Part shown: one piece after another, positions 1 through 64,000 of the stretch
Numbering within the stretch: position 1 is the stretch's first letter
Layout: the number at the start of each line of letters is the position of its first letter
Source of the DNA: Phycisphaerae bacterium
GTDB lineage: Bacteria; Planctomycetota; Phycisphaerae; UBA1845; PWPN01
Assembly (NCBI GenBank): GCA_018003015.1
Contig: JAGNEZ010000020.1
Coordinates: 1 to 64,000 of the forward strand
Direction: 5' to 3'
Length of the DNA: 64,000 bases
Made by a program: the position numbers and the translations under genes
Notes under the pieces: generated by a model
Told to the model about the DNA's origin: nothing
Databases searched by the model: none
The model's input: the letters and a program-made list of their open reading frames with translations, nothing else

Positions 1-355
1 CCCCAAGCCAGATCAGCAGGGCAAAAGTCACCAGTTGCCAGCAGGCATCCAGAACCCGTAGCGACCACGGAGCGGTTCCAAACAGGACCGTGGCCAGATA
101 GTGCGGCACGTAGCTGCCCATGCCGTTGTACGCCCAGTAGAGAGCATGGGCCTTGTCGCCGGCCATGACTCGTTCGGTCGCGTACTGGTAGTAGGCCTGG
201 TCGAAGCCCGGCGGATCGAACAGGTTGCGACTGAGCGAGATGACCAGAACCGCCGCAAACAGCATCGCGGCCAGCAGGGTACCCGGCGCAGGCCCCAAGC
301 GGCCCGCAGGCTGGGCATCGCTGCCCGTCAACAGGGTGGGGCTGATGGTCGCCAT
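1..355 (-). CDS. GT39-like membrane glycosyltransferase, N-terminal fragment (truncated by window edge)
   Basis: An open frame starts at the ATG complementary to 353-355 and runs off the left edge, giving about 118 residues. After a polar start there is a hydrophobic segment (LLAAMLFAAVLVISL), then an acidic/aromatic loop with FDPPGFDQAYYQYATERVMAG and a later YWAYNGMGSYVPHYL stretch leading into a second hydrophobic segment. This arrangement (TM1, long periplasmic loop with an early Asp, repeated Tyr) is typical of dolichyl-phosphate-mannose-protein mannosyltransferase-like (GT39/PMT-type) proteins that glycosylate proteins or lipids from polyprenyl-linked sugars. It is transcribed divergently from the amino-sugar operon to its right, so a role in surface glycan assembly is plausible. 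The family call is from pattern only. Another polytopic GT-C enzyme is possible, and the catalytic core beyond the first loop lies outside the window. Confidence 0.6.
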   Translation of the reverse strand, partial: MATISPTLLTGSDAQPAGRLGPAPGTLLAAMLFAAVLVISLSRNLFDPPGFDQAYYQYATERVMAGDKAHALYWAYNGMGSYVPHYLATVLFGTAPWSLRVLDACWQLVTFALLIWLG

Positions 356-504
356 ACGGCATTCATCGACCGATAACCCAGTCCAATCCAGCTCAGTCCG
401 GGAATACCGCTTCCCCCTCCGGTTTGCCCGCCCGATATCTCAAGTCGAGAGCCCGATAAGACGACAGATCCCATGAGAAACGACGGTCTATTCAGGTACT
501 GCCC

Positions 505-1698
505 ATGAAGCTCTCCGACAAGACATCGAAATCGGGATCAGGGATCACACGCAAAGCACCGCGCGAACTGGGCATCGCGGCCCTGAATCGTGTTCACAAG
601 CCCTCTCGACTGAAGGGCTTGGACGCCAAGATCGCCTCCACGCCAGGGCGGAAACCGGCTGACCGGGCGGCAATCGCCACTCCGGCCACACCCCGCGTGG
701 CGGTCATCGGACTGGGCTACTGGGGCCCCAATCTTGTTCGCAACTTCTATTCCGTACTAGGCGAGAATCTCCGGGCCTGCTGCGACCGGCAGAGCCAGCG
801 CGGACGGTTCATCCTTCAGAACTACCCCGGCATTCGCTTTACCGACGACATCGAGGTCATTCTGGGCGATCCGGATATCGATGCCCTGGCCATCGCCACA
901 CCCGTGGATACCCACTATCCGCTGGCCAAGGCGGCGCTCACCGCGGGCAAATCGGTACTGGTGGAGAAGCCGATGTGCTCGACCGTGGAGCAGGCCGAGG
1001 AACTGGTCGACCTGGCCGATCGAAACGGCAAGGTCCTGATGGTCGATCACACCTTCGTGTACAACCCCGCAGTCCGCAAGATGAAAGAGGTCGTGGACAG
1101 CGGCCAGCTCGGCGAGCTGCTCTTCGTAGACAGCATTCGCATCAACCTGGGCATCTTCCAGCATGACGTGAATGTCGTCTGGGACCTGGCTCCGCACGAC
1201 CTGTCCATCGTTCAGTACCTGGTGGGCCGGCCGCCCAGGAGCCTCTCGGCTTTCGGGGCCGCCCACGCCGGGAACGGCATCGAGAGCATCGCGTACATCA
1301 ACCTGGACTTCGGTGACGGGCTGATCGCCAATTTCCACGTCAACTGGCTCTCGCCGGTCAAGATCCGGCACACCGTGGTCGGCGGCCGGAAACGCAGCCT
1401 GATCTACAACGACCTCGATCCCATCGAGAAGGTCAAGATCTATGACAGCGGCATCACCGTCCGGCATGACGACCTCGAGGGGCGGCGACGCCAGCTCATC
1501 GAGTACCGGACCGGCGACATCTGGGCTCCGCATATCGCCCAGCAGGAACCGCTGCGAACTATGGTCACGCACTTCATCGACTGTCTGAGGGAGCACAAGC
1601 GGCCCGTGACCGACGGCCGGGCCGGGCTCGAGATCGTCCGCATTCTCGATGCCGCCCAACGGAGCATCAAAGCCCAGGGGGGCCGGATCACGCTATGA
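505..1698 (+). CDS. Gfo/Idh/MocA oxidoreductase, probable WlbA-like nucleotide-sugar 3-dehydrogenase
   Basis: This is a 397-residue NAD(P)-dependent sugar dehydrogenase. The Rossmann motif GLGYWG is at residues 69-74, and the family EKP signature, whose Lys is the usual catalytic residue, is at 154-156 (VLVEKPMCS). A second motif, [14 protein letters not shown], matches the C-terminal substrate domain of the family. The first about 63 residues are basic and polar with no family counterpart; no later Met gives a better start, so the ATG at 505 is kept although no clear Shine-Dalgarno precedes it. It heads a four-gene operon in which every junction overlaps by 4 nt (ATGA). The order dehydrogenase, hexapeptide acyltransferase, glycosyltransferase, aminotransferase resembles WlbA/WlbB/WlbE, which builds 3-amino sugars such as UDP-2,3-diacetamido uronates. 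The exact sugar is inferred, not shown. Confidence 0.88.
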
Positions 1699-2204
1699 GC
1701 TTCAAGGCCGATTTCGCTCGTATCGCCCCGGACGTGCGCCTTGGCGAGAACGTCACCATCCACGCGTTTGTGAACCTCTACGGCTGCTCGATCGGGGACG
1801 ACACGCGGATCGGGACCTTCGTGGAGATCCAGAAGAACGCCTCGGTGGGCCGGCGATGCAAGATCTCGAGTCATAGCTTCATCTGCGAGGGAGTTGCCAT
1901 CGAGGATGACTGCTTCGTCGGGCACGGGGTGATGTTCATCAACGACAAGTATCCCCGGGCAACGGCTGCCGATGGCCGTCCGCAGGGCGAGCAGGACTGG
2001 CAGGTGGTTTCCACCCGGATCAGACATGGGGCGTCGATCGGTTCCGGAGCCGTCATTCTGTGCGGCATCACCATCGGTGAGCGAGCGATGATCGGAGCGG
2101 GCGCGGTGGTCACCCGGGACGTGCCGGCCGGCGCGGTGGTCGCCGGCGTTCCGGCCCGCGTGCGAGCGGGAGCCACGGTCTGCGCAGGAGTCTGCCGGGA
2201 ATGA
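1695..2204 (+). CDS. Left-handed beta-helix acyltransferase, WlbB/WbpD-like sugar N-acetyltransferase
   Basis: The protein has 169 residues made almost entirely of hexapeptide repeats ([LIV]-G-x4), for example [26 protein letters not shown] and ASVGRRCKI near the N-terminus, then [24 protein letters not shown] and [14 protein letters not shown] at the C-terminus. The central loop [12 protein letters not shown] carries the HG and N-D-K-Y-P pattern seen in WbpD/WxcM-type N-acyltransferases, which acetylate the amino group of a UDP-3-amino sugar using acetyl-CoA. The length is normal for the family. Its ATG overlaps the stop of the upstream dehydrogenase gene (ATGA), and its stop overlaps the next start the same way, so it is translated as part of one operon with the dehydrogenase and aminotransferase it would work with. 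Confidence 0.88.
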
Positions 2205-2926
2205 ACATCTCCGTCGTCTATCCAGCCTTCAACGAGGCCGGCAATATCGAGCGGACCATCGCCCGTTCGCTCGATGCTCTCGGCGGCAAGTTCGATCAGT
2301 TCGAGCTCATCATCGTCGACGACGGCAGCACCGACGCGACCGGGGCCCTGGCCGAGGAACTCGCCAGGCGGCACCCCGAAATCGTCGTTCTCCATAACGA
2401 ACACAACCAGGGTCTTGCTCCCACGCTGCTCCGCGGCCTGCGCTGGGCCCGCTTCGAACTGGTCACCTACAACGGCATGGACTATCCGTTTGACCTGGAA
2501 GACCTGCCGAAGATGGCCGCACTGCTCGACCACGCTGACATCGTGGTCGCCAGCCGAATGCAGCACGCGGGCTACACCTGTTACCGCACGATCGTCTCGT
2601 ACACGAACCGGGCCATGCTGAGATGGCTGTTCAACCTTCCATTGCGGGACTTCAACTTCGTCCAGCTCTTCAGGAAGGAAGTGCTGGACGCGGTCGAGGT
2701 CCATTCACGAAGCGCCGGCTTCGTCGCCCCGGAGATCATCCTGCGGGCGCACAGCCAGGGCTTCCGCATTGTCTCGGTCGACATCCCGTACTACCCCCGG
2801 CTGGCGGGTGAGGCGAGTTGTGGCAAGCCGAGCGTTGTACTCGGTTCGCTCTGGGAACTGCTGAGCTTCTACTGGAATCGTCGCAAGTGCGCCCCGCCGA
2901 CCGGCGTGGCTGGAGGCCCGTCATGA
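2201..2926 (+). CDS. Family 2 glycosyltransferase (DPM1-like)
   Basis: This 241-residue GT-A protein begins with the usual strand and loop [16 protein letters not shown], followed by the nucleotide-binding [11 protein letters not shown], the [17 protein letters not shown] helix region and the [13 protein letters not shown] acidic segment. It resembles dolichol-phosphate-mannose-synthase-like GT2 enzymes. No C-terminal membrane segments are evident: the tail is a basic, soluble stretch ending in [11 protein letters not shown]. It sits between the acyltransferase and aminotransferase genes with 4-nt overlaps on both sides. The most likely job is to transfer the amino sugar made by its neighbours, or another sugar of the same surface glycan, onto a carrier. 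Donor and acceptor cannot be read from the sequence. Confidence 0.88.
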
Positions 2927-4056
2927 ACACCGCCGCCCCATCAACGTTGACCGTCCCGTTCGTCGACCTGAAGGCCCAGTTTGCCCTGATCGGCGACGAA
3001 GTCCTGGACGCGATCGGTGAAGTCTGCCGCGACGCGAAGTTCTGCCTTGGACCTGCGGTCGAGGAGTTCGAGAAGGGCTTCGCCGAGTTCTGCGAGACGC
3101 GGTATTGCGTGGCGGTCAACAGCGGAACCAGCGCCCTTCACCTGGCCCTGCGCTGCCTGGACATCGGGCCGGGCGACGAGGTCATCACCGTGCCGGCCAC
3201 GTTCGTGGCCACCACCTGGGCGATCAGCTACGTCAGGGCGACGCCGGTGTTCGTGGACATTGATCCCGCCGCACGGACCATGGACCCGGCCCTGCTCGAA
3301 GCCGCGATCACCCCGAAGACCAAGGCGATCATGCCCGTTCACCTTTACGGCCAGCCCGCGGACATGGGTCCGATCCTCAAGATCGCCGCAGCTCACGGCT
3401 TGCCGGTGGTCGAGGATGCCGCCCAGGCCCACGGCGCCACTTACAGGAAGGACCGTGTCGGCGGCATCGGGCGTATCGGCTGCTTCAGCTTCTATCCCGG
3501 CAAGAACCTCGGGGCCTACGGCGAGGGCGGAGCCCTGGTCACCAACGACGAGAACATCGCCAAGCGGGCCCGGGCCCTTCGCGACCACGGCCAGCGGCAG
3601 CGATACGTCCACGAGGAAATCGGGTACAACTACCGCATGGAGGGCATCCAGGGGGCGGTCCTGTCCATCAAACTCGACTTCATCGACGAGTGGAACGCTG
3701 CCCGGCGCCAACATGCCGCGGACTACATCGATCGACTGACCGATCTGCCCGGACTGACCCTGCCGAAGATGTACAAGGACCGCAAGAGCGTCTTTCACCT
3801 GTTCGTCGTGGAGTTGAACAACCGCGATGGGGTCGCCAGGAAGCTCAACGAGGCCGGCGTCCAGACCGGGCTGCACTATCCTGTGCCCGTGCATCTCCAG
3901 CCCGCGTACCGGGATCTCGGGCTCACCGACGGGGCGTTTCCGAACAGCGAGCGGCTGGCTAAGCGATGCCTGAGCCTGCCCATATTCCCGGAGCTGACCA
4001 GCGCGCAGATCGATCACGTCTGCGAGCAACTGGCAGCGAACTTGTTCAAGTCTTAA
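2923..4056 (+). CDS. DegT/DnrJ/EryC1/StrS sugar aminotransferase, WlbE/WbpE-like
   Basis: This PLP-dependent aminotransferase has 377 residues. The ATG at 2923 overlaps the stop of the GT2 gene (ATGA), so it is preferred to upstream in-frame codons at 2818 and after. Family motifs are all present: VPFVDLKAQ at the N-terminus, NSGTSALHLAL, the VEDAAQAHGA segment that stacks on PLP, and FSFYPGKNLGAYGEGG, where Lys194 is the Schiff-base lysine. The C-terminal LHYPVPVHLQPAY is also diagnostic. It would transfer an amino group, usually from glutamate, to a 3-keto nucleotide sugar produced by the first gene of the operon, giving the substrate for the acyltransferase. It is the last gene of the operon and ends in TAA, 57 nt before the convergent GH32 gene. 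Confidence 0.92.
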   Translation: MNTAAPSTLTVPFVDLKAQFALIGDEVLDAIGEVCRDAKFCLGPAVEEFEKGFAEFCETRYCVAVNSGTSALHLALRCLDIGPGDEVITVPATFVATTWAISYVRATPVFVDIDPAARTMDPALLEAAITPKTKAIMPVHLYGQPADMGPILKIAAAHGLPVVEDAAQAHGATYRKDRVGGIGRIGCFSFYPGKNLGAYGEGGALVTNDENIAKRARALRDHGQRQRYVHEEIGYNYRMEGIQGAVLSIKLDFIDEWNAARRQHAADYIDRLTDLPGLTLPKMYKDRKSVFHLFVVELNNRDGVARKLNEAGVQTGLHYPVPVHLQPAYRDLGLTDGAFPNSERLAKRCLSLPIFPELTSAQIDHVCEQLAANLFKS

Positions 4057-4113
4057 AGGCCGACAGGTCCAGAGACCGCCGGTGCCTTGTCACTCCGCCG
4101 CCCGCTGCGGCCA

Positions 4114-5997
4114 TCACCGGGCGGGCCAGGTCGAACGGAGTTCGTACACCTCCATGGACACCACTCGACCGGCCGATCCGACCGCGAACGTCTCGAGTTG
4201 CCTCTTGTCCGGAGCAGGCAGGAAGCAGGAGGTCAGCGACACGCGGCCGTCGTTGCCGAACACCTCGATCGTGGTCCGGTCCACGAGAATCTGCAGCCGA
4301 ACACGAGCCTCATGCAAATCCAGCGGGGCGTCGGCTCCCAGGCACGAGATCCTGCGGTCCTTGACCGCGTAGGTGATCGCCTCGCCGCGCACGCGGAAGC
4401 CGACTTCCCGGGCTTCGCCCGGCTCGATCTCGGCTCGGATATCGAACAGGTCGCCGCTGAGGCCAGCCAGGAGGTTGTCGCCCGGGGTCAGCGGTTTGTC
4501 GACCCACCTGTGCTCCCTGGTCCGGATCCTCTCGATCTCCGTGACGGGCCGGCGAGTCATCCGAATGCCTTCCGGGAAGGTGCGGAGCTGCAGCTCGCAG
4601 GGGATGCTCATCTGCTGATTGAAGGGCATGTTGGGATAGCGGCCGCCGCTCATCCAGGCGATCTGGATGCGCCGCCCGTCGGTGGGCGGAATGTCGCTGT
4701 AGGTCTGGACCGCGTAGTAGTTCTTCCCGTAGTCTACGCGGAGTGGCGTGCCCTCAAAGATGAACCGGTTGCCGTCGAACGAGCCGACCAGGTAGCGGCC
4801 GTTGGCGGCCGTCCAGACCCACTTGGTCCGGTCCTTCCTTCCGTCCACGGGCATCTCGAAGAAGTCCGGGCACTCGCCGCAGTCGGGAGCATCGATATCG
4901 TGCAGGTGCGTCCAGTTCTTGAGGTTCGGCGAGGAGAAGAACGCGAAGGTGTTCCCATCCTTGTACAGAGCCATAATCCACCTGCGGGTCGGGGCATGCC
5001 AGACCACCTTGGGGTCGCGATTCTCCTTGACGAGGTGCTTGAGCACAGGGTTCTGGGCGTACTTGATCCAGGTTCGCCCGAGGTCATTGCTGTAGGCGAT
5101 GCACTGGGTGAACGGCTGGTCCTTGGATTCGGGGGAGGTTCCTCCGGCCGCGGTGTAGATCGCGACCAGGGTCTTTTCGTCGCCCTTCTGAAAGCCGGCG
5201 GTGTTGTCCCAATCCACGACGGCCGATCCGGAGAAGATGGTGCCCAGCCTGTCGGGCTCGATGGCGTTGGGCAGTTGCTGCCAGGACAGCAGGTTGGGGC
5301 TGACCGCGTGGCCCCAGGTCATGTTGCCCCAGTTGACGCCTGTCGGGTTGTGCTGGAAGAACAGGTGGTACTCACCCCGGTAGAAGACCAGGCCATTGGG
5401 GTCGTTCAGCCAGTTGGCCTTGGCGCTGAAGTGGAACTGCGGGCGGTAGGTTTCATCGTAGACCTTCTCGGGCAGGACGATGGCAGCCTTCCTGGTCTCG
5501 CTCTGGGTGATCTGGTCGATGTTGATGTGCCCCCAGCCGCCGGTATGCCGATCGACGATCTCGATCCGGGCCTTCCGGTCCATCAAGGGAGTCACGTCCC
5601 AGGCTATCGGCTGCAACCGTTCGCTGTCGAAGCCTGTGGCCGTGCGGGCGACTCGGCCGTCGACCAGGAGATTGATGCAGGTTTCGCCCGGGTGGCAGCC
5701 TCCGCCGATGAGGAAGGTGAGGTAGGGGCGTTTGATGCGGAATTCCGGCGAAGTCAGGGTGCCCTGGGACTTATCGCCGCCCGCGTAGCTGTTGGCCAAG
5801 CCTCGGCCTGCGAAGCCGGCGACCTCCATCTGATTGGGGAGTGTGCCGTGAGCCGGGCGGGTGCCGAAGGCGGTGCCGGTTGTCTGCCATGGGGCGTAGT
5901 CATCGCCCTCGAAGTCGGCGATCACGAGGTCGGTCTGGGCGCAGGCGGGGAAGACCGCCAGCATGACGATGGTCGAGGCGAGAAAAGCGGTTCTCAT
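4114..5997 (-). CDS. Secreted GH32 fructan hydrolase (levanase/invertase type)
   Basis: The enzyme has 627 residues with a Sec signal peptide (MRTAFLASTIVMLAVFPACA, cleavage near residue 20). Residues about 22-165 form a beta-rich accessory domain. The GH32 five-bladed propeller follows, with the three catalytic motifs intact: WLNDPNG (nucleophile Asp199), RDP (transition-state stabiliser Asp328) and ECPDFFE (acid/base Glu375). A C-terminal beta-sandwich, ending with ILVDRTTIEVFGNDG, is the normal GH32C module. The expected reaction is hydrolysis of beta-fructosyl bonds in levan, inulin or sucrose outside the cytoplasm. No fructokinase or fructose transporter lies next to it; the adjacent divergent genes serve sugar-acid uptake. 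Specificity (endo or exo, levan or inulin) cannot be judged. Confidence 0.95.
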   Translation of the reverse strand: MRTAFLASTIVMLAVFPACAQTDLVIADFEGDDYAPWQTTGTAFGTRPAHGTLPNQMEVAGFAGRGLANSYAGGDKSQGTLTSPEFRIKRPYLTFLIGGGCHPGETCINLLVDGRVARTATGFDSERLQPIAWDVTPLMDRKARIEIVDRHTGGWGHINIDQITQSETRKAAIVLPEKVYDETYRPQFHFSAKANWLNDPNGLVFYRGEYHLFFQHNPTGVNWGNMTWGHAVSPNLLSWQQLPNAIEPDRLGTIFSGSAVVDWDNTAGFQKGDEKTLVAIYTAAGGTSPESKDQPFTQCIAYSNDLGRTWIKYAQNPVLKHLVKENRDPKVVWHAPTRRWIMALYKDGNTFAFFSSPNLKNWTHLHDIDAPDCGECPDFFEMPVDGRKDRTKWVWTAANGRYLVGSFDGNRFIFEGTPLRVDYGKNYYAVQTYSDIPPTDGRRIQIAWMSGGRYPNMPFNQQMSIPCELQLRTFPEGIRMTRRPVTEIERIRTREHRWVDKPLTPGDNLLAGLSGDLFDIRAEIEPGEAREVGFRVRGEAITYAVKDRRISCLGADAPLDLHEARVRLQILVDRTTIEVFGNDGRVSLTSCFLPAPDKRQLETFAVGSAGRVVSMEVYELRSTWPAR

Positions 5998-6046
5998 GTG
6001 CTTGGCTCTCGTGGCTGAGTACCTATGTCCCTTGGGAGTGTGGGAC

Positions 6047-6102
6047 AGGCTTCCAGCCGGTCATTTGACCGGCAAGGTGCCGGTCCCACACCTGACGGGA
6101 CG
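6047..6102 (+). repeat. REP-like palindromic element, copy 1
   Basis: A 56-nt stretch aligns without gaps to 42134-42189 at 42 of 56 positions. It contains a perfect inner hairpin (GCCGGTCA at 6056-6063 against TGACCGGC at 6066-6073, 2-nt loop). It lies inside a larger inverted repeat, GTGTGGGAC (6038-6046) against GTCCCACAC (6083-6091). It sits between the divergent GH32 and MFS genes. This is the form of dispersed extragenic palindromes; function unknown. Confidence 0.6.
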
Positions 6103-6276
6103 AGCTCCAAGGTTCCTGGTCTCATACACCCATGGGTAGACCTGTTTCGTGCTCAACAAGGCAATCCCGGGACAGTCCTTCGGGCATTCTACCGGCACTC
6201 AGTTCGGATAGCACCGAGACGGCCTTGGGATTCCAGGGTGGCACGGGCGTCTCTGCTGTCCGGGTCGCCGAGTGGC

Positions 6277-6319
6277 GAGGCGGGGGCGTCTCGATTCCCG
6301 CCTCCGGTACGGTTACACT
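6277..6319 (+). promoter_or_regulatory. Possible operator hairpin and promoter of the MFS/dehydratase operon
   Basis: A perfect 8-bp inverted repeat, GAGGCGGG (6277-6284) and CCCGCCTC (6297-6304), is followed by a -10-like TACACT at 6314-6319, 28 nt before the transporter start. No good -35 hexamer is seen. A repressor site is possible but not demonstrated. Confidence 0.25.
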
Positions 6320-6346
6320 GGGCCGTCGTTCTGAAGTTACCTGGCG

Positions 6347-7711
6347 ATGGAGCCGCGCATGGGGCAGGACGTCATTGGCGAGCAGGATGTTCCGACGCTT
6401 GGCTACGCCTCGGGTCGGCCGTCTCGTGTCCGGTATTGGGTGGTCGTCTTCGCTGTTGCCCTGGCCTTCGTCACCTACATTGACCGGGTCTGCATTTCGC
6501 AGGCGGCTCCGTCGATCCGGGCGGACCTGGGTTTGAGCGAGGTCCAGATGGGCCTGGCGTTCGCGGCCTTTTACTGGGCGTATGCGCTGTTCGAGGTGCC
6601 TGCAGGCTGGATGGGTGACCGGTGGGGGGCCCGGCGGGTGCTGATGCGCATCGTGATCTGGTGGTCGTTCTTCACCGCCGCCACGGGGTGGGTGTGGAAT
6701 CTCGGGTCGCTGGTGGTGACCCGGGCCTTGTTCGGCGCGGGCGAGGCGGGGTGCTTTCCCAACATCACCAAGACCTTCACTGCCTGGCTGCCGGCCGGTG
6801 AGCGCGTTCGGGCCCAGGGCATCATGTGGCTGGGGGCCCGGTGGGGCGGAGCCTTCACCCCGCTGCTGGTAGTGCTCGTTCTGCAGTGGATGCACTGGCG
6901 TCTCGCTTTCGTCGTGTTCGGAGCGATGGGCATCGTGTGGGCGGTTCTCTTCTATGTCTGGTATCGTGACGACCCGCGGGAGAATCCTCGAGTCAACGCG
7001 GCCGAGTTGGCGGTCATTCCGCCGGCCTCTGAGGCGATGCTCGGGCACGAGCCGGTTCCCTGGAAGGCCCTGGTCACCTCCAAGACGGTCTGGTTGCTCT
7101 GGGCCCAGTACGTCTGCCTGAACTACGGTTGGACGTTCTACATCACCTGGCTGCCGACGTACCTTCAGGAGGCTCGCCAGGTCACGTTGCACAAGGGTGC
7201 TCTCCTGGCCGGCATTCCGCTGTTCTTCGGTGGTCTGGGGTCGCTGTTCTGCGGCTACTTCGCCACGTACCTGGAGCGGCGTACGGGTGACGTCGTCCGG
7301 ACGCGGCGCCGGCTGGCGTGCACCGGCTTCCTCGGAGCGGCCTGCTGTCTGGCGCTGTCCGTGCATATCAAGGACCCGCTGCTGGCGATGATCGTCGTGG
7401 GGCTGGCGAGCTTTGCGAACGATCTGGCCATGCCGCCGAGTTGGGGGGCGTGCATGGACGTCGGCGGCAAGATCTGCGGAACGCTCTCGGGCAGCATGAA
7501 CATGATGGGCAATCTCGGCAACAGTCTGGCGCCGATCATCACCGGCCTGCTGCTGGTCTGGACGGACCACAACTGGACGGTCATCTTCTACGTTTCCGCG
7601 GCGGCGTACTCTCTTGGAACCTTCTGCTGGCTTTCGCTCGATTCGGTCACGCCGCTGATGAAACCGAGGCGAGGGTTCGAGGTCCTTCCTGTGACGGATG
7701 AACGCAAATGA
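6347..7711 (+). CDS. MFS transporter, anion:cation symporter (ACS) type for sugar acids
   Basis: This is a 454-residue polytopic permease. After a short cytoplasmic tail comes TM1 with the ACS-type [18 protein letters not shown] segment, and the MFS loop 2-3 signature [13 protein letters not shown] follows TM2-3. Later features such as [18 protein letters not shown] and the loop with [15 protein letters not shown] match the hexuronate/galactonate/tartrate symporter group. The last helices end near residue 430. Its stop overlaps the ATG of the downstream enolase-superfamily dehydratase (ATGA), so the two are translationally coupled. The simplest reading is uptake of a hexonate or hexuronate that the partner then dehydrates. 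ATG 6347 is used; a second ATG at 6359 is equally possible. Confidence 0.92.
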
Positions 7712-8886
7712 AGATCACGAAGATCGAGACCGTGGTGTGCAATGCGAGGATGCGGAACTGGGTTTTTGTCAAGGTCCTGACCGATCAGCCGGGGCTGTGG
7801 GGCTGGGGCGAGGCGACGCTGGAGTGGCACACCCGGGCGATCGTCGGGGCGGTGGCGGACATCGAGCCGCTGCTCGTGGGCGAGGATCCGACGCGTGTTG
7901 AGCACCTCTGGCAGATGATGTATCGCCAGCACTTCTGGCACGGCAACGGCATCATCCGGGCGACGGCTATCAGCGGCATTGATCTGGCCTTGTGGGACAT
8001 CGTGGGCAAGGTTCACGGTGTACCCTGTCACAAGCTCTGGGGCGGTCCGGTCCGCGATCACGTGCGGATGTATTGTCACCTGGGTGGCGGGCGGATGGAG
8101 GACTTCTACGAGACCGATCCGGCGGACGCCAAGCGGTTTGCCGAGCTCGCGGTGAAGGCGGTGGAGTCGGGTTTCACCGCGTTCAAGTCGATGGCCGTGC
8201 CCTGGACGATGGCGATTGAAGGGCTTCCGCCGGTGCGTTATGCGGAGGCTTGTGTGCGGGCGATGCGTGAGGCGGTGGGCGACTCGATTGACATCATGGT
8301 GGACTGCCACGCCCGGCCGTCGCCGCGGATGGGCATTCTGTTCGCCAAGGCCCTGGAGCCGTTTGGGCTGTACTGGTTCGAGGAGCCGTGTTGGCCGGAG
8401 ACGATTGACGACCTTGCTCTGGTGCAGCGTTCGGTGGTGACGCCGATCGCGACGGGCGAGCGGCTGATCAGCCAGCACGCGTTTCGTGAGCTGCTGGAGA
8501 AGCGGGCGTGCAGTGTCATTCAGCCGGACATTACGCATTGCGGCGGGCTGAGCGAGGCTCGACGGATTGCGGCCATGGCCGAGGCGTATCGCGTGGCCAT
8601 GGCTCCGCACAATCCGCAGGGTCCGGTCAGCACGGCCGCATCGCTGGAGTTTGGGCTGGCCACGCCCAGCTACCTGATCTGTGAAGCCGTGCACCAGGAC
8701 GTGCCCTGGCGTGCGGACATTGTCAAGGAGGGATTCACCGTCGAGTCCAAAGGTCGGATTGTCCGCCCGGGGGTGCGACCCGGGCTTGGGATCGAGATCG
8801 ACGAGGGCGAGGTGAAGAAGCACCCCTTCCAGCAGGAGTTGCCCCAGCGGGTGTTCTACGCGGACGGGAGTGTGGGGGACTGGTAG
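7708..8886 (+). CDS. Enolase-superfamily sugar-acid dehydratase (mannonate/galactonate dehydratase-like)
   Basis: The protein has 392 residues with the N-terminal capping domain ([30 protein letters not shown]) and the TIM-barrel metal site. Ligands visible are Asp199 (in VDCHARPS), Glu225 (WFEEP) and Glu251 (GERL). His201, two residues after the first Asp, and His301 (MAPHNPQGP) are the catalytic bases used by galactonate and mannonate dehydratases rather than the Lys-x-Lys of muconate lactonising enzymes. The reaction expected is removal of water from a hexonate to give a 2-keto-3-deoxy sugar acid. It is coupled by a 4-nt overlap to the upstream symporter gene. Which hexonate is used is not decided by these residues. 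The gene ends in TAG, 50 nt before the convergent ThuA-like gene. Confidence 0.9.
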
Positions 8887-8936
8887 CGGCCCCCGCCGCG
8901 GGTTGGGTGGTGGTTGGCCGGGGACTTGGGGGCGCC

Positions 8937-9995
8937 TCAGGGGGTGAGCTCCGCCTCGTCCATCCTGTGGTCGGACGGCTTGACGCCCTTCTTGTGGCCG
9001 CGGAAGCCGAAGGCCGTCGGCTTGAATTGGCCCACGAGATCGACCCGCACCTTGGGTGGGATCTTCGCCTCGATGCCCAGGCACCAGTAGGCTGCGTTGA
9101 CCAGTAACCGCCGCATTCCCTCGCTTTCCAGGTCGGTTGCGGCGCCCATGGTGGTTGTGAAGACGCGGCCGGTCCGGTCTTTCTCGCCTCGGTGGGTCTT
9201 GATCCAGGCGACCGGCATCATGGGCTCGTTTGGTGTGCCCGGCACCGGCTTGTCGGTTGCTTTCATGGCTTCCAGGACCTGGCCCAGGATCAGGACTTTG
9301 CTGTCGTCTGGCAGGGGCGAGCGCACGGTGTAGACATCGGTGGGGCCCCAGATATCCGTGCAATCGCGCACGATGGGATGGTCTTTCATGTCTTTGGCTA
9401 TGACCCCGCGGGTGCTTTGCTTGCCGTGCTGGCCGTGATGGCTGACCCAGGTTTCGCCGAGTACCCGGCGGCCGAATCCGTCGATCCAGCCTTTCTCCTT
9501 GCTGTCATAGCTGTACCGGGCATAGGTTTTGCCCTTGGGGATGTTGAAGGCGTGGGTGGCGGTCCGCATTCCGATGATCGGGTTTCCTGATGCCACGTAG
9601 GCATCGACGTGCTTCATCTGCTGGTCGGGCAGGTCGCGAAAGCGTGTGGCGATGATCATCAGGTCGGCGGTTTCGAGGGCCTGGAGTCCGGGGATGTTGT
9701 CGCGGATTTCGGGGTTGATCTCGCCGGTCTTGGGATCGACGGCGAAGAGCACGGTGCACTTGAATCCGTGGTGTTTGGCGAGGATCTTGGCGAGCTGTGG
9801 CAGGGCCTCTTCCGAGCGGTACTCCTCGTCGCCGGAGATGAGCACGATGTGTTTGTCTTTGCCCGGTCCCTCGCCGCCCTTGTAGGTCACCCACTGTTCG
9901 GCGGCGCAGAGCACGTTGGGGACGAAGGTCAGCATGATGGGCATGACTCTCCAGATCAGGGTATGAGCGACATTCAAGGTCTTGACGGATCGCAT
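8937..9995 (-). CDS. Secreted ThuA-like domain protein
   Basis: This 352-residue protein has a Sec-type leader (MRSVKTLNVAHTLIWRVMPIMLTFVPNVLCA) and a ThuA-like, class-I-glutamine-amidotransferase-fold domain. KHIVLISGDEEYRSEEALPQLA forms the first strand and helix, and the TADLMIIATRFRDLPDQQMKHVDAYVASGNPIIGMRTATHAF block is the hallmark of the ThuA (PF06283) family. ThuA domains are linked to trehalose and other sugar utilisation, but their chemistry is not settled. A GGAG lies 9 nt before the ATG. The upstream neighbour on the same strand is a rubredoxin-like gene 343 nt away, so an operon is uncertain. The last 40 residues are basic and family-variable. Confidence 0.85.
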   Translation of the reverse strand: MRSVKTLNVAHTLIWRVMPIMLTFVPNVLCAAEQWVTYKGGEGPGKDKHIVLISGDEEYRSEEALPQLAKILAKHHGFKCTVLFAVDPKTGEINPEIRDNIPGLQALETADLMIIATRFRDLPDQQMKHVDAYVASGNPIIGMRTATHAFNIPKGKTYARYSYDSKEKGWIDGFGRRVLGETWVSHHGQHGKQSTRGVIAKDMKDHPIVRDCTDIWGPTDVYTVRSPLPDDSKVLILGQVLEAMKATDKPVPGTPNEPMMPVAWIKTHRGEKDRTGRVFTTTMGAATDLESEGMRRLLVNAAYWCLGIEAKIPPKVRVDLVGQFKPTAFGFRGHKKGVKPSDHRMDEAELTP

Positions 9996-10338
9996 TCTCG
10001 AATCTCCCTGGCCATGGTGGCCGCATTCACGGAATCTGAAAGCAGGACCGGAACGAGGTTGTTGTGTTCAGCTCTGACGTCATCCCGCGGTGAGCCGTGT
10101 CGCGGGCGGCATGCGGCCGGACCCGCACAGGTCGGGATGAGGCGGGCGTCGGGCTGTTGCTCATCTGACAACCTGTGGTGCAGGCCCCTCGCATCGGCCG
10201 CGCTTGATCCGCACGGGGATCGCCGACCTGAATCAGCGCGGCGGCGACCGGCCGGGGCACGGTCGAGCGCCGGATACACCGGACGTGGAGGTGGCTCTCG
10301 CGGTGTTCGGCATCGCGGCTGCCCCCGCGGCGGTCGGG
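9996..10338. other. Intergenic, nothing recognised
   Basis: This is 343 nt between two leftward genes. No RNA gene, long repeat or convincing small frame is visible on either strand. Base composition resembles the rest of the window. It probably holds the ThuA-like gene's promoter, but no clear -10/-35 pair stands out. Confidence 0.4.
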
Positions 10339-10674
10339 TCAGCCCCACTTGCCCTTGCTCATGTGTCCCGCGAGCTCGGTCATGGAGAGCTTCATCATCT
10401 GGTAGCTGGCGAGGAGTGTCTTGTTGAACACGTCCACGCAGCCGGGGTCGAGGGCATCCTGGATACCTTCTTTGCAGACCCCTTCGATCTGGCGGGCGAG
10501 GTCGATGACCCGGGCGTGAAGCATGTTCGTCCGCCTGGATCGTTCCACGAGATTCGCGGCCGCCTCATCCAGCAGCGTGAACTTCTCGGGTGGGGCCCCG
10601 CACTTGGGGCACTTGGCCGGTGGGGTGTCCCCGTCATGGATATAACCACACGCGCATTTCCATTTCTTCTTCAT
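10339..10674 (-). CDS. Rubredoxin-like metal-binding small protein
   Basis: The protein has 111 residues. The N-terminal 35 residues form a rubredoxin/rubrerythrin-type knuckle, WKCACGYIHDGDTPPAKCPKCGAPPEKF, followed by a helical tail of about 70 residues with no signal peptide or membrane segment. The second knuckle is the normal C-P-x-C-G. The first is C-x-C-G instead of the usual C-x-x-C-G, so one cysteine spacing is shortened. It likely binds iron or zinc. The helical tail (LARQIEGVCKEGIQDALDP) does not carry the diiron ligands of rubrerythrin. A GGAAAGG precedes the ATG by 6 nt, supporting this start. A redox or structural role is likely, but no partner oxidoreductase lies beside it. Confidence 0.75.
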   Translation of the reverse strand: MKKKWKCACGYIHDGDTPPAKCPKCGAPPEKFTLLDEAAANLVERSRRTNMLHARVIDLARQIEGVCKEGIQDALDPGCVDVFNKTLLASYQMMKLSMTELAGHMSKGKWG

Positions 10675-10931
10675 GATTGCCTTTCCTGTCTACGCGAATG
10701 CGTTGGAACACGTCTCAACGCGATCACAGGCGTTTCGGATCCGCGAGCCCGACTCCGCCATCAAGCCGGGCCTGACGATTGCATGATGCGGTCTCAGGCC
10801 TCGTTGCCGCCTTCATGGCAGCCCGGGCCTTGCCGTCGTTCAGTCCCCTGGCGAGCGGGAAACGGGAGCGCAGCGGGTGATCGATCGTTCCTGCTCGTCT
10901 CCCATTCCGCTCTCTTTCGCACGGTTCCTTC

Positions 10932-12848
10932 TCACGGCGTCTTCTTCCCGTACATCTTGTCGTACTGGGCGAGCATATTCGCGCTGGGGCCGCCTTCGCT
11001 CCAGAAGGTAATCCGGTTGGCTTCGAGTGCCTTCTTGAACCTCTGCAGGAGCGCCGGGGCGTCCGCGGGGCGCAGTCCGTACTTGTCAGGGAAGCTGAGC
11101 TGCATGTGCCACAGCGGAACCAGCAGCTTCTCCAGGCGGTTGCGCACGGCCACGTCTTCGGTTCGGCCATAGGCTGCGTTGAGGATAGCCAGTCCTTTCG
11201 CGACGAATTCGGGCGGGGTGATCTCCTGGGGATGCCAGCCGTTCATCGGGATGTGCACCTTGATCTCTTTGCCGAACGCATCCATCAGGGCCAGGAACGC
11301 CATCACCTCGTCGGACACGGGTCCGTAGTAGCCCGCGCAGAACTCCGAACGGATCTTCATGGGGTCCTGGTTCGGATCCCAGAGCAGCTGGGCGGTGAGG
11401 TACTGGCGGAAGTTGGACAGCTCGGACCCTGATCCCTGGAGGTTGCCCTGCAGCATCACGCCGTTCACTCCGTGGGCCGCGTAGTATCGGATATCGTCCA
11501 CCAGACCGTTCAGGTTCGGGTTGGGTGCCAGGTAGTCCCAGAAGTTCACCCCGTAATGCCACACCCAGATGCTCTTGGCGATCTTTCGCCAGTCGTCGAT
11601 GGCCGCTCGATACGGCTTGCTCAGCTCCTCGTCGCCGATACCGTGGAAATAACAGGCGTGGTGGCAGAGGCGGATGATGACGTTATCGCGCGGCCTGGTG
11701 ACCTTGGGTGCGGCGATGGAGTACTGATAGGCAAGGGTCTCGACGTACTTGTCCGGGTACTTGGCCTTGACTGCATCGGCCACGGCGTTGACCAGCCGCA
11801 GGATCGTCCCATGCTGAGCGTCCTCTTCCTTGACCACGGCCATGCAGGTCTCACACTCGCAGCATCCCCACCTACCCGGCCAGGCGTCGTTCTGGGAGAT
11901 ATCGACGGCGGTGAGGTTCGGCGTCTGTTCGATCCACTTGAGGGCCTGGGTTTTGGCGAGTTCGATCACGTTCGGGTTGGTGAAGCACAGCTGTCCGCTG
12001 ATCGCCTCGCAGATTCGTTTGCCGCCGACCAGGCTGTAGTATTCGGGGTGTGTTGCGAAGTACACGTTTCCCGGGGCAATAGCCGCCGCCGTATGGACAA
12101 ACGGCCAGATGAGCACGCCGGTGAACCGTCCCTGGGTGTCGGGAACGGGCTGGCCGAGGCATTGCCAGATGTTGGCCCCGTTGAGCTTCAATCGAGCCGC
12201 GAACTGCCAGTCGGACACGTCGTGATAGAGGTCGTCGCGATAAACGAAGGGGGGTGCGTATCGGTAGTCGATGTCGGGCAGGGTGAGCTTCGGTTGTTTG
12301 GGGGTGATGGTGCAATCGGGGGCCAGGAACCGGCACCCGCAGAATCGCTCCAGGAACACGTAGGCTGCGTACACTTGGCCGCGGTTGTCCTTGCCCAGCA
12401 GGACGAAGTCCTTGTCCGAGGACTTGACGACCACGCCGTCGGTTCCCAGCTTGTCCGCCTGTTCCAGGAGGGTCTTGTCGAGTCGTTTGCACTTTCCGAC
12501 GTAGAATGCGGGTCCGGCTGCGGCTTCACCTTCGGCCACCCGCGGGAGCTTGACGTCTGCGATCTGGGTGAGGTAGGTCTGAAGCTCCGAAGCCGCGTAG
12601 GTTTCGGCGGGTGAGGCGTTGTCCGGGGTGACGATCCGATACGCTGACGCCCCGTTTTCCACAACCACGATATCCGCTGCCGTCGTGGGTGCCGGCACCG
12701 TCGATGCCATCGCCGCACTCAGCCCAACCGTCCAGACCATGAAGGAGCGACAGGCGCGGGTTCTTTGTCCGTCCGGGTATATCGATCGCCTGGCGGGTGA
12801 GAGGGGAGTCACAGCGAGTCCGAACGTCCCATGGTCGAAGTTGTCCAT
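10932..12848 (-). CDS. Secreted DUF4838 protein (GH20-N-like domain plus barrel)
   Basis: This protein of about 638 residues has an extended basic leader followed by a hydrophobic export segment (FMVWTVGLSAAMASTVPAP). An N-terminal GH20-like beta/alpha domain carries the typical ASPAETYAASELQTYLTQI and the later DNRGQVYAAYVFLERFCGCRF. The central part, with DISQNDAWPGRWGCCECETC, YQYSIAAP and MLQGNLQGSGSEL, matches the DUF4838 family of secreted, probably carbohydrate-active proteins common in planctomycetes and Bacteroidetes. Catalytic residues of this family are not established, so no reaction is claimed. The ATG at 12848 is preferred because GGGAG precedes it by about 10 nt; ATGs at 12866 and 12740 are alternatives. 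It is followed leftward by a 257-nt gap and the rubredoxin-like gene. Confidence 0.85.
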   Translation of the reverse strand: MDNFDHGTFGLAVTPLSPARRSIYPDGQRTRACRSFMVWTVGLSAAMASTVPAPTTAADIVVVENGASAYRIVTPDNASPAETYAASELQTYLTQIADVKLPRVAEGEAAAGPAFYVGKCKRLDKTLLEQADKLGTDGVVVKSSDKDFVLLGKDNRGQVYAAYVFLERFCGCRFLAPDCTITPKQPKLTLPDIDYRYAPPFVYRDDLYHDVSDWQFAARLKLNGANIWQCLGQPVPDTQGRFTGVLIWPFVHTAAAIAPGNVYFATHPEYYSLVGGKRICEAISGQLCFTNPNVIELAKTQALKWIEQTPNLTAVDISQNDAWPGRWGCCECETCMAVVKEEDAQHGTILRLVNAVADAVKAKYPDKYVETLAYQYSIAAPKVTRPRDNVIIRLCHHACYFHGIGDEELSKPYRAAIDDWRKIAKSIWVWHYGVNFWDYLAPNPNLNGLVDDIRYYAAHGVNGVMLQGNLQGSGSELSNFRQYLTAQLLWDPNQDPMKIRSEFCAGYYGPVSDEVMAFLALMDAFGKEIKVHIPMNGWHPQEITPPEFVAKGLAILNAAYGRTEDVAVRNRLEKLLVPLWHMQLSFPDKYGLRPADAPALLQRFKKALEANRITFWSEGGPSANMLAQYDKMYGKKTP

Positions 12849-12938
12849 CGTTCGAAGGTCTCCCATTCGAGTCTTATCTCAGTCGACGCAGATGCTTGGC
12901 CAAGCGGTGTCATGGCGGATCCCTGTCTCGAATCCGCA

Positions 12939-14351
12939 TCAGGCCCGCGTGCTTGCCGCTCCTTCCGGACAGACGGCCAGCAGTTCGATTCCCTTGCTGG
13001 TCCCCAGGTTGCCGGAGTACTTCTTCTCTTGGGCGTTGTTCCAATGCTCGTGGACGCCGAGGCTGGCCAGCCTCTGGACCGGCGCAGGGTGGTGGGGGTC
13101 ATAGAAGGTCCGGGAGGGTGGATTTTCCGCCAGGGCCGCCTCGTGCAGATAGTCGTCCGTTCCGTGCCGCCGGGGGTAGTCGGTCCATTCCGTCCAGAGG
13201 AAATCGAAGCCCACGGAGTCGACTGCCACCGGATCCTGCGAGGCCAGGAGGCTGGCCGTCCAGCCGCCGTTGAAGGGCTGCGATTTCCATCGCCGGGGTG
13301 CCGGGTCGATGGGGTGCTTACCGGAGTAGAGGCCGTCGATCAGGTGGAGCACGGTCTTGCCGCCCAGGTGGGTGTGGCCCATGAGGTCGACCTGTTCCCG
13401 GTAGATGCTGGTCGACTCCGAGAACGAACCCCGGTGCAAGTCGTAGTAGCCCGATTGGACCGGCCAGCGTACCAGTGAGCCGAAGTGGTTTTTCCCACAG
13501 AGGGTGACGCCGGTGCGGGTGTGGGCCTTGAGGCTGGCGAGGTTGATGATGTACTCCGCCTCGGCGAAGCACACGGGCAGGAAGTCCGGGGCCTGGTTCT
13601 CTGGTCGGCAGCTCCAGTGGATGGGTATGGAGGATGGCTGGGCCTGGGTGCGTCCGAATTTGCCCGCGTAGTCCACGAAGGGCACGTTCGGGAATGCCGC
13701 GTGCAGGATGTTGTAGTATTCGTGGACGATGTACGCGAGTGTGTCGCAGATGGTGATGTCGGCTTCCCTGACGCCCACGGTGGCGGTCAGTTGCCGCAGC
13801 AGGGCGATGATCATCTGGGGCGACGTGTTCATGTAGTCGGGTCGCTGGATAAAGGTGTAGGTTTCGGGGTCCACCGCTCCCTCGCGGAAGATCATCCCGA
13901 CCCAGTTGGGCTTGATGACGACTTTTTCGCCGGCCTTGTAGCCCCGGTCGCCTCGGCCTCGCCTCGCATTGAGATGCCGGAGAAGCCGAGTCCAAGCCCG
14001 AGCCGCCGAGGTCTCGCTGCACAGCTCCCCGACCGCCCGCTCCACCATCCGGTCCACCCGCTCCTGGTCGGTGCAGGGAGACTCATACCAATGTCCATTT
14101 CCCGGACCCCTCCAATTAGCAGCCAGGGGGTCATGGACCCACACCACTCTTCCGGGATGAACACCCTGGGCTTCGCCGATCGGCTTGAGCCGCTCGGGCT
14201 CGTGGATCTGGGCGGCTGCTGTCCGGGACCGGCTCAGCCCGATGGCCGCCCCGATCCCCATCGCCTGCTTGAGGAGTTCCCGTCGATTGGCCCGTGGTCT
14301 GGCGCAGGTGCGGCCGGTGCGTTTCGGTAGCGGGTCCGTGGGCGAGTGCAT
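12939..14351 (-). CDS. Tat-exported DUF362 protein
   Basis: The protein has 470 residues. The N-terminus has a twin-arginine signal (RANRRELLKQAMGIGAAIGLS) and an Ala-rich cleavage region. The body is a DUF362 domain: GEKVVIKPNWVG, the ADITICDTLAYIVHEYY strand-helix and the long YIINLASLKAHTRTGVTLCGKNHFGSL block, whose Lys and His/Cys residues are the family signature, followed by the DPVAVDSVGFDFLW segment near the C-terminus. DUF362 proteins often accompany iron-sulfur proteins or sit in secreted metabolic clusters; their activity is unknown. No 4Fe-4S motif is visible here. It lies 90 nt upstream of the DUF4838 gene on the same strand, so the two may be co-transcribed from the 630-nt intergenic region at 14352-14981. 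Confidence 0.88.
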   Translation of the reverse strand: MHSPTDPLPKRTGRTCARPRANRRELLKQAMGIGAAIGLSRSRTAAAQIHEPERLKPIGEAQGVHPGRVVWVHDPLAANWRGPGNGHWYESPCTDQERVDRMVERAVGELCSETSAARAWTRLLRHLNARRGRGDRGYKAGEKVVIKPNWVGMIFREGAVDPETYTFIQRPDYMNTSPQMIIALLRQLTATVGVREADITICDTLAYIVHEYYNILHAAFPNVPFVDYAGKFGRTQAQPSSIPIHWSCRPENQAPDFLPVCFAEAEYIINLASLKAHTRTGVTLCGKNHFGSLVRWPVQSGYYDLHRGSFSESTSIYREQVDLMGHTHLGGKTVLHLIDGLYSGKHPIDPAPRRWKSQPFNGGWTASLLASQDPVAVDSVGFDFLWTEWTDYPRRHGTDDYLHEAALAENPPSRTFYDPHHPAPVQRLASLGVHEHWNNAQEKKYSGNLGTSKGIELLAVCPEGAASTRA

Positions 14352-14981
14352 CAGCGAGGCTCCTTTGCAGGCCGCAGGCCGCCAAGCGAGTCACCCTGAG
14401 GAGACGGACGGACCGGCCGCGGAATCGTTGTGTCCGATCCGACCGGGAGAAGATCTCCGGGCGGATCCCTGTTTCAGGCCATGGGCGAGAGTATCCTCCG
14501 GGACTGGGGCGAACGCAAGCGTGCGTGGTGCTGGTTTAAGGCAAGCCTGTGGGCTGGCCACCGGCGGCCCAGTACAGTTCGCGGAGGACCAATCGCTGGC
14601 CGGAGGGGTTCGCCGAAATGGTGAGCGCCAAACGAACCCAATTGTAGCGGTCAGCGATCGCTTCCGGCTGTTTACCTGGCCGGGGGCGGCCGTTTTCTCC
14701 GCCTCGGTCTCATCCGGCTGACGGCGGAATCCGCTATGCAATAACACGCCCGGTGACCCGGTGGGAAGTCGGCAACCGAAACGGGGAGAGTCGGCGAGGA
14801 GCGAGATCAGGCGAGACGCGCAGGGAACGGGTTGTTGTTCGGGCGGGCGGAGCGGTCGTGGGATGCCCTGCGGGCGGGTCCTCTCTCGTGTTCCTGGATG
14901 GGGGGCGCTTGAACGCGGGTTGATCTTGGCTTAGCCTGCCCGCGGTGTCAGATTTGTTCCAGGAACACACGGAGAAGGGCC
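14352..14981. other. Divergent intergenic region
   Basis: This is 630 nt between the leftward DUF362 gene and the rightward GH172 gene. The open frames crossing it have no domain-like or compositionally convincing protein. It is expected to hold both promoters; only the rightward one could be proposed (14909-14937). Confidence 0.45.
14909..14937 (+). promoter_or_regulatory. Candidate sigma70-type promoter of the GH172 gene
   Basis: TTGAAC (14909-14914) and TAGCCT (14932-14937) are separated by exactly 17 nt and lie 45 nt before the start codon at 14982. The -10 is a weak match, so this is a proposal only. Confidence 0.35.
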
Positions 14982-16493
14982 ATGAGAAGAAGATCATTAC
15001 CTGCCGGTTCGTTAGTGATTCTATTCACCTTGATTCTGCCGGCGGCGGTGTTGGCCGGCGACCTGGACAACCTGTTCAATGTTCGCAGCGCCCGGACGAA
15101 ACGGGTGTCGAGTGCGAACCCGGAATGGAGGAACACCAACCGGGACAATCGCCAGTTGCCGGCCGGGGAGACGCTCACCTTGGCCGAGCTTCAGGGTCCG
15201 GGTGTCGTTCGGCACATCTGGTTTACGATCGCGGCGCCTGCCGGATGGGGGCGTTGGCTGACGTTGCGGATGTACTGGGACGGTCAGGAGGAGCCGGCGG
15301 TGGAGACTCCCATCGGTGACTTCTTTGCCGTGGGGCACGGAGCGTTGACGGTGGTGGACTCGTTGCCCGTGGCGGTCTCGTCGGAAGGGCGGGCGTTGAA
15401 CTGCTACTGGCCGATGCCGTTCACCAAGAGCGCGAAGCTCACGCTGACCAACGACTCGAAGGAGGCCGCCCGGGCGATCTACTACTACGTTGACTATGAG
15501 GAGGTTGATGAGCTGCCTTCGACCACGGCTTTTTTTCACGCCCAGTATCGGCAGGAGTATCCCGCGAAGATGGGTGAGGACTACCTGATTCTCGACGCTG
15601 AGGGTCGGGGGCATTACGTTGGCACGGTGTTGTCCGTCGCCCTGCGGACGCGAGGCTGGTTCGGCGAGGGTGACGACCGGTTCTACATTGACGGTGCGAC
15701 CGAACCGCAGCTTCGGGGCACGGGAACGGAGGACTACTTCTGCGATGCGTGGGGGTTCCGGGTGCTCAACCGGCCGTTTTACGGCATCACCCTCAACGGC
15801 TCCGACCAGGGGCGTGATTTCGGCGACCTCATCACCGCGTATCGTTGGCACGTCAACGACCCTGTCCATTTCGCCCGATCGCTGAAGGTCACGATCGAGG
15901 ACAAGGGCAATGTGTTCGACGCGAGCGGCCGCCAGGTTTCCGGCTTCATGGAGCGGTCCGACCTGATGAGTTCGGTGGCCTTCTGGTATCAGACCGGCAA
16001 GGCCAAGCGGTTCGCGACGCTGCCGCCCGCGGAGGAGCGTCGCATCCCGACGGAGGTGATCCAGTTCGAGGCGATGGTGAAGGATGCGAAGGCGGAGCCG
16101 TTGTCAACGCCAGTTGAAGCGCAGCGTGGGAGATTCAATGGCGGCGCGCAGCTTTGGGTGAAGTTTGCCGACCAGCCGGGTGAGGTCACTATCCCGTTCA
16201 AGCTGGAGAAGGCTCTGGTGGGCATGGCGACGCTGCGACTGACCACGGCCCGCGATTATGGCACATTCGAGGTACTGCTAGACGGCAAGACGTTGTCGGG
16301 CAGGAAGGCTCTGGACTTGTATGCGCCGGCGGTCACGTCTTCGGTGTTCAGCATGGGTTACGTCGACCTGGTGGCGGGCGATCACGAGCTCAAGTTCAAA
16401 TGCGTCGGGAAGGACGACAAGTCGACGGGCTATTATCTTGGCGTGGACGCGCTGGAAGTCGCCCGGATCACGAAGTACGTGCTGGTGAAGTAG
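14982..16493 (+). CDS. Secreted GH172 (DUF2961) family protein
   Basis: This 503-residue exported protein has a Sec signal peptide (AGSLVILFTLILPAAVLA). The DUF2961/GH172 core is complete: TLAELQGPGVVRHIWFTIA, ETPIGDFFAVGHG, ALNCYWPMPFTKSAKLTLTN, GRGHYVGTVLSV, GWFGEGDDRFYIDG and RGTGTEDYFCDAWGF, with conserved Asp and Glu residues in the last two blocks. Characterised GH172 members act on fructose or arabinose furanosides (difructose dianhydride, D-arabinan). A C-terminal beta-sandwich of about 130 residues (from TIPFKLEKALVGMATLRL) is probably carbohydrate binding. GGAGAAGG sits just before the ATG. A second GH172 gene is at 28659-30644. The substrate is unknown; a fructan or furanoside is a reasonable inference given the GH32 gene in the window. 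Confidence 0.9.
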   Translation: MRRRSLPAGSLVILFTLILPAAVLAGDLDNLFNVRSARTKRVSSANPEWRNTNRDNRQLPAGETLTLAELQGPGVVRHIWFTIAAPAGWGRWLTLRMYWDGQEEPAVETPIGDFFAVGHGALTVVDSLPVAVSSEGRALNCYWPMPFTKSAKLTLTNDSKEAARAIYYYVDYEEVDELPSTTAFFHAQYRQEYPAKMGEDYLILDAEGRGHYVGTVLSVALRTRGWFGEGDDRFYIDGATEPQLRGTGTEDYFCDAWGFRVLNRPFYGITLNGSDQGRDFGDLITAYRWHVNDPVHFARSLKVTIEDKGNVFDASGRQVSGFMERSDLMSSVAFWYQTGKAKRFATLPPAEERRIPTEVIQFEAMVKDAKAEPLSTPVEAQRGRFNGGAQLWVKFADQPGEVTIPFKLEKALVGMATLRLTTARDYGTFEVLLDGKTLSGRKALDLYAPAVTSSVFSMGYVDLVAGDHELKFKCVGKDDKSTGYYLGVDALEVARITKYVLVK

Positions 16494-16646
16494 GGGCGGC
16501 TTTGGTGATCTGCTGCCAGGAGTCGAGGATCGGCCCTTCGTCGCGGACGGGCCCGGTCGGGTCGAGGCCTTCAACTTGCGGCGACGGTTTGCCGCGAGTC
16601 ATCGGTCGTCGGAAGAACGCTCTGAGTGTTTCGGGCACGGAGGGAC

Positions 16647-16723
16647 AAGTCCGAGAGCGGTTTGGCGTCAGGGGGGGTGCAGTACAATGGCCGAGCTGGG
16701 CCCGGCAACGTAACCGGGCAAGG
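16647..16723 (+). promoter_or_regulatory. Conserved TACAAT-hairpin leader element, copy 1 (before alpha-L-fucosidase)
   Basis: This 77-nt segment shares an ordered set of blocks with 21024-21104. They are AAGTCCGA (16647-16654), a G-rich middle, GTACAATGGC with a -10-like TACAAT at 16683-16688, then a GC hairpin (GCCCGG 16700-16705, CCGGGC 16714-16719) ending in CGGGCAAGG. It lies about 134 nt before the fucosidase start. It is probably a promoter with a structured 5' leader. The surrounding gap, 16494-16821, holds nothing else recognised. Confidence 0.5.
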
Positions 16724-16821
16724 CTGCCTGGAAGATCCCGTTTCAAAGCGTCGATCAAGTGGGCCACCGTGGGCTTGCGCTTCAGTACGTCATCGGGCTC
16801 ACCGACCTGCGAGGAGGCAGA

Positions 16822-18621
16822 ATGAGACTGACCCGAGTTTCTGTCGTGGTTTTTGGCCTGGCTTTGGTTTTTGGGATCCCTGTGCATCAGGGAAGCTCGC
16901 TGTTGGCCGAAACATCTGCTGAACGCGACCAGCGCATGGCGTGGTGGCGTAAGGCGCGGTTTGGCATGTTCATTCACTGGGGACTATATGCGATTCCAGC
17001 GGGCGAGTGGAAAGGAGAACGCCTTGACAATCCGGCTCACTGTACAACGTGGACCCGGCATTTCCTCAGCATCCCGACTGCCGATTGGGATCCCCTGATC
17101 CATGAGTACGAGCCGGTTTGGTACAATCCGCGTGACTGGGCCAGGTTGGCCAAGGCCGCGGGTATGCAGTACGCCGTCCTGACGACCAAGCATCACGAGG
17201 GTTTCTGTCTGTTCGACAGCAAGCTCACGGATTTCACTGCGATGCACGCTCCCGCCCGTCGCGACTTGGTGAAGGAATGGCTGGAGGCCTTTCGTGCCGA
17301 GGGGATTCGGGTAGGCTTCTACTACTCGTTGATCGATTGGCATCATCCCGACTATCCTGTGGTCGGCGATCGCCTGCACCCCGAGCGCAAACGACCGGAA
17401 ACGCTCGCCGAGAAGCGCGACCTGAACAAATATCTCGATTATTTGCACGGGCAGGTCCGCGAGCTGATGACCCGCTACGGCAAGATCGACGTGCTGTGGT
17501 TCGATTTCAGTTACGACAAGCTCACCGGAGAGGCGTGGCGGGGAACGGAACTGTTGACCATGGTTCGATCGCTGCAGCCGGGGATCATTGTCAATGATCG
17601 TGTAGGTCTGGGGGGTGATTTCTCAACGCCCGAGCAGCGCATTCCGCCCAATGGAATTCCCGGCAAAGACTGGGAAACGTGCATGACGATGAATGGCAGT
17701 TGGGGTTACAAGCGCCATGACCACGCATGGAAGTCGACGGAAGCGCTGATCCGCAACCTGATCGATATTGCCAGCAAGGGAGGGAATTACCTGCTGAACG
17801 TCGGTCCCACGGCGGAAGGCGTGATTCCCGAAGCGAGTGTGAATCGCCTGACGCACATCGGGCGTTGGATGCGGATAAACGGCGAGAGCATTTACGGCAC
17901 GTCGGCCAGCCCTTTTTCAAGGCAATTGCCCTGGGGGCGCTGCACGCGGAAGCTGTTGGACGATGGCACGACGCGGCTCTATCTGCAGGTCTTCGATTGG
18001 CCCAAGGACGGGCGTCTTGCCGTGCCGGGCCTGGCGAGTCAAGCATCTCAGGCGTACCTGCTTGTCGATTCGCGCCGTGCACCGTTGCCTTGCAGAAGTC
18101 ACGCGGAGGTATTGACGATTCAGGTACCGGCGGCTGCGCCGGATTCCCTCGCTTCGGTGATTGCGCTCGACATCGAGGGCGACCTGAAGATCGTCCAACC
18201 TCGCTTGCGGGCTGACGCCGACGGAGTGTTTCACCTCCATGGGCGTGATGCGGAATTGCATGGTACCTCGATCCGTTATGATGGTCAGGAAGGCCGTGAA
18301 AGCGTGGGCTATTGGACTGACGCCAAGGATTGGATCAGCTGGCCGATTCAGGTGGAGAAGGGGGGCACGTTTCGCGTGGAAGTGGTTTACGGTTGCGCGA
18401 AAGGCGAGGGGGGCGAATATGTGGTTGAAGTGAATGGACAACGATTGGCGGCCAGAGCCCGTGAAACCGGGGGCTGGTTCGAGCGCGTCACTGATCTGAT
18501 CGGCACGGTGGATCTGCAGACGACCGGAGCGAGAAGCCTCTCGATTCGTCTCACATCGAAGCCCGGCTTGGCCGTCATGGACCTGCAAGCAGTCATCCTC
18601 CGACCGATGGCGCATCCGTAG
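16822..18621 (+). CDS. Secreted GH29 alpha-L-fucosidase
   Basis: This 599-residue protein is read from ATG 16822, chosen over an in-frame ATG at 16759 because GAGGAGGCAGA directly precedes it and it begins a clean signal peptide (MRLTRVSVVVFGLALVFGIP). The GH29 barrel is unmistakable: WWRKARFGMFIHWGLYAIPAG at the start, TTKHHEGFCLFDS, RVGFYYSLIDWHHPDY, and the nucleophile in DVLWFDFSYD (Asp228). GGNYLLNVGPTAEGVIP ends the catalytic domain. A C-terminal beta-sandwich and a further carbohydrate-binding-like module (from about residue 480) complete it. It removes terminal alpha-L-fucose from glycans outside the cytoplasm. The leader contains the TACAAT element described above. A fucose-isomerase-like gene lies 850 nt downstream. 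Confidence 0.95.
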   Translation: MRLTRVSVVVFGLALVFGIPVHQGSSLLAETSAERDQRMAWWRKARFGMFIHWGLYAIPAGEWKGERLDNPAHCTTWTRHFLSIPTADWDPLIHEYEPVWYNPRDWARLAKAAGMQYAVLTTKHHEGFCLFDSKLTDFTAMHAPARRDLVKEWLEAFRAEGIRVGFYYSLIDWHHPDYPVVGDRLHPERKRPETLAEKRDLNKYLDYLHGQVRELMTRYGKIDVLWFDFSYDKLTGEAWRGTELLTMVRSLQPGIIVNDRVGLGGDFSTPEQRIPPNGIPGKDWETCMTMNGSWGYKRHDHAWKSTEALIRNLIDIASKGGNYLLNVGPTAEGVIPEASVNRLTHIGRWMRINGESIYGTSASPFSRQLPWGRCTRKLLDDGTTRLYLQVFDWPKDGRLAVPGLASQASQAYLLVDSRRAPLPCRSHAEVLTIQVPAAAPDSLASVIALDIEGDLKIVQPRLRADADGVFHLHGRDAELHGTSIRYDGQEGRESVGYWTDAKDWISWPIQVEKGGTFRVEVVYGCAKGEGGEYVVEVNGQRLAARARETGGWFERVTDLIGTVDLQTTGARSLSIRLTSKPGLAVMDLQAVILRPMAHP

Positions 18622-19157
18622 CGCGGCAAGCCGAACGCATGCCGTTTTGGCCTGTGCTCGCGGCCGGCCCGGTCTGGTCTTTTTCAATGGGCTTGACGAT
18701 TGGCTGCTGAGGCTACGGGACCTTGACTGCATTCCATGGCGACGGATGGTGGATCCGTCCCCATGGAGGAGGACGACGGGTGCATTGGCCATCAGGCTTG
18801 ACGACCCTTTGACCGCGCTTGGGCTTTGTTCGGCGGGTCCTCCGGCGAGGCGTGGTGGGGTGGCGATCCGCCTCCAGCAAGGAGCTCGTCAGCGAGGAAC
18901 GGCTTGACTGTCCCATCCTGGTTCAATATCCTTGGTGACCTGTTGGCGGAAGGTGTACGGCGAGGAGCAAGTGAGGTTGGCAGTGGGCTCAGGAATGGAA
19001 GCAGGCCCGCGTGGCCGGCAAGGGCGCTGTGAAGGGGACGGCGGCGGGGCGTGATGTAAGGCTCTGTCATATCGGATGTAACGTGAGAGCTGCATCGACC
19101 AGGTACAACGCGGTTTCAGCGGGGCGATCGATCACAAGTCCCTGTAGACACAAGCTT
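18622..19157. other. Intergenic region before tRNA-Cys
   Basis: This is 536 nt with no credible coding frame on either strand. It contains one long imperfect palindrome (18734-18766) and otherwise nothing recognised. The tRNA promoter is expected at its right end, but no clear -35 hexamer was found. Confidence 0.45.
18734..18766 (+). terminator. Long inverted repeat, possible terminator hairpin of the fucosidase transcript
   Basis: Two 14-nt arms (18734-18747 and 18753-18766) pair at 13 of 14 positions around the 5-nt loop GGTGG. The outer part is CCATGG on both sides. It lies 113 nt after the fucosidase stop. There is no T-tract, so a Rho-independent role is doubtful. Confidence 0.35.
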
Positions 19158-19231
19158 GGCGGCGTACCCAAGTGGACCAAGGGGACGGATTGCAAATCCG
19201 TTATTCATGGGTTCGAATCCCATCGCCGCCT
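19158..19231 (+). tRNA. tRNA-Cys (GCA)
   Basis: This is a complete 74-nt cloverleaf. Acceptor strands GGCGGCG (19158-19164) and CGCCGCC (19224-19230) pair perfectly, with discriminator U at 19231 as expected for tRNA-Cys. The anticodon arm is ACGGA, loop TTGCAAA, TCCGT, giving anticodon GCA. The T arm is ATGGG, TTCGAAT, CCCAT. No CCA is encoded. It is not a selenocysteine tRNA: the anticodon is wrong, the acceptor/T stems have normal length, and there is no long variable arm. Confidence 0.97.
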
Positions 19232-19239
19232 GTGGATAA
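19231..19239 (-). promoter_or_regulatory. Perfect DnaA-box-like 9-mer next to an AT-rich stretch
   Basis: TGTGGATAA is the reverse complement of the consensus TTATCCACA. It is followed by an AT-rich run (19240-19266). It overlaps the last base of tRNA-Cys. A single box can arise by chance, so DnaA binding is only suggested. Confidence 0.25.
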
Positions 19240-19467
19240 GTAGTTGATGAATAATAAGTTATAAGCAGATCGACATCCTTTTCGTAGTTCCGCAATCGAG
19301 ATGAAGGGTCCAGATCAAGGGTCCAAGGGCCGACCCTATCGGCGCGACTGCATGCCGGATGCGGGGCGATTTGCCTGGCCCCGGGTTTTCCTTCGCTGGC
19401 AAGTCTCGGAAGCTGCGAACGATGCCTGGCCTTGTGGATCAGACATACCCGTTATGGGGAGTGACAC

Positions 19468-21000
19468 ATGGCGGCGAATGATGGACAGGAGATGACCGGG
19501 ATCACGCGGCGAGGGTTCTTCGGCGCGGTGGGTGGGACGATGGTTGCAGGCGGTGCGGTACTGACAGATGCCGGGTGCGCGGAGGCCGCCTCAGTCTCCC
19601 GGGCGTTGAGGTCCACTCTTGTTCCCGGCCGGGCGCTCCGGGTGAAGCCTGCGCTGGCGTATGCCATCCCCCAGCGGCACGAGAAGACGAGTTGGCGGTC
19701 GTACGGTGGTCTCAAAACACGCGAAGACGTGGACCAGGAGGCTCGTCGGATCGAGCAGGAGCTGAAAGGACTGGCGGCACAGGCCGAGTTTTCCGTCGAG
19801 GTGCTTCCTCTCACGCTGGTTGGAGATGCGGGTCAGGCCGCTGCGGTGGCCAAGACCGAATGCGACACCATCCTGGTCTTCGGCTCGGGTGGCGACCAAG
19901 GTTGGCTGGAGACCATGGCGGCCTCGGGCAAGCCAAACCTGCTGTTCGTGCGGCACCGGTCCGGGCCGGTCTACCTGTGGTACGAGATTGCCCACTGGCG
20001 ACTGCTGCGCAAGAGTGAGGATGCGTTCAGAGAGCCGAATCTCGATGTCGATGATGTTGTGGTCGACGACTACGGTGAGCTCTTGTGGAGGCTTCGGGCG
20101 CTGTATGGTCTGAAGAATGCCCGCGGGACGGTGTCGGTTGCCTTGGGCGGTTTGCAGGCCTACAGCAAGCCGGGGCAGGAGTGCGGGCCGGCGCACGTCA
20201 AGGTGGTCTGGGGCTACGACGTGAAGGAGGTGGCGGTCGAGCAGATCGAGGGCCGACTCAGGCAGGCCCGCGCCGACGTGGCGGTCATGGGTGAAGTCGA
20301 GCGGCAGGCGGACGATCTGCTGACCCAGCCGAACGTGAGGCTTGGTACCGAGAGACGGTTTGTGGTCAACTCGTTCCTCGCGCTGCGGGTGTTCAAGGAA
20401 ATCATGAAGGAGGCAGGGGCGACCAATCTGGGCGTGGCCAACTGCATGGGGCCGCTGATCGGTCTGCTGGACACGCCGCCGTGCCTTGTGCTCAGTCTGC
20501 TCAATGACGAAGGCTGGACTGCGTTTTGCCACGCCGACTACACCCACACGCCGCCGGGCGTGCTGCTGCGGTGGATCTCGGGCAAGCCGTCGTTGGTCAG
20601 CAACTCGCATTTCCCGCACGACGGCATCATGACGCTGGCCCACTGCGCCGCCCCGCGGCGAATGAACGGGCAGGACTGTGAGCCGACGCGGATCCTCACG
20701 CATTTCGAGTCGGATTATGGCGCGGCCACGAAGGTGGAATATGCGAAGGGTCAAGTGACCACCAACATCATCCCGAACCTGCACTGCACGAAGTGGTATG
20801 GCTTCCGGGGGCGCATCCTGGACTCGCCGGCCTATGACATGTGTCGGTCACAGATGGACGTGCGGATCGACGGCGACTGGCGACGGCTGCTGCGCACCAT
20901 GGAAGGCTTCCACACCATCACTTGTTACGGCGATTACCTCCGTGAGGTGGGGTACGCGATCAAGAAGCTGCAGATTGAATGGGACAATGTCAGCGCCTGA
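19468..21000 (+). CDS. Tat-exported sugar-isomerase-fold protein (L-fucose isomerase-like)
   Basis: The protein has 510 residues. A twin-arginine signal (GITRRGFFGAVGGTMVAGG) opens it, and GGGGAG precedes the ATG. The C-terminal half resembles the L-fucose/L-arabinose isomerase superfamily: ANCMGPL, PPCLVLSLLNDEG (Glu expected to bind metal), CHADYTHTPPGVLLRWISGKPSL and TLAHCAAPRRM. In cytoplasmic fucose isomerases the segment after LNDEG usually reads C-E-A-D; here it is C-H-A-D, so one acidic position is a His. The N-terminal half, with CDTILVFGSGGDQGWLETM, fits the nucleotide-fold domains of that superfamily. An exported isomerase would be unusual, so the protein may have another activity. 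The nearby alpha-L-fucosidase gene hints at a fucose-related role. Confidence 0.7.
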   Translation: MAANDGQEMTGITRRGFFGAVGGTMVAGGAVLTDAGCAEAASVSRALRSTLVPGRALRVKPALAYAIPQRHEKTSWRSYGGLKTREDVDQEARRIEQELKGLAAQAEFSVEVLPLTLVGDAGQAAAVAKTECDTILVFGSGGDQGWLETMAASGKPNLLFVRHRSGPVYLWYEIAHWRLLRKSEDAFREPNLDVDDVVVDDYGELLWRLRALYGLKNARGTVSVALGGLQAYSKPGQECGPAHVKVVWGYDVKEVAVEQIEGRLRQARADVAVMGEVERQADDLLTQPNVRLGTERRFVVNSFLALRVFKEIMKEAGATNLGVANCMGPLIGLLDTPPCLVLSLLNDEGWTAFCHADYTHTPPGVLLRWISGKPSLVSNSHFPHDGIMTLAHCAAPRRMNGQDCEPTRILTHFESDYGAATKVEYAKGQVTTNIIPNLHCTKWYGFRGRILDSPAYDMCRSQMDVRIDGDWRRLLRTMEGFHTITCYGDYLREVGYAIKKLQIEWDNVSA

Positions 21001-21023
21001 AGTACGTCTCCATACGATGAAAA

Positions 21024-21104
21024 AAGTCCGAAAAAGCGATAGGGGCATCGGAGGGGGAAGCTGTACAATGGCGAAACATGGCCCGACGGCGTGGCCGGGC
21101 AAGG
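21024..21104 (+). promoter_or_regulatory. Conserved TACAAT-hairpin leader element, copy 2 (before PLP decarboxylase)
   Basis: This is the counterpart of 16647-16723. It has AAGTCCGA at 21024-21031, a G-rich middle, TGTACAATGGC with TACAAT at 21064-21069, then a GC hairpin (GCCCG 21081-21085, CGGGC 21096-21100) and CGGGCAAGG. It is 149 nt before the decarboxylase ATG. Shared order and spacing in two unrelated leaders suggest a common promoter or leader RNA. Confidence 0.5.
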
Positions 21105-21217
21105 TCAAATGGGAAATCGGCTGAAGCCACCTGCCGGCCGCTCGCCCGCATGGAGCCTGCCGCGCCGGACGGTACGAGCCGTCTTCGGCTGCTTTGCAGT
21201 ATCAGAGGTTCTTTCCG

Positions 21218-22621
21218 ATGACTCCCGATGAGTTCCGAAAACGGGGACGCCAGGTCGTGGACTGGGTCGCCGACTACATGGAGAACGTCGAGCGGTACCC
21301 GGTCCTGTCGCAGGTCAGCCCCGGCGAGATCCGTGCCCAGTTGCCTCCGTCGCCGCCCGCCACGGGCGAGCCGTTCGAGCACATCCTGCGCGATATCGAC
21401 CGGATCATCATGCCGGGCATCACCCATTGGCAGTCGCCTAATTTCTTCGCCTATTTTCCATGCAACAATTCGGGGCCGTCCATCCTGGGCGAGCTGCTCT
21501 CCGCCGGCCTGGGCGTGCAGGGCATGCTCTGGGCGACCAGCCCCGCGTGCACCGAGCTCGAAACCCACGTGATGGACTGGCTGGTCGACATGCTCGGCCT
21601 GCCCGCTCACTTCAAGTCGAGTTCGACCGGTGGGGGTGTGATTCAGGACACCGCCTCGTCGGCGACGCTGTGCGCCATCCTGGCCGCCCGCGAGCGGGCC
21701 ACTGGGGGACGAAGCAACCTGACCGGTACCGACCCGCGTCTTGTCGCGTACGCCTCCACCCAGGCGCATTCCTCCATCGAGAAGGGCGTCCGTATCGCCG
21801 GCATGGGGGTGAACAATCTCCGCCTGATCGATGTGGATGAGCGTTATGCCATGCGCGTCGGTCTCCTGGCCCAGGCCATCGCCGCCGATCGCGCCGCGGG
21901 ACGCGTCCCCTGCTTCGCCTGCGCTACGGTCGGCACGACCTCGTCGACGGCCATCGACCCGCTGCCCCAGATCGGCAAGCTCTGCCGGGAACAGAACATC
22001 TGGCTGCACGTCGATGCGGCCATGGCCGGCGCGGCGGCCCTGTGTCCGGAGTTCCGTTCGCTTCAGGAGGGGCTCGATCTGGCCGACAGCTACGGCTTCA
22101 ATCCGCACAAGTGGATGTTCACGAACTTCGACTGCGATTGCTTCTTCGTCGCCGACCGGGCAGGGCTCATCCGTACGCTGAGCATCCTGCCCGAGTACCT
22201 GCGCAACAAGGCGACCGAGTCGGGCGCGGTCATCGACTACCGCGACTGGCACATCCCGCTCGGTCGGCGCTTCCGCGCGCTGAAGCTGTGGTTCGTGATC
22301 CGTTCATTCGGCGTCGAAGGGCTCCGCGAGCGTGTCCGCAAACACATCGTTCTCGCCCGCGAGTTCACCGAGTGGGTGAAGGCCGACCCGCACTTCGAGG
22401 TGGCCGCGCCGGTGACCATCAACCTGGTCTGCTTCCGCCACCGTGGCGGCGATGACGTCAACGAGCGCATCCTCGACCGCCTGAACTCCTCCGGGAAGCT
22501 CTACCTGACCCACACGAAGCTTGGCGGGAAGTTGACCCTGCGGATGTCCATCGCCCAGACCAACGTCGAACGTCGCCATGTCGAGCAGGCCTGGCGGCTC
22601 ATTCAATCCGCCGCAAGCTGA
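21218..22621 (+). CDS. Group II PLP-dependent amino acid decarboxylase (aromatic-L-amino-acid decarboxylase-like)
   Basis: The protein has 467 residues, read from ATG 21218 (AGAGG about 11 nt upstream) rather than the in-frame TTG at 21194. Family landmarks: TPDEFRKRGRQVVDWVADY at the N-terminus, THWQSPNFFAYFPCNNSGPSILGELL, ACTELETHVMDWLVDMLGL, the cofactor region STGGGVIQDTASSATL, HVDAAMAGAA, and NPHKWMF, in which Lys298 forms the Schiff base with PLP. It would decarboxylate an aromatic or related L-amino acid to the amine in the cytoplasm. The substrate (Tyr, Trp, Phe or DOPA) cannot be decided. It appears monocistronic and shares the TACAAT leader element with the fucosidase. The 280 nt after it, up to the convergent kinase-like gene, show nothing recognised. 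Confidence 0.93.
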   Translation: MTPDEFRKRGRQVVDWVADYMENVERYPVLSQVSPGEIRAQLPPSPPATGEPFEHILRDIDRIIMPGITHWQSPNFFAYFPCNNSGPSILGELLSAGLGVQGMLWATSPACTELETHVMDWLVDMLGLPAHFKSSSTGGGVIQDTASSATLCAILAARERATGGRSNLTGTDPRLVAYASTQAHSSIEKGVRIAGMGVNNLRLIDVDERYAMRVGLLAQAIAADRAAGRVPCFACATVGTTSSTAIDPLPQIGKLCREQNIWLHVDAAMAGAAALCPEFRSLQEGLDLADSYGFNPHKWMFTNFDCDCFFVADRAGLIRTLSILPEYLRNKATESGAVIDYRDWHIPLGRRFRALKLWFVIRSFGVEGLRERVRKHIVLAREFTEWVKADPHFEVAAPVTINLVCFRHRGGDDVNERILDRLNSSGKLYLTHTKLGGKLTLRMSIAQTNVERRHVEQAWRLIQSAAS

Positions 22622-22901
22622 GACCAGCCCGCGCGTCACCGAGGGATTCTCTTCACATGCTCCGCGCGCAAACGTGGGGTGCCGTCTACAAGCCCCGCGT
22701 GCAAGCAAGCGGTTCTTCCTTTAGCATGTCGGCGGGATTACCGGGAAGAGGAACTCCGCGGGCGGCGTTTCGCCGACCCAGAGAGTTTATGATGTGGAAC
22801 CCTTACGGGCCGCCGGGGCCGATGGTGTAGTCGGATTGGGCCATCGCTCAAGCCGCAGCCGTCTTGAAGGACGCATTGTTCTGACGGCAACGGCGGCCGG
22901 A

Positions 22902-23600
22902 CTACCGCATCTTCAGCGCGGCTTCGATCAGGTCCACCACTTGCTCGAAGTTGAAGTTGCTGACGTTGATGAGCAGTTCAAAACGGGTGGAGTCATCGGG
23001 GTCAACCCGGAAGTGTTCCTGGACGAAGCGACGGCGTTCCTGCTCGATGCGATCGATCTCGACGGCGGCTTGTCCCGGATTGGCTCCCGTGCGGCGGGCG
23101 AAGTTCTCGACCCGCCAGTGGCGCGAGGCGACGAGCTTCACCCGCAGGCCGCGCGTGCGCGGGAGGATCAGATCCACCGCTCGGCCGAGGAAGATGGCGT
23201 TTCCCTGGCGGGCGATGCACAGCACTGTCTCGGCCAGTCGGTGGAAGGGGTCGTTTTTGCGGAACTCCTGCTGTATCAAGGACCGAATCATCTCCCCCAG
23301 CCAGCTCAAGTCACGCTCGTTCATGGACTTGTGGAGCCGTTCGCGCATCGCGTTGTCGTCGGCCATGGTGTGCAGGATCTGCTTGTCGAACACCGGCCAG
23401 TTGAGTCGGCCGGCCAAGATCACTGCGATTTCGTCCCCACCGGCACCGACATCATTGGAGATGGCCACGAAGTTGGCGACCTGCTCACGCAGCGGCGTCG
23501 GCCGCGCCGGTCGCAGACCGCGGGTGATCTCCCACCGGCGCATCTGCTTCTCAATCAGCTTGACCAATCCGGGCTTGTCCGCGTGGGTTCTGCCGAACAT
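22902..23600 (-). CDS. Cytidylate kinase-like family protein (PF13189 type)
   Basis: The protein has 232 residues and a strong Shine-Dalgarno (GGGAGGACAC before the ATG). The segment FVAISNDVGAGGDEIAVILAGRLNWPVFDKQIL resembles the P-loop region of cytidylate-kinase-like proteins, where ISREYGSGGREIA-type sequences replace the Walker A loop. IARQGNAIFLGRAVDLILP and a later RVENFARRTG segment match the second half of the fold. Members bind nucleotides, but most are not the housekeeping cytidylate kinase, and several are sensory or regulatory. The first 35 basic residues (KLIEKQMRRWEITRG) are an extension of unknown role. It is monocistronic and converges with the decarboxylase gene. Function is not assigned. 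Confidence 0.75.
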   Translation of the reverse strand: MFGRTHADKPGLVKLIEKQMRRWEITRGLRPARPTPLREQVANFVAISNDVGAGGDEIAVILAGRLNWPVFDKQILHTMADDNAMRERLHKSMNERDLSWLGEMIRSLIQQEFRKNDPFHRLAETVLCIARQGNAIFLGRAVDLILPRTRGLRVKLVASRHWRVENFARRTGANPGQAAVEIDRIEQERRRFVQEHFRVDPDDSTRFELLINVSNFNFEQVVDLIEAALKMR

Positions 23601-23964
23601 GTGTCCTCCCTGGCCTGAGGGCCGCGAGGGTAGCAGATGGCCTGCGTCTGTGGGGGCGCCCCCGTTGCCGTGCGAATCCGGCTTGACTGAATCGGGGAGC
23701 GGCAGACGTCACAGGGGTGGAAGGGCACTGGCTCTGATCTGAGCCTGCTGGGCCATCAGGTCGGCGTCCGGCCTGTGCCTGTCCACGGTTCCTTCACATC
23801 AACTATACCACAGAATCGCCCTGCGGGCAGGCGGCGCGTCGAATGGCGTTCGAGACGACCCTCGCGTCGGGCCTCCGCGCTGGTGCGGCGCTCCCGTGTG
23901 CCGGGGCAGTTTCCCGTCACAGGTCGGCTGCCGCTGTTCAGTCTCAAGGGATGTGAGGCGGAGT
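23601..23964. other. Intergenic region with candidate leftward promoter
   Basis: This is 364 nt between two leftward genes. On the minus strand an extended -10 (TGG then TATAGT, 23802-23810) would start transcription near 23795, giving a leader of about 195 nt for the cytidylate-kinase-like gene. No convincing -35 was found, as is common with extended -10 promoters. Nothing else is recognised. Confidence 0.35.
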
Positions 23965-26058
23965 CTACTTCTGCGGTGCATCGAACCTCACACCGGCGGG
24001 CAGCTTGTCCGTACCGCCGGGTCCAGTTACATATGCGTCATAGACACCGGGCGGGATTGGACTGAGGCCAATCGGGTCAATCTCGACGACGGCCGCCTGG
24101 CCTTGGCCGAAGACACCGACCAGCTTGCCAAGCACCGGCCCGAACAGGAACGTGCATTCCTCGAGATTCCTTCCGGTGACAATGACGACTGAGTTGCGAG
24201 TGGTTGGCAGGGAGGTCGGACAGACGCCGGTCAGCTTTGGCACACCGGGCCCGGGGTCTGGCTCGAGCTTCGAGAGACGATAGACCCAGGCAGACAGTCC
24301 CGATTCTGCCAGGGAGAGCGGCGTGCTGTCGTACCATTGCTGTTTATAGCTTCCTGAGGGTTCGAATTTGCAGCAGTGGTGCGACGTCTTCTGCGGCGTC
24401 TGGGGCGCCGTCGGGAGTTGTTCCTTCAGCTTGTCGGCCACTTGAGCCCTGTACAGTCCCTGCATGGCTCCGAGTTCCGGATACCACCATGCAACTCGAT
24501 TTCGGGCCTTCTCGGTAGCCGGCACCCAGCGGCTCTCAATCTGAACCTGAAGATCGGGTACCAGGGCTGCCTGAGCTTCGGCGATCGATCGCAGAGCCCG
24601 CGAGAGGGCCTGCATGTCCTTCATCGGTGCGGTCTCGTTCGGCTTGCGCGTAGTGTTGTATGGAGGTTTTTGATGTGTTTTCCCGTCAACAGCCTCGGCG
24701 GCTTCAAGAGCCTGTATCGCGGCGCAGACCGCTCTCCTGGGTGAGTCACCGGCTCTGTCAGTCGCTTTGCAGTTGGAGCGGACACTTGGGATCTTCGCGT
24801 CGACTTGCCGCAGCATGCGCAGGGCCGCCGCCGGGTCCCTCGCGGCAACGTGCGTGCGGGCCGAGGCAAGGCTGTAGAGGGCATCGTTTCGGGCCGCTAC
24901 CATGACCACGAACGGCACGCTGATGTCCTGGAGGAGCACCACGGGTCTCGCCCCCTCCTTGACTCTGTAATCATCAAGATTGGCCGCCATGTACTCTCCC
25001 CGGATTCGAAATCCCAGCGAGGAGAGCCGGGAAAATGAGGATATGGAAATGCGCTGGTTCGCCGACTTGATGTCGGCCGTATTGAGGCGGGAGCGTTCGG
25101 CGAGTGCGTTCGCCGCGGCGGAGTAGCCCATTGCCTTGAGCTGCAGGGCGATGTCGCGCTGATAAGCCGACACGGATTCGATCTCCATGTTCTGGCCGAC
25201 GGCGGAAGGGAATACGCTCACCGTTGTCACTTCGTCGGGCGACGGATCCTGGGTGCCTTTCCTGAGGGCGACAAAGCGCAGTGTTACCTCGGCGATGAAG
25301 TCCTCCTTTGTCACCGTGCCTGGCGAAACACTGATGTTGCCCACGAGCACATGCACGCCGATGCCGCCGGGCATCTGGAGCTGGCCTGGATCACTGGACA
25401 ACTCGTGCAGGCGCATGTGATAGAAGGCATTGGCGGCCTCGGTGATGCGATCACGAGCACGAAGCTTGACCACGGACAGCCCCTCATAGGCTTTGGCCTG
25501 GTCGGCCAGCTCTTTGGCCCGAGCGGCCGCGTCGTTCTCAGGCAGCTCCGGAGCATCAGTTGCGTTCTGTTCGGGCACGGTCACGGCTTGCGCCGCCGGC
25601 GCAGCCACACCCAACAGGCTCTCGAGCAGTGACGCGTTGGCTTCGGGGGACGCGGCGTTGGATTGCAGCAGGCTCTCCGCGATCTTGTAGGCAATCTGAT
25701 TTCGGATGGGCTGCACCGCGTGTTCCGGGATCGTGAGTGCCTCAAGGGTCAGTGCACTCTTAAATGAAGCCACATCAAAAGTACCCAGCTTGGCGGCGAC
25801 CTGGAATGTCACATCATCATAGAGCTGCTTGGCGTTCAACTCGAAATCGATCTTGAAGAAGTCCTGCTGGGCGACAACAAAGGGCTTGGTAACCGCAATC
25901 TCCCCAAATCGGGTGTGGTATTCCTCGAGGGCCTTCACCTTATCTGGAAGTCTGGGCCATCGGTGGACTCCGTTTCTCCAGTTGTCGCAGCCGACGCTCA
26001 CCAGGCAAGCGAGCCAAACGAGAACGCAGACCGGCCGTGAGTTCTGATAGAGCAGCAT
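23965..26058 (-). CDS. Large lipoprotein with C-terminal IPT/TIG-like domain, function unknown
   Basis: The protein has 697 residues, with AAGGAG before the ATG. The leader VCVLVWLACLVSVGC ends at Cys24, a slightly atypical lipobox, so it is probably a lipoprotein. Residues about 30-430 are alpha/beta with Ala- and Glu-rich helical stretches (AAARAKELADQAKAYEGLSVVKLRARDRI), including YMAANLDDYRVKEGARPVVLLQDISVPFVVMVAARND. The last about 80 residues (TSLPTTRNSVVIVTGRNLEECTFLFG) look like an IPT/TIG immunoglobulin-like fold. Four Cys pairs in the C-terminal half (for example SHHCCKF) may form disulfides. I do not recognise a family for the main body. It may be a surface-attached adhesion or scaffold protein; no neighbour suggests a pathway. 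Confidence 0.75.
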   Translation of the reverse strand: MLLYQNSRPVCVLVWLACLVSVGCDNWRNGVHRWPRLPDKVKALEEYHTRFGEIAVTKPFVVAQQDFFKIDFELNAKQLYDDVTFQVAAKLGTFDVASFKSALTLEALTIPEHAVQPIRNQIAYKIAESLLQSNAASPEANASLLESLLGVAAPAAQAVTVPEQNATDAPELPENDAAARAKELADQAKAYEGLSVVKLRARDRITEAANAFYHMRLHELSSDPGQLQMPGGIGVHVLVGNISVSPGTVTKEDFIAEVTLRFVALRKGTQDPSPDEVTTVSVFPSAVGQNMEIESVSAYQRDIALQLKAMGYSAAANALAERSRLNTADIKSANQRISISSFSRLSSLGFRIRGEYMAANLDDYRVKEGARPVVLLQDISVPFVVMVAARNDALYSLASARTHVAARDPAAALRMLRQVDAKIPSVRSNCKATDRAGDSPRRAVCAAIQALEAAEAVDGKTHQKPPYNTTRKPNETAPMKDMQALSRALRSIAEAQAALVPDLQVQIESRWVPATEKARNRVAWWYPELGAMQGLYRAQVADKLKEQLPTAPQTPQKTSHHCCKFEPSGSYKQQWYDSTPLSLAESGLSAWVYRLSKLEPDPGPGVPKLTGVCPTSLPTTRNSVVIVTGRNLEECTFLFGPVLGKLVGVFGQGQAAVVEIDPIGLSPIPPGVYDAYVTGPGGTDKLPAGVRFDAPQK

Positions 26059-26967
26059 CGCTCGCTCCTTCTGTCAGGGCACCTCCGGACCGCTGACGCA
26101 GGACGACTCCGCATCGAATCTCATCAGCGGGCGCGAAGGCCGAGGTTCGGGACGCCTTCACCATTTTTTCTGTCCATGACCTGAAGCGGGCACAGCTTCG
26201 GAATCGTCCAGGATGTCAGTTGCGAGCGCTGGGGCTTGGGACGTGCGTGACCGCCGTCGAAGAGGGTGCACAACGACCACACGTCTCTCGGGCAGATGCC
26301 GGCATGCTGCTGGACGGATCGGGTGCTGGGGGCGCGTCTGGCCGGCGGTCATGCCCTCTCACCTGAGAGGTCCATGCACTCGTCGAGAGGTGCTCACCGC
26401 GCCGACTGAGCGATCATGCCACTCATCGCCCGGTCCGGAGCATCTCCCCGTTGTGGGCGGGCTTCTCCTTGTCGGTCTGATCCAGATGCCGTTTCAACGA
26501 TCGAGCTGCATGAAGTTTGGCCATGCCTGGGCGTCGATCTTCTCGCTCTGATCCGTTGTTCTGCGGCGACGGGTCGCCGGTCGATGCAGCTGGCCCACGA
26601 TGTAATGTACACGCTTTTTGAAAGCTTTTCAAGCGCAAACGCAAGAAATGATGTTGGCCGGATCCGTCCGACCACCCGGGTGGTGGGGTAACCGGGGTGG
26701 AGGAGTAGGTCTCCGCTGGTCGTTGTCGGACAGGCCGCAAAGGGTCTTCTGCTCGACGTCCGGACGTGCAGGCTGATGGTCCTGAAGAGGATGGGCGCTC
26801 CACGCGGGTCCTCGTTTCCGAGGGGTCGATGCTGGGAAACGTCGATGCTCGAGCGAGTCGAAACAAGGTGACTTGCGAGGTGTCAAATCCCCTGCTCAGC
26901 GGTAGGATGTTCTCCCGGCGGCTCACACCGGTTTGTGGCGGTGGGCGGCTGAAGGGAGCCGGAGAAA
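26059..26967. other. Long non-coding gap
   Basis: This is 909 nt between divergent genes. No protein-like frame is convincing. It holds a strong leftward promoter with an overlapping palindrome (26604-26632) and a perfect short palindrome (CCTCTCA 26355-26361, TGAGAGG 26364-26370). A transcript from that promoter would run about 540 nt before reaching the lipoprotein start, so a long leader or a small RNA is possible. A 33-codon frame at 26423-26524 (minus) is too short to call. Confidence 0.45.
26604..26632 (-). promoter_or_regulatory. Near-consensus leftward sigma70 promoter overlapped by a TTGAAA/TTTCAA palindrome
   Basis: Read on the minus strand, TTGAAA (complement of 26627-26632) is followed after exactly 17 nt by TACATT (complement of 26604-26609). 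The -35 box is part of a perfect inverted repeat, TTGAAA-AGC-TTTCAA (26618-26632), which is a natural repressor-site layout. It is AT-rich in a GC-rich gap. Transcription would start near 26597 and run toward the lipoprotein gene. Confidence 0.55.
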
Positions 26968-28656
26968 ATGAGTCGGTACGTCACCTGCATTTTGTCGGGG
27001 TATGTCATGTTCGGTGTTGCCGGATGCCAGTCGGGGTCGGGACCTGTTACGGATGCTCGGAGCTTCATTCGCGAATATGAGGCCAGGGTGCGGCCGGTGG
27101 AGAACGACCTGTCCCGGGCCTGGTGGAAGGCGAACACGTCGGGCAAGGATGAGGACTACAAGGCCAAGGAGCAGGTTCAGAACAAGCTGGACGGTCTCCT
27201 GTCCGATCCTGCTCAATTTGTCCGGTTGGAGAAGATCCGCCAGGGTTTGGCGGCCGGAAGCGACCAGCTTGATCCCCTCGTGGCCAGGCAGATTGAGGTG
27301 CTGTATCTCGTCTACAAGGCCAAGCAGCTCGACGCCGACTTGCTCAAGAGGATCGCGGCCAAGGAGAACGAGGTCGAACAGAAGTTCAACGTTTTCCGGG
27401 CCAGGGTTGACGGGACGGAGATGACTGACGGCGAAGTCATGGACGTGCTCAAGAGCTCCAAGGACTCGCGGCATCGTCGCAAGGTCTGGGAGGCGAGCAA
27501 GGTGGTGGGCTCGGTTGTTCTGGTCGACCTGAAGGAATTGGTCAGGCTCCGCAACGAAGCCGCGACGAAGCTGGGTTTCCGCAACTTCTACGAGATGCAG
27601 TTGCGGCTGGCCGAACAGGAACCCGAGGAGATCCTCAGGCTGTTTGATGAGTTGTATGCACTGACTCGCGAGTCGTTCAGCCAGGCGAAGGCGGAGATCG
27701 ATGCCAGGCTGGCCGCCAACTGCGGGATAACGGTGGCCGGCCTTCGCCCCTGGCATTACCACGATCGGTTCTTCCAGGAGTCGCCGGCGATCGACGATGT
27801 GGATTTCGACACGCCCTACGCCAAGGTGGACATCGCCGGGCTGGCTCGGACTTTCTACGAAGGCATCGGGCTGCCGGTGGACAGGATCCTGGCTCGAAGT
27901 GACCTGTACGAGAAGCCCGGCAAGTGCCCGCACGGCTTCTGCTGCGACATTGACCGCGAGGGCGACGTTCGGATCCTGGTGAACATTGTGCCGAGGCACG
28001 ACTGGATGGCCACGGTGCTCCACGAGTGTGGGCACGCCGTCTATGCCGCCCGGAACATTCCGATCAGTGTGCCTTACGTGCTGCGAACGCCGGCTCACTC
28101 GTTCACCACCGAAGGCGTTGCCATGATGCTCGAGCAGTTCGCGATTCGGCCTGACTGGATGGCGGCCATGGGTCTGAAGGTGGCCGATCCGGAAGCGGCC
28201 GGCAGGGCCGGAGCGGCGATGAAGAAGCGAGCCCTGTTGATCTTTGTCGCCTGGTCGCAGGTGATGACCCGGTTTGAAATGGCCATGTACGAGAATCCGG
28301 AGCAGGATCTCGGCGAGCTGTGGTGGGACCTGGTGGAGAAGTACCAGATGGTCAAGCGGCCGGAGGGTCGAGACGCTCCCGACTACGCGAGCAAGATTCA
28401 CATCTGCACCAATCCGTGCTACTACCACAACTACACGATGGGTCAGCTGTTTGCTTCCCAGCTTCATGCCACGATTGCGCGCCAGGTGCTGAAGACTGAG
28501 CCGGCCAGAACCCTGTATCACCGGCGCAAGGAGGTCGGCGAGTTCCTCACGAAGCGGGTTTTTGCCCCGGGCAGCTCGATGCGGTGGCCCGAGTTCGTGC
28601 GCTTCGCCACCGGCGAGGAGTTGAGTGCCAAGGCGTTTGCGGCGGAGGCGCGGTAG
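26968..28656 (+). CDS. M2 family metallopeptidase (angiotensin-converting-enzyme-like dipeptidyl carboxypeptidase), lipoprotein
   Basis: The protein has 562 residues. The leader MSRYVTCILSGYVMFGVAGC gives a good lipobox (VAGC, Cys20), so it is membrane anchored outside the cytoplasm. The zinc site is HECGH at residues 352-356, with the third ligand Glu382 in HSFTTEGVAMM. LRNEAATKLGFRNFYEMQL, FCCDIDREGDVRILVNIVPR and CYYHNYTMGQLFASQL are typical of M2/M3-clan gluzincins, and the overall length matches bacterial M2 enzymes. It would release dipeptides from peptide C-termini in the periplasm. It is convergent with the next gene, leaving only 2 nt between the two stop codons. Confidence 0.92.
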   Translation: MSRYVTCILSGYVMFGVAGCQSGSGPVTDARSFIREYEARVRPVENDLSRAWWKANTSGKDEDYKAKEQVQNKLDGLLSDPAQFVRLEKIRQGLAAGSDQLDPLVARQIEVLYLVYKAKQLDADLLKRIAAKENEVEQKFNVFRARVDGTEMTDGEVMDVLKSSKDSRHRRKVWEASKVVGSVVLVDLKELVRLRNEAATKLGFRNFYEMQLRLAEQEPEEILRLFDELYALTRESFSQAKAEIDARLAANCGITVAGLRPWHYHDRFFQESPAIDDVDFDTPYAKVDIAGLARTFYEGIGLPVDRILARSDLYEKPGKCPHGFCCDIDREGDVRILVNIVPRHDWMATVLHECGHAVYAARNIPISVPYVLRTPAHSFTTEGVAMMLEQFAIRPDWMAAMGLKVADPEAAGRAGAAMKKRALLIFVAWSQVMTRFEMAMYENPEQDLGELWWDLVEKYQMVKRPEGRDAPDYASKIHICTNPCYYHNYTMGQLFASQLHATIARQVLKTEPARTLYHRRKEVGEFLTKRVFAPGSSMRWPEFVRFATGEELSAKAFAAEAR

Positions 28657-28658
28657 GG

Positions 28659-30644
28659 CTACTCGAGGTTCTTGATTGCCGCTTGGGCCGCCCAGCGGAC
28701 GCGTGGGATTTTGGCCATTTGCTTCAGGACGGGCAGAGCGGGTATGGCCGCCGGCTTGCCGATCGAACCCAGGGCGGTGGCGTACGAGCGCAGCACCTGG
28801 ACCTCTTCGCCCTTGACCGAGCTGGCGTCGATCAGGGCCTGCACGGCGGGGGCCGCGTCCTGGCCGATGCCCGCGATCCCGTTGCCTGACATGAGCCGTA
28901 CGTTGGGATCCTGGTCTTTCAAGGCGGCGATCAGGTTCTTCAAGGCCGGGAGGGCGCCCTGGCCCCTGTCGCGCAGGGCGATGGCGGCCAGTCCGCGAAC
29001 CACCGGATCGGGATCGGAGGTCAGGGCCTTGCCGAGGTCAGTCGCTTCGCCGGCGGGTACGCGTGGGGCCTGGACTTTCGCGGCCGCCGCCCAGGCTTCC
29101 GGGCCGACCTTGGCCAGAATGATGCTGTCGATGCCCACGTTGTAGCCGCTTGACGCCTCGCGCTTGCCCAGGCACAGGTAGGTGAGCGTGTGGCGGCCCT
29201 TGGTGAGTCGCGGCCAGCCGACCTGGTGAGCGAGCCCGACGTAGGTCTCGAGTGCGTAGCCGTCGAACTGGGTTCGTGGGCGCAGGTCGGCGCCGGGTTC
29301 GTGCTCGAGCTGAGCCGCTCCGGCCGGTTTGCCGTCGAGCAGGACGGTGTAGACGCCATAGTCCGACGCCTGGGCGACTTCGGTGTAGATTTCGTAGTTG
29401 CCGTCCTCAGGCACATCGAAGGGGAGCTCGATTCTCGCGTCCTTGCCCTCGGCCTGGAACAGGATCACGTCCTTGGACCAGAACAGCTCGGGCGAGATCG
29501 AGACCCTGCCGCCCTCGGCCTTGACCTGGTCGATCGCCTTTTCCACTTCGATCTGCAGGGCGTTGCCCTGGGGGAGTCGCGCGGGTCCGTAGGGTAGCGG
29601 CGGCTGATCCTGGGCGATGCCCTGCTGGTACCAGAATGCGACGCTGGACATCAGGTCGGTGCGTTCGCCGAACGCCGACTTGACCGAACCGTCCGGGTTG
29701 TAGGTCCAGCCCTTGTGCTCGATCTCGAACCTGAGCGACCTAGTGAACGGCACCGGGTCCAGGAGGTGCCAGCGATAGGCGGTCATTCGCGAACCCAGGT
29801 CGGTTCCTTCGGCGACGGTCACGCCGTAGTAGGGGCCGTCGTTGACGTGCAATCCCCAGGCGTCGTTGAAGTAGTCCTCGCTTCCCGTCCCTTCGATGGA
29901 GGGTTTTGACTGGCCGTCGATCCAGAAGAACTCGTCCCCTTCGCCGAACCAGCCGGCCTCGGCCTGAACCACAGACAGCACTGTGCCGACGTAGTGGCCT
30001 CGACCGGTGACCTTCAGGAACTCATAGAGCGAGCCGTCCGATGGAGCGGGCATCCTCTGGCGGTAGCGGGCGTGGAAGTAGAGCGTGTCGTCCGGCAGTG
30101 ACGGGATCTTGTTCCAGTCGACGTGGTAGTACAGGCAGGTCACCCGGCGACGGCCTTCGTTGGTCACGGTGATCTTGCACGACTTGCGGAAGGGCATGGG
30201 CCAGTAGCAGTTGCGGGCCCGGCCGTCGGAGCTGTCGCGAACCATCTCGGAGCGGACCTCCTGTTCGATTCCGTGTCCGACCGCGAAGAAATCGCCGATC
30301 GGGGTATCCACGCTGGGGGTCTCGCTTCCGTCATAGTACACCCGCAGCCGGAGGAGCCGCGGCCAGCCGTATTCGTTGTCCGCGATCGTGACCCACAGGT
30401 GGGTGACCACGCCTGGTCCCTGCAGATCGGCCAGGACGGTGGTCTCTCCGGGGATGGGTCGCTTGCTGTCGTCGTTCGAATCCCAGTCGGCGTTGTTGGA
30501 CGATACCCGGTGAGCGCTGAAGTCCTTCGGATCGGTCAGTTGGAAGGGGTCGGGATACCCTCTCGCGACCTGCTCGGCACTGGCGGCCAGGGCGATGGTG
30601 AACAGTGCGATCGCCGACGGAATGAGCACGAGGTTCCACTTCAT
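28659..30644 (-). CDS. Secreted GH172 (DUF2961) enzyme fused to HEAT repeats
   Basis: The protein has 661 residues with a signal peptide (LVLIPSAIALFTIALAASA) and a good Shine-Dalgarno (GGGAGAGG). Residues about 30-350 are GH172: TVLADLQGPGVVTHLWVTIAD, TPIGDFFAVGHGIEQ, ARNCYWPMPFRKSCKITVTN, RGHYVGTVLSVVQAEAGWFGEGDEFFWIDG and EGTGSEDYFNDAWGL. A middle beta-sandwich (about 390-530) has a CBM-like repeat ending GIDSIILAKVG. The last about 125 residues are HEAT repeats (DPVVRGLAAIALRDRG, DPNVRLMSGNGIAGIG, VLRSYATALGSIG, PRVRWAAQAAIKNLE), at least four units. HEAT repeats usually mediate protein contacts, so the enzyme may be tethered to another exported protein. It is a paralogue of the protein at 14982-16493, which lacks the HEAT part. 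Confidence 0.9.
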   Translation of the reverse strand: MKWNLVLIPSAIALFTIALAASAEQVARGYPDPFQLTDPKDFSAHRVSSNNADWDSNDDSKRPIPGETTVLADLQGPGVVTHLWVTIADNEYGWPRLLRLRVYYDGSETPSVDTPIGDFFAVGHGIEQEVRSEMVRDSSDGRARNCYWPMPFRKSCKITVTNEGRRRVTCLYYHVDWNKIPSLPDDTLYFHARYRQRMPAPSDGSLYEFLKVTGRGHYVGTVLSVVQAEAGWFGEGDEFFWIDGQSKPSIEGTGSEDYFNDAWGLHVNDGPYYGVTVAEGTDLGSRMTAYRWHLLDPVPFTRSLRFEIEHKGWTYNPDGSVKSAFGERTDLMSSVAFWYQQGIAQDQPPLPYGPARLPQGNALQIEVEKAIDQVKAEGGRVSISPELFWSKDVILFQAEGKDARIELPFDVPEDGNYEIYTEVAQASDYGVYTVLLDGKPAGAAQLEHEPGADLRPRTQFDGYALETYVGLAHQVGWPRLTKGRHTLTYLCLGKREASSGYNVGIDSIILAKVGPEAWAAAAKVQAPRVPAGEATDLGKALTSDPDPVVRGLAAIALRDRGQGALPALKNLIAALKDQDPNVRLMSGNGIAGIGQDAAPAVQALIDASSVKGEEVQVLRSYATALGSIGKPAAIPALPVLKQMAKIPRVRWAAQAAIKNLE

Positions 30645-30832
30645 GACGTCCTCTCCCTGGAATGGGTTTCCCTAGTGATTGATTGACATCCACGTCCGCT
30701 CTCTGGCGGACTCACGGTCCCCCGGCGCTGGGGCGAGAAACGGTATGCTACTTGCAGGGGGAGCAGGCGGCAAGAGATGGAATCCGCCGCTGGGCCGCGC
30801 GACCGCAGGCGACTATCGTGACGCGCGGCGAT

Positions 30833-31366
30833 TCAACTCGGCGTCTGTTCTCGGTCGACCGAGGGTTCCGGCGGATTGCCTGCCACCTTGGTTTGGCAGA
30901 TCTTCATACCCCGGGCCTGGTAGTTGGCCAGGGCTCGGGGATGATCGCGCGTGCAGGTATGCACCCAGACGCGTTTCGGCTGCTCGGCCCAGGCGGCCTC
31001 CAGAGCGATGGTCAGCAGCGGGCCGCCCAATCCACGTCCGATGAACGCCGGCGCCAAGCCGAAGTAGGTGATCTCGATTCCACCTTCGTGGTCGCGTCGC
31101 AATTCGAAGTAGCCGGCCGGCGAGCCGTCGTAGGTGGCGATCCAGGTCCGCAGGTCCTCATCCTCGGCATAGGCACGCCATTGCTCCTCACCCCAGTTCA
31201 GCTTCTCCCACCACGACCACGCGCTGCCGACGAACTCATACAGAAACCGGTTCACCTGCCATTGCCTGATCTTGGCCTCCCGCACCTGGAAAGCCGGATC
31301 GGAGCAACGTTTGGGTCGCAATTCGGCAACCGATTGCATTTCGAGATAGGTGACGATGACGCTCAT
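30833..31366 (-). CDS. GNAT family N-acetyltransferase
   Basis: The protein has 177 residues read from the ATG at 31366; the frame is open further upstream but that part overlaps the S9 gene and is not protein-like. The GNAT core is clear: DLRTWIATYDGSPAGYFELRRD (beta2-beta4), GGIEITYFGLAPAFIGRGLGGPLLTIAL with the acetyl-CoA-binding R-G-x-G-G/A loop, and RVWVHTCTRDHPRALANYQARGM. The Trp-rich stretch EFVGSAWSWWEKLNW before the core is shared by a common bacterial GNAT subgroup of unknown substrate. No Shine-Dalgarno precedes the ATG; a GTG about 14 codons earlier is an alternative. It follows the S9 peptidase gene by 35 nt and is probably co-transcribed with it. Confidence 0.88.
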   Translation of the reverse strand: MSVIVTYLEMQSVAELRPKRCSDPAFQVREAKIRQWQVNRFLYEFVGSAWSWWEKLNWGEEQWRAYAEDEDLRTWIATYDGSPAGYFELRRDHEGGIEITYFGLAPAFIGRGLGGPLLTIALEAAWAEQPKRVWVHTCTRDHPRALANYQARGMKICQTKVAGNPPEPSVDREQTPS

Positions 31367-31401
31367 GTTCGTCTGCTGCGGACCGATCGAACACACCCGG
31401 G

Positions 31402-33750
31402 CTATTCGGTTGCGGGCAGATGCTCCTTCAGATACCGCGTCAGTGTTTCGAAAAGATGGCGCTTGGTGTTGTCCCCTTCCTTGATGGCGTGTGTCCGGTT
31501 CGGATAGGCCATCAGGGAGAAGGGCTTGTTCTGTTTGATGAGTTCGTTGATCAGGGCCTCGCAGTTCTGGTAGTGGCAGTTGTCGTCGGCCGTGCCATGG
31601 ACGAGCAGGAGGTTGCCCTGCAGCTGGTGTGCGAACGTGCTGGGTGATCCGTCCCGGTAGCCGGTTGCGTTGTCGGCGGGCAGTCCCATGTAGCGTTCCT
31701 GGTAGACCGTGTCGTAGAGCCGCTCGTCGCTGACGAAGGCGATGGCCATCGCGGTGCGATAGAGGTCGGGGTAGCGGAAGATGGCGTTGAGGCTCATGGA
31801 GCCGCCGCCGCTCCAGCCCCAGATGCCGACCCGTTGGGGATCCAGGTATGGCCGTTCCTGCAGAATCCGCCGCGTCGCCTCCGCCTGGTCCGCCGAGGCG
31901 AGGATGCCGACCTGCCGGTAGATGCACTTGCGCCACTCCCGGCCTCGTGGTGCCGCGGTGCCGCGATTGTCGACGCTCATGACCACGTAGCCCTGTTGGG
32001 CCAGGAGGCAGTGCCACAGGTAGGTGTCGCCGCCCCAACAGTCCATCACCGTGGATCCGGCCGGCTCGCCGTAGACGTACATGACCAGCGGGTATTGCCT
32101 GCTGGAATCGAAGTCCGGCGGCCTGATGCACCAGGCGTCGAGCTGGATATTGTGGTCGAGTTTCACGCGGAAGAACTCGGCGGGCGAGGGCTTCAGTTCG
32201 GCCAGCGAGGCGGCCAGTGCGGCGTTCTCGGCCAGGGTTCGGAGGACCTTGTGCCCGGGCAGACGCACCAGCTCGATGACCGGAGGTCGTCCGAAACACG
32301 AGTAAGTGTGAAAGGCCCAGCGGCCATCGGTGGAGATGTCGTAGGAGTGGTTTCCAGGCTGGTTTGCCGGCGAGATCCGCCCGACCGCTCCCTTTCCGTC
32401 GAGTGACGCTCGATAGAGGTAGCGCTGCGTGGGGTTGTCCGGCGATGCGATGAAGTAGATGCAGCCCTCTTCCTCATCGATCCCGGCGATGCGGACCACG
32501 TCGTACTCGCCGGGGGTGAGCAGGGTGATGGACCGATCGGCGCGGGAGATGGCATACGCGTGCCGCCAACCGTCTCGTTCGCTCAGCCAGAGGAAGCGTG
32601 TCCCGTCCTCGATCCAGTGCCAGTCATCGACCACATCCACCCACGCGGCATCGCGGTCGGTGAGGAGCGTTCGCATGTCGGTATCGGCACCTTCGATGAG
32701 CTCGTTGGTATTCTGCAGCCGGTTGAGCTGCTGGAAGACCACCGCACTGGCGTCCTCTGTCCATTCCAGTCGCGGGATGTAGTGATTCCTCGGGTCGGCG
32801 TTTGAACGGAACCACCGTGTTCGCCCGCCGCGAGCCCTGACCACGCCCACGCGGCAGGCGGAGTTGGTCTCGCCGGCCTTGGGGTAAGGAAACGAATTGA
32901 GCGTCGGATAGGGTGCGTCGGTGTTATTGATGATTGTGAACTCGGGGACTCTCGACGTATCGAACTGCCAGTAGGCGATGTGCCTTCCGTCCGGGCTCCA
33001 GCGGAAGCCGTTCCGCAGATCGAACTCCTCCTCGTAGACCCAGTCGGACGTGCCGTTGATGATCTTATCCGAACCGTCCCAGGTCAGCTGGGTGATCCGC
33101 AAGCTGCGAAGCGCCTGTACGAAGAGGTTGTTCTCGCAGACGAAGGCCACTCGCCGGCCGTCGGGTGAGAAGGCGGCGAACATCAGCGTCGAGGGCGCGG
33201 CCCTCCCGCCGAGCCTGATCAGCTCTCCGCTCTCCAGGTCGAAGACCCAGTAGTCGCCGCGGGTGTTCCGCCGCCAGACGCGTTTCGTGTTAGTGAAGAT
33301 CAGCAGCTTCGTGCCGTCGTCTGACCATGAGTAGTCGTCGATGGTCAGCGGCTTGGCGTCCGGGCTTGGCCGCAAGTCCGACGCGGAGACCAGGACACGG
33401 CGTCGGCCAGACTCGGTCGCGTAGCCGACCACATCCTTGGCGTCCTCGATCGCCTCGGATTTCTCCAGTACGGTGTAACCCGAGCCGTCCTTGAGCCACC
33501 GCGCCGGCCCCCACTCCTGGGTTTTGAACTCCTCCTTGCCGAAAATCCGATCCACCGTCAGCAGCGAGTGATCTGCAGGCGTCTCGGCGGCCGGGAGCGA
33601 TGCCGACGCCGACAGGACCAGTGAGCAGCTCAGCAAGGCGACCCGGCGGTGCCTGCGATGCGGGCTGTTGGCGGGGGTGTCCGGAATCGCCCTCGCTGGT
33701 CGGCCGGGCCTTGAGCTTCCTTCCGGTCCACGAGTTGTACGGTTGCGCAT
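31402..33750 (-). CDS. Exported S9 family prolyl peptidase (dipeptidyl-peptidase IV-like)
   Basis: The protein has 782 residues from ATG 33750, which has GCGAGGCAACCC upstream; an in-frame GTG at 33780 is less likely. A long basic leader ends in an export segment (VALLSCSLVLSASASLPAAE). The N-terminal half is a DPP4-type beta-propeller (YSWSDDGTKLLIFTNTKRVW, FSPDGRRVAFVCENNLFV, GFRWSPDGRHIAYWQFD). The alpha/beta-hydrolase half carries the catalytic triad: Ser647 in GIWGWSGGGSMSL, Asp in HGTADDNCHYQN and His in PNRTHAI, with YVYGEPAGSTV before it. It would cleave after proline or alanine near peptide N-termini outside the cytoplasm. Together with the M2 peptidase gene nearby it suggests peptide scavenging. 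Confidence 0.94.
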   Translation of the reverse strand: MRNRTTRGPEGSSRPGRPARAIPDTPANSPHRRHRRVALLSCSLVLSASASLPAAETPADHSLLTVDRIFGKEEFKTQEWGPARWLKDGSGYTVLEKSEAIEDAKDVVGYATESGRRRVLVSASDLRPSPDAKPLTIDDYSWSDDGTKLLIFTNTKRVWRRNTRGDYWVFDLESGELIRLGGRAAPSTLMFAAFSPDGRRVAFVCENNLFVQALRSLRITQLTWDGSDKIINGTSDWVYEEEFDLRNGFRWSPDGRHIAYWQFDTSRVPEFTIINNTDAPYPTLNSFPYPKAGETNSACRVGVVRARGGRTRWFRSNADPRNHYIPRLEWTEDASAVVFQQLNRLQNTNELIEGADTDMRTLLTDRDAAWVDVVDDWHWIEDGTRFLWLSERDGWRHAYAISRADRSITLLTPGEYDVVRIAGIDEEEGCIYFIASPDNPTQRYLYRASLDGKGAVGRISPANQPGNHSYDISTDGRWAFHTYSCFGRPPVIELVRLPGHKVLRTLAENAALAASLAELKPSPAEFFRVKLDHNIQLDAWCIRPPDFDSSRQYPLVMYVYGEPAGSTVMDCWGGDTYLWHCLLAQQGYVVMSVDNRGTAAPRGREWRKCIYRQVGILASADQAEATRRILQERPYLDPQRVGIWGWSGGGSMSLNAIFRYPDLYRTAMAIAFVSDERLYDTVYQERYMGLPADNATGYRDGSPSTFAHQLQGNLLLVHGTADDNCHYQNCEALINELIKQNKPFSLMAYPNRTHAIKEGDNTKRHLFETLTRYLKEHLPATE

Positions 33751-33991
33751 GGGTTGCCTCGCGAGTTTGTCCACCTTCACGCGGCCAGCAGGTACTCAGC
33801 CTCTCCGGTGAACGGCCGACAGCCGCACGAACCATGATATCCTGATTCCACTAACCGGCGAACTCGACCTTCCAACCACCCATGTCACCTCGCCCGGCGT
33901 TCACCCGGAGGACAGTTGTGGCGATGTGGAATGAGCCGACCGATCACTTGATGGGCTCAAACGGAATCGGACCACACTCCGGAGGTCAACG

Positions 33992-34327
33992 ATGGCTCAT
34001 CTCACCAGACGGCGACTGCTGCAACGTGGCGGACAAGCGGGCCCTGCCATTGGGGCTCCCGCTCTTTGGGCAGGTTGCGGAGCGGCACCGCCGTTCGTAG
34101 GCTTGGCTATGGACACGCTCCGCCAACAGACCGCCCGTGTCTCCGTCATTCGCGGCACCACATCATCGCGACCCAATAGCCACAACCTCGAAAGGGTTGC
34201 ACAACGCTTCACACTCAGTCCCGCGTCTTGGGCCCCACTGGTGTCGAGCAGCCGCATCCAAAATGGACCCGTCCCGTCGGGTCCCGTTATTCGGGCCCAA
34301 CCGATCGCGCCGACAGAGGATGGCTGA
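33992..34327 (+). pseudogene. Orphan Tat/lipoprotein signal followed by non-protein-like tail (possible gene remnant)
   Basis: The frame of 111 codons begins with a strong Shine-Dalgarno (CCGGAGGTCAACG before the ATG). Its first 31 residues are a perfect twin-arginine plus lipobox leader: TRRRLLQRGGQAGPAIGAPALWAGC. The remaining 80 residues (for example SVIRGTTSSRPNSHNL, RIQNGPVPSGPV) are low in third-position GC, lack hydrophobic periodicity and match nothing I recognise. The likely explanation is a decayed or deletion-truncated exported protein whose start survived, though a short genuine lipoprotein cannot be excluded. It lies in the 661-nt gap (33751-34411) between divergent genes, which otherwise holds only possible promoters. 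A candidate minus-strand -10, TATCAT with TTCGCC 17 nt upstream, lies near 33840 for the peptidase. Confidence 0.4.
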
Positions 34328-34411
34328 AAGCCGGCCTCTCTTTCTGCTTGTTCCTTCGGGCGGTCACCGGTATTCTGCCCCTGGTTGGTATTGCCCAGAG
34401 GAGGAGATCTC

Positions 34412-37400
34412 ATGCACAAGCCAACGCTGGCCTGCGTTCTCGGGTTTTGGCTGGCAAGCCAGAGTTCCCTGCCCGGAGCGACCATTCAGAAGCGCTACTA
34501 CGCCCACGAAGCCGTCGAGGATGCCAACGGCGTGATCGCCCCGTGGTACCGCGGGCAGAACGGGCAATGCGACTTTCGCGTGCGTGTGGCCGCCGAGACG
34601 CTGAAACGCTACCCGTGGACGGACGCGAGGAAGGCCCCGGCGGCGTTGCCCGAGTTTGTCTTCAGCGGGCGGTGGCAGATCAAGCCGGATGGGACCATCA
34701 CCATTCCCGAGCTCAAGGACTGGGACAACGGCGACCTCGGGCAGCGGGCGTCGTACGTGCTCGGTGGGCTGGTCGACTACTATCGCTACACCGGTGACGG
34801 GGCCGCCATCGGGCTCATCACCTGCCAGGCGGACGCCCTGCTCGACTACGCCCTCACGCCGAAGGACCATCCCTGGCCGGAGTTCCCGATCACCGTGCCG
34901 GTCAAGGGCAAGCCTTACGGCCAGGCGGACGCGACGGGCTTCATTCAGCTCGACATCGCGGCCGAGATCGGCATCAGCCTGGTCCGGGCGGCTCAACTCA
35001 CCGGCAACGAGCGGTACATGGCCGCAGCCAAGCACTGGGGCGATCTGCTGGCCGAGAAGCGGCTCCGCGAGCCGGGCATGAATCCGTGGCCGCGGTACGC
35101 GAACCCGGAGGACGTTCTCTGGGAGGACATTGCGACCGGTGGCGTGGCGTTCATTCTCGAGTTCTTCGATGTGCTGATCCGCGCCGGCTACACCGGCAAG
35201 GACAACAGCATCGTGCAGGCACGGGAGGCCGGCGTCGCCTATCTTCGTGATGTGCTTCTGCCGAACTGGCTCGGGCATGATACCTGGGGCCGCAACTACT
35301 GGGACTGGCCGTGCGACGTCCAGGTCGAGAACGTGACCGAGTTTGTTGCTCGCTACTTGATGGAGCACCCCGAGGAGTTCCCGAACTGGAAGACCGACGC
35401 CCGTAACGTCATGACGCTGTTCATCAACCGCACGTGTACGGCCACCGACTCGCGGGGCGACACGTACCACGGGGCGTGGGCGTATCCCGAGTCGTCCACC
35501 TGCTGCGGTCGGTCGCTGTGGTACGGGCCGATGGAGCTGGCGTTCGTGTACGGCATGTACGGTCAGCTTGCGGGCAGCGAGTGGGGACGCGAGATGTGTC
35601 GGCGTCAGATCCTCCTGGCCACGTACGACGGGCGGGAGACCGGCGTGGTCGAGGACAACCTGGACGGTGGAGCGATTGTGGCCGGCGATTGGTTCAAGAT
35701 TGCCCAGCCGATGACGCTGAAGCACTGCCTAGCGGCGATGGCCTGGATGCCGGACGTGCTCGGGGCGAGCCGCGAGAACCACATCATGCGGAGCAGCAGT
35801 GTGGTGACCGAGGTTGCCTACGGCAGCGGCGTGGTCATGTACAAGACACACGACGCACCACCAGAGACCATCGACACGTTGCGGTTGGCCTTCAAGCCCG
35901 AAAACGTCCGTGTGGGACCTGCCTCCAGCACAAGGCCTCTGGCCTCGCGTGAGGATCTTGGAGAAAACGGTTACACCGTTCGACCGCTCCCCGACGGCGA
36001 CTTCATCCTCGCCGTCCGCCACGACGGCGAACGGAATGTCTATATCAAAGGCAACGAGTCAGGGAAGGGGGTGCCGTTAGACGAGGAGACCAACGGATGG
36101 GAGAGATCGCAGTTTCTTCTGACCAGTAGCAGCGCGGGTGCGAGCCTCGTGATGCCGTTCACGGGTAATCAGATCCGGCTTGCTGGCAGCTTCGCTCCGG
36201 ACGGCGGCCTCGCCGACGTCTACCTCGACGACGTGAAGCAGTTGGCAGGTATCGACTGCTGGGGGCCCAAGGGCCACTTCGGCCTGCTGTACTACCGTAA
36301 CGGGCTGGTCAACGGCAAGCACACTCTGAAGATCGTAGCCACGGGCAGGGGCAATCCGAAATCCCGAGGAAGCCAAGTTGCCCTTCTTCCTTACTATGAG
36401 ATATCCGAGGCTGTGCCAGGCACATCTGGCCCGAGTTTCGGCGAGGGTGGCGGGCCGACCGATGCCCAGCGATGGATCTTCGGATACCCCGGCCGTACGG
36501 ACTATGTCGACTCGAAGGGCAACCCCTGGCGACCGGCGACCGAGTTCGTGGTCCGGTCGGGCAGCCATGTCGATCCGGTGGTCGCCAACTGGTGGACCAG
36601 CCGCACCCGGTTGACCGTCCGGGGCACGCCCGACCCCGAGCTGTACCGTTATGGCGTCCACGCCAAGGAGTTCTGGGCGGACTTCACCGTCGGACCGGGC
36701 ACCTACCACGCCCGGCTCAAGTTCATGGAGACCCGGAACATCGAGCCGAAGTTGCGGGCGATCACGGTGCACATCAACGGCCAGGAGATGGTCGCCAACC
36801 TCGACCTGTGCGCCACGGCCGCGGGCGATACCCCCGCCCGCACCGTGGCCGACATGCACGCCGGGCTCAAGCCTCTGGCGTCCGGCCTGGTCAAGCCCGT
36901 AGACCTGGTCTTCAACAACCTCGCTCCGCTGAACGGGGTCATTTCGATCCGGTTCAGCAATACGCTGGGCGGCGAGGCGATGGTCCAGGCGATCGAGGTT
37001 GGCCCGGGTGACGGCGGGCAAGGCGCTAAGCCAATCACCCTGAAACTGACAGCAGCGGGCGAGCCGGCCTCGCCCGACGGTAACCTCTTATCCAACGGGA
37101 GCTTCGAGCAGGGCATGCCCGGCGATCTGGGCTCGATGGGCAAGACCGGCGGCGGCAGCGGCTGGCAGTATCTCTTCGCCGGCGCGAGTATGGCCTACAT
37201 CTTCCCCGAGTCCGCCTACGCGATCCACCCTCAGTGGGGACTGCCCGTCCTCCACGGCGGCAAAGAGGCGATACGCACCCACACCCACGGGCGAGGGCAT
37301 ACCATCATCTGGCAGGATGTGGAGGTCAAGCCGGACACGAGGTACGCCGCGGCCGTCTGGGTTCGCGCGGACGATCTGCACGGCCAGGGTTTTGGTGCTG

Positions 37401-37630
37401 ATCCTGGTGACTCGGCCGGGCTGTGGATCCAAGAGTTTGACGAGAGGGGTGTTTTGGTCGTGGACCATCCCAAGCAGGCGGTGGCCAAGCCGTGTGACTT
37501 CACCCGGCTGAATCGGAGCTTCACCACGAGCAAGACCACGGTGAGAGTGAGGTTTCTTCTGGACACCGTGATCGCGGCCTCCTACGAGCAGGGGCACGTG
37601 ACATACGATGATTGTGCCCTCAGGATTTGA
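34412..37630 (+). CDS. Large secreted multidomain protein: (alpha/alpha)-barrel glycosidase-like with malectin and CBM4/9-like domains
   Basis: The protein has 1072 residues from ATG 34412, picked because AGGAGGAGATCTC lies directly before it. A short signal peptide (CVLGFWLASQSSLPGA) leads into an all-helical barrel-like domain (about 60-490) with YVLGGLVDYYRYTGDGAAI, GFIQLDIAAEIGISLVRAAQLTG, WEDIATGGVAFILEFFDVL, YWDWPCDVQVENVTEFVARYL and YPESSTCCGRSLWYGPMEL. A jelly-roll segment follows (about 570-670, FAPDGGLADVYLDDV). Next is a malectin-like domain (about 685-870, with YVDSKGNPWRPATEF and FMETRNIEPKLRAITVHINGQE). The last is a CBM4/9-like domain (about 890-1072, NLLSNGSFEQGMPG). Acidic residues suited to catalysis are present, but I cannot assign a GH or lyase family. 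It is likely a polysaccharide-degrading enzyme or epimerase. Confidence 0.8.
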   Translation: MHKPTLACVLGFWLASQSSLPGATIQKRYYAHEAVEDANGVIAPWYRGQNGQCDFRVRVAAETLKRYPWTDARKAPAALPEFVFSGRWQIKPDGTITIPELKDWDNGDLGQRASYVLGGLVDYYRYTGDGAAIGLITCQADALLDYALTPKDHPWPEFPITVPVKGKPYGQADATGFIQLDIAAEIGISLVRAAQLTGNERYMAAAKHWGDLLAEKRLREPGMNPWPRYANPEDVLWEDIATGGVAFILEFFDVLIRAGYTGKDNSIVQAREAGVAYLRDVLLPNWLGHDTWGRNYWDWPCDVQVENVTEFVARYLMEHPEEFPNWKTDARNVMTLFINRTCTATDSRGDTYHGAWAYPESSTCCGRSLWYGPMELAFVYGMYGQLAGSEWGREMCRRQILLATYDGRETGVVEDNLDGGAIVAGDWFKIAQPMTLKHCLAAMAWMPDVLGASRENHIMRSSSVVTEVAYGSGVVMYKTHDAPPETIDTLRLAFKPENVRVGPASSTRPLASREDLGENGYTVRPLPDGDFILAVRHDGERNVYIKGNESGKGVPLDEETNGWERSQFLLTSSSAGASLVMPFTGNQIRLAGSFAPDGGLADVYLDDVKQLAGIDCWGPKGHFGLLYYRNGLVNGKHTLKIVATGRGNPKSRGSQVALLPYYEISEAVPGTSGPSFGEGGGPTDAQRWIFGYPGRTDYVDSKGNPWRPATEFVVRSGSHVDPVVANWWTSRTRLTVRGTPDPELYRYGVHAKEFWADFTVGPGTYHARLKFMETRNIEPKLRAITVHINGQEMVANLDLCATAAGDTPARTVADMHAGLKPLASGLVKPVDLVFNNLAPLNGVISIRFSNTLGGEAMVQAIEVGPGDGGQGAKPITLKLTAAGEPASPDGNLLSNGSFEQGMPGDLGSMGKTGGGSGWQYLFAGASMAYIFPESAYAIHPQWGLPVLHGGKEAIRTHTHGRGHTIIWQDVEVKPDTRYAAAVWVRADDLHGQGFGADPGDSAGLWIQEFDERGVLVVDHPKQAVAKPCDFTRLNRSFTTSKTTVRVRFLLDTVIAASYEQGHVTYDDCALRI

Positions 37631-37729
37631 CTTTCCTGAAACCTGTGCTCATGCTCGTTCGTCTATTGGGCAGGGGTGGTATGTTTGCGTGGTTTAGCGA
37701 CCGCGGCCCTGTTTTGGAGGATGGCGCTC

Positions 37730-39409
37730 ATGATGGCCTCCGCCCGTCTTCGACTCTCCCTCCTGGTTGCGTTCGCCTTGTTCTCGGCCGTGCCGATCGC
37801 GCTTGCTGTCCAGGAGAAGGCCCAGACCTTCAAGCTGGATCTGAAGAAGATCACCGAGAGTGGGCCGAGATACCTCGAGTACGGCAAGCTACCGACCGAG
37901 GAGGCTCTTCGGCGGTGGTGTTCCTCCCAGCACGTCTGGTCGGTGAAGGGCGCTCGGCGCGGGGGTGAGGAGGGCAAGACCTTTGAGTCGCTGGCCAAGA
38001 AGGAGCCGACCTACGCCAGTGAGTTCGCGATCAAGGGTGTCGTGAAGCTGGGTCAAGACTCCTATCCCTTCGCGTGCGATGCCGCCGATTTGAACAAGAC
38101 GGGCTTCGAGAAGTTCTACTTCGATGCTAACCGCAACGGCGATCTGACCGACGATCCGGTGGTGACCGCCAAGAAAACCGACCTGGACGGGATTCGCTTT
38201 GGCGGTGATTACGTTCCCGAGCGGTCGTTCCCGCGGGTGGAAGTCAAGATTCGGGTCGGTGACGGCGAACTAGACTACGCCTTCTTCCTGACCGCCCAGG
38301 CGTACCAGACGTACATGCCGGGAGATGACGGCAAACCTGCGCAGACCTGGCAAGGTTACGCCCAGTTCAGCCCCGCCATCTACCGTGAGGGCGAGGTGAC
38401 GCTTGACGGCAAGCGGCACAAGATCAGCCTGCTCGACTACAACAGCAATGGCTCATTTGACGATGTCACCGCCCTCTACGGCGACGAGGAGTTTCGCAAG
38501 CAGCGCAAGATCGCCTATGCGATGAACGGCGACATGCTCCTGGTTGACCCTGAGCCCAGGGCGGAGAGCATCGGATACGGATATGACGTCATCGATCGTC
38601 TCGAACGGCGTTATGTGTCCAAGCTGGTGTGGATCGACGGCCGCTACTGGGACCTGAGAGTTGCCCCGAGCGGCGAGACGATCACGCTGAGCCCCAGCGA
38701 CCGGCCGACCGGGACGATCTCCAATCCCGCGGCGCGTTACCATGCCGTGGTCTACGGCGATCTCGGTTTCCTGGCGGTTCACGGGAGCAAGGACGACCCT
38801 GTGGTTTTGCCGGAGGGCGAGTGGAGACTGCTGGAGTACACGATCGACCTGACCGAGCGCAAGAAACCGGCGACGGTTCCGGCCGCCACCCAGGCCGCCA
38901 AGGCCAAGGCTTCCAAGTCACTGTTGGGGGCTCTGTTCGCGTCCATCACCGGCAGGAGTGGGCCGGGTCGCGGTCGTCCCGACTTCACCCTCGTGTCGGC
39001 CAACGCCCCTTGGGAGTTCAAGGCGGTCAAGGTCACCAGGAATCAGGCTTCGCCGATGCCGTTTGGCCCGCCCTACAAGCCGTTCGTCAGCGTCGGCTAC
39101 TTCCCGGACAAGAACACGGCGAGCCTCCAAATGCAGCTGGTCGGCTTGGCGGGCGAGGAATGCAGCAACCTGATGGTGAAGGGGGAACGGCCCCCGACCC
39201 CGACGTTCTCCATCGCCACAACGGGCGGCGAGATCATCGAACGTGGCAAGTTCGAGTATGGTTGAGGCTTCACCTGCGGGTACTCGTGGCGAGTACCATC
39301 GAAGCTGGCGGATGAGTATCGCGTCTACGTTCAGATGAAGACCGGCCCGTTCGAGGTGGATCGAAAGGCCTTCAGCGTCCTCAGGGCGGCCGAGCTGGTA
39401 CAGAAGTAG
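37730..39409 (+). CDS. Candidate selenoprotein: exported EF-hand-like protein with in-frame UGA (Sec512) read through
   Basis: The start is ATG 37730 (GGAGG 10 nt upstream), with signal peptide RLRLSLLVAFALFSAVPIALA. Two Ca-binding-like loops, DANRNGDLTDD (residue 132) and DYNSNGSFDD (residue 236), sit in a beta-rich body. The frame meets TGA at 39263-39265 after RGKFEYG. The same frame then continues without interruption for 47 codons to TAG at 39407-39409, reading GFTCGYSWRVPSKLADEYRV and ending AAELVQK, which is fully protein-like. A perfect hairpin follows the UGA (see 39263-39305). If the UGA is decoded as selenocysteine, Sec512 and Cys516 form a U-x3-C pair, a likely redox centre. Conventional annotation would stop at 39265 (511 residues). 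A nonsense mutation or sequencing error is the alternative. Function is otherwise unknown; the next gene is redoxin-like. Confidence 0.65.
39263..39305 (+). promoter_or_regulatory. Candidate bacterial SECIS element directly after an in-frame UGA
   Basis: UGA is at 39263-39265. A perfect 8-bp stem, GGTACTCG (39279-39286) with CGAGTACC (39290-39297), is capped by the 3-nt loop TGG. An outer stem, GCTTC (39267-39271) with GAAGC (39301-39305), closes it. The apical loop lies 22-24 nt after the UGA and has a G at its second position, inside the 16-37 nt window accepted for bacterial SECIS. The stem uses codons CGA, GTA and CCA, rare in this GC-rich window, as if selected for pairing. Confidence 0.6.
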
Positions 39410-39506
39410 ATGGTCGGGTGACGAGGTGTGGGAGACCCTCCCATACCTCGTTTCCGTTTGTACGTGTCCTTGTTCCGCCCGACGGCTTGCAGCCGGGAGG
39501 GTCTCC

Positions 39507-40973
39507 ATGTCATCTCTTCCCCTTGCTCATCATGGACGATTGGCCGCTGCGATCATGATCCTCTGCGGCTGGGCCTTGCCGGTGGTCGCCCAAGCCACCT
39601 CGGCCACTAAGCCCACCGATACCTCGCCGGCTCGTGATGAGATGCGGGTTGACAGCATCGAAGGCATGCCCGTCTCGCTTCAGCCCGCCAAGGACCGGGT
39701 GTTGCTCGTCGTGCTTTTGGACACCCGCGACGCGAAGTCGGACGAAACGGCCAAGGCGGCGGTCACTCTCTACCGCCGTTTCCACGCCCACGGCCTGGAT
39801 GCCGTCGGTGTGTATGCCGACAAGTCCGAAGACCCGGTCTTCACTTTCAGCGAACGATGGCAGCTGCCCTGGCCGCAGGTCATGGACAAGGCCGGCGACC
39901 AGCCCAAGCCCTCCGAGCGGCTCCATCTGGACAAGCCCCCTTCCTGTCGCTTGATCTCAGCGCGGGGCAAGCCCGTACCCCTGAAACTCGAGGATGAGAG
40001 CGGCACGCATGCGGCTGTGGCCGAGCTCCTGGGTGTTTCTCTCGAGCGCGCTCCCATGCCCGAGAGAGTGGTTGCCAAGGTCATCAAGGATCCGCAGCAG
40101 GCGGCCAATCCCCTGGCGATGCTCATGGCCTTTGGGGCGGAGACGGATGTCAGCAAGAATCCGGAGAAGGCCGCCGATCAGATTGTCAAGACGCTCGCCG
40201 AGGACGGGGGCACGCAAATCGGCTCGTTGATCGTGGAGTGGCTCTACCCGGCCGCGGACGGGGAGATTGCCGACGTCATCAAGGCGACGATGGCCAAGCT
40301 GCCGCCCAGAGATCAGGTTCGCCTGGCCTCGGGTGTCATGCAGCGAGCCCCGGACGGCATCGAGTGCATCCTGCCCTACGTGGCCAAGCTGGACTACGGT
40401 GATTCGGTAATTGCGAAGATGTCCCGGTGGGATCGGAGCCAGTGCGGGCGAGCCCTGGTCCTGGCCGGCGAGCTGGTCAAGGGCCGCAAGGTGCTCAGGA
40501 CCATCGCGGAGCAGTCGGATAGCCAGGAAACGGCCTGGTGGTACGTCGTGGGGTGGGCGGACCTGCTTGACGGCCAGGCGGACTTGGCCAAGGAAGCGCT
40601 CCGTAAAGCCTACCGCGAGGATGGCGACTACAACGGCACGGCCGCCAAGGTGTCGGGCGATGTGGCCGCCTTCTTGCTGGGGAAGATCGACGAAGCGACC
40701 TTACTGAGGGCTCAGCCCAAGAAGCTGGCCCGCTTCTTCATCGCCGAGCGGTACGTGCTGTGTGGCGATCGTGACAAGGCCAGGCAGGATTATCGACGTT
40801 GCGTCAGGCTCTACAGTGACCCGCGTGATCCATCTCCCTGCAACTGGGCCAACCTGCGGCTCAAGCAGCTCGACGACAAGCTTCCTGGTTTGCCGAAGGC
40901 GCTCCCGCCCGAAGGGCGACTCTGGATGAAACCGGGCGAGTCGGCGGCCACGCAGTCCGGGCCGGCCCGCTGA
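39507..40973 (+). CDS. Exported redoxin/TlpA-like protein lacking active-site cysteines, with TPR-like C-terminus
   Basis: The protein has 488 residues from ATG 39507, which has GGGAGGGTCTCC upstream. The signal peptide runs through AAAIMILCGWALPVVAQA. Residues about 35-165 have thioredoxin/TlpA fold order: ARDEMRVDSIEGMPVSLQPAK, DRVLLVVLLDTRDAKSDETA (where C-x-x-C would be expected but T-R-D-A stands), LDAVGVYADKSEDPVFTFSERWQLPWPQVMD, and SCRLISARGKPVPL. So the disulfide site is lost while the fold appears kept. The C-terminal about 250 residues are helical and repeat-like (WWYVVGWADLLDGQADLAKEALRKAY, RFFIAERYVLCGDRDKARQDY), resembling TPR units. It follows the candidate selenoprotein gene by 97 nt and is probably in the same operon. 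A binding or scaffold role for the fold is inferred. Confidence 0.75.
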   Translation: MSSLPLAHHGRLAAAIMILCGWALPVVAQATSATKPTDTSPARDEMRVDSIEGMPVSLQPAKDRVLLVVLLDTRDAKSDETAKAAVTLYRRFHAHGLDAVGVYADKSEDPVFTFSERWQLPWPQVMDKAGDQPKPSERLHLDKPPSCRLISARGKPVPLKLEDESGTHAAVAELLGVSLERAPMPERVVAKVIKDPQQAANPLAMLMAFGAETDVSKNPEKAADQIVKTLAEDGGTQIGSLIVEWLYPAADGEIADVIKATMAKLPPRDQVRLASGVMQRAPDGIECILPYVAKLDYGDSVIAKMSRWDRSQCGRALVLAGELVKGRKVLRTIAEQSDSQETAWWYVVGWADLLDGQADLAKEALRKAYREDGDYNGTAAKVSGDVAAFLLGKIDEATLLRAQPKKLARFFIAERYVLCGDRDKARQDYRRCVRLYSDPRDPSPCNWANLRLKQLDDKLPGLPKALPPEGRLWMKPGESAATQSGPAR

Positions 40974-41016
40974 ATGCCCCGGCCCTGCTCTCGTCGGTGG
41001 AAATCGAGTTGTTCCT

Positions 41017-41040
41017 ATCAGCTCTGACAGAGGAGCTGAT
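41017..41040. terminator. Perfect hairpin between convergent genes, candidate bidirectional terminator
   Basis: ATCAGCTC (41017-41024) and GAGCTGAT (41033-41040) pair perfectly around an 8-nt loop, 44 nt after the redoxin-like stop and 54 nt before the end of the convergent GH43-like gene. No long T-run is present, so strength is uncertain. Confidence 0.45.
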
Positions 41041-41093
41041 CGATGGTCCCGGGTTGTTCGTCACGTCATGATGGGTCCTTCATCGGCGGTCAT

Positions 41094-42083
41094 TCATCGT
41101 GATTGGGTCGAGGTGGGGGTGGTCTCGTCCGCCGTCCACACCAGCCGGGCCACCTGAATTCCCTGCACATCCGGCAACAGGGCTGCGATGAAGTACTCGT
41201 CCCGGTCTTGGATGATCTCGGGAGCGGCCACGGGCAGCAGGCCGATGAAGTGGTCATCGTTGTCCACGCCGAAATCCAGAGGATCGAGCGAGCGATAGAC
41301 GCAGGTGGTCGGCGGATCGTTGTAGCGCTGGGTGCGGAACAGGTAGTACCGGCCGGCGAAGGGGATGACCTGCGGGCACTCCGCCGAGCACATTCCCGTC
41401 CCCGCCAGTCCCCCTCGAGCCACCAGCTTCGACTCGCTCCAACGCCGCAGATCGGTAGATGTTCGCACGAAGACCGAGCCCACACCCTGGGGATGGGCGG
41501 TGTAGTAACAGTGCCATCGAGTGCCGATCCGGACCACCATCGGGTCGCGCGTGTTGGTGCCCGGCCCTTGCGTGAACAGGCCCGAGCGACCGTTGTTGTC
41601 CAGCGAGCGCTCGAAAGACTTGCCGTCCTTGCTTCGTTGCAGGCAGATGTGCTCCCAGTCGCCGTAGAACATGTGGTAGAGGCGGTCGATACGGAGCACA
41701 TAAGGAGCCTGGAGTCCGCCGGCGGTTTCGCCAAAGCGGGGATCGGCCTGCATCGCGATCCCCATCGGTTTCCAGTCGGGGGTTGTCAGGCTTGGCCCTT
41801 CCCAGCGATGCAGGAGCCGCCCGGTCCCGCCGCACCGGGTGTTGCGGATGCAGGACCACAGCTGCCACGTGCCGTCGGCGGCCTGCCAGACGGAGAAGTC
41901 CACCGGTTCCTGCCGGGCGTTGGGCCGGTTGGCGGGCGGACCGTTCAAGGGTCCCAGATCAGGGACGCGAGCGATCGTCCACCATGGGCCGATGATGCGG
42001 GGCATCAGGGGGCGATTGGCCGGCAGGACCGAGCACCCCAGGAGCCCGGCGAGCAATCCCGTGAGTAGTCCCAGTCGTCGCAC
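41094..42083 (-). CDS. Lipoprotein with GH43/GH117-like five-bladed beta-propeller
   Basis: This 329-residue protein starts at a GTG (complement of 42081-42083) supported by AAGGAGCGCCAC immediately upstream. The leader LGLLTGLLAGLLGC gives a lipobox at Cys17. The rest is a glycosidase-type propeller: PVDFSVWQAADGTWQLWSCI, GGLQAPYVLRIDRLYHMFYGDW, TRDPMVVRIGTRWHCYYTA, RTSTDLRRWSESKLVARGG, AECPQVIPFAGRYYLFRTQ and DDHFIGLLPVAAPEIIQDRDEYF. Acidic residues suitable for catalysis occur in RDP and AECPQ, the same arrangement as GH32/GH43 enzymes. The substrate is unknown. It is likely a surface-exposed enzyme acting on furanosides or related glycans, consistent with the other hydrolases here. Confidence 0.85.
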   Translation of the reverse strand: MRRLGLLTGLLAGLLGCSVLPANRPLMPRIIGPWWTIARVPDLGPLNGPPANRPNARQEPVDFSVWQAADGTWQLWSCIRNTRCGGTGRLLHRWEGPSLTTPDWKPMGIAMQADPRFGETAGGLQAPYVLRIDRLYHMFYGDWEHICLQRSKDGKSFERSLDNNGRSGLFTQGPGTNTRDPMVVRIGTRWHCYYTAHPQGVGSVFVRTSTDLRRWSESKLVARGGLAGTGMCSAECPQVIPFAGRYYLFRTQRYNDPPTTCVYRSLDPLDFGVDNDDHFIGLLPVAAPEIIQDRDEYFIAALLPDVQGIQVARLVWTADETTPTSTQSR

Positions 42084-42133
42084 GTGGCGCTCCTTGCGTC
42101 ACCTTGGAGCCTGTCCTTGCAGCACACGGGGGC

Positions 42134-42189
42134 AAGCTTCGAGCCTGCCATTGGGCCGGCAGGAAGGCGGTCGCGCCCCTGGCGGGACG
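42134..42189 (+). repeat. REP-like palindromic element, copy 2
   Basis: This 56-nt element aligns without gaps to 6047-6102 (42 of 56 identical). Its hairpin CCTGCC (42144-42149) with GGCAGG (42158-42163) differs in bases from copy 1 but keeps a stem in the same place. It lies in the 125-nt gap between two leftward genes. Confidence 0.6.
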
Positions 42190-42208
42190 GATTCCTGCGA
42201 GCGATGCC

Positions 42209-43810
42209 CTACGAGTCGATCGCCGGGAGTGTGACCGGCAACACCCGGATGATCTGGGGCTTGCTCGACTCCAAGGCCCGCAGGGCAGCCGGACTCATCG
42301 GGGCATCGAGCTTCAGCACCATGAGGGCCGTGCCCTTTCGCCGCGAGAGCATCATGTCGGCGATGTTGATCTTCTGGTTACCGAAGATCGTGCCGACCAG
42401 GCCGATCACGCCTGGCTCGTCGTTATTGAAGATCAGGAGCATCTCGCCTTCCGGGACGAGGTTCATCGAGTAGCCGTCGATGGACATGATGCGCGGCTGG
42501 CCGTCCAGGAAGATCTGCCCGTTGACTTCATGGGTGGTCTCGCGCGTCTTGACCCGGACGGTGACGCTGTCGGTAACGGCGCTGGCCGACAGGTCGGAGG
42601 TTCGTTCGACCTGGATGCCCCGTTCTTTGGCGAATGCGTCCACGTTGATCACGTTCAGCCGGGCGGTGAAATGCGGGTTGAGCATGTCCGCGAGAATCTG
42701 CTTCTGCAGCGTGCTGAGCAGGGGTGCGATCTTCTCGCCGTGGGTGGTGACCTGCACTGACTCGATGATACCCGTGCCGACGTGGGAGAGGATCGCTCCG
42801 ATGCGGCGGGCGAGGTCAAGGTACGCCTTGTCCATCTCGGTCAGTTCAGCCGGCAGGCCGGCCACATTCACCGCCCAGCGGATCTTGTCGTTGACCAGGT
42901 AGTCCAGCAGGGCGTCCACCGCATCCAGGGTGACGGCCAGCTGAGCCTCCTCGGTCGAGGCGCCCAGATGTGGGGTCAGCACGATGTTCGGGGCGGTCAG
43001 CAGAGGATTGTCCGGGGCCGGCGGTTCGGTGGAGTAGACATCGACGGCCGCCCCGGCGACCTTCCCGGTAATGAGGGCCTGGGTCAGGTCGGCCTCGTTG
43101 ATCACGCCGCCCCGGGAGCTGTTGATGATTCGCACGCCGCTCTTCATCTTGGCAATGCTGTCCTTGTTGATCATCTGCTTGGTGTCATCGCTGAGTTTGG
43201 TGTGCAGGGTGATGTAGTCGGCCTGGGCAAACACATCGTCCCGGCTCCCGCACAGGGTGACCTGGCCGTCGAGTGTGCTCTGGCCCGAGTAGAAGGGATC
43301 GTAGGCGACGACGCGCATGTCGAAGGCGAGGGCCCGTTGAGCCACGGCCCGCCCGACCCGGCCGAGGCCGATGATTCCCAGTGTTTTTCCCGCCAGTTGC
43401 ACGCCGACGAACTTGTTGCGCTTCCACTCCTTGGCTCGGACGTGAGTGTCGGCCGCGGGGATGTGCCGGGACATGGCCAGCATGAGGGCCATGGTCTGCT
43501 CGGCCGTGCTCAGGGTGTTGGCGTCCGGCGTGTTCATGACCAGGATGCCGGCCTTGGTGGCCGCGGCCAGATCGACGTTATCCACGCCGACCCCGGCCCG
43601 GGCGATGACCCGGAGCTTACCCGGGTTGGCCAGGACCTTGGCCGTGATCTTCACCCCGGAGCGGATGATCATGCCGTCGTAGTTGCCGACCAGGGTGGCC
43701 AATTGGTCCTCGTTCTGCCCCGGCTTCTCGTCGACCTCGACGCCGGGCATGGCCTTGATTTTGTTAAGCCCCTCCTCCGCCAACGGGTCTGCTGCCAGGA
43801 TCCTGATCAT
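42209..43810 (-). CDS. serA: D-3-phosphoglycerate dehydrogenase
   Basis: This 533-residue enzyme catalyses the first step of L-serine biosynthesis, oxidising 3-phosphoglycerate with NAD+. The substrate-binding domain contains YDGMIIRSGVKITAKVL and VIARAGVGVDNVDLAAA. The NAD domain has GIIGLGRVGRAVAQRA. Active-site Arg (INSSRGGVINEADL), Glu and His (TPHLGASTEEAQ) are present. A long-form intervening ASB domain (about 320-450) precedes a C-terminal ACT domain (LIFNNDEPGVIGLVGTIFG), which usually gives serine feedback control. ATG 43810 is used; a GTG one codon earlier is possible. A candidate leftward promoter with TACAAT lies about 75 nt upstream. Confidence 0.96.
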   Translation of the reverse strand: MIRILAADPLAEEGLNKIKAMPGVEVDEKPGQNEDQLATLVGNYDGMIIRSGVKITAKVLANPGKLRVIARAGVGVDNVDLAAATKAGILVMNTPDANTLSTAEQTMALMLAMSRHIPAADTHVRAKEWKRNKFVGVQLAGKTLGIIGLGRVGRAVAQRALAFDMRVVAYDPFYSGQSTLDGQVTLCGSRDDVFAQADYITLHTKLSDDTKQMINKDSIAKMKSGVRIINSSRGGVINEADLTQALITGKVAGAAVDVYSTEPPAPDNPLLTAPNIVLTPHLGASTEEAQLAVTLDAVDALLDYLVNDKIRWAVNVAGLPAELTEMDKAYLDLARRIGAILSHVGTGIIESVQVTTHGEKIAPLLSTLQKQILADMLNPHFTARLNVINVDAFAKERGIQVERTSDLSASAVTDSVTVRVKTRETTHEVNGQIFLDGQPRIMSIDGYSMNLVPEGEMLLIFNNDEPGVIGLVGTIFGNQKINIADMMLSRRKGTALMVLKLDAPMSPAALRALESSKPQIIRVLPVTLPAIDS

Positions 43811-43813
43811 CAC

Positions 43814-44240
43814 TTGATCCGCCTATGTATGTGCCGAAAGAGACACGCGAACATCGCCCGGGGCCATTGGGTCCCGGGGTGCGTATTGTAACCCAAGGGA
43901 GGGTGATTTCACGCTCTGAGTTGCCGAAAGCGAGATGGCCGGCGGGTCCGAGGACCGATCGAGGATCCGCTGCTCGGGGAGAAGGGCGAGGTGGCGGCGG
44001 ACCAGTTCGGCGGCGACGGTCGCGGTCCGGGGGCTCGGCTGGGGACGAATGCCGCTTTCCGGATTGAGGTCCTTTCTCGGCGGCGGGGGATGGCCGGCAG
44101 ACGGCGTCTGGGTGGTGGCGGCGCGGGCGTCGGCGGGGCTCAGCAGGGCTGCTTTCTTGTTCGACCAGAGAACAGCCGGCCTGGGCAGGGGGGTGAAGAG
44201 GTGCTCCAGTCCGGCCGGGGCACGGTTCGCGTCCTGGCTT
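43814..44240. other. Intergenic region between two leftward genes
   Basis: This is 427 nt. It holds the candidate serA promoter and a near-palindromic GC hairpin beside it (two CCCGGG blocks around 43858-43879). The rest is GC-rich with no convincing coding frame; open frames through it continue as antisense of the GDSL gene. Confidence 0.4.
43885..43912 (-). promoter_or_regulatory. Candidate leftward promoter of serA
   Basis: On the minus strand TACAAT (complement of 43885-43890) lies 16 nt after GTGAAA (complement of 43907-43912), about 75 nt before the serA start. A GC-rich stem with CCCGGG on both sides follows the predicted start point. Confidence 0.45.
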
Positions 44241-45644
44241 TCAACGGAAGCACTTGATCATCTCTTCCGCGAAGAGGCGATGCCCACGGTCGTCGGGATG
44301 GTTGAGCGTGTTGACCAGCAGGGTCGGATACGGCACGCCCTCCTTCCACAGGTGAGCCCATCGGGCGCTGGCGTCGGCCACCGCCAGGTTGTGCTTCTCC
44401 GCGAAGCGGTAGAGAGCCTGGACGTAACCGCGGTTCTCATCCTCCCGGAGGGACCTGAAGCCCATCCAGTGGGCGGCGGTGAAGTGCGGCGTGATCAGGA
44501 CAAGCTCCGTGCCGAACGGCCTGACCCGCTTCAGGATCTCGTTGTAGGTTTGCTCGACGGCGGCTTCGTCCATGGAGGCGTCGTTGACGAACTCCATGGT
44601 CAGCACGTCGGGCTTGAGAGCGATGATCCGCTCGAAGGTCACCTCGTCCGCGGGGCAGGCGCCCGGGTTTCTGAACCACTCGTCGGTGAAGGGCTCCATG
44701 CGAAGCCATTGCCGGGAGGTGGTGCCGCCGTAGCTGATGTTGACCACGTTGACGGGCAGGCAGGGATTGGGCAGGCCGTCGATCAGCATTCGCCGGAATT
44801 GCTCGACGTAGCGCATCGAGCCGCGACTCACGTCGCCGCCGGTGGTGACCGAGTCGCCCCAACAGACGATGGTCAGCGGCTTGCCCGCCTTGATCTTCTG
44901 AAGGGCCTTGGGGAGCCGGCCGGGAGCGCTCCTGGTCACGGCCAGGTCGGGAGCTTCGAGCAGCGGGAAGAGGTGCTCGTCGGTCAGTTCCTGGGCGTGA
45001 TAGGGACGGTAGACGTTGAATAGCCGCTGACCCGACCAGGCCGGCTCGGGGGGGACCGGTACGGAGATATCCGGCCGGCCACGGATCAGCGATGGTCGTC
45101 CCAAGGTATCGATGAAGACCGAGTCGATCCGACGGAGGCTGCATCGGTAGGAGGCGAAGACTGTGTCGTTCGGTGACACCCGCGACTCCGGGCCGATGCC
45201 AACCATGCCGAACTCGGTGCCGACCAGGTAGTCCTTGCCCTCGGTCAGCGGTTCGCCCCCCGGCGACTTGCGAATGACCAGGGATCCCGGTGCCAGGGAG
45301 CCGGACGCATTGACGCCGGCTGTTCGAACGCCGCGCAAAGGGGTACCCGCCGCCCACGCGTTTGGCCTGTCGGGCGATAACTTGAGCGGCTCGTTCTCGA
45401 CGGCGACCAGGTCCGCCGGTTCGATCGCCAGGGAGGCCGCCTGCTCGATGCGGAGTTCCCGGCCCGCGATGCGGTAGACGCCCGGTCTGACCATCAGCGT
45501 GGTCCCTTGGATGGCAATGTGGGCCAGAAACTGACGGTTGGCGGCCTGGGCCTCGGGCCTCGCCGGAAGGGAAGCCGCTTGCTCGGCGAGGGTCCATGGG
45601 GCGGCGAAGAGAAACGGAGCCAAGAGAACCGCGAGACGATGCAT
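44241..45644 (-). CDS. Exported SGNH/GDSL hydrolase
   Basis: The protein has 467 residues with signal peptide MHRLAVLLAPFLFAAPWTLA and AAGAGGTGACTC before the ATG. The first about 240 residues are a beta-rich domain (LMVRPGVYRIAGRELRIEQA, DTVFASYRCSLRRIDSVFID). The SGNH hydrolase follows: block I VCWGDSVTTGG with the nucleophile Ser, block II NISYGGTTSRQW, block III MEFVND, and block V NHPDDRGHRLF containing the catalytic Asp/His. Such exported enzymes commonly deacetylate polysaccharides (for example carbohydrate acetyl esterases), which would fit the hydrolase set in the window. The substrate is not defined. It is 75 nt downstream of the DUF47 gene on the same strand. Confidence 0.9.
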   Translation of the reverse strand: MHRLAVLLAPFLFAAPWTLAEQAASLPARPEAQAANRQFLAHIAIQGTTLMVRPGVYRIAGRELRIEQAASLAIEPADLVAVENEPLKLSPDRPNAWAAGTPLRGVRTAGVNASGSLAPGSLVIRKSPGGEPLTEGKDYLVGTEFGMVGIGPESRVSPNDTVFASYRCSLRRIDSVFIDTLGRPSLIRGRPDISVPVPPEPAWSGQRLFNVYRPYHAQELTDEHLFPLLEAPDLAVTRSAPGRLPKALQKIKAGKPLTIVCWGDSVTTGGDVSRGSMRYVEQFRRMLIDGLPNPCLPVNVVNISYGGTTSRQWLRMEPFTDEWFRNPGACPADEVTFERIIALKPDVLTMEFVNDASMDEAAVEQTYNEILKRVRPFGTELVLITPHFTAAHWMGFRSLREDENRGYVQALYRFAEKHNLAVADASARWAHLWKEGVPYPTLLVNTLNHPDDRGHRLFAEEMIKCFR

Positions 45645-45719
45645 GAGTCACCTCTTGTCCGGGGCCGTCGAATCGGGCGACCCCCATCCGCGGAGGGGGT
45701 GCGCGAGGCGCAGGGCCGG

Positions 45720-46349
45720 TCACATGTTCTTCAGGATGACGCGTTCGATGGTATTCGCCGCGTCCTCACAACCGTCAATGGCGGCCTCGGTCAGGTCGTA
45801 AAGCTCCTTCAGTTTCATGACCTCGAGGGGGTTCATGGGAGGGTCGCTGGTGAACAGGGCGGCCAGGGCCTCGTGATTCGTGTCGTCGCCGACGTTCTCG
45901 AGGTGGTGGATCTCCAGGAGATGATTCCGGATCTCCTCGGGCCGTCTCATCTGGCGGAGACGGGTCATCGCCTGGCGGATGTGGACACAGGCCTTCAGCA
46001 GGACGTCCGACTGCTTGACGATGGCATCCGGTGGCCGGGCGATCTTGAAAAGCAGCATCCTCTGGGCTGCGGCGTCGATGGCGTCGATGATGTTGTCGAT
46101 CTGGTTGACGAGGGCCTGGATGTCCTCTCGGTCAAACGGGGTGATGAAGGTCGTGTCGAGCTTGAGGAAGGTGCGTCGGGCCACGCTGTCGCCGTCGTGT
46201 TCGATCTGGCGGATCTCGTTGAGATGGTCCTTGGCCCGGCCGTAGTCCGCGACCAGTTCCTTGAACGCTCTGGCGGCGCGCTCCAGCGTGGCAGCGCCCT
46301 CGTCGAAGAGTTCGTAGAAACCGGTATCCCGGGGAAACAGGCCGAACAT
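45720..46349 (-). CDS. DUF47 / PhoU-like family protein
   Basis: This 209-residue protein is read from the ATG at 46349, which has GGGAGGTCC upstream, rather than an upstream TTG. The all-helical sequence has MFGLFPRDTGFYELFDEGAATL, EIRQIEHDGDSVARRTFLKLDTTFITPFDREDI and IHHLENVGDDTNHEALAALF. The paired E-x-x-x-D and HDGD motifs match the PhoU-related DUF47 family (TIGR00153), thought to bind metal clusters and usually encoded next to a Pit-type phosphate transporter. No Pit gene is adjacent here; the next gene is a GDSL hydrolase. It is a soluble cytoplasmic protein, probably regulating phosphate or divalent-metal transport from a distance. Confidence 0.9.
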   Translation of the reverse strand: MFGLFPRDTGFYELFDEGAATLERAARAFKELVADYGRAKDHLNEIRQIEHDGDSVARRTFLKLDTTFITPFDREDIQALVNQIDNIIDAIDAAAQRMLLFKIARPPDAIVKQSDVLLKACVHIRQAMTRLRQMRRPEEIRNHLLEIHHLENVGDDTNHEALAALFTSDPPMNPLEVMKLKELYDLTEAAIDGCEDAANTIERVILKNM

Positions 46350-46704
46350 CAGCAGGACCTCCCACGCCAACCGAGGGTTCAGGGGATGGTGAGGCTACTG
46401 TCGTGCCCGCGGCCTGTCAATCGGTTCGTGCCCCGGTGGTTGCCCCCGGTGGGTTCGTTTTCGATGCCCGGCGACGACGGATGGGTAGGCTGATTGCTCC
46501 GGGGAGCTGGCAATTCGACACGTGTCGATGCATGAGGCTCGCGCGGCGAAGAACGACCGGGCTCATCCACAGATTCTGCACATTTTTATCCACCGTTTCT
46601 CAACATTTCTCTTGACTTTTGTCGATCCTGAGCTAATTCTCATAATCTAGAAGGAAACGCGGGTTTGGCGTGGCCGCGTCGCGTGATTGGTTGCAGTTCT
46701 CCGT
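46350..46704. other. Divergent intergenic region with DnaA-box-like cluster and rightward promoter
   Basis: This is 355 nt. Three 9-mers resembling TTATCCACA lie in sequence: TCATCCACA (46563-46571), TTATCCACC (46586-46594) and TTCTCAACA (46597-46605). They are followed by an AT-rich promoter: TTGTCG (46619-46624), 16 nt, CATAAT (46641-46646). A TTGACT at 46612-46617 is an alternative -35. This would drive the KamA gene and may be DnaA-linked. Confidence 0.4.
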
Positions 46705-48093
46705 ATGTTTCGGAGAGACTCGGCCCCGACCCGTACGAGGTACCTTGGTCCAATGGACGAGCAGTCTATGGGCTCCGACTCGGAGCCCGACGGTGAACGC
46801 CGCGGATCTGTCAGCCTACCTGTACTAGACATCAATCCTAATCCTGTCGCGATTGATCCGCCGCTCCTCACAGGGGGGGGTGACATCACCAGGCGGAGGT
46901 CGCGGACTCGGGGTGAACAGGCTCCCCGGGGCACAACAACCCTTCCCCCTATTGGTTCTCGCACCAATGCGTTCTGTCGGCGGTTCTTTCCGGACGCCAC
47001 AGCTGCCGACTGGAACGATTGGCAATGGCAGCTTCGGAATCGTCTTCGCGATCTGGCCGGCCTGGAGCGTGTCTTCAGGCTCTCCGATGACGAGCGCGAG
47101 ACGGTCCTTCGCCTCGGCGGGCGACTGCCGGTCGGCATCACGCCCTACTATGCGTCGCACATGGGGCATGATGATTCCAGCCATCCGACCCGGCGAGCCA
47201 TGATACCCGTGTCCGGGGAGTTCGCCCGGACGGTGGGTGAGGCCGATGATCCACTGGGCGAGGACGGCCACAGCCCGGTGCCCGGTTTGGTTCACCGCTA
47301 TCCCGACCGGGTTCTGTTCCTGGTGACGAATTTCTGTGCTACCTACTGCCGGTACTGCACCCGGGCGCGCATGGTTGGGCATTCCGGCGAGTACCACTTC
47401 AACTACAAGCAGTATCAGAGGGCGGTCGACTACATCGGTGCCCACCCTGAGATCCGGGATGTCCTGTTGTCCGGCGGTGACCCGTTGACCATGAGCGACG
47501 ATCGGTTGGAGTGGATCCTGTCGAAGCTGCAGGCCATTCCCCACGTCGAGTTCATCCGGATCGGGACGAAGGTGCCGGTCGTCCTGCCTCAACGGATCAC
47601 GCCGGCCCTGACCCGGATGCTCCGGCGGTATCACCCGCTGTGGATGAGCATTCATTTCATGCACCCGGTGGAGATCACGCCGGAAGTGGGGCGGGCATGT
47701 GGACGACTGGCCGATGCCGGCATTCCCCTGGGTAGCCAGACGGTGTTGCTTCGCGGGATCAACGACAAGGTCGAGACCATGAAGCAGCTTGTTCACGGGC
47801 TGCTGAGGATCCGTGTTCGGCCGTACTACCTGTACCAGTGCGATCCGATTTCGGGCTCGAGCCACTTCCGAACCTCGGTCGAGAAGGGGCTGGAGATGAT
47901 CAGCGGCCTCCGAGGGCATACGACCGGCTACGCCGTGCCCAATTTCGTCATCGACGCCCCTGGCGGCGGCGGCAAGATTCCGCTGATTCCTGAGCCGATG
48001 GTCGGGCGTGACGGCGATTTCGTCCTGCTTCGCAACTACGAGGGCAGGATCTTCCGCTACCCGGATCCCCTTCCGGAGAACCGGGGCCGCTAA
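46705..48093 (+). CDS. KamA-family radical SAM aminomutase
   Basis: The enzyme has 462 residues from ATG 46705; an ATG at 46753 is possible and the first about 85 residues are unconserved. The radical SAM motif is C211-x3-C215-x2-C218 (NFCATYCRYCTRAR). DVLLSGGDPLTMSDDRLEWIL and IRIGTKVPVVLPQRI follow, as does VRPYYLYQCDPISGSSHFRTSVEKG. Near the C-terminus APGGGGKIPLIPE contains the PLP-binding Lys of lysine/glutamate 2,3-aminomutases. It would move an alpha-amino group to the beta position, giving a beta-amino acid such as beta-lysine, in the cytoplasm under low oxygen. It heads a cluster of two ATP-grasp ligases and a GNAT, separated by 205 nt that hold a hairpin. Confidence 0.9.
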   Translation: MFRRDSAPTRTRYLGPMDEQSMGSDSEPDGERRGSVSLPVLDINPNPVAIDPPLLTGGGDITRRRSRTRGEQAPRGTTTLPPIGSRTNAFCRRFFPDATAADWNDWQWQLRNRLRDLAGLERVFRLSDDERETVLRLGGRLPVGITPYYASHMGHDDSSHPTRRAMIPVSGEFARTVGEADDPLGEDGHSPVPGLVHRYPDRVLFLVTNFCATYCRYCTRARMVGHSGEYHFNYKQYQRAVDYIGAHPEIRDVLLSGGDPLTMSDDRLEWILSKLQAIPHVEFIRIGTKVPVVLPQRITPALTRMLRRYHPLWMSIHFMHPVEITPEVGRACGRLADAGIPLGSQTVLLRGINDKVETMKQLVHGLLRIRVRPYYLYQCDPISGSSHFRTSVEKGLEMISGLRGHTTGYAVPNFVIDAPGGGGKIPLIPEPMVGRDGDFVLLRNYEGRIFRYPDPLPENRGR

Positions 48094-48114
48094 CACTCGT
48101 GGAAGGGATTCAAG

Positions 48115-48129
48115 CCCCGCCCGGCGGGG
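48115..48129 (+). terminator. GC hairpin after the KamA gene
   Basis: CCCCGCC (48115-48121) and GGCGGGG (48123-48129) pair perfectly around a single base, 22 nt after the stop. No T-run follows, so it may attenuate rather than end transcription into the ligase genes. Confidence 0.4.
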
Positions 48130-48298
48130 ACGGCGACGTCGAGCCCCGTGTCTGGGGTGGTGCGGAATGTGTGCGCCTTGGGCGGACCTGTGGTCGGGAT
48201 CGGGCCATCCTGCTCGCCGAGGTTGATACTCAACGCATCAGCAGACACACCGAAAGACCTGGGGGTGTACACGGAGTTTTGACTTGGCAAAGCCTGCG

Positions 48299-49294
48299 AT
48301 GAACGTGGGACTGACCTACGACTTGCGAGCTGATTACCTGGCGGCCGGCTACGGCGAAGAAGAGACCGCGGAGTTTGACCGGCCGGACACGATCGATGCT
48401 CTGGCCGAGGCGCTTTCCCAGCTTGGGCACCAGCCCGACAGGATCGGCAACATTCGCAGCCTGACCGCGCGACTCGCCCAAGGCGACCGCTGGGACATGG
48501 TTTTCAACATCGCGGAGGGTCTTCGCGGATACGGCCGGGAGGCTCAGGTGCCGGCCCTGCTGGAGGCGTTTGACATTCCGTACACGTTCAGCGATCCACT
48601 GGTGCTGGCCCTCTCTCTCCATAAGGGGCTCACCAAGCGGGTTCTGCGTGATCTGGGAGTGAGCACGACGGACTTCAGGCTGGTTGAACAGGAGGCGGAT
48701 GTAGCCGGGGTTGACCTGCCGTTCCCGCTGTTTGTGAAGCCGGTTGCGGAGGGTACGGCCAAGGGCATCACCCCGCGATCTCGGGTGACGTCACGATCCG
48801 AGTTGGAGCGGGAGTGCGTGCGCATCCTGAAGGCGTGTCGGCAGCCCGTCCTGGTCGAACCGTTTCTGGGTGGACGCGAGTTCACTGTGGGCATTACCGG
48901 CACCGGTAACGACGCTGCAGCCATCGGGACCCTCGAGGTCATTTTGAACAAGAACGCCGAGGCCAACGCATACACCTATGTCAACAAGGAGCAGTGCGAG
49001 GAGCGGGTTGAATACCCCCTCGCGGATGCCGCGTCGGCGAGGGTGGCGGAGGAGCTTGCCTTGGCGACCTGGAGGAGCTTGGATTGCCGGGACGGGGGGC
49101 GGGTGGACTTGCGGGCGGATGAGAACGGGCGCATGTTCGTCATGGAAGTCAATCCGCTGCCCGGCCTGCACCCCGAGCATTCCGACCTACCCATCCTGGC
49201 CACGGCGGTCGGTATCCCCTATGTCGAGTTGATCGGTCGGATCGTGGCATCGGCGCGGAAACGCCAGGGGACGTCGGCTGCATGCAAGTCCTGA
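48299..49294 (+). CDS. ATP-grasp ligase 1 (D-Ala-D-Ala ligase-like)
   Basis: The protein has 331 residues from ATG 48299; an in-frame TTG at 48284 is an alternative. The N-terminal lobe has MVFNIAEGLRGYGREAQVPALLEAFDIPYTFSDPLVLALSLHKGLTKRVL. The ATP-grasp core has FPLFVKPVAEGTAKGIT, PVLVEPFLGGREFTVGI and DLRADENGRMFVMEVNPLPGL, with the N-x-[NP] Mg site. It is related to D-Ala-D-Ala ligase, but the region after the Lys is shorter and it pairs with a second ATP-grasp gene that overlaps it by 13 nt. Such ligases join an amino acid carboxylate to an amine using ATP. With KamA upstream and a GNAT downstream, a beta-amino-acid-containing peptide product is plausible. It is probably not a peptidoglycan ligase. 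Confidence 0.88.
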   Translation: MNVGLTYDLRADYLAAGYGEEETAEFDRPDTIDALAEALSQLGHQPDRIGNIRSLTARLAQGDRWDMVFNIAEGLRGYGREAQVPALLEAFDIPYTFSDPLVLALSLHKGLTKRVLRDLGVSTTDFRLVEQEADVAGVDLPFPLFVKPVAEGTAKGITPRSRVTSRSELERECVRILKACRQPVLVEPFLGGREFTVGITGTGNDAAAIGTLEVILNKNAEANAYTYVNKEQCEERVEYPLADAASARVAEELALATWRSLDCRDGGRVDLRADENGRMFVMEVNPLPGLHPEHSDLPILATAVGIPYVELIGRIVASARKRQGTSAACKS

Positions 49295-50271
49295 TCCTCC
49301 ACGACGACGTACCCGCCGACGCGCCTTTGGACGAGCTGGACAACCTGGTTCAGGCTGAGGCGATCAGTGCCGCCCTGGTACAACTAGGCCACCAGACGCG
49401 TCGGCTGCCTTTCACCCTCGATCTGAAGCTCGTCGAGCAAGCGATCCGCCAAGCCAAGCCGGATCTGGTCTTCAACCTGGTTGAGACGGCCGGAGGAACA
49501 GGGCGGCTGACCTACCTGGCTCCGGCATTGCTCGACGGGCTGGGCATCGCGTACACCGGAGCGGGGACGGATGCCATGTTCTCCACATCGAGCAAAGTTC
49601 TCAGTAAGAAGATTCTGGAGGGGCATGGCATTCCGACGCCGGCATGGTTCACCCCCGAGACACTGCTGGAGCGGAGCGAGCCCCTGAGCGGCTCGTTCAT
49701 CATCAAGTCGGTATGGGAAGACGCCTCCATCGGAATCGACGACGGTTCGATCATGACTCCCGCAAGCCCGGCCGCACTGCGTCAGGAGATGGTGGGGCGT
49801 CTGGGTCGGCTCGGCGGCGAGGCCTTCGCGGAGAGCTACATTGACGGTCGGGAGTTCAACCTGTCGCTGTTGGGCCGAGGCGGCGAGGTCGATGTTCTGC
49901 CGCCGGCCGAGATCCACTTTGTGGACTTTGCCCCGGGCAAGCCTCGGATCGTGAATTACCAGGCCAAGTGGGACGAGCGATCACATGAGTTTCACCATAC
50001 GCCCCGGTGTTTCGAGTTTCCGGCATCAGACCGTGGCCTGTTGGGAGAACTGGCAGGCTTGGCCCGGCAGTGTTGGGTGGTCTTTGGGTTGACCGGGTAC
50101 GCCCGGGTGGACTTCCGGGTCGACCGAGTTGGCAACCCTTGGGTCCTGGAGTTGAACTCCAACCCTTGTCTGTCGCCGGACGCGGGGTTCATCGCGGCGG
50201 CCGACCGTGCGGGCCTGGGCTTTGTTGGTGCGATTCAGCGGATTGTGGAGGAAGGAGTCGGCCGGCATTGA
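49282..50271 (+). CDS. ATP-grasp ligase 2 (D-Ala-D-Ala ligase-like)
   Basis: The protein has 329 residues, and its ATG lies inside the end of the previous gene (13-nt overlap). It shares the fold with its neighbour: DLVFNLVETAGGTGRLTYLAPALLDGLGIAYTG, TPAWFTPETLL, SFIIKSVWEDASIGIDDGSI, EAFAESYIDGREFNLSLLG, YARVDFRVDRVGNPWVLELNSNPCLSP. The GTGRL segment and the unusual loop EIHFVDFAPGKPRIVNYQAKWDE differ clearly from ligase 1, so the two probably act on different substrates in sequence rather than as duplicates. It ends two nucleotides before the GNAT ATG. A second amide bond in the same small molecule is the simplest model; the product is unknown. Confidence 0.88.
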   Translation: MQVLILHDDVPADAPLDELDNLVQAEAISAALVQLGHQTRRLPFTLDLKLVEQAIRQAKPDLVFNLVETAGGTGRLTYLAPALLDGLGIAYTGAGTDAMFSTSSKVLSKKILEGHGIPTPAWFTPETLLERSEPLSGSFIIKSVWEDASIGIDDGSIMTPASPAALRQEMVGRLGRLGGEAFAESYIDGREFNLSLLGRGGEVDVLPPAEIHFVDFAPGKPRIVNYQAKWDERSHEFHHTPRCFEFPASDRGLLGELAGLARQCWVVFGLTGYARVDFRVDRVGNPWVLELNSNPCLSPDAGFIAAADRAGLGFVGAIQRIVEEGVGRH

Positions 50272-50273
50272 GC

Positions 50274-50759
50274 ATGGAGACACTGGTGTTTCGTGAAGAC
50301 GTGCGCGAATCCGACATCGCTGTCGTTCGCGAGATCGTGATGGCCACCAAGATGTTCTACCAGCACGAGGCAGACGTGGCCGCCGAACTGGTCGAGGAGC
50401 GTCTTCGCCGCGGCCCGGCGAGCGGGTACTTCTTCGTGTTTGCCGAACTGGCCGGAGAAGTCGCCGGTTACTCCTGCTATGGCCCCATCGCCTGCACCGC
50501 GCACAGCTATGACCTGTTCTGGATCGCCGTACGTCCCGACTGCCAAGGCCATGGGCTGGGCAGGAGGCTCTTGGGGCTCTCCGAACGGCGGATCGTGGAA
50601 GCCGGCGGCCGACGAATCTACGTCGAGACCTCCGGACGACCGCTGTACCATTCCACGCGAGCATTCTATGAACACTGTGCGTACATCCGGGAAGCGACGC
50701 TCAAGGACTTCTACGCCATCGGAGATGACAAGGCCGTCTACGTGAAAGTTGTTGGATAG
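50274..50759 (+). CDS. GNAT family N-acetyltransferase in the KamA/ATP-grasp cluster
   Basis: The protein has 161 residues, starting 2 nt after the stop of ligase 2. Core motifs: YFFVFAELAGEVAGYSCYGPIACTAHSYDLFWIAVRPDCQGHGLGRRLLGLSERRIVEAGGRRIYVETS. The Q-G-x-G-x-G/R-R motif for acetyl-CoA is DCQGHGLGRRLL. FYEHCAYIREATLKDFYAIGDDKAVYVKVVG closes the fold. Its position beside KamA recalls AblB, the acetyltransferase that completes N-epsilon-acetyl-beta-lysine, a compatible solute, but this is a different GNAT subgroup and two ligases intervene. It likely caps the peptide product. Expression with the ligases from the promoter before KamA, or from the 205-nt gap, is inferred. Confidence 0.9.
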   Translation: METLVFREDVRESDIAVVREIVMATKMFYQHEADVAAELVEERLRRGPASGYFFVFAELAGEVAGYSCYGPIACTAHSYDLFWIAVRPDCQGHGLGRRLLGLSERRIVEAGGRRIYVETSGRPLYHSTRAFYEHCAYIREATLKDFYAIGDDKAVYVKVVG

Positions 50760-50985
50760 GCGGTTCATGACCATCTGGCGATGGGTATCCGGCCGACCAG
50801 CCCGGGGCGCGGTTCCGTCTCCAGGCTGCGATCTTCCCGTATCTCACTCCACCGGCGTCACCGGGCAGGGCGTGAGCTCGCCGGGCGGCACGCCGGGGCA
50901 CCTGCGGTTCGGATCCCCGCGGCTTTCTTGACGCTCCGGAGCCAGCCACGTACCCTACCTCCCTCAAGAAAGGGGACCATTGGTC

Positions 50986-51999
50986 ATGAATTTCGTGACA
51001 GGGGCTACAGGTCTGCTGGGAAGCCATATCGTCGAGCAGCTGCGTCTGCGTGGGCAGCCGGTGCGGGTCCTCGTCCGCCGGGGCAGCGATGTGGCGTGGC
51101 TCAAGACCCAGGGGGTCGAGTTCGTCGAGGGTGATCTCTGTGACCCCCAGGTTCTCAAAAAAGCCATTGATGGGGTCAGAATTGTCTACCATGCGGCCGC
51201 CAGGGTAGGCGACTGGGGCCCCTGGGAGGACTTCGTCCGGGTGACCATCGAGGGGACCCGCAGTCTGGCCGCGGTCGCCATCGCCTCCGGCTGCGAACGG
51301 TTCCTGCACATCAGCTCGATCAGTGCCTATGGCCATCCGAACGGCGAGGGTCTGGTGTTCGACGAGACCGCCCCGCTGGGAGAGAATCTGCATAAGTGGA
51401 GCTACTACAGCCGGGCCAAGGTGGAAGCCGAGAAGATGCTCTGGGCCCTGCACGCGGCCGGCAAACTGAAGCTGACCGTGATCCGCCCGAGTTGGCTTTA
51501 CGGCCCTCGCGATCGGGCCACGATCTTCCGGCTGTCGCGCATGCTCCGGGAGGGCAAGGCCAAAATCCTCGGTGATGGTGAGAATCGGCTCAACGTGGTC
51601 TACGCCGGCAACGTGGCGGAGTGTTCCATCCTGGCAGCCGAGTCGCCGAGGGCGCTGGGCCAGGCCTACAACGCCTGCAGCGACGGTGAGATGCGGCAGA
51701 AGCAATGGATGAATGCTCTGGCAGCCGCACTGGGTGCTCCGCCCGTCACCCGCCATGTTCCCTACGCCGTGGCCTACAACGTGGCCTTCATGCTGGAGTG
51801 TATCTGGCACCTGTTCGGCATCAAGAAGCCACCGATGATCACGCGTTACGCCGTGTGGCTCATGGGTCGGCGGTGTTACTTCAGTGCTGAGAAGGCTCGC
51901 CAAGACCTGGGCTGGAAATCCACGGTGTCCTACGAGGAAGGCGTGAAGAGGACCATCGCCTGGCTGCATGAGGAGGAGGCTCGCCAAGGCCGCCGATAG
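50986..51999 (+). CDS. NAD-dependent epimerase/dehydratase (3-beta-HSD/HpnA-like SDR)
   Basis: This 337-residue extended SDR is read from ATG 50986; a TTG at 50980 is less likely. NAD binding is by FVTGATGLLGSHIVEQL. The active site is in HISSISAYG with YYSRAK (Tyr and Lys). IRPSWLYGPRD and the VYAGNVAECSILAAESP segment are typical of extended SDRs that act on sterol-like or nucleotide-sugar substrates. The similarity to hopanoid-associated HpnA or 3-beta-hydroxysteroid dehydrogenases is only by pattern. It is 226 nt after the GNAT and on the same strand, so it may or may not be part of that cluster. The squalene-synthase-like gene 7 kb away could be functionally related but is not linked in an operon. 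Confidence 0.88.
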   Translation: MNFVTGATGLLGSHIVEQLRLRGQPVRVLVRRGSDVAWLKTQGVEFVEGDLCDPQVLKKAIDGVRIVYHAAARVGDWGPWEDFVRVTIEGTRSLAAVAIASGCERFLHISSISAYGHPNGEGLVFDETAPLGENLHKWSYYSRAKVEAEKMLWALHAAGKLKLTVIRPSWLYGPRDRATIFRLSRMLREGKAKILGDGENRLNVVYAGNVAECSILAAESPRALGQAYNACSDGEMRQKQWMNALAAALGAPPVTRHVPYAVAYNVAFMLECIWHLFGIKKPPMITRYAVWLMGRRCYFSAEKARQDLGWKSTVSYEEGVKRTIAWLHEEEARQGRR

Positions 52000-52471
52000 G
52001 GGCGGAGGGTGTGATTCGCCTTCGACGGCCCGTTCCGGGGACGGCGATTTCGCCTGTCTCCGGCTCGATCCGATGCCGATGCCGGGCCAGCCGGCGGCGC
52101 GGTTGCTGCCGATCGTGACCGCGAGGGGGGTGTCATTCGCCGGACGGGGCCGGTTTTTTGGCCTCGAGTCGCCGGCGGCCGGCTCATCGCCGGAGGCGCG
52201 TGCGGTTGCGGCTGGTCATTCGCCGGGCCGATTAGTACTTTTTGCCATTTCCGGGGTCAAAAGCGACTGGAGGCCGCATATCGCCGCCGGGGGTGGGGTT
52301 ATCCGCGCTGGCGACCGATCGTCAAGGGCGCGGAGTCCACGTCTTCTCCGGCAGAGTCGATTGCGGGTGGGACAACTCGGCCGGTGGCGGGCTCGGCTTG
52401 CGGGACGGCGCAAAGCCGGGTCTAATCTCGGTTTGGCGATGATCGGACAGCCTGTAAAACGGAGAATGAAT
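52000..52471. other. Intergenic region before the envelope genes
   Basis: This is 472 nt, very GC-rich in its first half, with a short T-run near 52153-52159. Its right end carries a good promoter candidate (52398-52426). No protein-like frame or RNA gene is recognised; the open frame running from 51968 into the chaperone gene has no protein-like character before 52466. Confidence 0.45.
52398..52426 (+). promoter_or_regulatory. Candidate promoter of the OmpH-lpxD-lpxC/fabZ-lpxA operon
   Basis: TTGCGG (52398-52403) and TCTAAT (52421-52426) are separated by exactly 17 nt. The -10 box ends 45 nt before ATG 52472. No other promoter-like pair stands out nearby. Confidence 0.45.
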
Positions 52472-53107
52472 ATGAAGACGGGAATTAGTCTTATGGCCGT
52501 CGTATTAACCGCCGCGATCGTATGGAGCCTGGCCGCCGCTGACAACAAGGCGGCGCCGTCCGCGGCTGGCAAGGGGGCCACGCGAGTCGGGGTGCTAGAC
52601 TTGGTGAAGGTGTTCAACGAGTTCGAGCAGACCAAGGTTCTCAATGCCGAGATCGACAAGTACAAGGCCAAGCTGGGTGAGGAGAAGGTGCAGCGCGAGG
52701 ACAAGATTGACACCGAGAAGAAGACGCTGCAGACCTTCGCTCCGGACAGCGCCGACTATCAGCGCCGTGTCCGGGAGGTGAGGAAGATGATGATCGAGTA
52801 CCGCGCCTGGCTCGAATCCGAGCAGCAGAGCCTTACCGACGAGCACCGCCGCTGGATCGAGCGGACCTATGATATGGTGACCCAGACGACGGCCGCCGTA
52901 GCCCGGGCTCACGGGATCGACGTGATCATCACCAAGGAGGATCTGGATAAGAGCGTCAGCGACACGACGGTTCTGCTCAAGCAGATCCTCAACCGCAAAG
53001 TGGTGTACGCCAGTCCGGATCTTGACATCACCGACGAGGTCATGAAGAGCCTGAATGACGTCTTCGCCAAATCCGGCGGGGCGAAATCGATCCAGTTCGG
53101 GATGTGA
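52472..53107 (+). CDS. OmpH/Skp-type periplasmic chaperone
   Basis: The protein has 211 residues from ATG 52472; GGAG lies 7-9 nt upstream, better placed than for the ATG at 52466. The signal peptide is ISLMAVVLTAAIVWSLAAA. The mature chain begins with the OmpH motif RVGVLDLVKVFNEFEQTKVLNAEIDKYK and then a long coiled-coil (KAKLGEEKVQREDKIDTEKKTLQ, REVRKMMIEYRAWLESEQQSL). A DVIITKEDLDKS strand and KVVYASPDLDITDEVM end it, matching the beta part of Skp. It is expected to hold outer-membrane proteins in the periplasm. It is directly upstream of lpxD, the usual order in Gram-negative genomes. Confidence 0.9.
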   Translation: MKTGISLMAVVLTAAIVWSLAAADNKAAPSAAGKGATRVGVLDLVKVFNEFEQTKVLNAEIDKYKAKLGEEKVQREDKIDTEKKTLQTFAPDSADYQRRVREVRKMMIEYRAWLESEQQSLTDEHRRWIERTYDMVTQTTAAVARAHGIDVIITKEDLDKSVSDTTVLLKQILNRKVVYASPDLDITDEVMKSLNDVFAKSGGAKSIQFGM

Positions 53108-53157
53108 GCCGGGATAGGCCGGAGTGCAATCGCCGAATCGATGGAGAGCACGACGGT

Positions 53158-54210
53158 ATGAGCAGCACCTACACACTGGCCGAGATCGCCAAGTGGGTCC
53201 AAGGCGTGGTTCGGGGCGATGCGAGTGTCCGGATCTCCGGCGTGGCCGGCGTTGAGGAGGCCCAGGTGTCGCACATCACCTGGCTGTCCGACGACAAGTA
53301 TGCCGCGAAGCTGAGGTCCTCGCGGGCGGGTGCCGTCCTGGTCGACGCCCGGTTCGGTGAGACACCCATGGCGGCCATCTTGTGCGAACAGCCGGCCTTG
53401 GCCATCGTAGCGATCCTGGAACACTTCGCTCCGCCGGTGCCGCGTCCTCCGATCGGTGCTCACCCGGCTGCCGTGGTGGCGCCCTCGGCCAGGCTTGGAT
53501 GCGACGTTCGGTTGGGGCCGAACGTGGTCGTGGGCGAGAACGCCGTGATCGGCGATCGGAGCGTGCTCCATGCCAACGTCTTCGTGGGGGCGGATAGCTC
53601 CTTGGGTTCCGACTGCGAGCTCTGGCCGGGTGTGGTGATCCGCGAACGCTGCGAGCTGGGCGACCGGGTGGTGGTTCACCCTAACACGACGGTCGGGGCG
53701 GACGGCTTTGGCTATCAATACGCCGGTGGTCGGCATGTGAAGATTCCCCAGATTGGGAGGGTCGTAATTGAAGCAGATGTTGAAATCGGGGCGAATTGTT
53801 GTATTGATCGGGCCAAGTTTGGGGACACGCGGGTGGGGAGGGGCACTAAGATTGATAACCTGGTGCAGGTTGCCCATAATGTTCAGGTTGGTCCCGGGTG
53901 TATTCTGGTGGCCCAATGCGGGATTGCCGGCAGCACACGGTTGGGACGGGGCGTGGTGCTCGGGGGGAAGGTTGGTGTGAAGGACCATGTGGTCTTGCAC
54001 GATGGTGTGCAAGTGGGGGCTTGCGCCTGTATTTCAAAGGACATACCGGCCGGTTCCCGCGTCATGGGGATTCCCGCGGTCGACCATGAGCGATTTGTTC
54101 GTGAACGGGCTGCCCTGCGGCGGGCGCCGCAGATGGTCGAGCAGATCAAAGCCCTGACCCAACGGATCGAGCAGCTTGAAGCTTCAGCAGACGATAGAGC
54201 GTCCGGTTGA
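53158..54210 (+). CDS. lpxD: UDP-3-O-acylglucosamine N-acyltransferase
   Basis: The protein has 350 residues from ATG 53158; an upstream in-frame GTG at 53104 would add a non-conserved stretch. The N-terminal uridine-binding domain contains TYTLAEIAKWVQGVVRGD and HITWLSDDKYAAKL. A left-handed beta-helix of about ten coils follows, with IGDRSVLHANVFVGADSSLGSDC and the active-site DNLVQVAHNVQVG, where His240 corresponds to the catalytic His. A C-terminal helix (QMVEQIKALTQRIEQLEAS) ends it. It transfers the N-linked acyl chain from acyl-ACP during lipid A synthesis in the cytoplasm. Its last 35 nt overlap the start of the lpxC-fabZ gene. Confidence 0.95.
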   Translation: MSSTYTLAEIAKWVQGVVRGDASVRISGVAGVEEAQVSHITWLSDDKYAAKLRSSRAGAVLVDARFGETPMAAILCEQPALAIVAILEHFAPPVPRPPIGAHPAAVVAPSARLGCDVRLGPNVVVGENAVIGDRSVLHANVFVGADSSLGSDCELWPGVVIRERCELGDRVVVHPNTTVGADGFGYQYAGGRHVKIPQIGRVVIEADVEIGANCCIDRAKFGDTRVGRGTKIDNLVQVAHNVQVGPGCILVAQCGIAGSTRLGRGVVLGGKVGVKDHVVLHDGVQVGACACISKDIPAGSRVMGIPAVDHERFVRERAALRRAPQMVEQIKALTQRIEQLEASADDRASG

Positions 54211-55492
54211 GATCGCCGGCCGGGGGCTGTTCACCGGCGAGCCGGCCACGCTGCGCTTCCGACCCGCGCCCGTGGGGACCGGGGTGGTCTTTGTTCGTGA
54301 CGACCAGAATCCTCCCATTCACATCGCCGCCCGGGTTGACAATGTCGCCAAGCGGCTTCGCCGCACGTCGATCCGCAATGGGACGGTCCAGATCGAGACC
54401 ATCGAGCACTGCATGGCTGCCCTGGCCGGCATGGGTGTGGACAACGCCTTCGTGGAGCTCAACGGCAACGAGGTTCCCGGCCTGGACGGCAGCTGCCTGC
54501 CGTTTGTGGAGAAGATCAAGGAAGCCGGGCTGGTTCAGCAGGACAGGCCGCGTGAGGTCTACCGGATTCCGGAGACGATCCGGGTGTCGGACGGTCCCGG
54601 CTATGTCATGGCCGCTCCGGGTACGGAGGAAGAAGACGCCCTGGAGATCATCTACGATCTGAACTACGGGCCGAACAGTCCGATCGGGCAGCAGATCTTC
54701 AAGGTGCGGCTGACGCCGGAGGCGTTTGAGGAGCAGATTGCGGGATCCAGGACTTTCGTGCTCCGCCAGGAGGCTGAGCAACTGCAGGCCGCTGGCCTCG
54801 GTCGCCATTTGACCTACCAGGAGATTCTGGTCTTCGGGCCGGATGGTCCGATCGACAATCCGCTGCGGTTCGCCAACGAGTGTGTCCGGCACAAGATTCT
54901 GGACCTCATCGGAGACTTGTACCTCTTTGGCAAGCCTCTGGTTGGCAGCATCTTCGCTCGCCAATCGGGCCATTCGCTCAACCACGAGCTTGTCCGGCGG
55001 CTGCAGGAACTGGAGGAAGCGGCTGCGACCAGGAGGAGGCTGTCCTCCGAGCCGGCGTTCGACATCCGCCAGATCCAGAGGATCCTGCCGCATCGGTTTC
55101 CGTTCCTCATGGTGGACCGGGTTGTGCTGCTGGAACCGGGCCAGCGGGCGGTCGGCATCAAGAACGTCACCGCCAACGAGGAGTTCTTCACCGGGCATTA
55201 CCCGGGCCAGCCGATCATGCCCGGCGTGTTGATTATCGAGGCCATGGCCCAGTTAGGCGGCATTCTGCTGTCCCGCGAGCTGGAGCACACCGGCAAGGTC
55301 GCCGTCCTGCTCAGCCTGGACCGGGTCAAGTTTCGCCGGCCGGTGGTGCCCGGCGACCAGTTGGTGATGGAGGCTCTGGCCCGCCGAGTGAAATCGCGGA
55401 CCGGGCATGTGTCGTGTACGGCCAGGGTCAACGACGACCTGGTCGCGGAGGCGGACATCAAGTTCATGATGGTGGACGCGGACCCGCTGTGA
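54176..55492 (+). CDS. lpxC/fabZ: Bifunctional LpxC deacetylase / FabZ dehydratase fusion
   Basis: The protein has 438 residues and starts at TTG, because the LpxC N-terminus (KLQQTIERPVEIAGRGLFTGEP) begins immediately there and no ATG is in frame nearby. The start lies inside lpxD (35-nt overlap). LpxC part (1-about 285): zinc ligands His78 (TIEHCMAAL), His239 and Asp243 (ECVRHKILDLIGDL), general base and His266 (RQSGHSLNHEL). FabZ part (about 293-438): His306 (ILPHRFPFLMVDRV) and Glu355 (IMPGVLIIEAMAQLGG). The first domain deacetylates UDP-3-O-acyl-GlcNAc, the committed lipid A step. The second dehydrates 3-hydroxyacyl-ACP for fatty acid synthesis. Such fusions occur in Bacteroidetes and planctomycetes, probably balancing the two uses of hydroxyacyl-ACP. 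Confidence 0.95.
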   Translation: MKLQQTIERPVEIAGRGLFTGEPATLRFRPAPVGTGVVFVRDDQNPPIHIAARVDNVAKRLRRTSIRNGTVQIETIEHCMAALAGMGVDNAFVELNGNEVPGLDGSCLPFVEKIKEAGLVQQDRPREVYRIPETIRVSDGPGYVMAAPGTEEEDALEIIYDLNYGPNSPIGQQIFKVRLTPEAFEEQIAGSRTFVLRQEAEQLQAAGLGRHLTYQEILVFGPDGPIDNPLRFANECVRHKILDLIGDLYLFGKPLVGSIFARQSGHSLNHELVRRLQELEEAAATRRRLSSEPAFDIRQIQRILPHRFPFLMVDRVVLLEPGQRAVGIKNVTANEEFFTGHYPGQPIMPGVLIIEAMAQLGGILLSRELEHTGKVAVLLSLDRVKFRRPVVPGDQLVMEALARRVKSRTGHVSCTARVNDDLVAEADIKFMMVDADPL

Positions 55493-55505
55493 GACGAGTG
55501 ACTCG

Positions 55506-56372
55506 ATGATACACCCGACTGCTTTCATAGATCCTGGTGCCCGGCTCGGCGGAGGCGTCACCGTGGGCCCGCACTGCTATGTCGGGCCAGGCGTGGTGCT
55601 TGGCGACCGCTGCGTGCTTCGCAACAGTGTGACCATCGTGGGGCAGACGACCTGTGGCAAGGACAATGAGTTCTATCCCGGGGTGGTGATTGGCGAACCC
55701 CCACAGGATCTCAAGTACCGCGGCGAGCCCACCCGGACCGTCGTCGGGGACGGCAACGTGTTCCGCGAGCAGGTCACCGTCCACGCCGGTACCGAGGTTG
55801 CCGGGGGGCTGACCGAGATTGGCTCGCACAACCGCTTTCTGGTCGGGGTGCACATCGCCCACGATGCTCGGGTCGGCAGCGACTGCATCTTCTCGAACTA
55901 TGTTCAGCTGGCCGGGCACGTGCATGTCGAGGACCGCGTGACCATTGGTGGGATTGTCGGCATACACCATTTCACGACCTTGGGGACGCTGTCCTACATC
56001 GGCGGTCTGAGCCGGATCGTGGCTGACGTGCCGCCGTTCATGATCGTCGAGGGCAACCCGTCGCGGGTTCGAGGATTCAACGAGACCGGAATGCGCCGCT
56101 GGGGCTACAGACCCGATCAGATCAAGGCCATGCGCGAGGCCTACCGCACGCTGTTCAGCCAGAAGGCTGAAACCAGCGGCTTCTCCATGAACGAACGACT
56201 GAGCAAGCTCGATACGCGGTGCGAAGGCAACGGCGAGGTCCACTGCCTCTGCGAGTCGATTCGACGCAGCCTGCGGGACGGTGTTTATGGCCGGCAGCTT
56301 GAGCGACTCCGCCGCGACACGGATGCCGACCGGCGCCGGTTCTATGGCCAAGGTACGCCCAGGGAAGAGTGA
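55506..56372 (+). CDS. lpxA: Acyl-ACP--UDP-N-acetylglucosamine O-acyltransferase
   Basis: The protein has 288 residues, starting MIHPTAFIDPGARLGGG. It is a left-handed beta-helix with repeats such as VTVGPHCYVGPGVVLGDRC. The conserved EPPQDLKYRGEPT loop and VHIAHDARVG (His116, His119; the second corresponds to the catalytic His) identify LpxA. The C-terminal helical domain, beginning GFNETGMRRWGYRPDQIKAMREAYRTLF, is standard, but about 50 further residues (from CEGNGEVHC to the end) are Arg-rich and longer than usual. It adds the first 3-hydroxyacyl chain to UDP-GlcNAc. It follows lpxC-fabZ by 13 nt and closes the envelope operon; no lpxB or lpxI homologue is next to it. Confidence 0.95.
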   Translation: MIHPTAFIDPGARLGGGVTVGPHCYVGPGVVLGDRCVLRNSVTIVGQTTCGKDNEFYPGVVIGEPPQDLKYRGEPTRTVVGDGNVFREQVTVHAGTEVAGGLTEIGSHNRFLVGVHIAHDARVGSDCIFSNYVQLAGHVHVEDRVTIGGIVGIHHFTTLGTLSYIGGLSRIVADVPPFMIVEGNPSRVRGFNETGMRRWGYRPDQIKAMREAYRTLFSQKAETSGFSMNERLSKLDTRCEGNGEVHCLCESIRRSLRDGVYGRQLERLRRDTDADRRRFYGQGTPREE

Positions 56373-56705
56373 CGCGCCGAGCCGAGCTGGGCCGAAGCCC
56401 CGCTGCGACGTGGGTTGTACCCTGCGGAGGTGGTGCAGCCAGGAGGGCAGGCCGTTCCTGAATGAGCTTGCCGCGCCGGCGTTCGTTGCCTGGCGGGACT
56501 TGCACTCCTCGGAGCGCGCCCATCGTTACGATGAGGCCGGCCACAAAAGCCAAGTGGGCCGCGGTGCTGATCGTGGGCATCCCATCGATGAAGACCGTAG
56601 GCAAGGCCGGCGCCGGAAGCACCCCGGAAGAGTGGAAGCAGGCACTGGTCACCAGGGCTGCCGGCCGGAAGCAGCCGGTTGCGTCCGGCATGTCGGGGCG
56701 GCCAC
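56373..56705. other. Convergent intergenic region, nothing recognised
   Basis: This is 333 nt between lpxA and the convergent metallopeptidase gene. No strong terminator hairpin, RNA gene or coding frame was identified on either strand. Some frames are open but have no protein-like character. Confidence 0.4.
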
Positions 56706-57899
56706 TCAACACCGCCCCTGGGCGATCTCCTGGAGAATTCTGTCCGCCTCCTCCCAGCGCCCAAAGTGCCGCTCATCGGCGCGGAACTCGGGTGTGTGGG
56801 AGTAACGTTGCCGGCCGTGCCAGCGCACCCCGTGTTTCTTGTGCAGCAGCTCGTGATGCATGACGTGCTCGATGACAAAGCCGGGGACGACGGCCCGGTC
56901 CAGGCTGGCGCTGACCATCACCGTGTCGCGAACGAAGTCGTAGTGGCCGAAGACCCGCCCGGTGAGCGTGCGGCTCCAGACCAGTTTGGGACGCGGCATC
57001 CGGCCGTCGAAGAACTGGCGATTGACCCGCTCGAAGACGTCGGCCAGGTCGCAGGTGACGCCTCGACTGTGCTCGACCGTGCCGGCCGCGGCTTCGAGTT
57101 CGGCGGCCAGGGCCTGGTAGGGCTCGTCCAGCATGGCGTCCATGACCACCGCCCGGCTCGAGGGATGGCCGAGGATGTCCCGGCCGAGATGGTCCAAAGT
57201 CGCCTCGTCGAAACGGATCATCGGCGTGGGCAGAAGGACCCACGTGCCGTCGGGGAAGGCTCGCCATCTGTACAGCCCCTTGAGCGGGCGGTAGTGGATG
57301 AGCAGCGGGCGGCGACAGCGGGTGCTGCCGGAGGGCAGACGGTCGAAGATCACCGATGCCCGCCGGACTGCCTGGACGTAAGATCCAAGAGCTTCTTCAC
57401 GAGCGAAATAGCGGAACCAGCCGACCAGGTCACGGGCTTCTGGCTTCAGGGTTTCCGGGGTCACCCCGTCGCGTGCCATGGAGTGATCGAGCCGCGCGGC
57501 GGTCTCTCGGACCACCTTGAGCGTCGCTCCGGTTCGATCCTGGCCGAGACGCACGAAACGGGCCACATTGTCCAGCAGTCGGTCGAGGAACGGCCGCAGA
57601 CCCCGAAAGGCCAGCGACTCGGGCGGGGGTTTGCGGGAGGCGCCGCCCGCCGGGCTCGGTTCGACGACCGGGACATGCTTGAAGTCGAGCTGAGCGAGGT
57701 ATCGGTAAGCGCGCTGCGAGGGTGCGGCCAGATGGTCGACGGTGGTGCCATGTTCGTGGAGTACCGCCTCGACGTCCCGGAGGAATCTAGCCACATCGCC
57801 GGCCAATCGGTCGCGTTCGGCGGGCGTAACCGGGCGGCTCAGCGCCCGCCGCGTCCGGTTCGCGGTTGCCACAATTCCCGTGATCCTGATTCGCGGCAT
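56706..57899 (-). CDS. SprT-like zinc metallopeptidase domain protein
   Basis: The protein has 397 residues. The C-terminal domain has HHELLH (HExxH at 349-353, zinc ligands) followed by a third likely ligand in RYSHTPEFRADE (His368). VTCDLADVFERVNRQFFDGRMPRPKLVWSRTL just before is the family's usual lead-in. The N-terminal about 220 residues are helical and Arg-rich, with no recognised domain, and a middle stretch (RYRWRAFPDGTWVLLPTPMIRFDEATL) is conserved-looking. SprT-like proteins cut DNA-bound proteins or act in stress; the present one is more diverged. Its ATG lies 1 nt after the stop of the CPBP protease gene, so they are translated together. Confidence 0.75.
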   Translation of the reverse strand: MPRIRITGIVATANRTRRALSRPVTPAERDRLAGDVARFLRDVEAVLHEHGTTVDHLAAPSQRAYRYLAQLDFKHVPVVEPSPAGGASRKPPPESLAFRGLRPFLDRLLDNVARFVRLGQDRTGATLKVVRETAARLDHSMARDGVTPETLKPEARDLVGWFRYFAREEALGSYVQAVRRASVIFDRLPSGSTRCRRPLLIHYRPLKGLYRWRAFPDGTWVLLPTPMIRFDEATLDHLGRDILGHPSSRAVVMDAMLDEPYQALAAELEAAAGTVEHSRGVTCDLADVFERVNRQFFDGRMPRPKLVWSRTLTGRVFGHYDFVRDTVMVSASLDRAVVPGFVIEHVMHHELLHKKHGVRWHGRQRYSHTPEFRADERHFGRWEEADRILQEIAQGRC

Positions 57900-57900
57900 G

Positions 57901-58692
57901 TCAGCCCCGCAGTGTGCTCACGATGACCACGATACCATTGTAGAAGACATGGCAGCCGGCCGCGATGCCGAAGCCGCGATAGAGGAAGAGTCCCGCGAGG
58001 TAGATGCCCGCCGCCGTCCGGAAGGTGAAGGTGCTCATCTCGAAGGTCTCGGCCCCGAGCGGGGGATGGTGCTGGGCGGCAAAAAGGGCCGAGGATGCCA
58101 GTACCGCGAAGACCAGCGAGGCCGACCGGTTCAGCTTGCAGACGTTGACCAGGAGGATGTCCAGGCCGGTGATCAGGAACAGCCGGAAGACCAGCTCTTC
58201 GTAGAGTCCTGCTCCGACGCCACGGATGGCCTCGTCGATCCAGTCGTGGGCCCGGGGCTGCGTGCCGGCGAGCAGAGCGGTGTGCACCACCCGGTTGAAC
58301 ACGAACAGCGGAATGGTCCAGATCAGGCTCTCACCGAGCATGCCCGGGAGCACAAAGGGGTCGAACCGCCACGGATGCCGGGCGGCCAGGTGCCAGGCGA
58401 CCAGGATGACGACCACCGCCATGCCGGGAAAGATGTAACCGAAATGGCCCGCCCCCAGCGCCGTGACCACGCGCTCGATGAGATACACGGCCACCAGTTT
58501 CGGCTTGTCGTCCGGAGCCCCGTTCTGGGCGAAGTAGATGCCGATTTCGAAGGCCAGCAGCATGGGCAGGATGAAGACCAGGCTCGGCCAGGGCCGCAGG
58601 GTCACGAACGAGTAGTGCTGGCCCTCCGGCGAGTCGGGTGAAGGGAGGGTGAAGATGTCCTCCCTGTGCCTAGCTGTCGGCTTCCTGACCAT
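57901..58692 (-). CDS. CPBP (CAAX) family intramembrane metalloprotease
   Basis: The protein has 263 residues and about six membrane segments (SLVFILPMLLAFEIGIYFA, GYIFPGMAVVVILVAW, SLIWTIPLFVFNRVV and later ones). The catalytic signature EELVFR is at residues 165-170 (GAGLYEELVFRLFLITGLD), with later His in FAAQHHPPLG and AAGCHVFYNGIVV. These are the two Glu, Arg and two His of the CAAX/CPBP (Abi) family. Members process prenylated proteins or act in bacteriocin self-immunity and membrane quality control; the role here is unknown. It is the first gene of a two-gene unit with the downstream SprT-like peptidase, which suggests joint work on membrane or surface proteins. Confidence 0.9.
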   Translation of the reverse strand: MVRKPTARHREDIFTLPSPDSPEGQHYSFVTLRPWPSLVFILPMLLAFEIGIYFAQNGAPDDKPKLVAVYLIERVVTALGAGHFGYIFPGMAVVVILVAWHLAARHPWRFDPFVLPGMLGESLIWTIPLFVFNRVVHTALLAGTQPRAHDWIDEAIRGVGAGLYEELVFRLFLITGLDILLVNVCKLNRSASLVFAVLASSALFAAQHHPPLGAETFEMSTFTFRTAAGIYLAGLFLYRGFGIAAGCHVFYNGIVVIVSTLRG

Positions 58693-58809
58693 GGGCGGCG
58701 ATTATCCTCGGAGGCGGTGGTTCCGCAATAGGTCTGGAATCGGCCGGTGCCGAGCCACCCGGGTGTCACCGGCTGCTCGCCGGTCGATCGTCGAATTCCC
58801 GGGAGGGAC

Positions 58810-59823
58810 TCAATCGCAGCCGGCGGCCTGGAGCGTCCGCTGACGGTGGTTATTGTACCAAGCCGTGACCTGCTCGTTGTCTGTGCCCTCGGTGGCGATC
58901 AGGGCGAGGATCTCCTGCATCTGGGTCCGGTCGATTTTCGGGTGGTACTCGCTTCCCGCCGCGGCCAGCTCGAGCGTGGCGATAGCCGGAAGGTGCGAAC
59001 CGAGGAGGAAGACGCGCAGGCCGGTTTCGGATCCGGGAATGGCCCTGATGTAATCCAGCCCTGCGTCGAGATGGCCGATGGCGTGCCCGATCAGCCGAGA
59101 ACGCCCCTCTGGCGACAACTCGTATCCCGGTTTCTCGGGATCGAGACAGGAGAAGGGGATGAAACTGACCCCGCGCTCGGCATCGACCCGGCAATCCTTG
59201 ATGATGTTGGTCATCTGCAGTCCAAGCCCCAGCCGCCGGCCCTCTTCGCGCCATGCCGGTGTGGCCGCGAATCCGGCCCTACCCAGTCGCAGTTCGAAAA
59301 GGGCGGTGGACATGATGCCGACCACGCCGGCCACGTGATGGCAGTATCGATCGAGGTCGTCGAAATCGCGGCAGAAGAAATGAATGCCGCCGGCCGTCTC
59401 GACGGGGTAGGCGGTGCGCATGCCCGCGATCATGTCCCGCACGCAGGTTCGGATCGGACCGTGGTACTCGGCGGGCAGCGTCAGGAAGGCGGCCAACGCA
59501 TGCTCGGCTCCCGCGACCAGCCGGCCGCAGTCGCCTTCGGGGATCGCGGGCCAGGCCCGCACGAAGGCCCCGATCCGCGCCGAATCGCCCGGCTGGTCCA
59601 TCGCCGCCAGGAACAGATCGTACAGCCGGTCGCGGGCCTCTGCGGCCAGATCTGCCTCGTCCTCAATGGTGTCGGCGATCCGGCAGAGCAGGTAGGCCAC
59701 ACACAGTCCGCGGTCAATCGGATCGGGACATTGCGGGATGATCAGCGCGAAGGACCGCGAGACAGCGGGTAGGATCCCGTTGCAGAACGTCCAGCAGTTG
59801 GTCGGTGCGGTCGGTGGGGACAC
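58810..59823 (-). CDS. Squalene/phytoene synthase family enzyme (squalene synthase-like)
   Basis: The protein has 337 residues, starting at GTG (complement of 59821-59823), 3 nt after the preceding gene's stop. The two Asp-rich motifs for Mg-diphosphate binding are D51TIED55 (LCRIADTIEDE) and D210xxxD214 (QMTNIIKDCRVD). AVSRSFALIIPQ at the N-terminus and HHVAGVVGIMSTALF in the middle are family landmarks. The second motif with NIIKD and the overall layout resemble the eukaryote-type squalene synthase more than HpnC/HpnD. It would join two farnesyl diphosphates to make squalene or a related C30 chain. No squalene-hopene cyclase or other hopanoid gene is in the window. The coupling to an upstream Gfo/Idh gene is unexplained. 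Confidence 0.85.
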   Translation of the reverse strand: MSPPTAPTNCWTFCNGILPAVSRSFALIIPQCPDPIDRGLCVAYLLCRIADTIEDEADLAAEARDRLYDLFLAAMDQPGDSARIGAFVRAWPAIPEGDCGRLVAGAEHALAAFLTLPAEYHGPIRTCVRDMIAGMRTAYPVETAGGIHFFCRDFDDLDRYCHHVAGVVGIMSTALFELRLGRAGFAATPAWREEGRRLGLGLQMTNIIKDCRVDAERGVSFIPFSCLDPEKPGYELSPEGRSRLIGHAIGHLDAGLDYIRAIPGSETGLRVFLLGSHLPAIATLELAAAGSEYHPKIDRTQMQEILALIATEGTDNEQVTAWYNNHRQRTLQAAGCD

Positions 59824-59826
59824 GCC

Positions 59827-61134
59827 CTACACGATAACCGATTCCGTCTCCTTGTCGAACTTGGCGGCTTTGCCCGCCCGGGCGCTGAGAATGCCCATCT
59901 GCAGGACGGTCTGGGTATGCCAGGCCAGGTCGACAGGACTCGCCGGCTGGGTTCGCGTCCGGCAGCAGTCGAGCAGGTTTTGCCAGTGCAGGCGGACGTC
60001 CTCGCCGTGTTCGATCGGCCATCGATTGCGTTGTCTCTTCGAGCCCTCCGCGGGCGTGAAGATGATCGACTGGTTGTCGAAGCTGATCGTACCCTCCCAG
60101 CCGCGGAGGGTGGGCGCTCGCCCGACGGAGCCGAGCTCCGGTTCGCCGGGGAAGTTGTTGCCCTGTGTACCGAGGATGGCCACGGTGGTCTTCTCCGGAT
60201 ACTCGGCGAGAATGTTGGCCGTGTCGGGCACCTCGCGTTCCTTGCAGGCGTGGTAGCGTGAGATGCTGCTCAGGCCGACCACGGTCGAGGGCATCTTGAC
60301 GCCGAGCATGTAGACCACGGGGGTGAAGGAGTGCGGGTACAGATCCGTGGCCGGCCCGCCGGAGTAATCCTGGTACAACCGCCAGCGGAAGTAGCGGCTG
60401 ACGTCGAACGGTCGCTTGTTCGCATCGCCCAGGAACGCGTCCCAGTTGAGGTCCTCGCCGGGCGTGACATTTGGGTCATCGATGGGCATGCCCGCCTCAC
60501 CCCAGTCGCCGACGCGGAAGTAGCCGCACTCGGCGTGGATCGGCTGACCGATGATGCCTTCCTGGATGAGCTTCTTCGCCTGGTGCCAAGCGGTGTTGGA
60601 CATGCCCTGCGAGCCGAGCTGGAAGATCCGCCCGGACTTCTTGACCTCGGCCACCATGCGCTTGGTGAGCTCGTACTGCCGCCAATGCGTCACCGGCTTC
60701 TCGCAGTAGACGTCCTTGCCCGCCCGAACGGCGTCGATGACCTGGTAGCCGTGGATGTGGTCCGGGGTGGCGATGCAGACCAGGTCGACGGACTTGTCGG
60801 CCAGGAGCTCGCGGTGGTCGAAGTAAGCTCTGGCCTTGAGGGCCTCGGCCTGCTTGGCCATGCGTGGCCGGTACGTGTCGCTCACGGCGACGATCTCGAC
60901 CTTGGCCCCGGCGTCCTTCATGGTTTTGAGGATGTTGAGGTGATCGCGTCCCCGTCCGCCGCATCCGATGATGCCGATTCCAATCCGATCGTTGGCTCCG
61001 AGCGGCCTATCCTCGGCCCGGGCCGCCGTTGCAGCGGTCAGACCGGCGAGGCCGGCCAGGACCCCGCTCTGGCGCAGCAAAGCACGGCGGGTGGAAGAAG
61101 TGGTTTGGACGGCTGAGAGCATCTTGAGGGGCAT
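59827..61134 (-). CDS. Tat-exported Gfo/Idh/MocA oxidoreductase
   Basis: The protein has 435 residues from ATG 61134, chosen because AAGGAGACCCGCG lies just before it (an upstream GTG at 61158 is weaker). A twin-arginine leader (SSTRRALLRQSGVLAGLAGL) precedes the Rossmann domain: IGIGIIGCGGRGRDHLNIL with NAD(P)-binding Gly, ACIATPDHIHGYQ-type loop (LVCIATPDHIHGYQVID) and the catalytic EKP in DVYCEKPVTHW. The C-terminal domain has SQGMSNTAWHQAKKLI, TDLYPHSFTPVVYMLG and HGEDVRLHWQNLLDC. Exported members of this family are abundant in planctomycetes and probably oxidise sugars or use tightly bound cofactor; substrates are mostly unknown. It lies 3 nt before the squalene-synthase-like gene and may control its translation. 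Confidence 0.92.
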   Translation of the reverse strand: MPLKMLSAVQTTSSTRRALLRQSGVLAGLAGLTAATAARAEDRPLGANDRIGIGIIGCGGRGRDHLNILKTMKDAGAKVEIVAVSDTYRPRMAKQAEALKARAYFDHRELLADKSVDLVCIATPDHIHGYQVIDAVRAGKDVYCEKPVTHWRQYELTKRMVAEVKKSGRIFQLGSQGMSNTAWHQAKKLIQEGIIGQPIHAECGYFRVGDWGEAGMPIDDPNVTPGEDLNWDAFLGDANKRPFDVSRYFRWRLYQDYSGGPATDLYPHSFTPVVYMLGVKMPSTVVGLSSISRYHACKEREVPDTANILAEYPEKTTVAILGTQGNNFPGEPELGSVGRAPTLRGWEGTISFDNQSIIFTPAEGSKRQRNRWPIEHGEDVRLHWQNLLDCCRTRTQPASPVDLAWHTQTVLQMGILSARAGKAAKFDKETESVIV

Positions 61135-61319
61135 CGCGGGTCTCCTTCGATCGATCACTCGGGGCTGGACTGATTACGCACGAGTCCGTCGGACGGGCTG
61201 CTATTATGCCCGGCCATGTCCGACGAGGAAAGTCGGGCAGCCCGTCAGCTGCCCTCGGCTGACCGTCCTGGCTCTGTCTTCCGCGTCCGATCGGCCGCCC
61301 GATTGTCCTTCCGCCCGGT

Positions 61320-61348
61320 TTTCGCATCGTTCGCGAATCTTGTAGCAT
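61320..61348 (+). promoter_or_regulatory. Candidate promoter of the ECF sigma factor gene
   Basis: TTTCGC (61320-61325) and TAGCAT (61343-61348) are 17 nt apart, predicting transcription from about 61355, upstream of ATG 61396. This supports the shorter start for the sigma factor and fits autoregulation only loosely. Confidence 0.3.
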
Positions 61349-61395
61349 GGGTAGACAAATCGTCGCTTGTTCAGCGTCCAGTCCATAGAGATGCA

Positions 61396-61947
61396 ATGAA
61401 GCCGCCGCACCGAGACGATGCCGAGGAGCCTGCGCCGGCCGAGCCCCGAGATGGTCAGCTCGCGCTGGCCGACCTCTACGATCGGTGCGCGGGGGATCTG
61501 TATCGGTATGCCTTGATGATTCTGGCGGATCTGGCCGGAGCGGAGGATGCCGTGCATCAGGCTTTCTTCAAGCTGGTGCGAACGACCGGGCGCGTGCCGG
61601 AGATTCGCGAGGCTCAGGCGTATCTGCGGGTCGCGGTGCGGAACGAATGCTTCAGCATGCTGCGACGAGTGAGGCGGGGCCAGGCTATGGAGCCGTTGCC
61701 GCCGTTGCTGGAGTCTTGCTCCGGTCAAGTGGACGATGTCGCTCAGCGGGAGGAGATCGAGGCGGCCCTTCGAGCTTTGCCCGCAGAGCAGCGCGAGGTG
61801 GTTTACCTGAAGGTCTTCGAGGAGCAGACCTTTCGCGAGATCGGCGAGCGAATCGGCGTTCCCCCGAATACGGCCGCGAGCCGCTATCGGTACGCACTGG
61901 AACGGTTGCGGGGGTTGCTGAAGCGAGATGGGAGTGGGCCCACATGA
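61396..61947 (+). CDS. ECF-type RNA polymerase sigma factor
   Basis: The protein has 183 residues from ATG 61396; the frame extends upstream to ATG 61216 but those 60 residues lack homology and contain the candidate promoter. Region 2 is DLYDRCAGDLYRYALMILADLAGAEDAVHQAFFKLVRT, region 4 is LRALPAEQREVVYLKVFEEQTFREIGERIGVPPNTAASRYRYALERLRGLL, with the helix-turn-helix at GERIGVPPNTAASRYRYAL. It belongs to the extracytoplasmic-function group and directs RNA polymerase to stress or envelope genes. Its stop overlaps (ATGA) the start of a small membrane protein that is a likely anti-sigma partner. No target promoter consensus could be derived from this window. Confidence 0.9.
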   Translation: MKPPHRDDAEEPAPAEPRDGQLALADLYDRCAGDLYRYALMILADLAGAEDAVHQAFFKLVRTTGRVPEIREAQAYLRVAVRNECFSMLRRVRRGQAMEPLPPLLESCSGQVDDVAQREEIEAALRALPAEQREVVYLKVFEEQTFREIGERIGVPPNTAASRYRYALERLRGLLKRDGSGPT

Positions 61948-62333
61948 GCATGGACGATGATTTGGGTTTTGAAGATGTGAAGGGCCGGCTGGGCAGATAC
62001 CGCCCGGCCGGTCCGCCGTCGATTTTGCGGGCCAGGGTGTTGGCCATCGACGCTCCGGCTCGCCCGCGGCGGTTTGTCGGCAGGTGGCTGGCGGCCGCGG
62101 CCCTGATTCTGTTGGTTGTCGGCTTGCGCTGGCATACGCAAAGAATGGACCGTGAGACGTTGGTGGTACTGGATGCCCGGGAGACGTTGTGGACGCCTGA
62201 GGCCGAGGAGATGGCCCGGGAACTGGACGGCGACGGAGCGGGGCGGGGGTACCTGGCGTTCGCGTTGCTGGCTGATCGCCAGCGGTTGGCGAGCCAACCC
62301 CCAGCGTGGCAGGAGGCAACGCTGGGGAAGTGA
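61944..62333 (+). CDS. Small single-pass membrane protein, probable anti-sigma partner
   Basis: The protein has 129 residues, translated by a 4-nt overlap with the sigma gene. The N-terminal about 35 residues (DDLGFEDVKGRLGRYRPAGPPSILRARVLA) are cytoplasmic and short. One hydrophobic segment follows (RWLAAAALILLVVGLRW), then about 75 residues outside, acidic and helical (EAEEMARELDGDGAGRGYLAFALLADR). No zinc-binding HxxxCxxC motif is present, so this is not a ZAS-type anti-sigma factor. The role as sigma regulator is inferred from the operon and topology only. A 41-bp tandem repeat begins 8 nt after its stop codon. Confidence 0.7.
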   Translation: MSMDDDLGFEDVKGRLGRYRPAGPPSILRARVLAIDAPARPRRFVGRWLAAAALILLVVGLRWHTQRMDRETLVVLDARETLWTPEAEEMARELDGDGAGRGYLAFALLADRQRLASQPPAWQEATLGK

Positions 62334-62341
62334 GAGTGAGG

Positions 62342-62505
62342 GCGACCAAGGCGGGAGCCCGAACAAGGCGTACTCGCCGCAGGCGACCAAGGCGGGAGCC
62401 CGAACAAGGTGTACTCGCCGCAGGCGACCAAGGCGGGAGCCCGAACAAGGCGTACTCGCCGCAGGCGACCAAGGCGGGAGCCCGAACAAGGCGTACTCGC
62501 CGCAG
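62342..62505 (+). repeat. 41-bp tandem repeat, four copies
   Basis: Unit starts are at 62342, 62383, 62424 and 62465, exactly 41 nt apart, each beginning GCGACCAAGGCGGGAGCCCG and continuing to CGCCGCAG. The copies are identical except one base in the first and second copies. It is not a multiple of 3 and lies just after the anti-sigma-like gene. There are no unique spacers, so it is not a CRISPR. It contains short GGCG/CGCC stems and could form RNA structure or act as a variable-number tandem repeat. Confidence 0.9.
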
Positions 62506-62702
62506 GGCGGGGAGAGAAAGCCGAGCTTCCGATCAGGTTGTTCAGGACTTGCGGGCGGTGAAATCCCGGAAGACGCGCCGCCGCGTTCGATCGGTCGGAT
62601 TTGACCCACGCGATGTGGGATCAGGCCGAGTCCACGTAGGGTCGATCCTCCGCGTCGGGGTTGGGCGCGAGGGCCGAATGATTGGCCTTTGAGGATATTG
62701 CG

Positions 62703-64000
62703 ATGAACGAGGCTGAGACGAAGAACGGTCAGACAATGGAATCCTCGGTCAAGGTGCCGGTGAAGCCCAGGCGGCCATGGTGGCGACGCGTGGTGCGATG
62801 GGTCGCGATTGTTGGTGTGCTGCTGTTCGTGGCCGTTGTGATTTGGGGCTGGTACGTCTCGCGGCAGTTGCGGGCCGAGATCACCCGGATCCGCGATGCT
62901 GGCGAACCGCTGGTCTTCAAGGATCTGGAGACCGGCTTGCCCAAACCGGAGGAAGACCAGGACGCGGCGTGGTACTACAACGCGGGCCTAGCCCTGGTAC
63001 GGCCCACGGGGATCATCGAGGCACTCGAGCCCTATTGGGTCGCGGCGACCCGGCCGGCCAGCCAGCCGTCGTCCGAGCAACTTGCGCAAGCCCGGAACAT
63101 CCTGGATCGCAACAAGCTGGCGTTCGAGATGTTCGATCAGGGGGCGGCGTTGCCGTTCGGACGGTTCAACCTGAACATGCAGTACGGTATGGGGCCAGCC
63201 ATCGAGCGGTTGGCTGTGGTTCGCAGTGCCTTCAAGTTGCTTTCGCTTCGTACGCGTGAGGCGGTGGGGCGAGGGCAAGCGGATCAGGCGGCGGAGGTGG
63301 TCATTTCGTCATTCGCCGCTCTGCGCATCCTCCGAACTCAGCCTACGGTCATCGTTCAAGTATCGGGTGTGACCTGTCGGTCTCTCCTGCTAACGGACGC
63401 CCAGGCGGTGCTGAATCTGGCTCAGCTGTCGGAGGGGTCTCTGGCAAGGCTGCAAAGGGCCGTGCAGGAGTCGTGGATGGACAACGAGATCGAGCGCATG
63501 GTTCTGGCCGATCGCGTTTATGGGATCGCCGGCATGCGATGTGATCTCGTGACCCTCGTGGATGAACAGGTTGCGGCCAAGCTTGTCGAGGAGGGAATAG
63601 CCCCGTCGATGCCCGAGGGTTCTTGGCTCAACCCGTTTCCGCGGCAGCTGAGTCTGGGCTATCTCAAGGATATGGACAGGCTGCTGCAGGCATCGAGGAA
63701 GCCTTGGCCGGAAATCGTGACTGCGATGAGTCAGCCTGGCCTTGCTCGTTCGACCCTCGGGCGGCTCCTGGTGCCTAGCATGACACGATCCGTGGTGCTG
63801 ACCGGTCGGTCGCTGGCCAAGATGCGCTGCACGGCTGTGGCGATCATGATTCGGCGTCATCTTATCAGGCATGGGATGCTGCCCGAGACGCTGGCGGAGC
63901 TAATCCCGGCTTGGGCGGATGCTCTGCCGGCGGATCCGTTCACGGGCAAGTCGTTGATCTACAGGCGCGAACCGGGCGGTTACATTGTCTATGGCGTCGG
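62703..64000 (+). CDS. Planctomycete-type single-pass membrane protein, C-terminus cut by window edge
   Basis: The frame starts at ATG 62703 (GAGGAT upstream) and is open to the end of the window: 432 complete codons. Residues 1-30 are charged and cytoplasmic. One transmembrane segment (VAIVGVLLFVAVVIWGWYV) anchors a long extracytoplasmic, helical body. Near the end KMRCTAVAIMIRRHLIRHGMLPETLAELIPAWADALPADPFTGKSLIYR and GGYIVYGVG form a motif repeatedly seen in planctomycete membrane proteins of unknown function: a small helical stretch, LPxxLxxL, PxDPFxG and YxVY. This ending resembles prepilin-like structural proteins, but no pilin cleavage site is visible. It follows the sigma/anti-sigma genes by 369 nt and is possibly sigma-regulated. 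Confidence 0.8.
   Translation, partial: MNEAETKNGQTMESSVKVPVKPRRPWWRRVVRWVAIVGVLLFVAVVIWGWYVSRQLRAEITRIRDAGEPLVFKDLETGLPKPEEDQDAAWYYNAGLALVRPTGIIEALEPYWVAATRPASQPSSEQLAQARNILDRNKLAFEMFDQGAALPFGRFNLNMQYGMGPAIERLAVVRSAFKLLSLRTREAVGRGQADQAAEVVISSFAALRILRTQPTVIVQVSGVTCRSLLLTDAQAVLNLAQLSEGSLARLQRAVQESWMDNEIERMVLADRVYGIAGMRCDLVTLVDEQVAAKLVEEGIAPSMPEGSWLNPFPRQLSLGYLKDMDRLLQASRKPWPEIVTAMSQPGLARSTLGRLLVPSMTRSVVLTGRSLAKMRCTAVAIMIRRHLIRHGMLPETLAELIPAWADALPADPFTGKSLIYRREPGGYIVYGV

Follow-up and report, generated by a model that had tools for sequence, protein, structure and literature searches.

Identification of an in-frame UGA codon and a downstream hairpin

We asked whether the in-frame TGA at positions 39263-39265 of a 64,000-nucleotide stretch of DNA from a Phycisphaerae bacterium (the whole stretch is hereafter called the window) terminates a gene or specifies selenocysteine (Sec). 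As the first-pass annotation of the window had described, this TGA is followed in the same frame by 47 sense codons and then by a TAG at 39407-39409. When the TGA is read through, the gene extends over positions 37730-39409 of the forward strand, on which all features described below are located, and encodes a protein of 559 amino acids with Sec at residue 512; homologues align across its full length. The gene starts at the ATG at 37730, with GGAGG at 37716-37720 and alternative in-frame starts at 37721 and 37676.

The translation begins with a likely signal peptide of approximately residues 1-26 (37730-37807), with the hydrophobic sequence LLVAFALFSAVPIALA, and the structure model contains a helix at residues 3-25. 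From these two features we infer that the protein is exported. The two EF-hand-like loops that had been proposed are present in the translation, namely DANRNGDLTDDP starting at D132 (38123-38158) and DYNSNGSFDDVT starting at D236 (38435-38470), and D132 is invariant in 48 proteins of the window type (class A, see below); however, the Pfam matches to GEVED and EF-hand_5, which concern the second loop, are weak. The C-terminal Sec domain (residues 446-559, positions 39065-39406) contains the UGA codon for Sec512 in the motif G-U-G-F-T-C, and Cys516 (39275-39277) is a possible resolving partner of Sec512 (U-x3-C).

We confirmed a perfect 8-bp hairpin, GGTACTCG/TGG/CGAGTACC, at positions 39279-39297, whose loop (39287-39289) begins 22 nt after the UGA (a spacing of 21 nt), where it had originally been placed. 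An outer stem, GGCUUC/GAAGCU, which pairs 39266-39271 with 39301-39306, also folds around this hairpin, as had been suggested; unlike the inner hairpin, however, it is not conserved in the family. According to the rule given in PMC13188914, a bacterial SECIS element (bSECIS) has a loop of 3-9 nt, a stem of 4-16 bp, a spacing of 16-37 nt, a G among the first two nucleotides of the loop and a minimum free energy of at most -7.5. The window hairpin, with 8 bp, a UGG loop, a spacing of 21 nt and an energy of -17.3 kcal/mol for the 48-nt fold of inner hairpin and outer stem, fits this rule. In many relatives, the loop is 5 nt long (AUGGC), with G as the third nucleotide, and lies outside the strict two-position rule.

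We examined the covariation of the hairpin at 36 diverged sites and found that both sides had changed at seven of the eight pairs, as in the compensated examples GTACTCGTGGCGAGTAC, GTATTCCGGGAGAATAC and GGCTACATGGAGTAGCC. The covariation score was 0.416, compared with 0.133 (sd 0.021) for shuffled sequences, and every slid control was lower. For 53 sites that were found by protein profiles and did not fit the exact DNA pattern of the SECIS described below, a hairpin with a pair score of at least 5 and a G among the first three loop nucleotides was present in 85%, compared with 25% of shuffles; under the strict two-position rule for G, the proportions were 70% and 22.5%, respectively. The hairpin figure for the complete set of 228 sites is partly circular, because most of those sites were drawn from the SECIS pattern. 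Two codons in the stem, CGA and GTA, are indeed as rare in the window as had been thought (11% of Arg and 7% of Val codons, respectively, in 17 window ORFs). Under local codon usage, the precise series of codons that specifies YSWRV would be expected with a probability of approximately 0.0017; nonetheless, it recurs in diverged relatives. As judged from sequence comparison, the hairpin downstream of UGA512 is under selection at the RNA level.

Sec machinery of the host genome

The genome from which the window is derived (G000; 6.86 Mb, 98.7% complete) was searched for selA, selB, selC and selD, a check that had been proposed along with the candidate, and all four were found above curated cut-offs (selB, 339.9 bits; selA, 528.2 bits; tRNA-Sec, 72.5 bits; selD, 368.1 bits). 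The selB and selA genes are adjacent on contig 26, and tRNA-Sec and selD are located approximately 0.5 kb apart on contig 9. Moreover, the window gene has a paralogue approximately 0.2 kb from selA, divergently transcribed, in which the corresponding codon is likewise an in-frame TGA; these two genes were the only members detected in the genome with the Sec domain profile. A search of the paralogue locus against Rfam gave no match at gathering scores. The locus on contig 26 (5271-17527) contains selB-selA, the Sec paralogue and then a DVU_1556-like methyltransferase, as well as a double-cubane-cluster anaerobic reductase with two related genes, and it is possible that this gene set constitutes a selenium or anaerobic redox cluster.

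Conservation of the TGA codon and near absence of Cys homologues

Homologues were found in 8 of 101 genomes (the host genome and relatives), and every match covering the motif contained one TGA. Relatives with 22-45% identity retain both the TGA at this position, within the motif G-U-G-[GF]-x-C, and the downstream frame. Whether homologues end at the same place had been raised as a check on the candidate, and none of them stops at codon 512. In the alignment, G-U-G-x-x-C-x-Y-S-W-R-V-P is common to the proteins, and the remainder is down to 22-25% identical.

We further searched 780 genomes with profiles of the Sec domain, comprising 392 genomes of Planctomycetota and 388 genomes of the phylum of genome G505 (Verrucomicrobia by record title). 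Among the 74 places obtained, 71 had one TGA, one had Cys and two were degenerate. Exactly one in-frame TGA was present in 56 of the 59 places in Planctomycetota (these were read individually except for a few of the weakest, and the TGA was at the motif) and in 15 of the 15 places in the second phylum. Since the profiles score U as Cys, Cys forms would match as well or better. The clear Cys homologue is a single case (L228/L061): genome G488 has Cys at the Sec position (QCCG), and no selA match was found in that genome. The other two places without TGA are degenerate copies in genomes that also hold TGA copies (G150 and G335). Degenerate copies of the Sec domain with neither U nor Cys at the motif were observed at three loci (L072, L106 and L235); a Sec copy is present in the same locus for the first two, and the third is just downstream of a Sec copy (L076).

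A strict Cys pattern, in which the Sec position was fixed as C, was also searched in 84,980 species, each represented by one genome, and no relative was among the 15 stretches that matched; since TGA forms were likewise absent from these matches, the result is read as a negative search for Cys forms. The first-pass annotation had suggested looking for Cys at position 512 in homologues, and it almost never occurs there, the codon being TGA instead; the family is thus nearly Sec-only. The proposed U-x3-C pair is present in most members, with Cys at U+4 in 198 of the 228 sites listed, but it is missing in the other 30 and is therefore not universal.

Distribution and linkage to selA and selB

The exact SECIS pattern (TGAGGYN6TGYN3TACTCRTGGCGAGTRCC) matched at least 118 stretches in named genomes and at least 131 distinct in-frame sites. 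The matches listed were mostly from Planctomycetota and also from records titled Verrucomicrobia, Lentisphaerae, Hydrogenedentota, Sumerlaeota/BRC1, Omnitrophota and others, although some of the records (titled Nealsonbacteria, Riflebacteria or 'bacterium') are possibly mis-binned, and independent sampling covered only two phyla, Planctomycetota and that of G505.

Within Planctomycetota, selA was present in 32 of 34 family genomes bearing the TGA, compared with 210 of 358 other genomes (Fisher test, P = 1e-5); since selA is common in the phylum (242/392), this co-occurrence alone is modest evidence. No selA was found at E 1e-60, a threshold that may miss a frameshifted gene, in 6 of 29 named family genomes, most of which are draft MAGs; one of the six (G511) is listed as a single chromosome of 5.8 Mb. 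The member in this record (L161, CP070678.1) has the odd motif FRUGNNC. In at least 11 genomes, a member is located within approximately 10 kb of selA. Among the matches listed, the named loci (up to 8 kb) contained SelA in 30 of 118 cases, SelB in 26 and either of them in 33, and a methyltransferase weakly similar to DVU_1556 was found in 19 of them.

Architectures and predicted fold

Members of the family were of three forms. Class A, to which the window protein belongs, consists of presumably exported proteins with EF-hand-like loops and a C-terminal Sec domain, in which approximately 40-60 residues follow Sec. In class B, the Sec domain is followed by approximately 270-325 residues in which several membrane helices are predicted, and no Pfam family matched this membrane part in more than one member. 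The third form is small (approximately 190-240 residues) and often lacks the Cys at U+4. Several small forms without this Cys (L222-L227, L229 and L232), with motifs such as YGUGGGGWASV, constitute a separate branch.

AlphaFold2 models had mean pLDDT values of 87.2 for the window protein and 88.6 for class B. Residues 446-559 resemble the sandwiches of MG2 and Ig-like domains, as in alpha-2-macroglobulin and FN3 proteins, with Z scores of approximately 7, which may reflect a common arrangement only, and the identity to these matches is only 5-15%. Pfam MG2 matched 7 of 48 relatives, in the same direction as the fold matches, and did not match the window protein. The Sec domain is predicted from these models to be an MG2/Ig-like beta-sandwich. 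Similarity of fold says nothing of function, and we know of no MG2/Ig-like domain that carries Sec. The fold matches listed for the Sec domain included no thioredoxin-type entry, although absence from this list does not exclude a thioredoxin fold. A sequence search of solved structures with two family alignments and the downstream gene yielded no convincing relative. When models were compared with the PDB using Foldseek, the window protein had no match at E 0.001 or better, and the membrane branch, whose membrane part was barely tested by this comparison, had one match, an Ig-domain protein (TM 0.13).

Comparison with known selenoproteins

The impression that no described selenoprotein family has this make-up was borne out, since none of the 119 prokaryotic families or subfamilies in a 2026 catalogue (PMC13188914, Table 1) has the motif or the make-up. 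Neither the window protein nor its relatives were fitted by any model in Pfam and NCBIfam (June 2026). We found no earlier description in the literature searched, which left out most subscription papers and preprints, so that a description may exist outside it; the main text of PMC4807772, on planctomycete selenium, names fdhA and fmdB and none like the window family, and PMC5029168 and PMC9312934 do not mention Planctomycetes.

As in selenoproteins with a bSECIS, such as formate dehydrogenase FdhA, there is an in-frame UGA, a hairpin approximately 21 nt downstream with a G in the loop, and selABCD; in contrast to them, the present family has no sequence match to any listed family and has its Sec in a predicted beta-sandwich domain. 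The DUF1573 (UGC), UGSC-containing and UGC-TlpA selenoproteins (PMC13188914) also have Sec followed by Gly, whereas the motif here is U-G-x-x-C, without a profile match. The near absence of Cys homologues is a further difference, as all known selenoproteins now seem to have them (PMC12013277), and the authors of deep-Sep stated in the same report that their own method may filter out selenoproteins without Cys homologues. Gene searches demanding Cys homologues would discard members of a family such as this one.

Interpretation of the Sec codon and its possible function

The window gene very probably represents a new, nearly Sec-only family of exported selenoproteins with an ordinary bSECIS, which is present in Planctomycetota and other phyla, comprises secreted as well as membrane-anchored branches and is often linked to selA-selB. 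The comparative evidence shows insertion of Sec at UGA512. In the mechanism that we propose, UGA512 would be decoded as Sec by SelB and tRNA-Sec, with the hairpin directly 3' of the codon directing the insertion, and the product would be a multidomain beta protein that is exported and bears G-Sec-G-x-x-Cys in an Ig/MG2-like sandwich at its C-terminus. Sec512 could then serve as an extracytoplasmic redox nucleophile that is resolved by Cys516 as a selenenylsulfide, a proposal for which we consider the balance to be even.

The 511-residue part upstream of UGA512 is a long open frame by itself, and other genes in the window end in UGA, as would be expected if UGA512 were an ordinary stop and the downstream frame had arisen by chance; however, the frame past the TGA is conserved in the relatives, with C516 and YSWRVP invariant, and the hairpin shows covariation, so that such a stop is extremely improbable. 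That UGA is reassigned (for example, to Trp or Gly), or that the TGA is a sequencing error or marks a pseudogene, is scarcely credible: nothing beyond the in-frame TGA itself speaks for it, whereas the identical TGA occurs in independent genomes, the Sec machinery in the genome is complete, and the sole intact homologue without TGA carries Cys in a genome with no selA match.

Other functions of a selenoprotein were also considered. Instead of taking part in redox catalysis, Sec512 and Cys516 might serve at the cell surface as ligands of a soft metal or metalloid. The placement of Sec in a domain that is predicted to be a beta-sandwich and for which no thioredoxin-type match was listed would correspond to this, as would the sites lacking the U+4 Cys, which are as compatible with a ligand as with a redox pair. 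We regard such binding as unlikely, as G-U-G-x-x-C resembles redox motifs and no genes for metal resistance were recognised next to the selenoprotein gene within the window. In many genomes, members are closely linked to selA and selB, which would also be consistent with an outer selenium store or a sensor tied to the Sec machinery; however, one Sec in 559 residues makes a poor store, and many copies, including the window gene, are unlinked to selAB, and we consider such a role quite improbable.

A nearly Sec-only exported family, the reading that we prefer, opens the question of a chemistry that Cys cannot perform, and would place Sec in a predicted Ig/MG2-like sandwich outside the cytoplasm. 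We lean towards the broader view that it is a large, nearly Sec-obligate exported superfamily whose fold does not occur in known selenoproteins, whose members are linked to selAB in several phyla and which perhaps constitutes a main reason for keeping the Sec trait. Its linkage to selA-selB makes it testable whether one family helps to explain the retention of the Sec system in Planctomycetota and other phyla. In public annotation, the genes of this family have probably been shortened by 40-320 residues, with the loss of the active site.

Neighbouring genes

The next gene (39507-40973) encodes an exported protein in which a region that may be thioredoxin-like, lacking CxxC and weakly similar to ResA (E 0.055), is followed by TPR. 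This gene also adjoins the selenoprotein gene in two other genomes (G001 and G007), and at most hints at a redox setting for the selenoprotein. Just upstream of the selenoprotein gene, positions 34385-37630 of the window encode a large malectin-domain protein, which, among the loci compared, is conserved only in the nearest relative.
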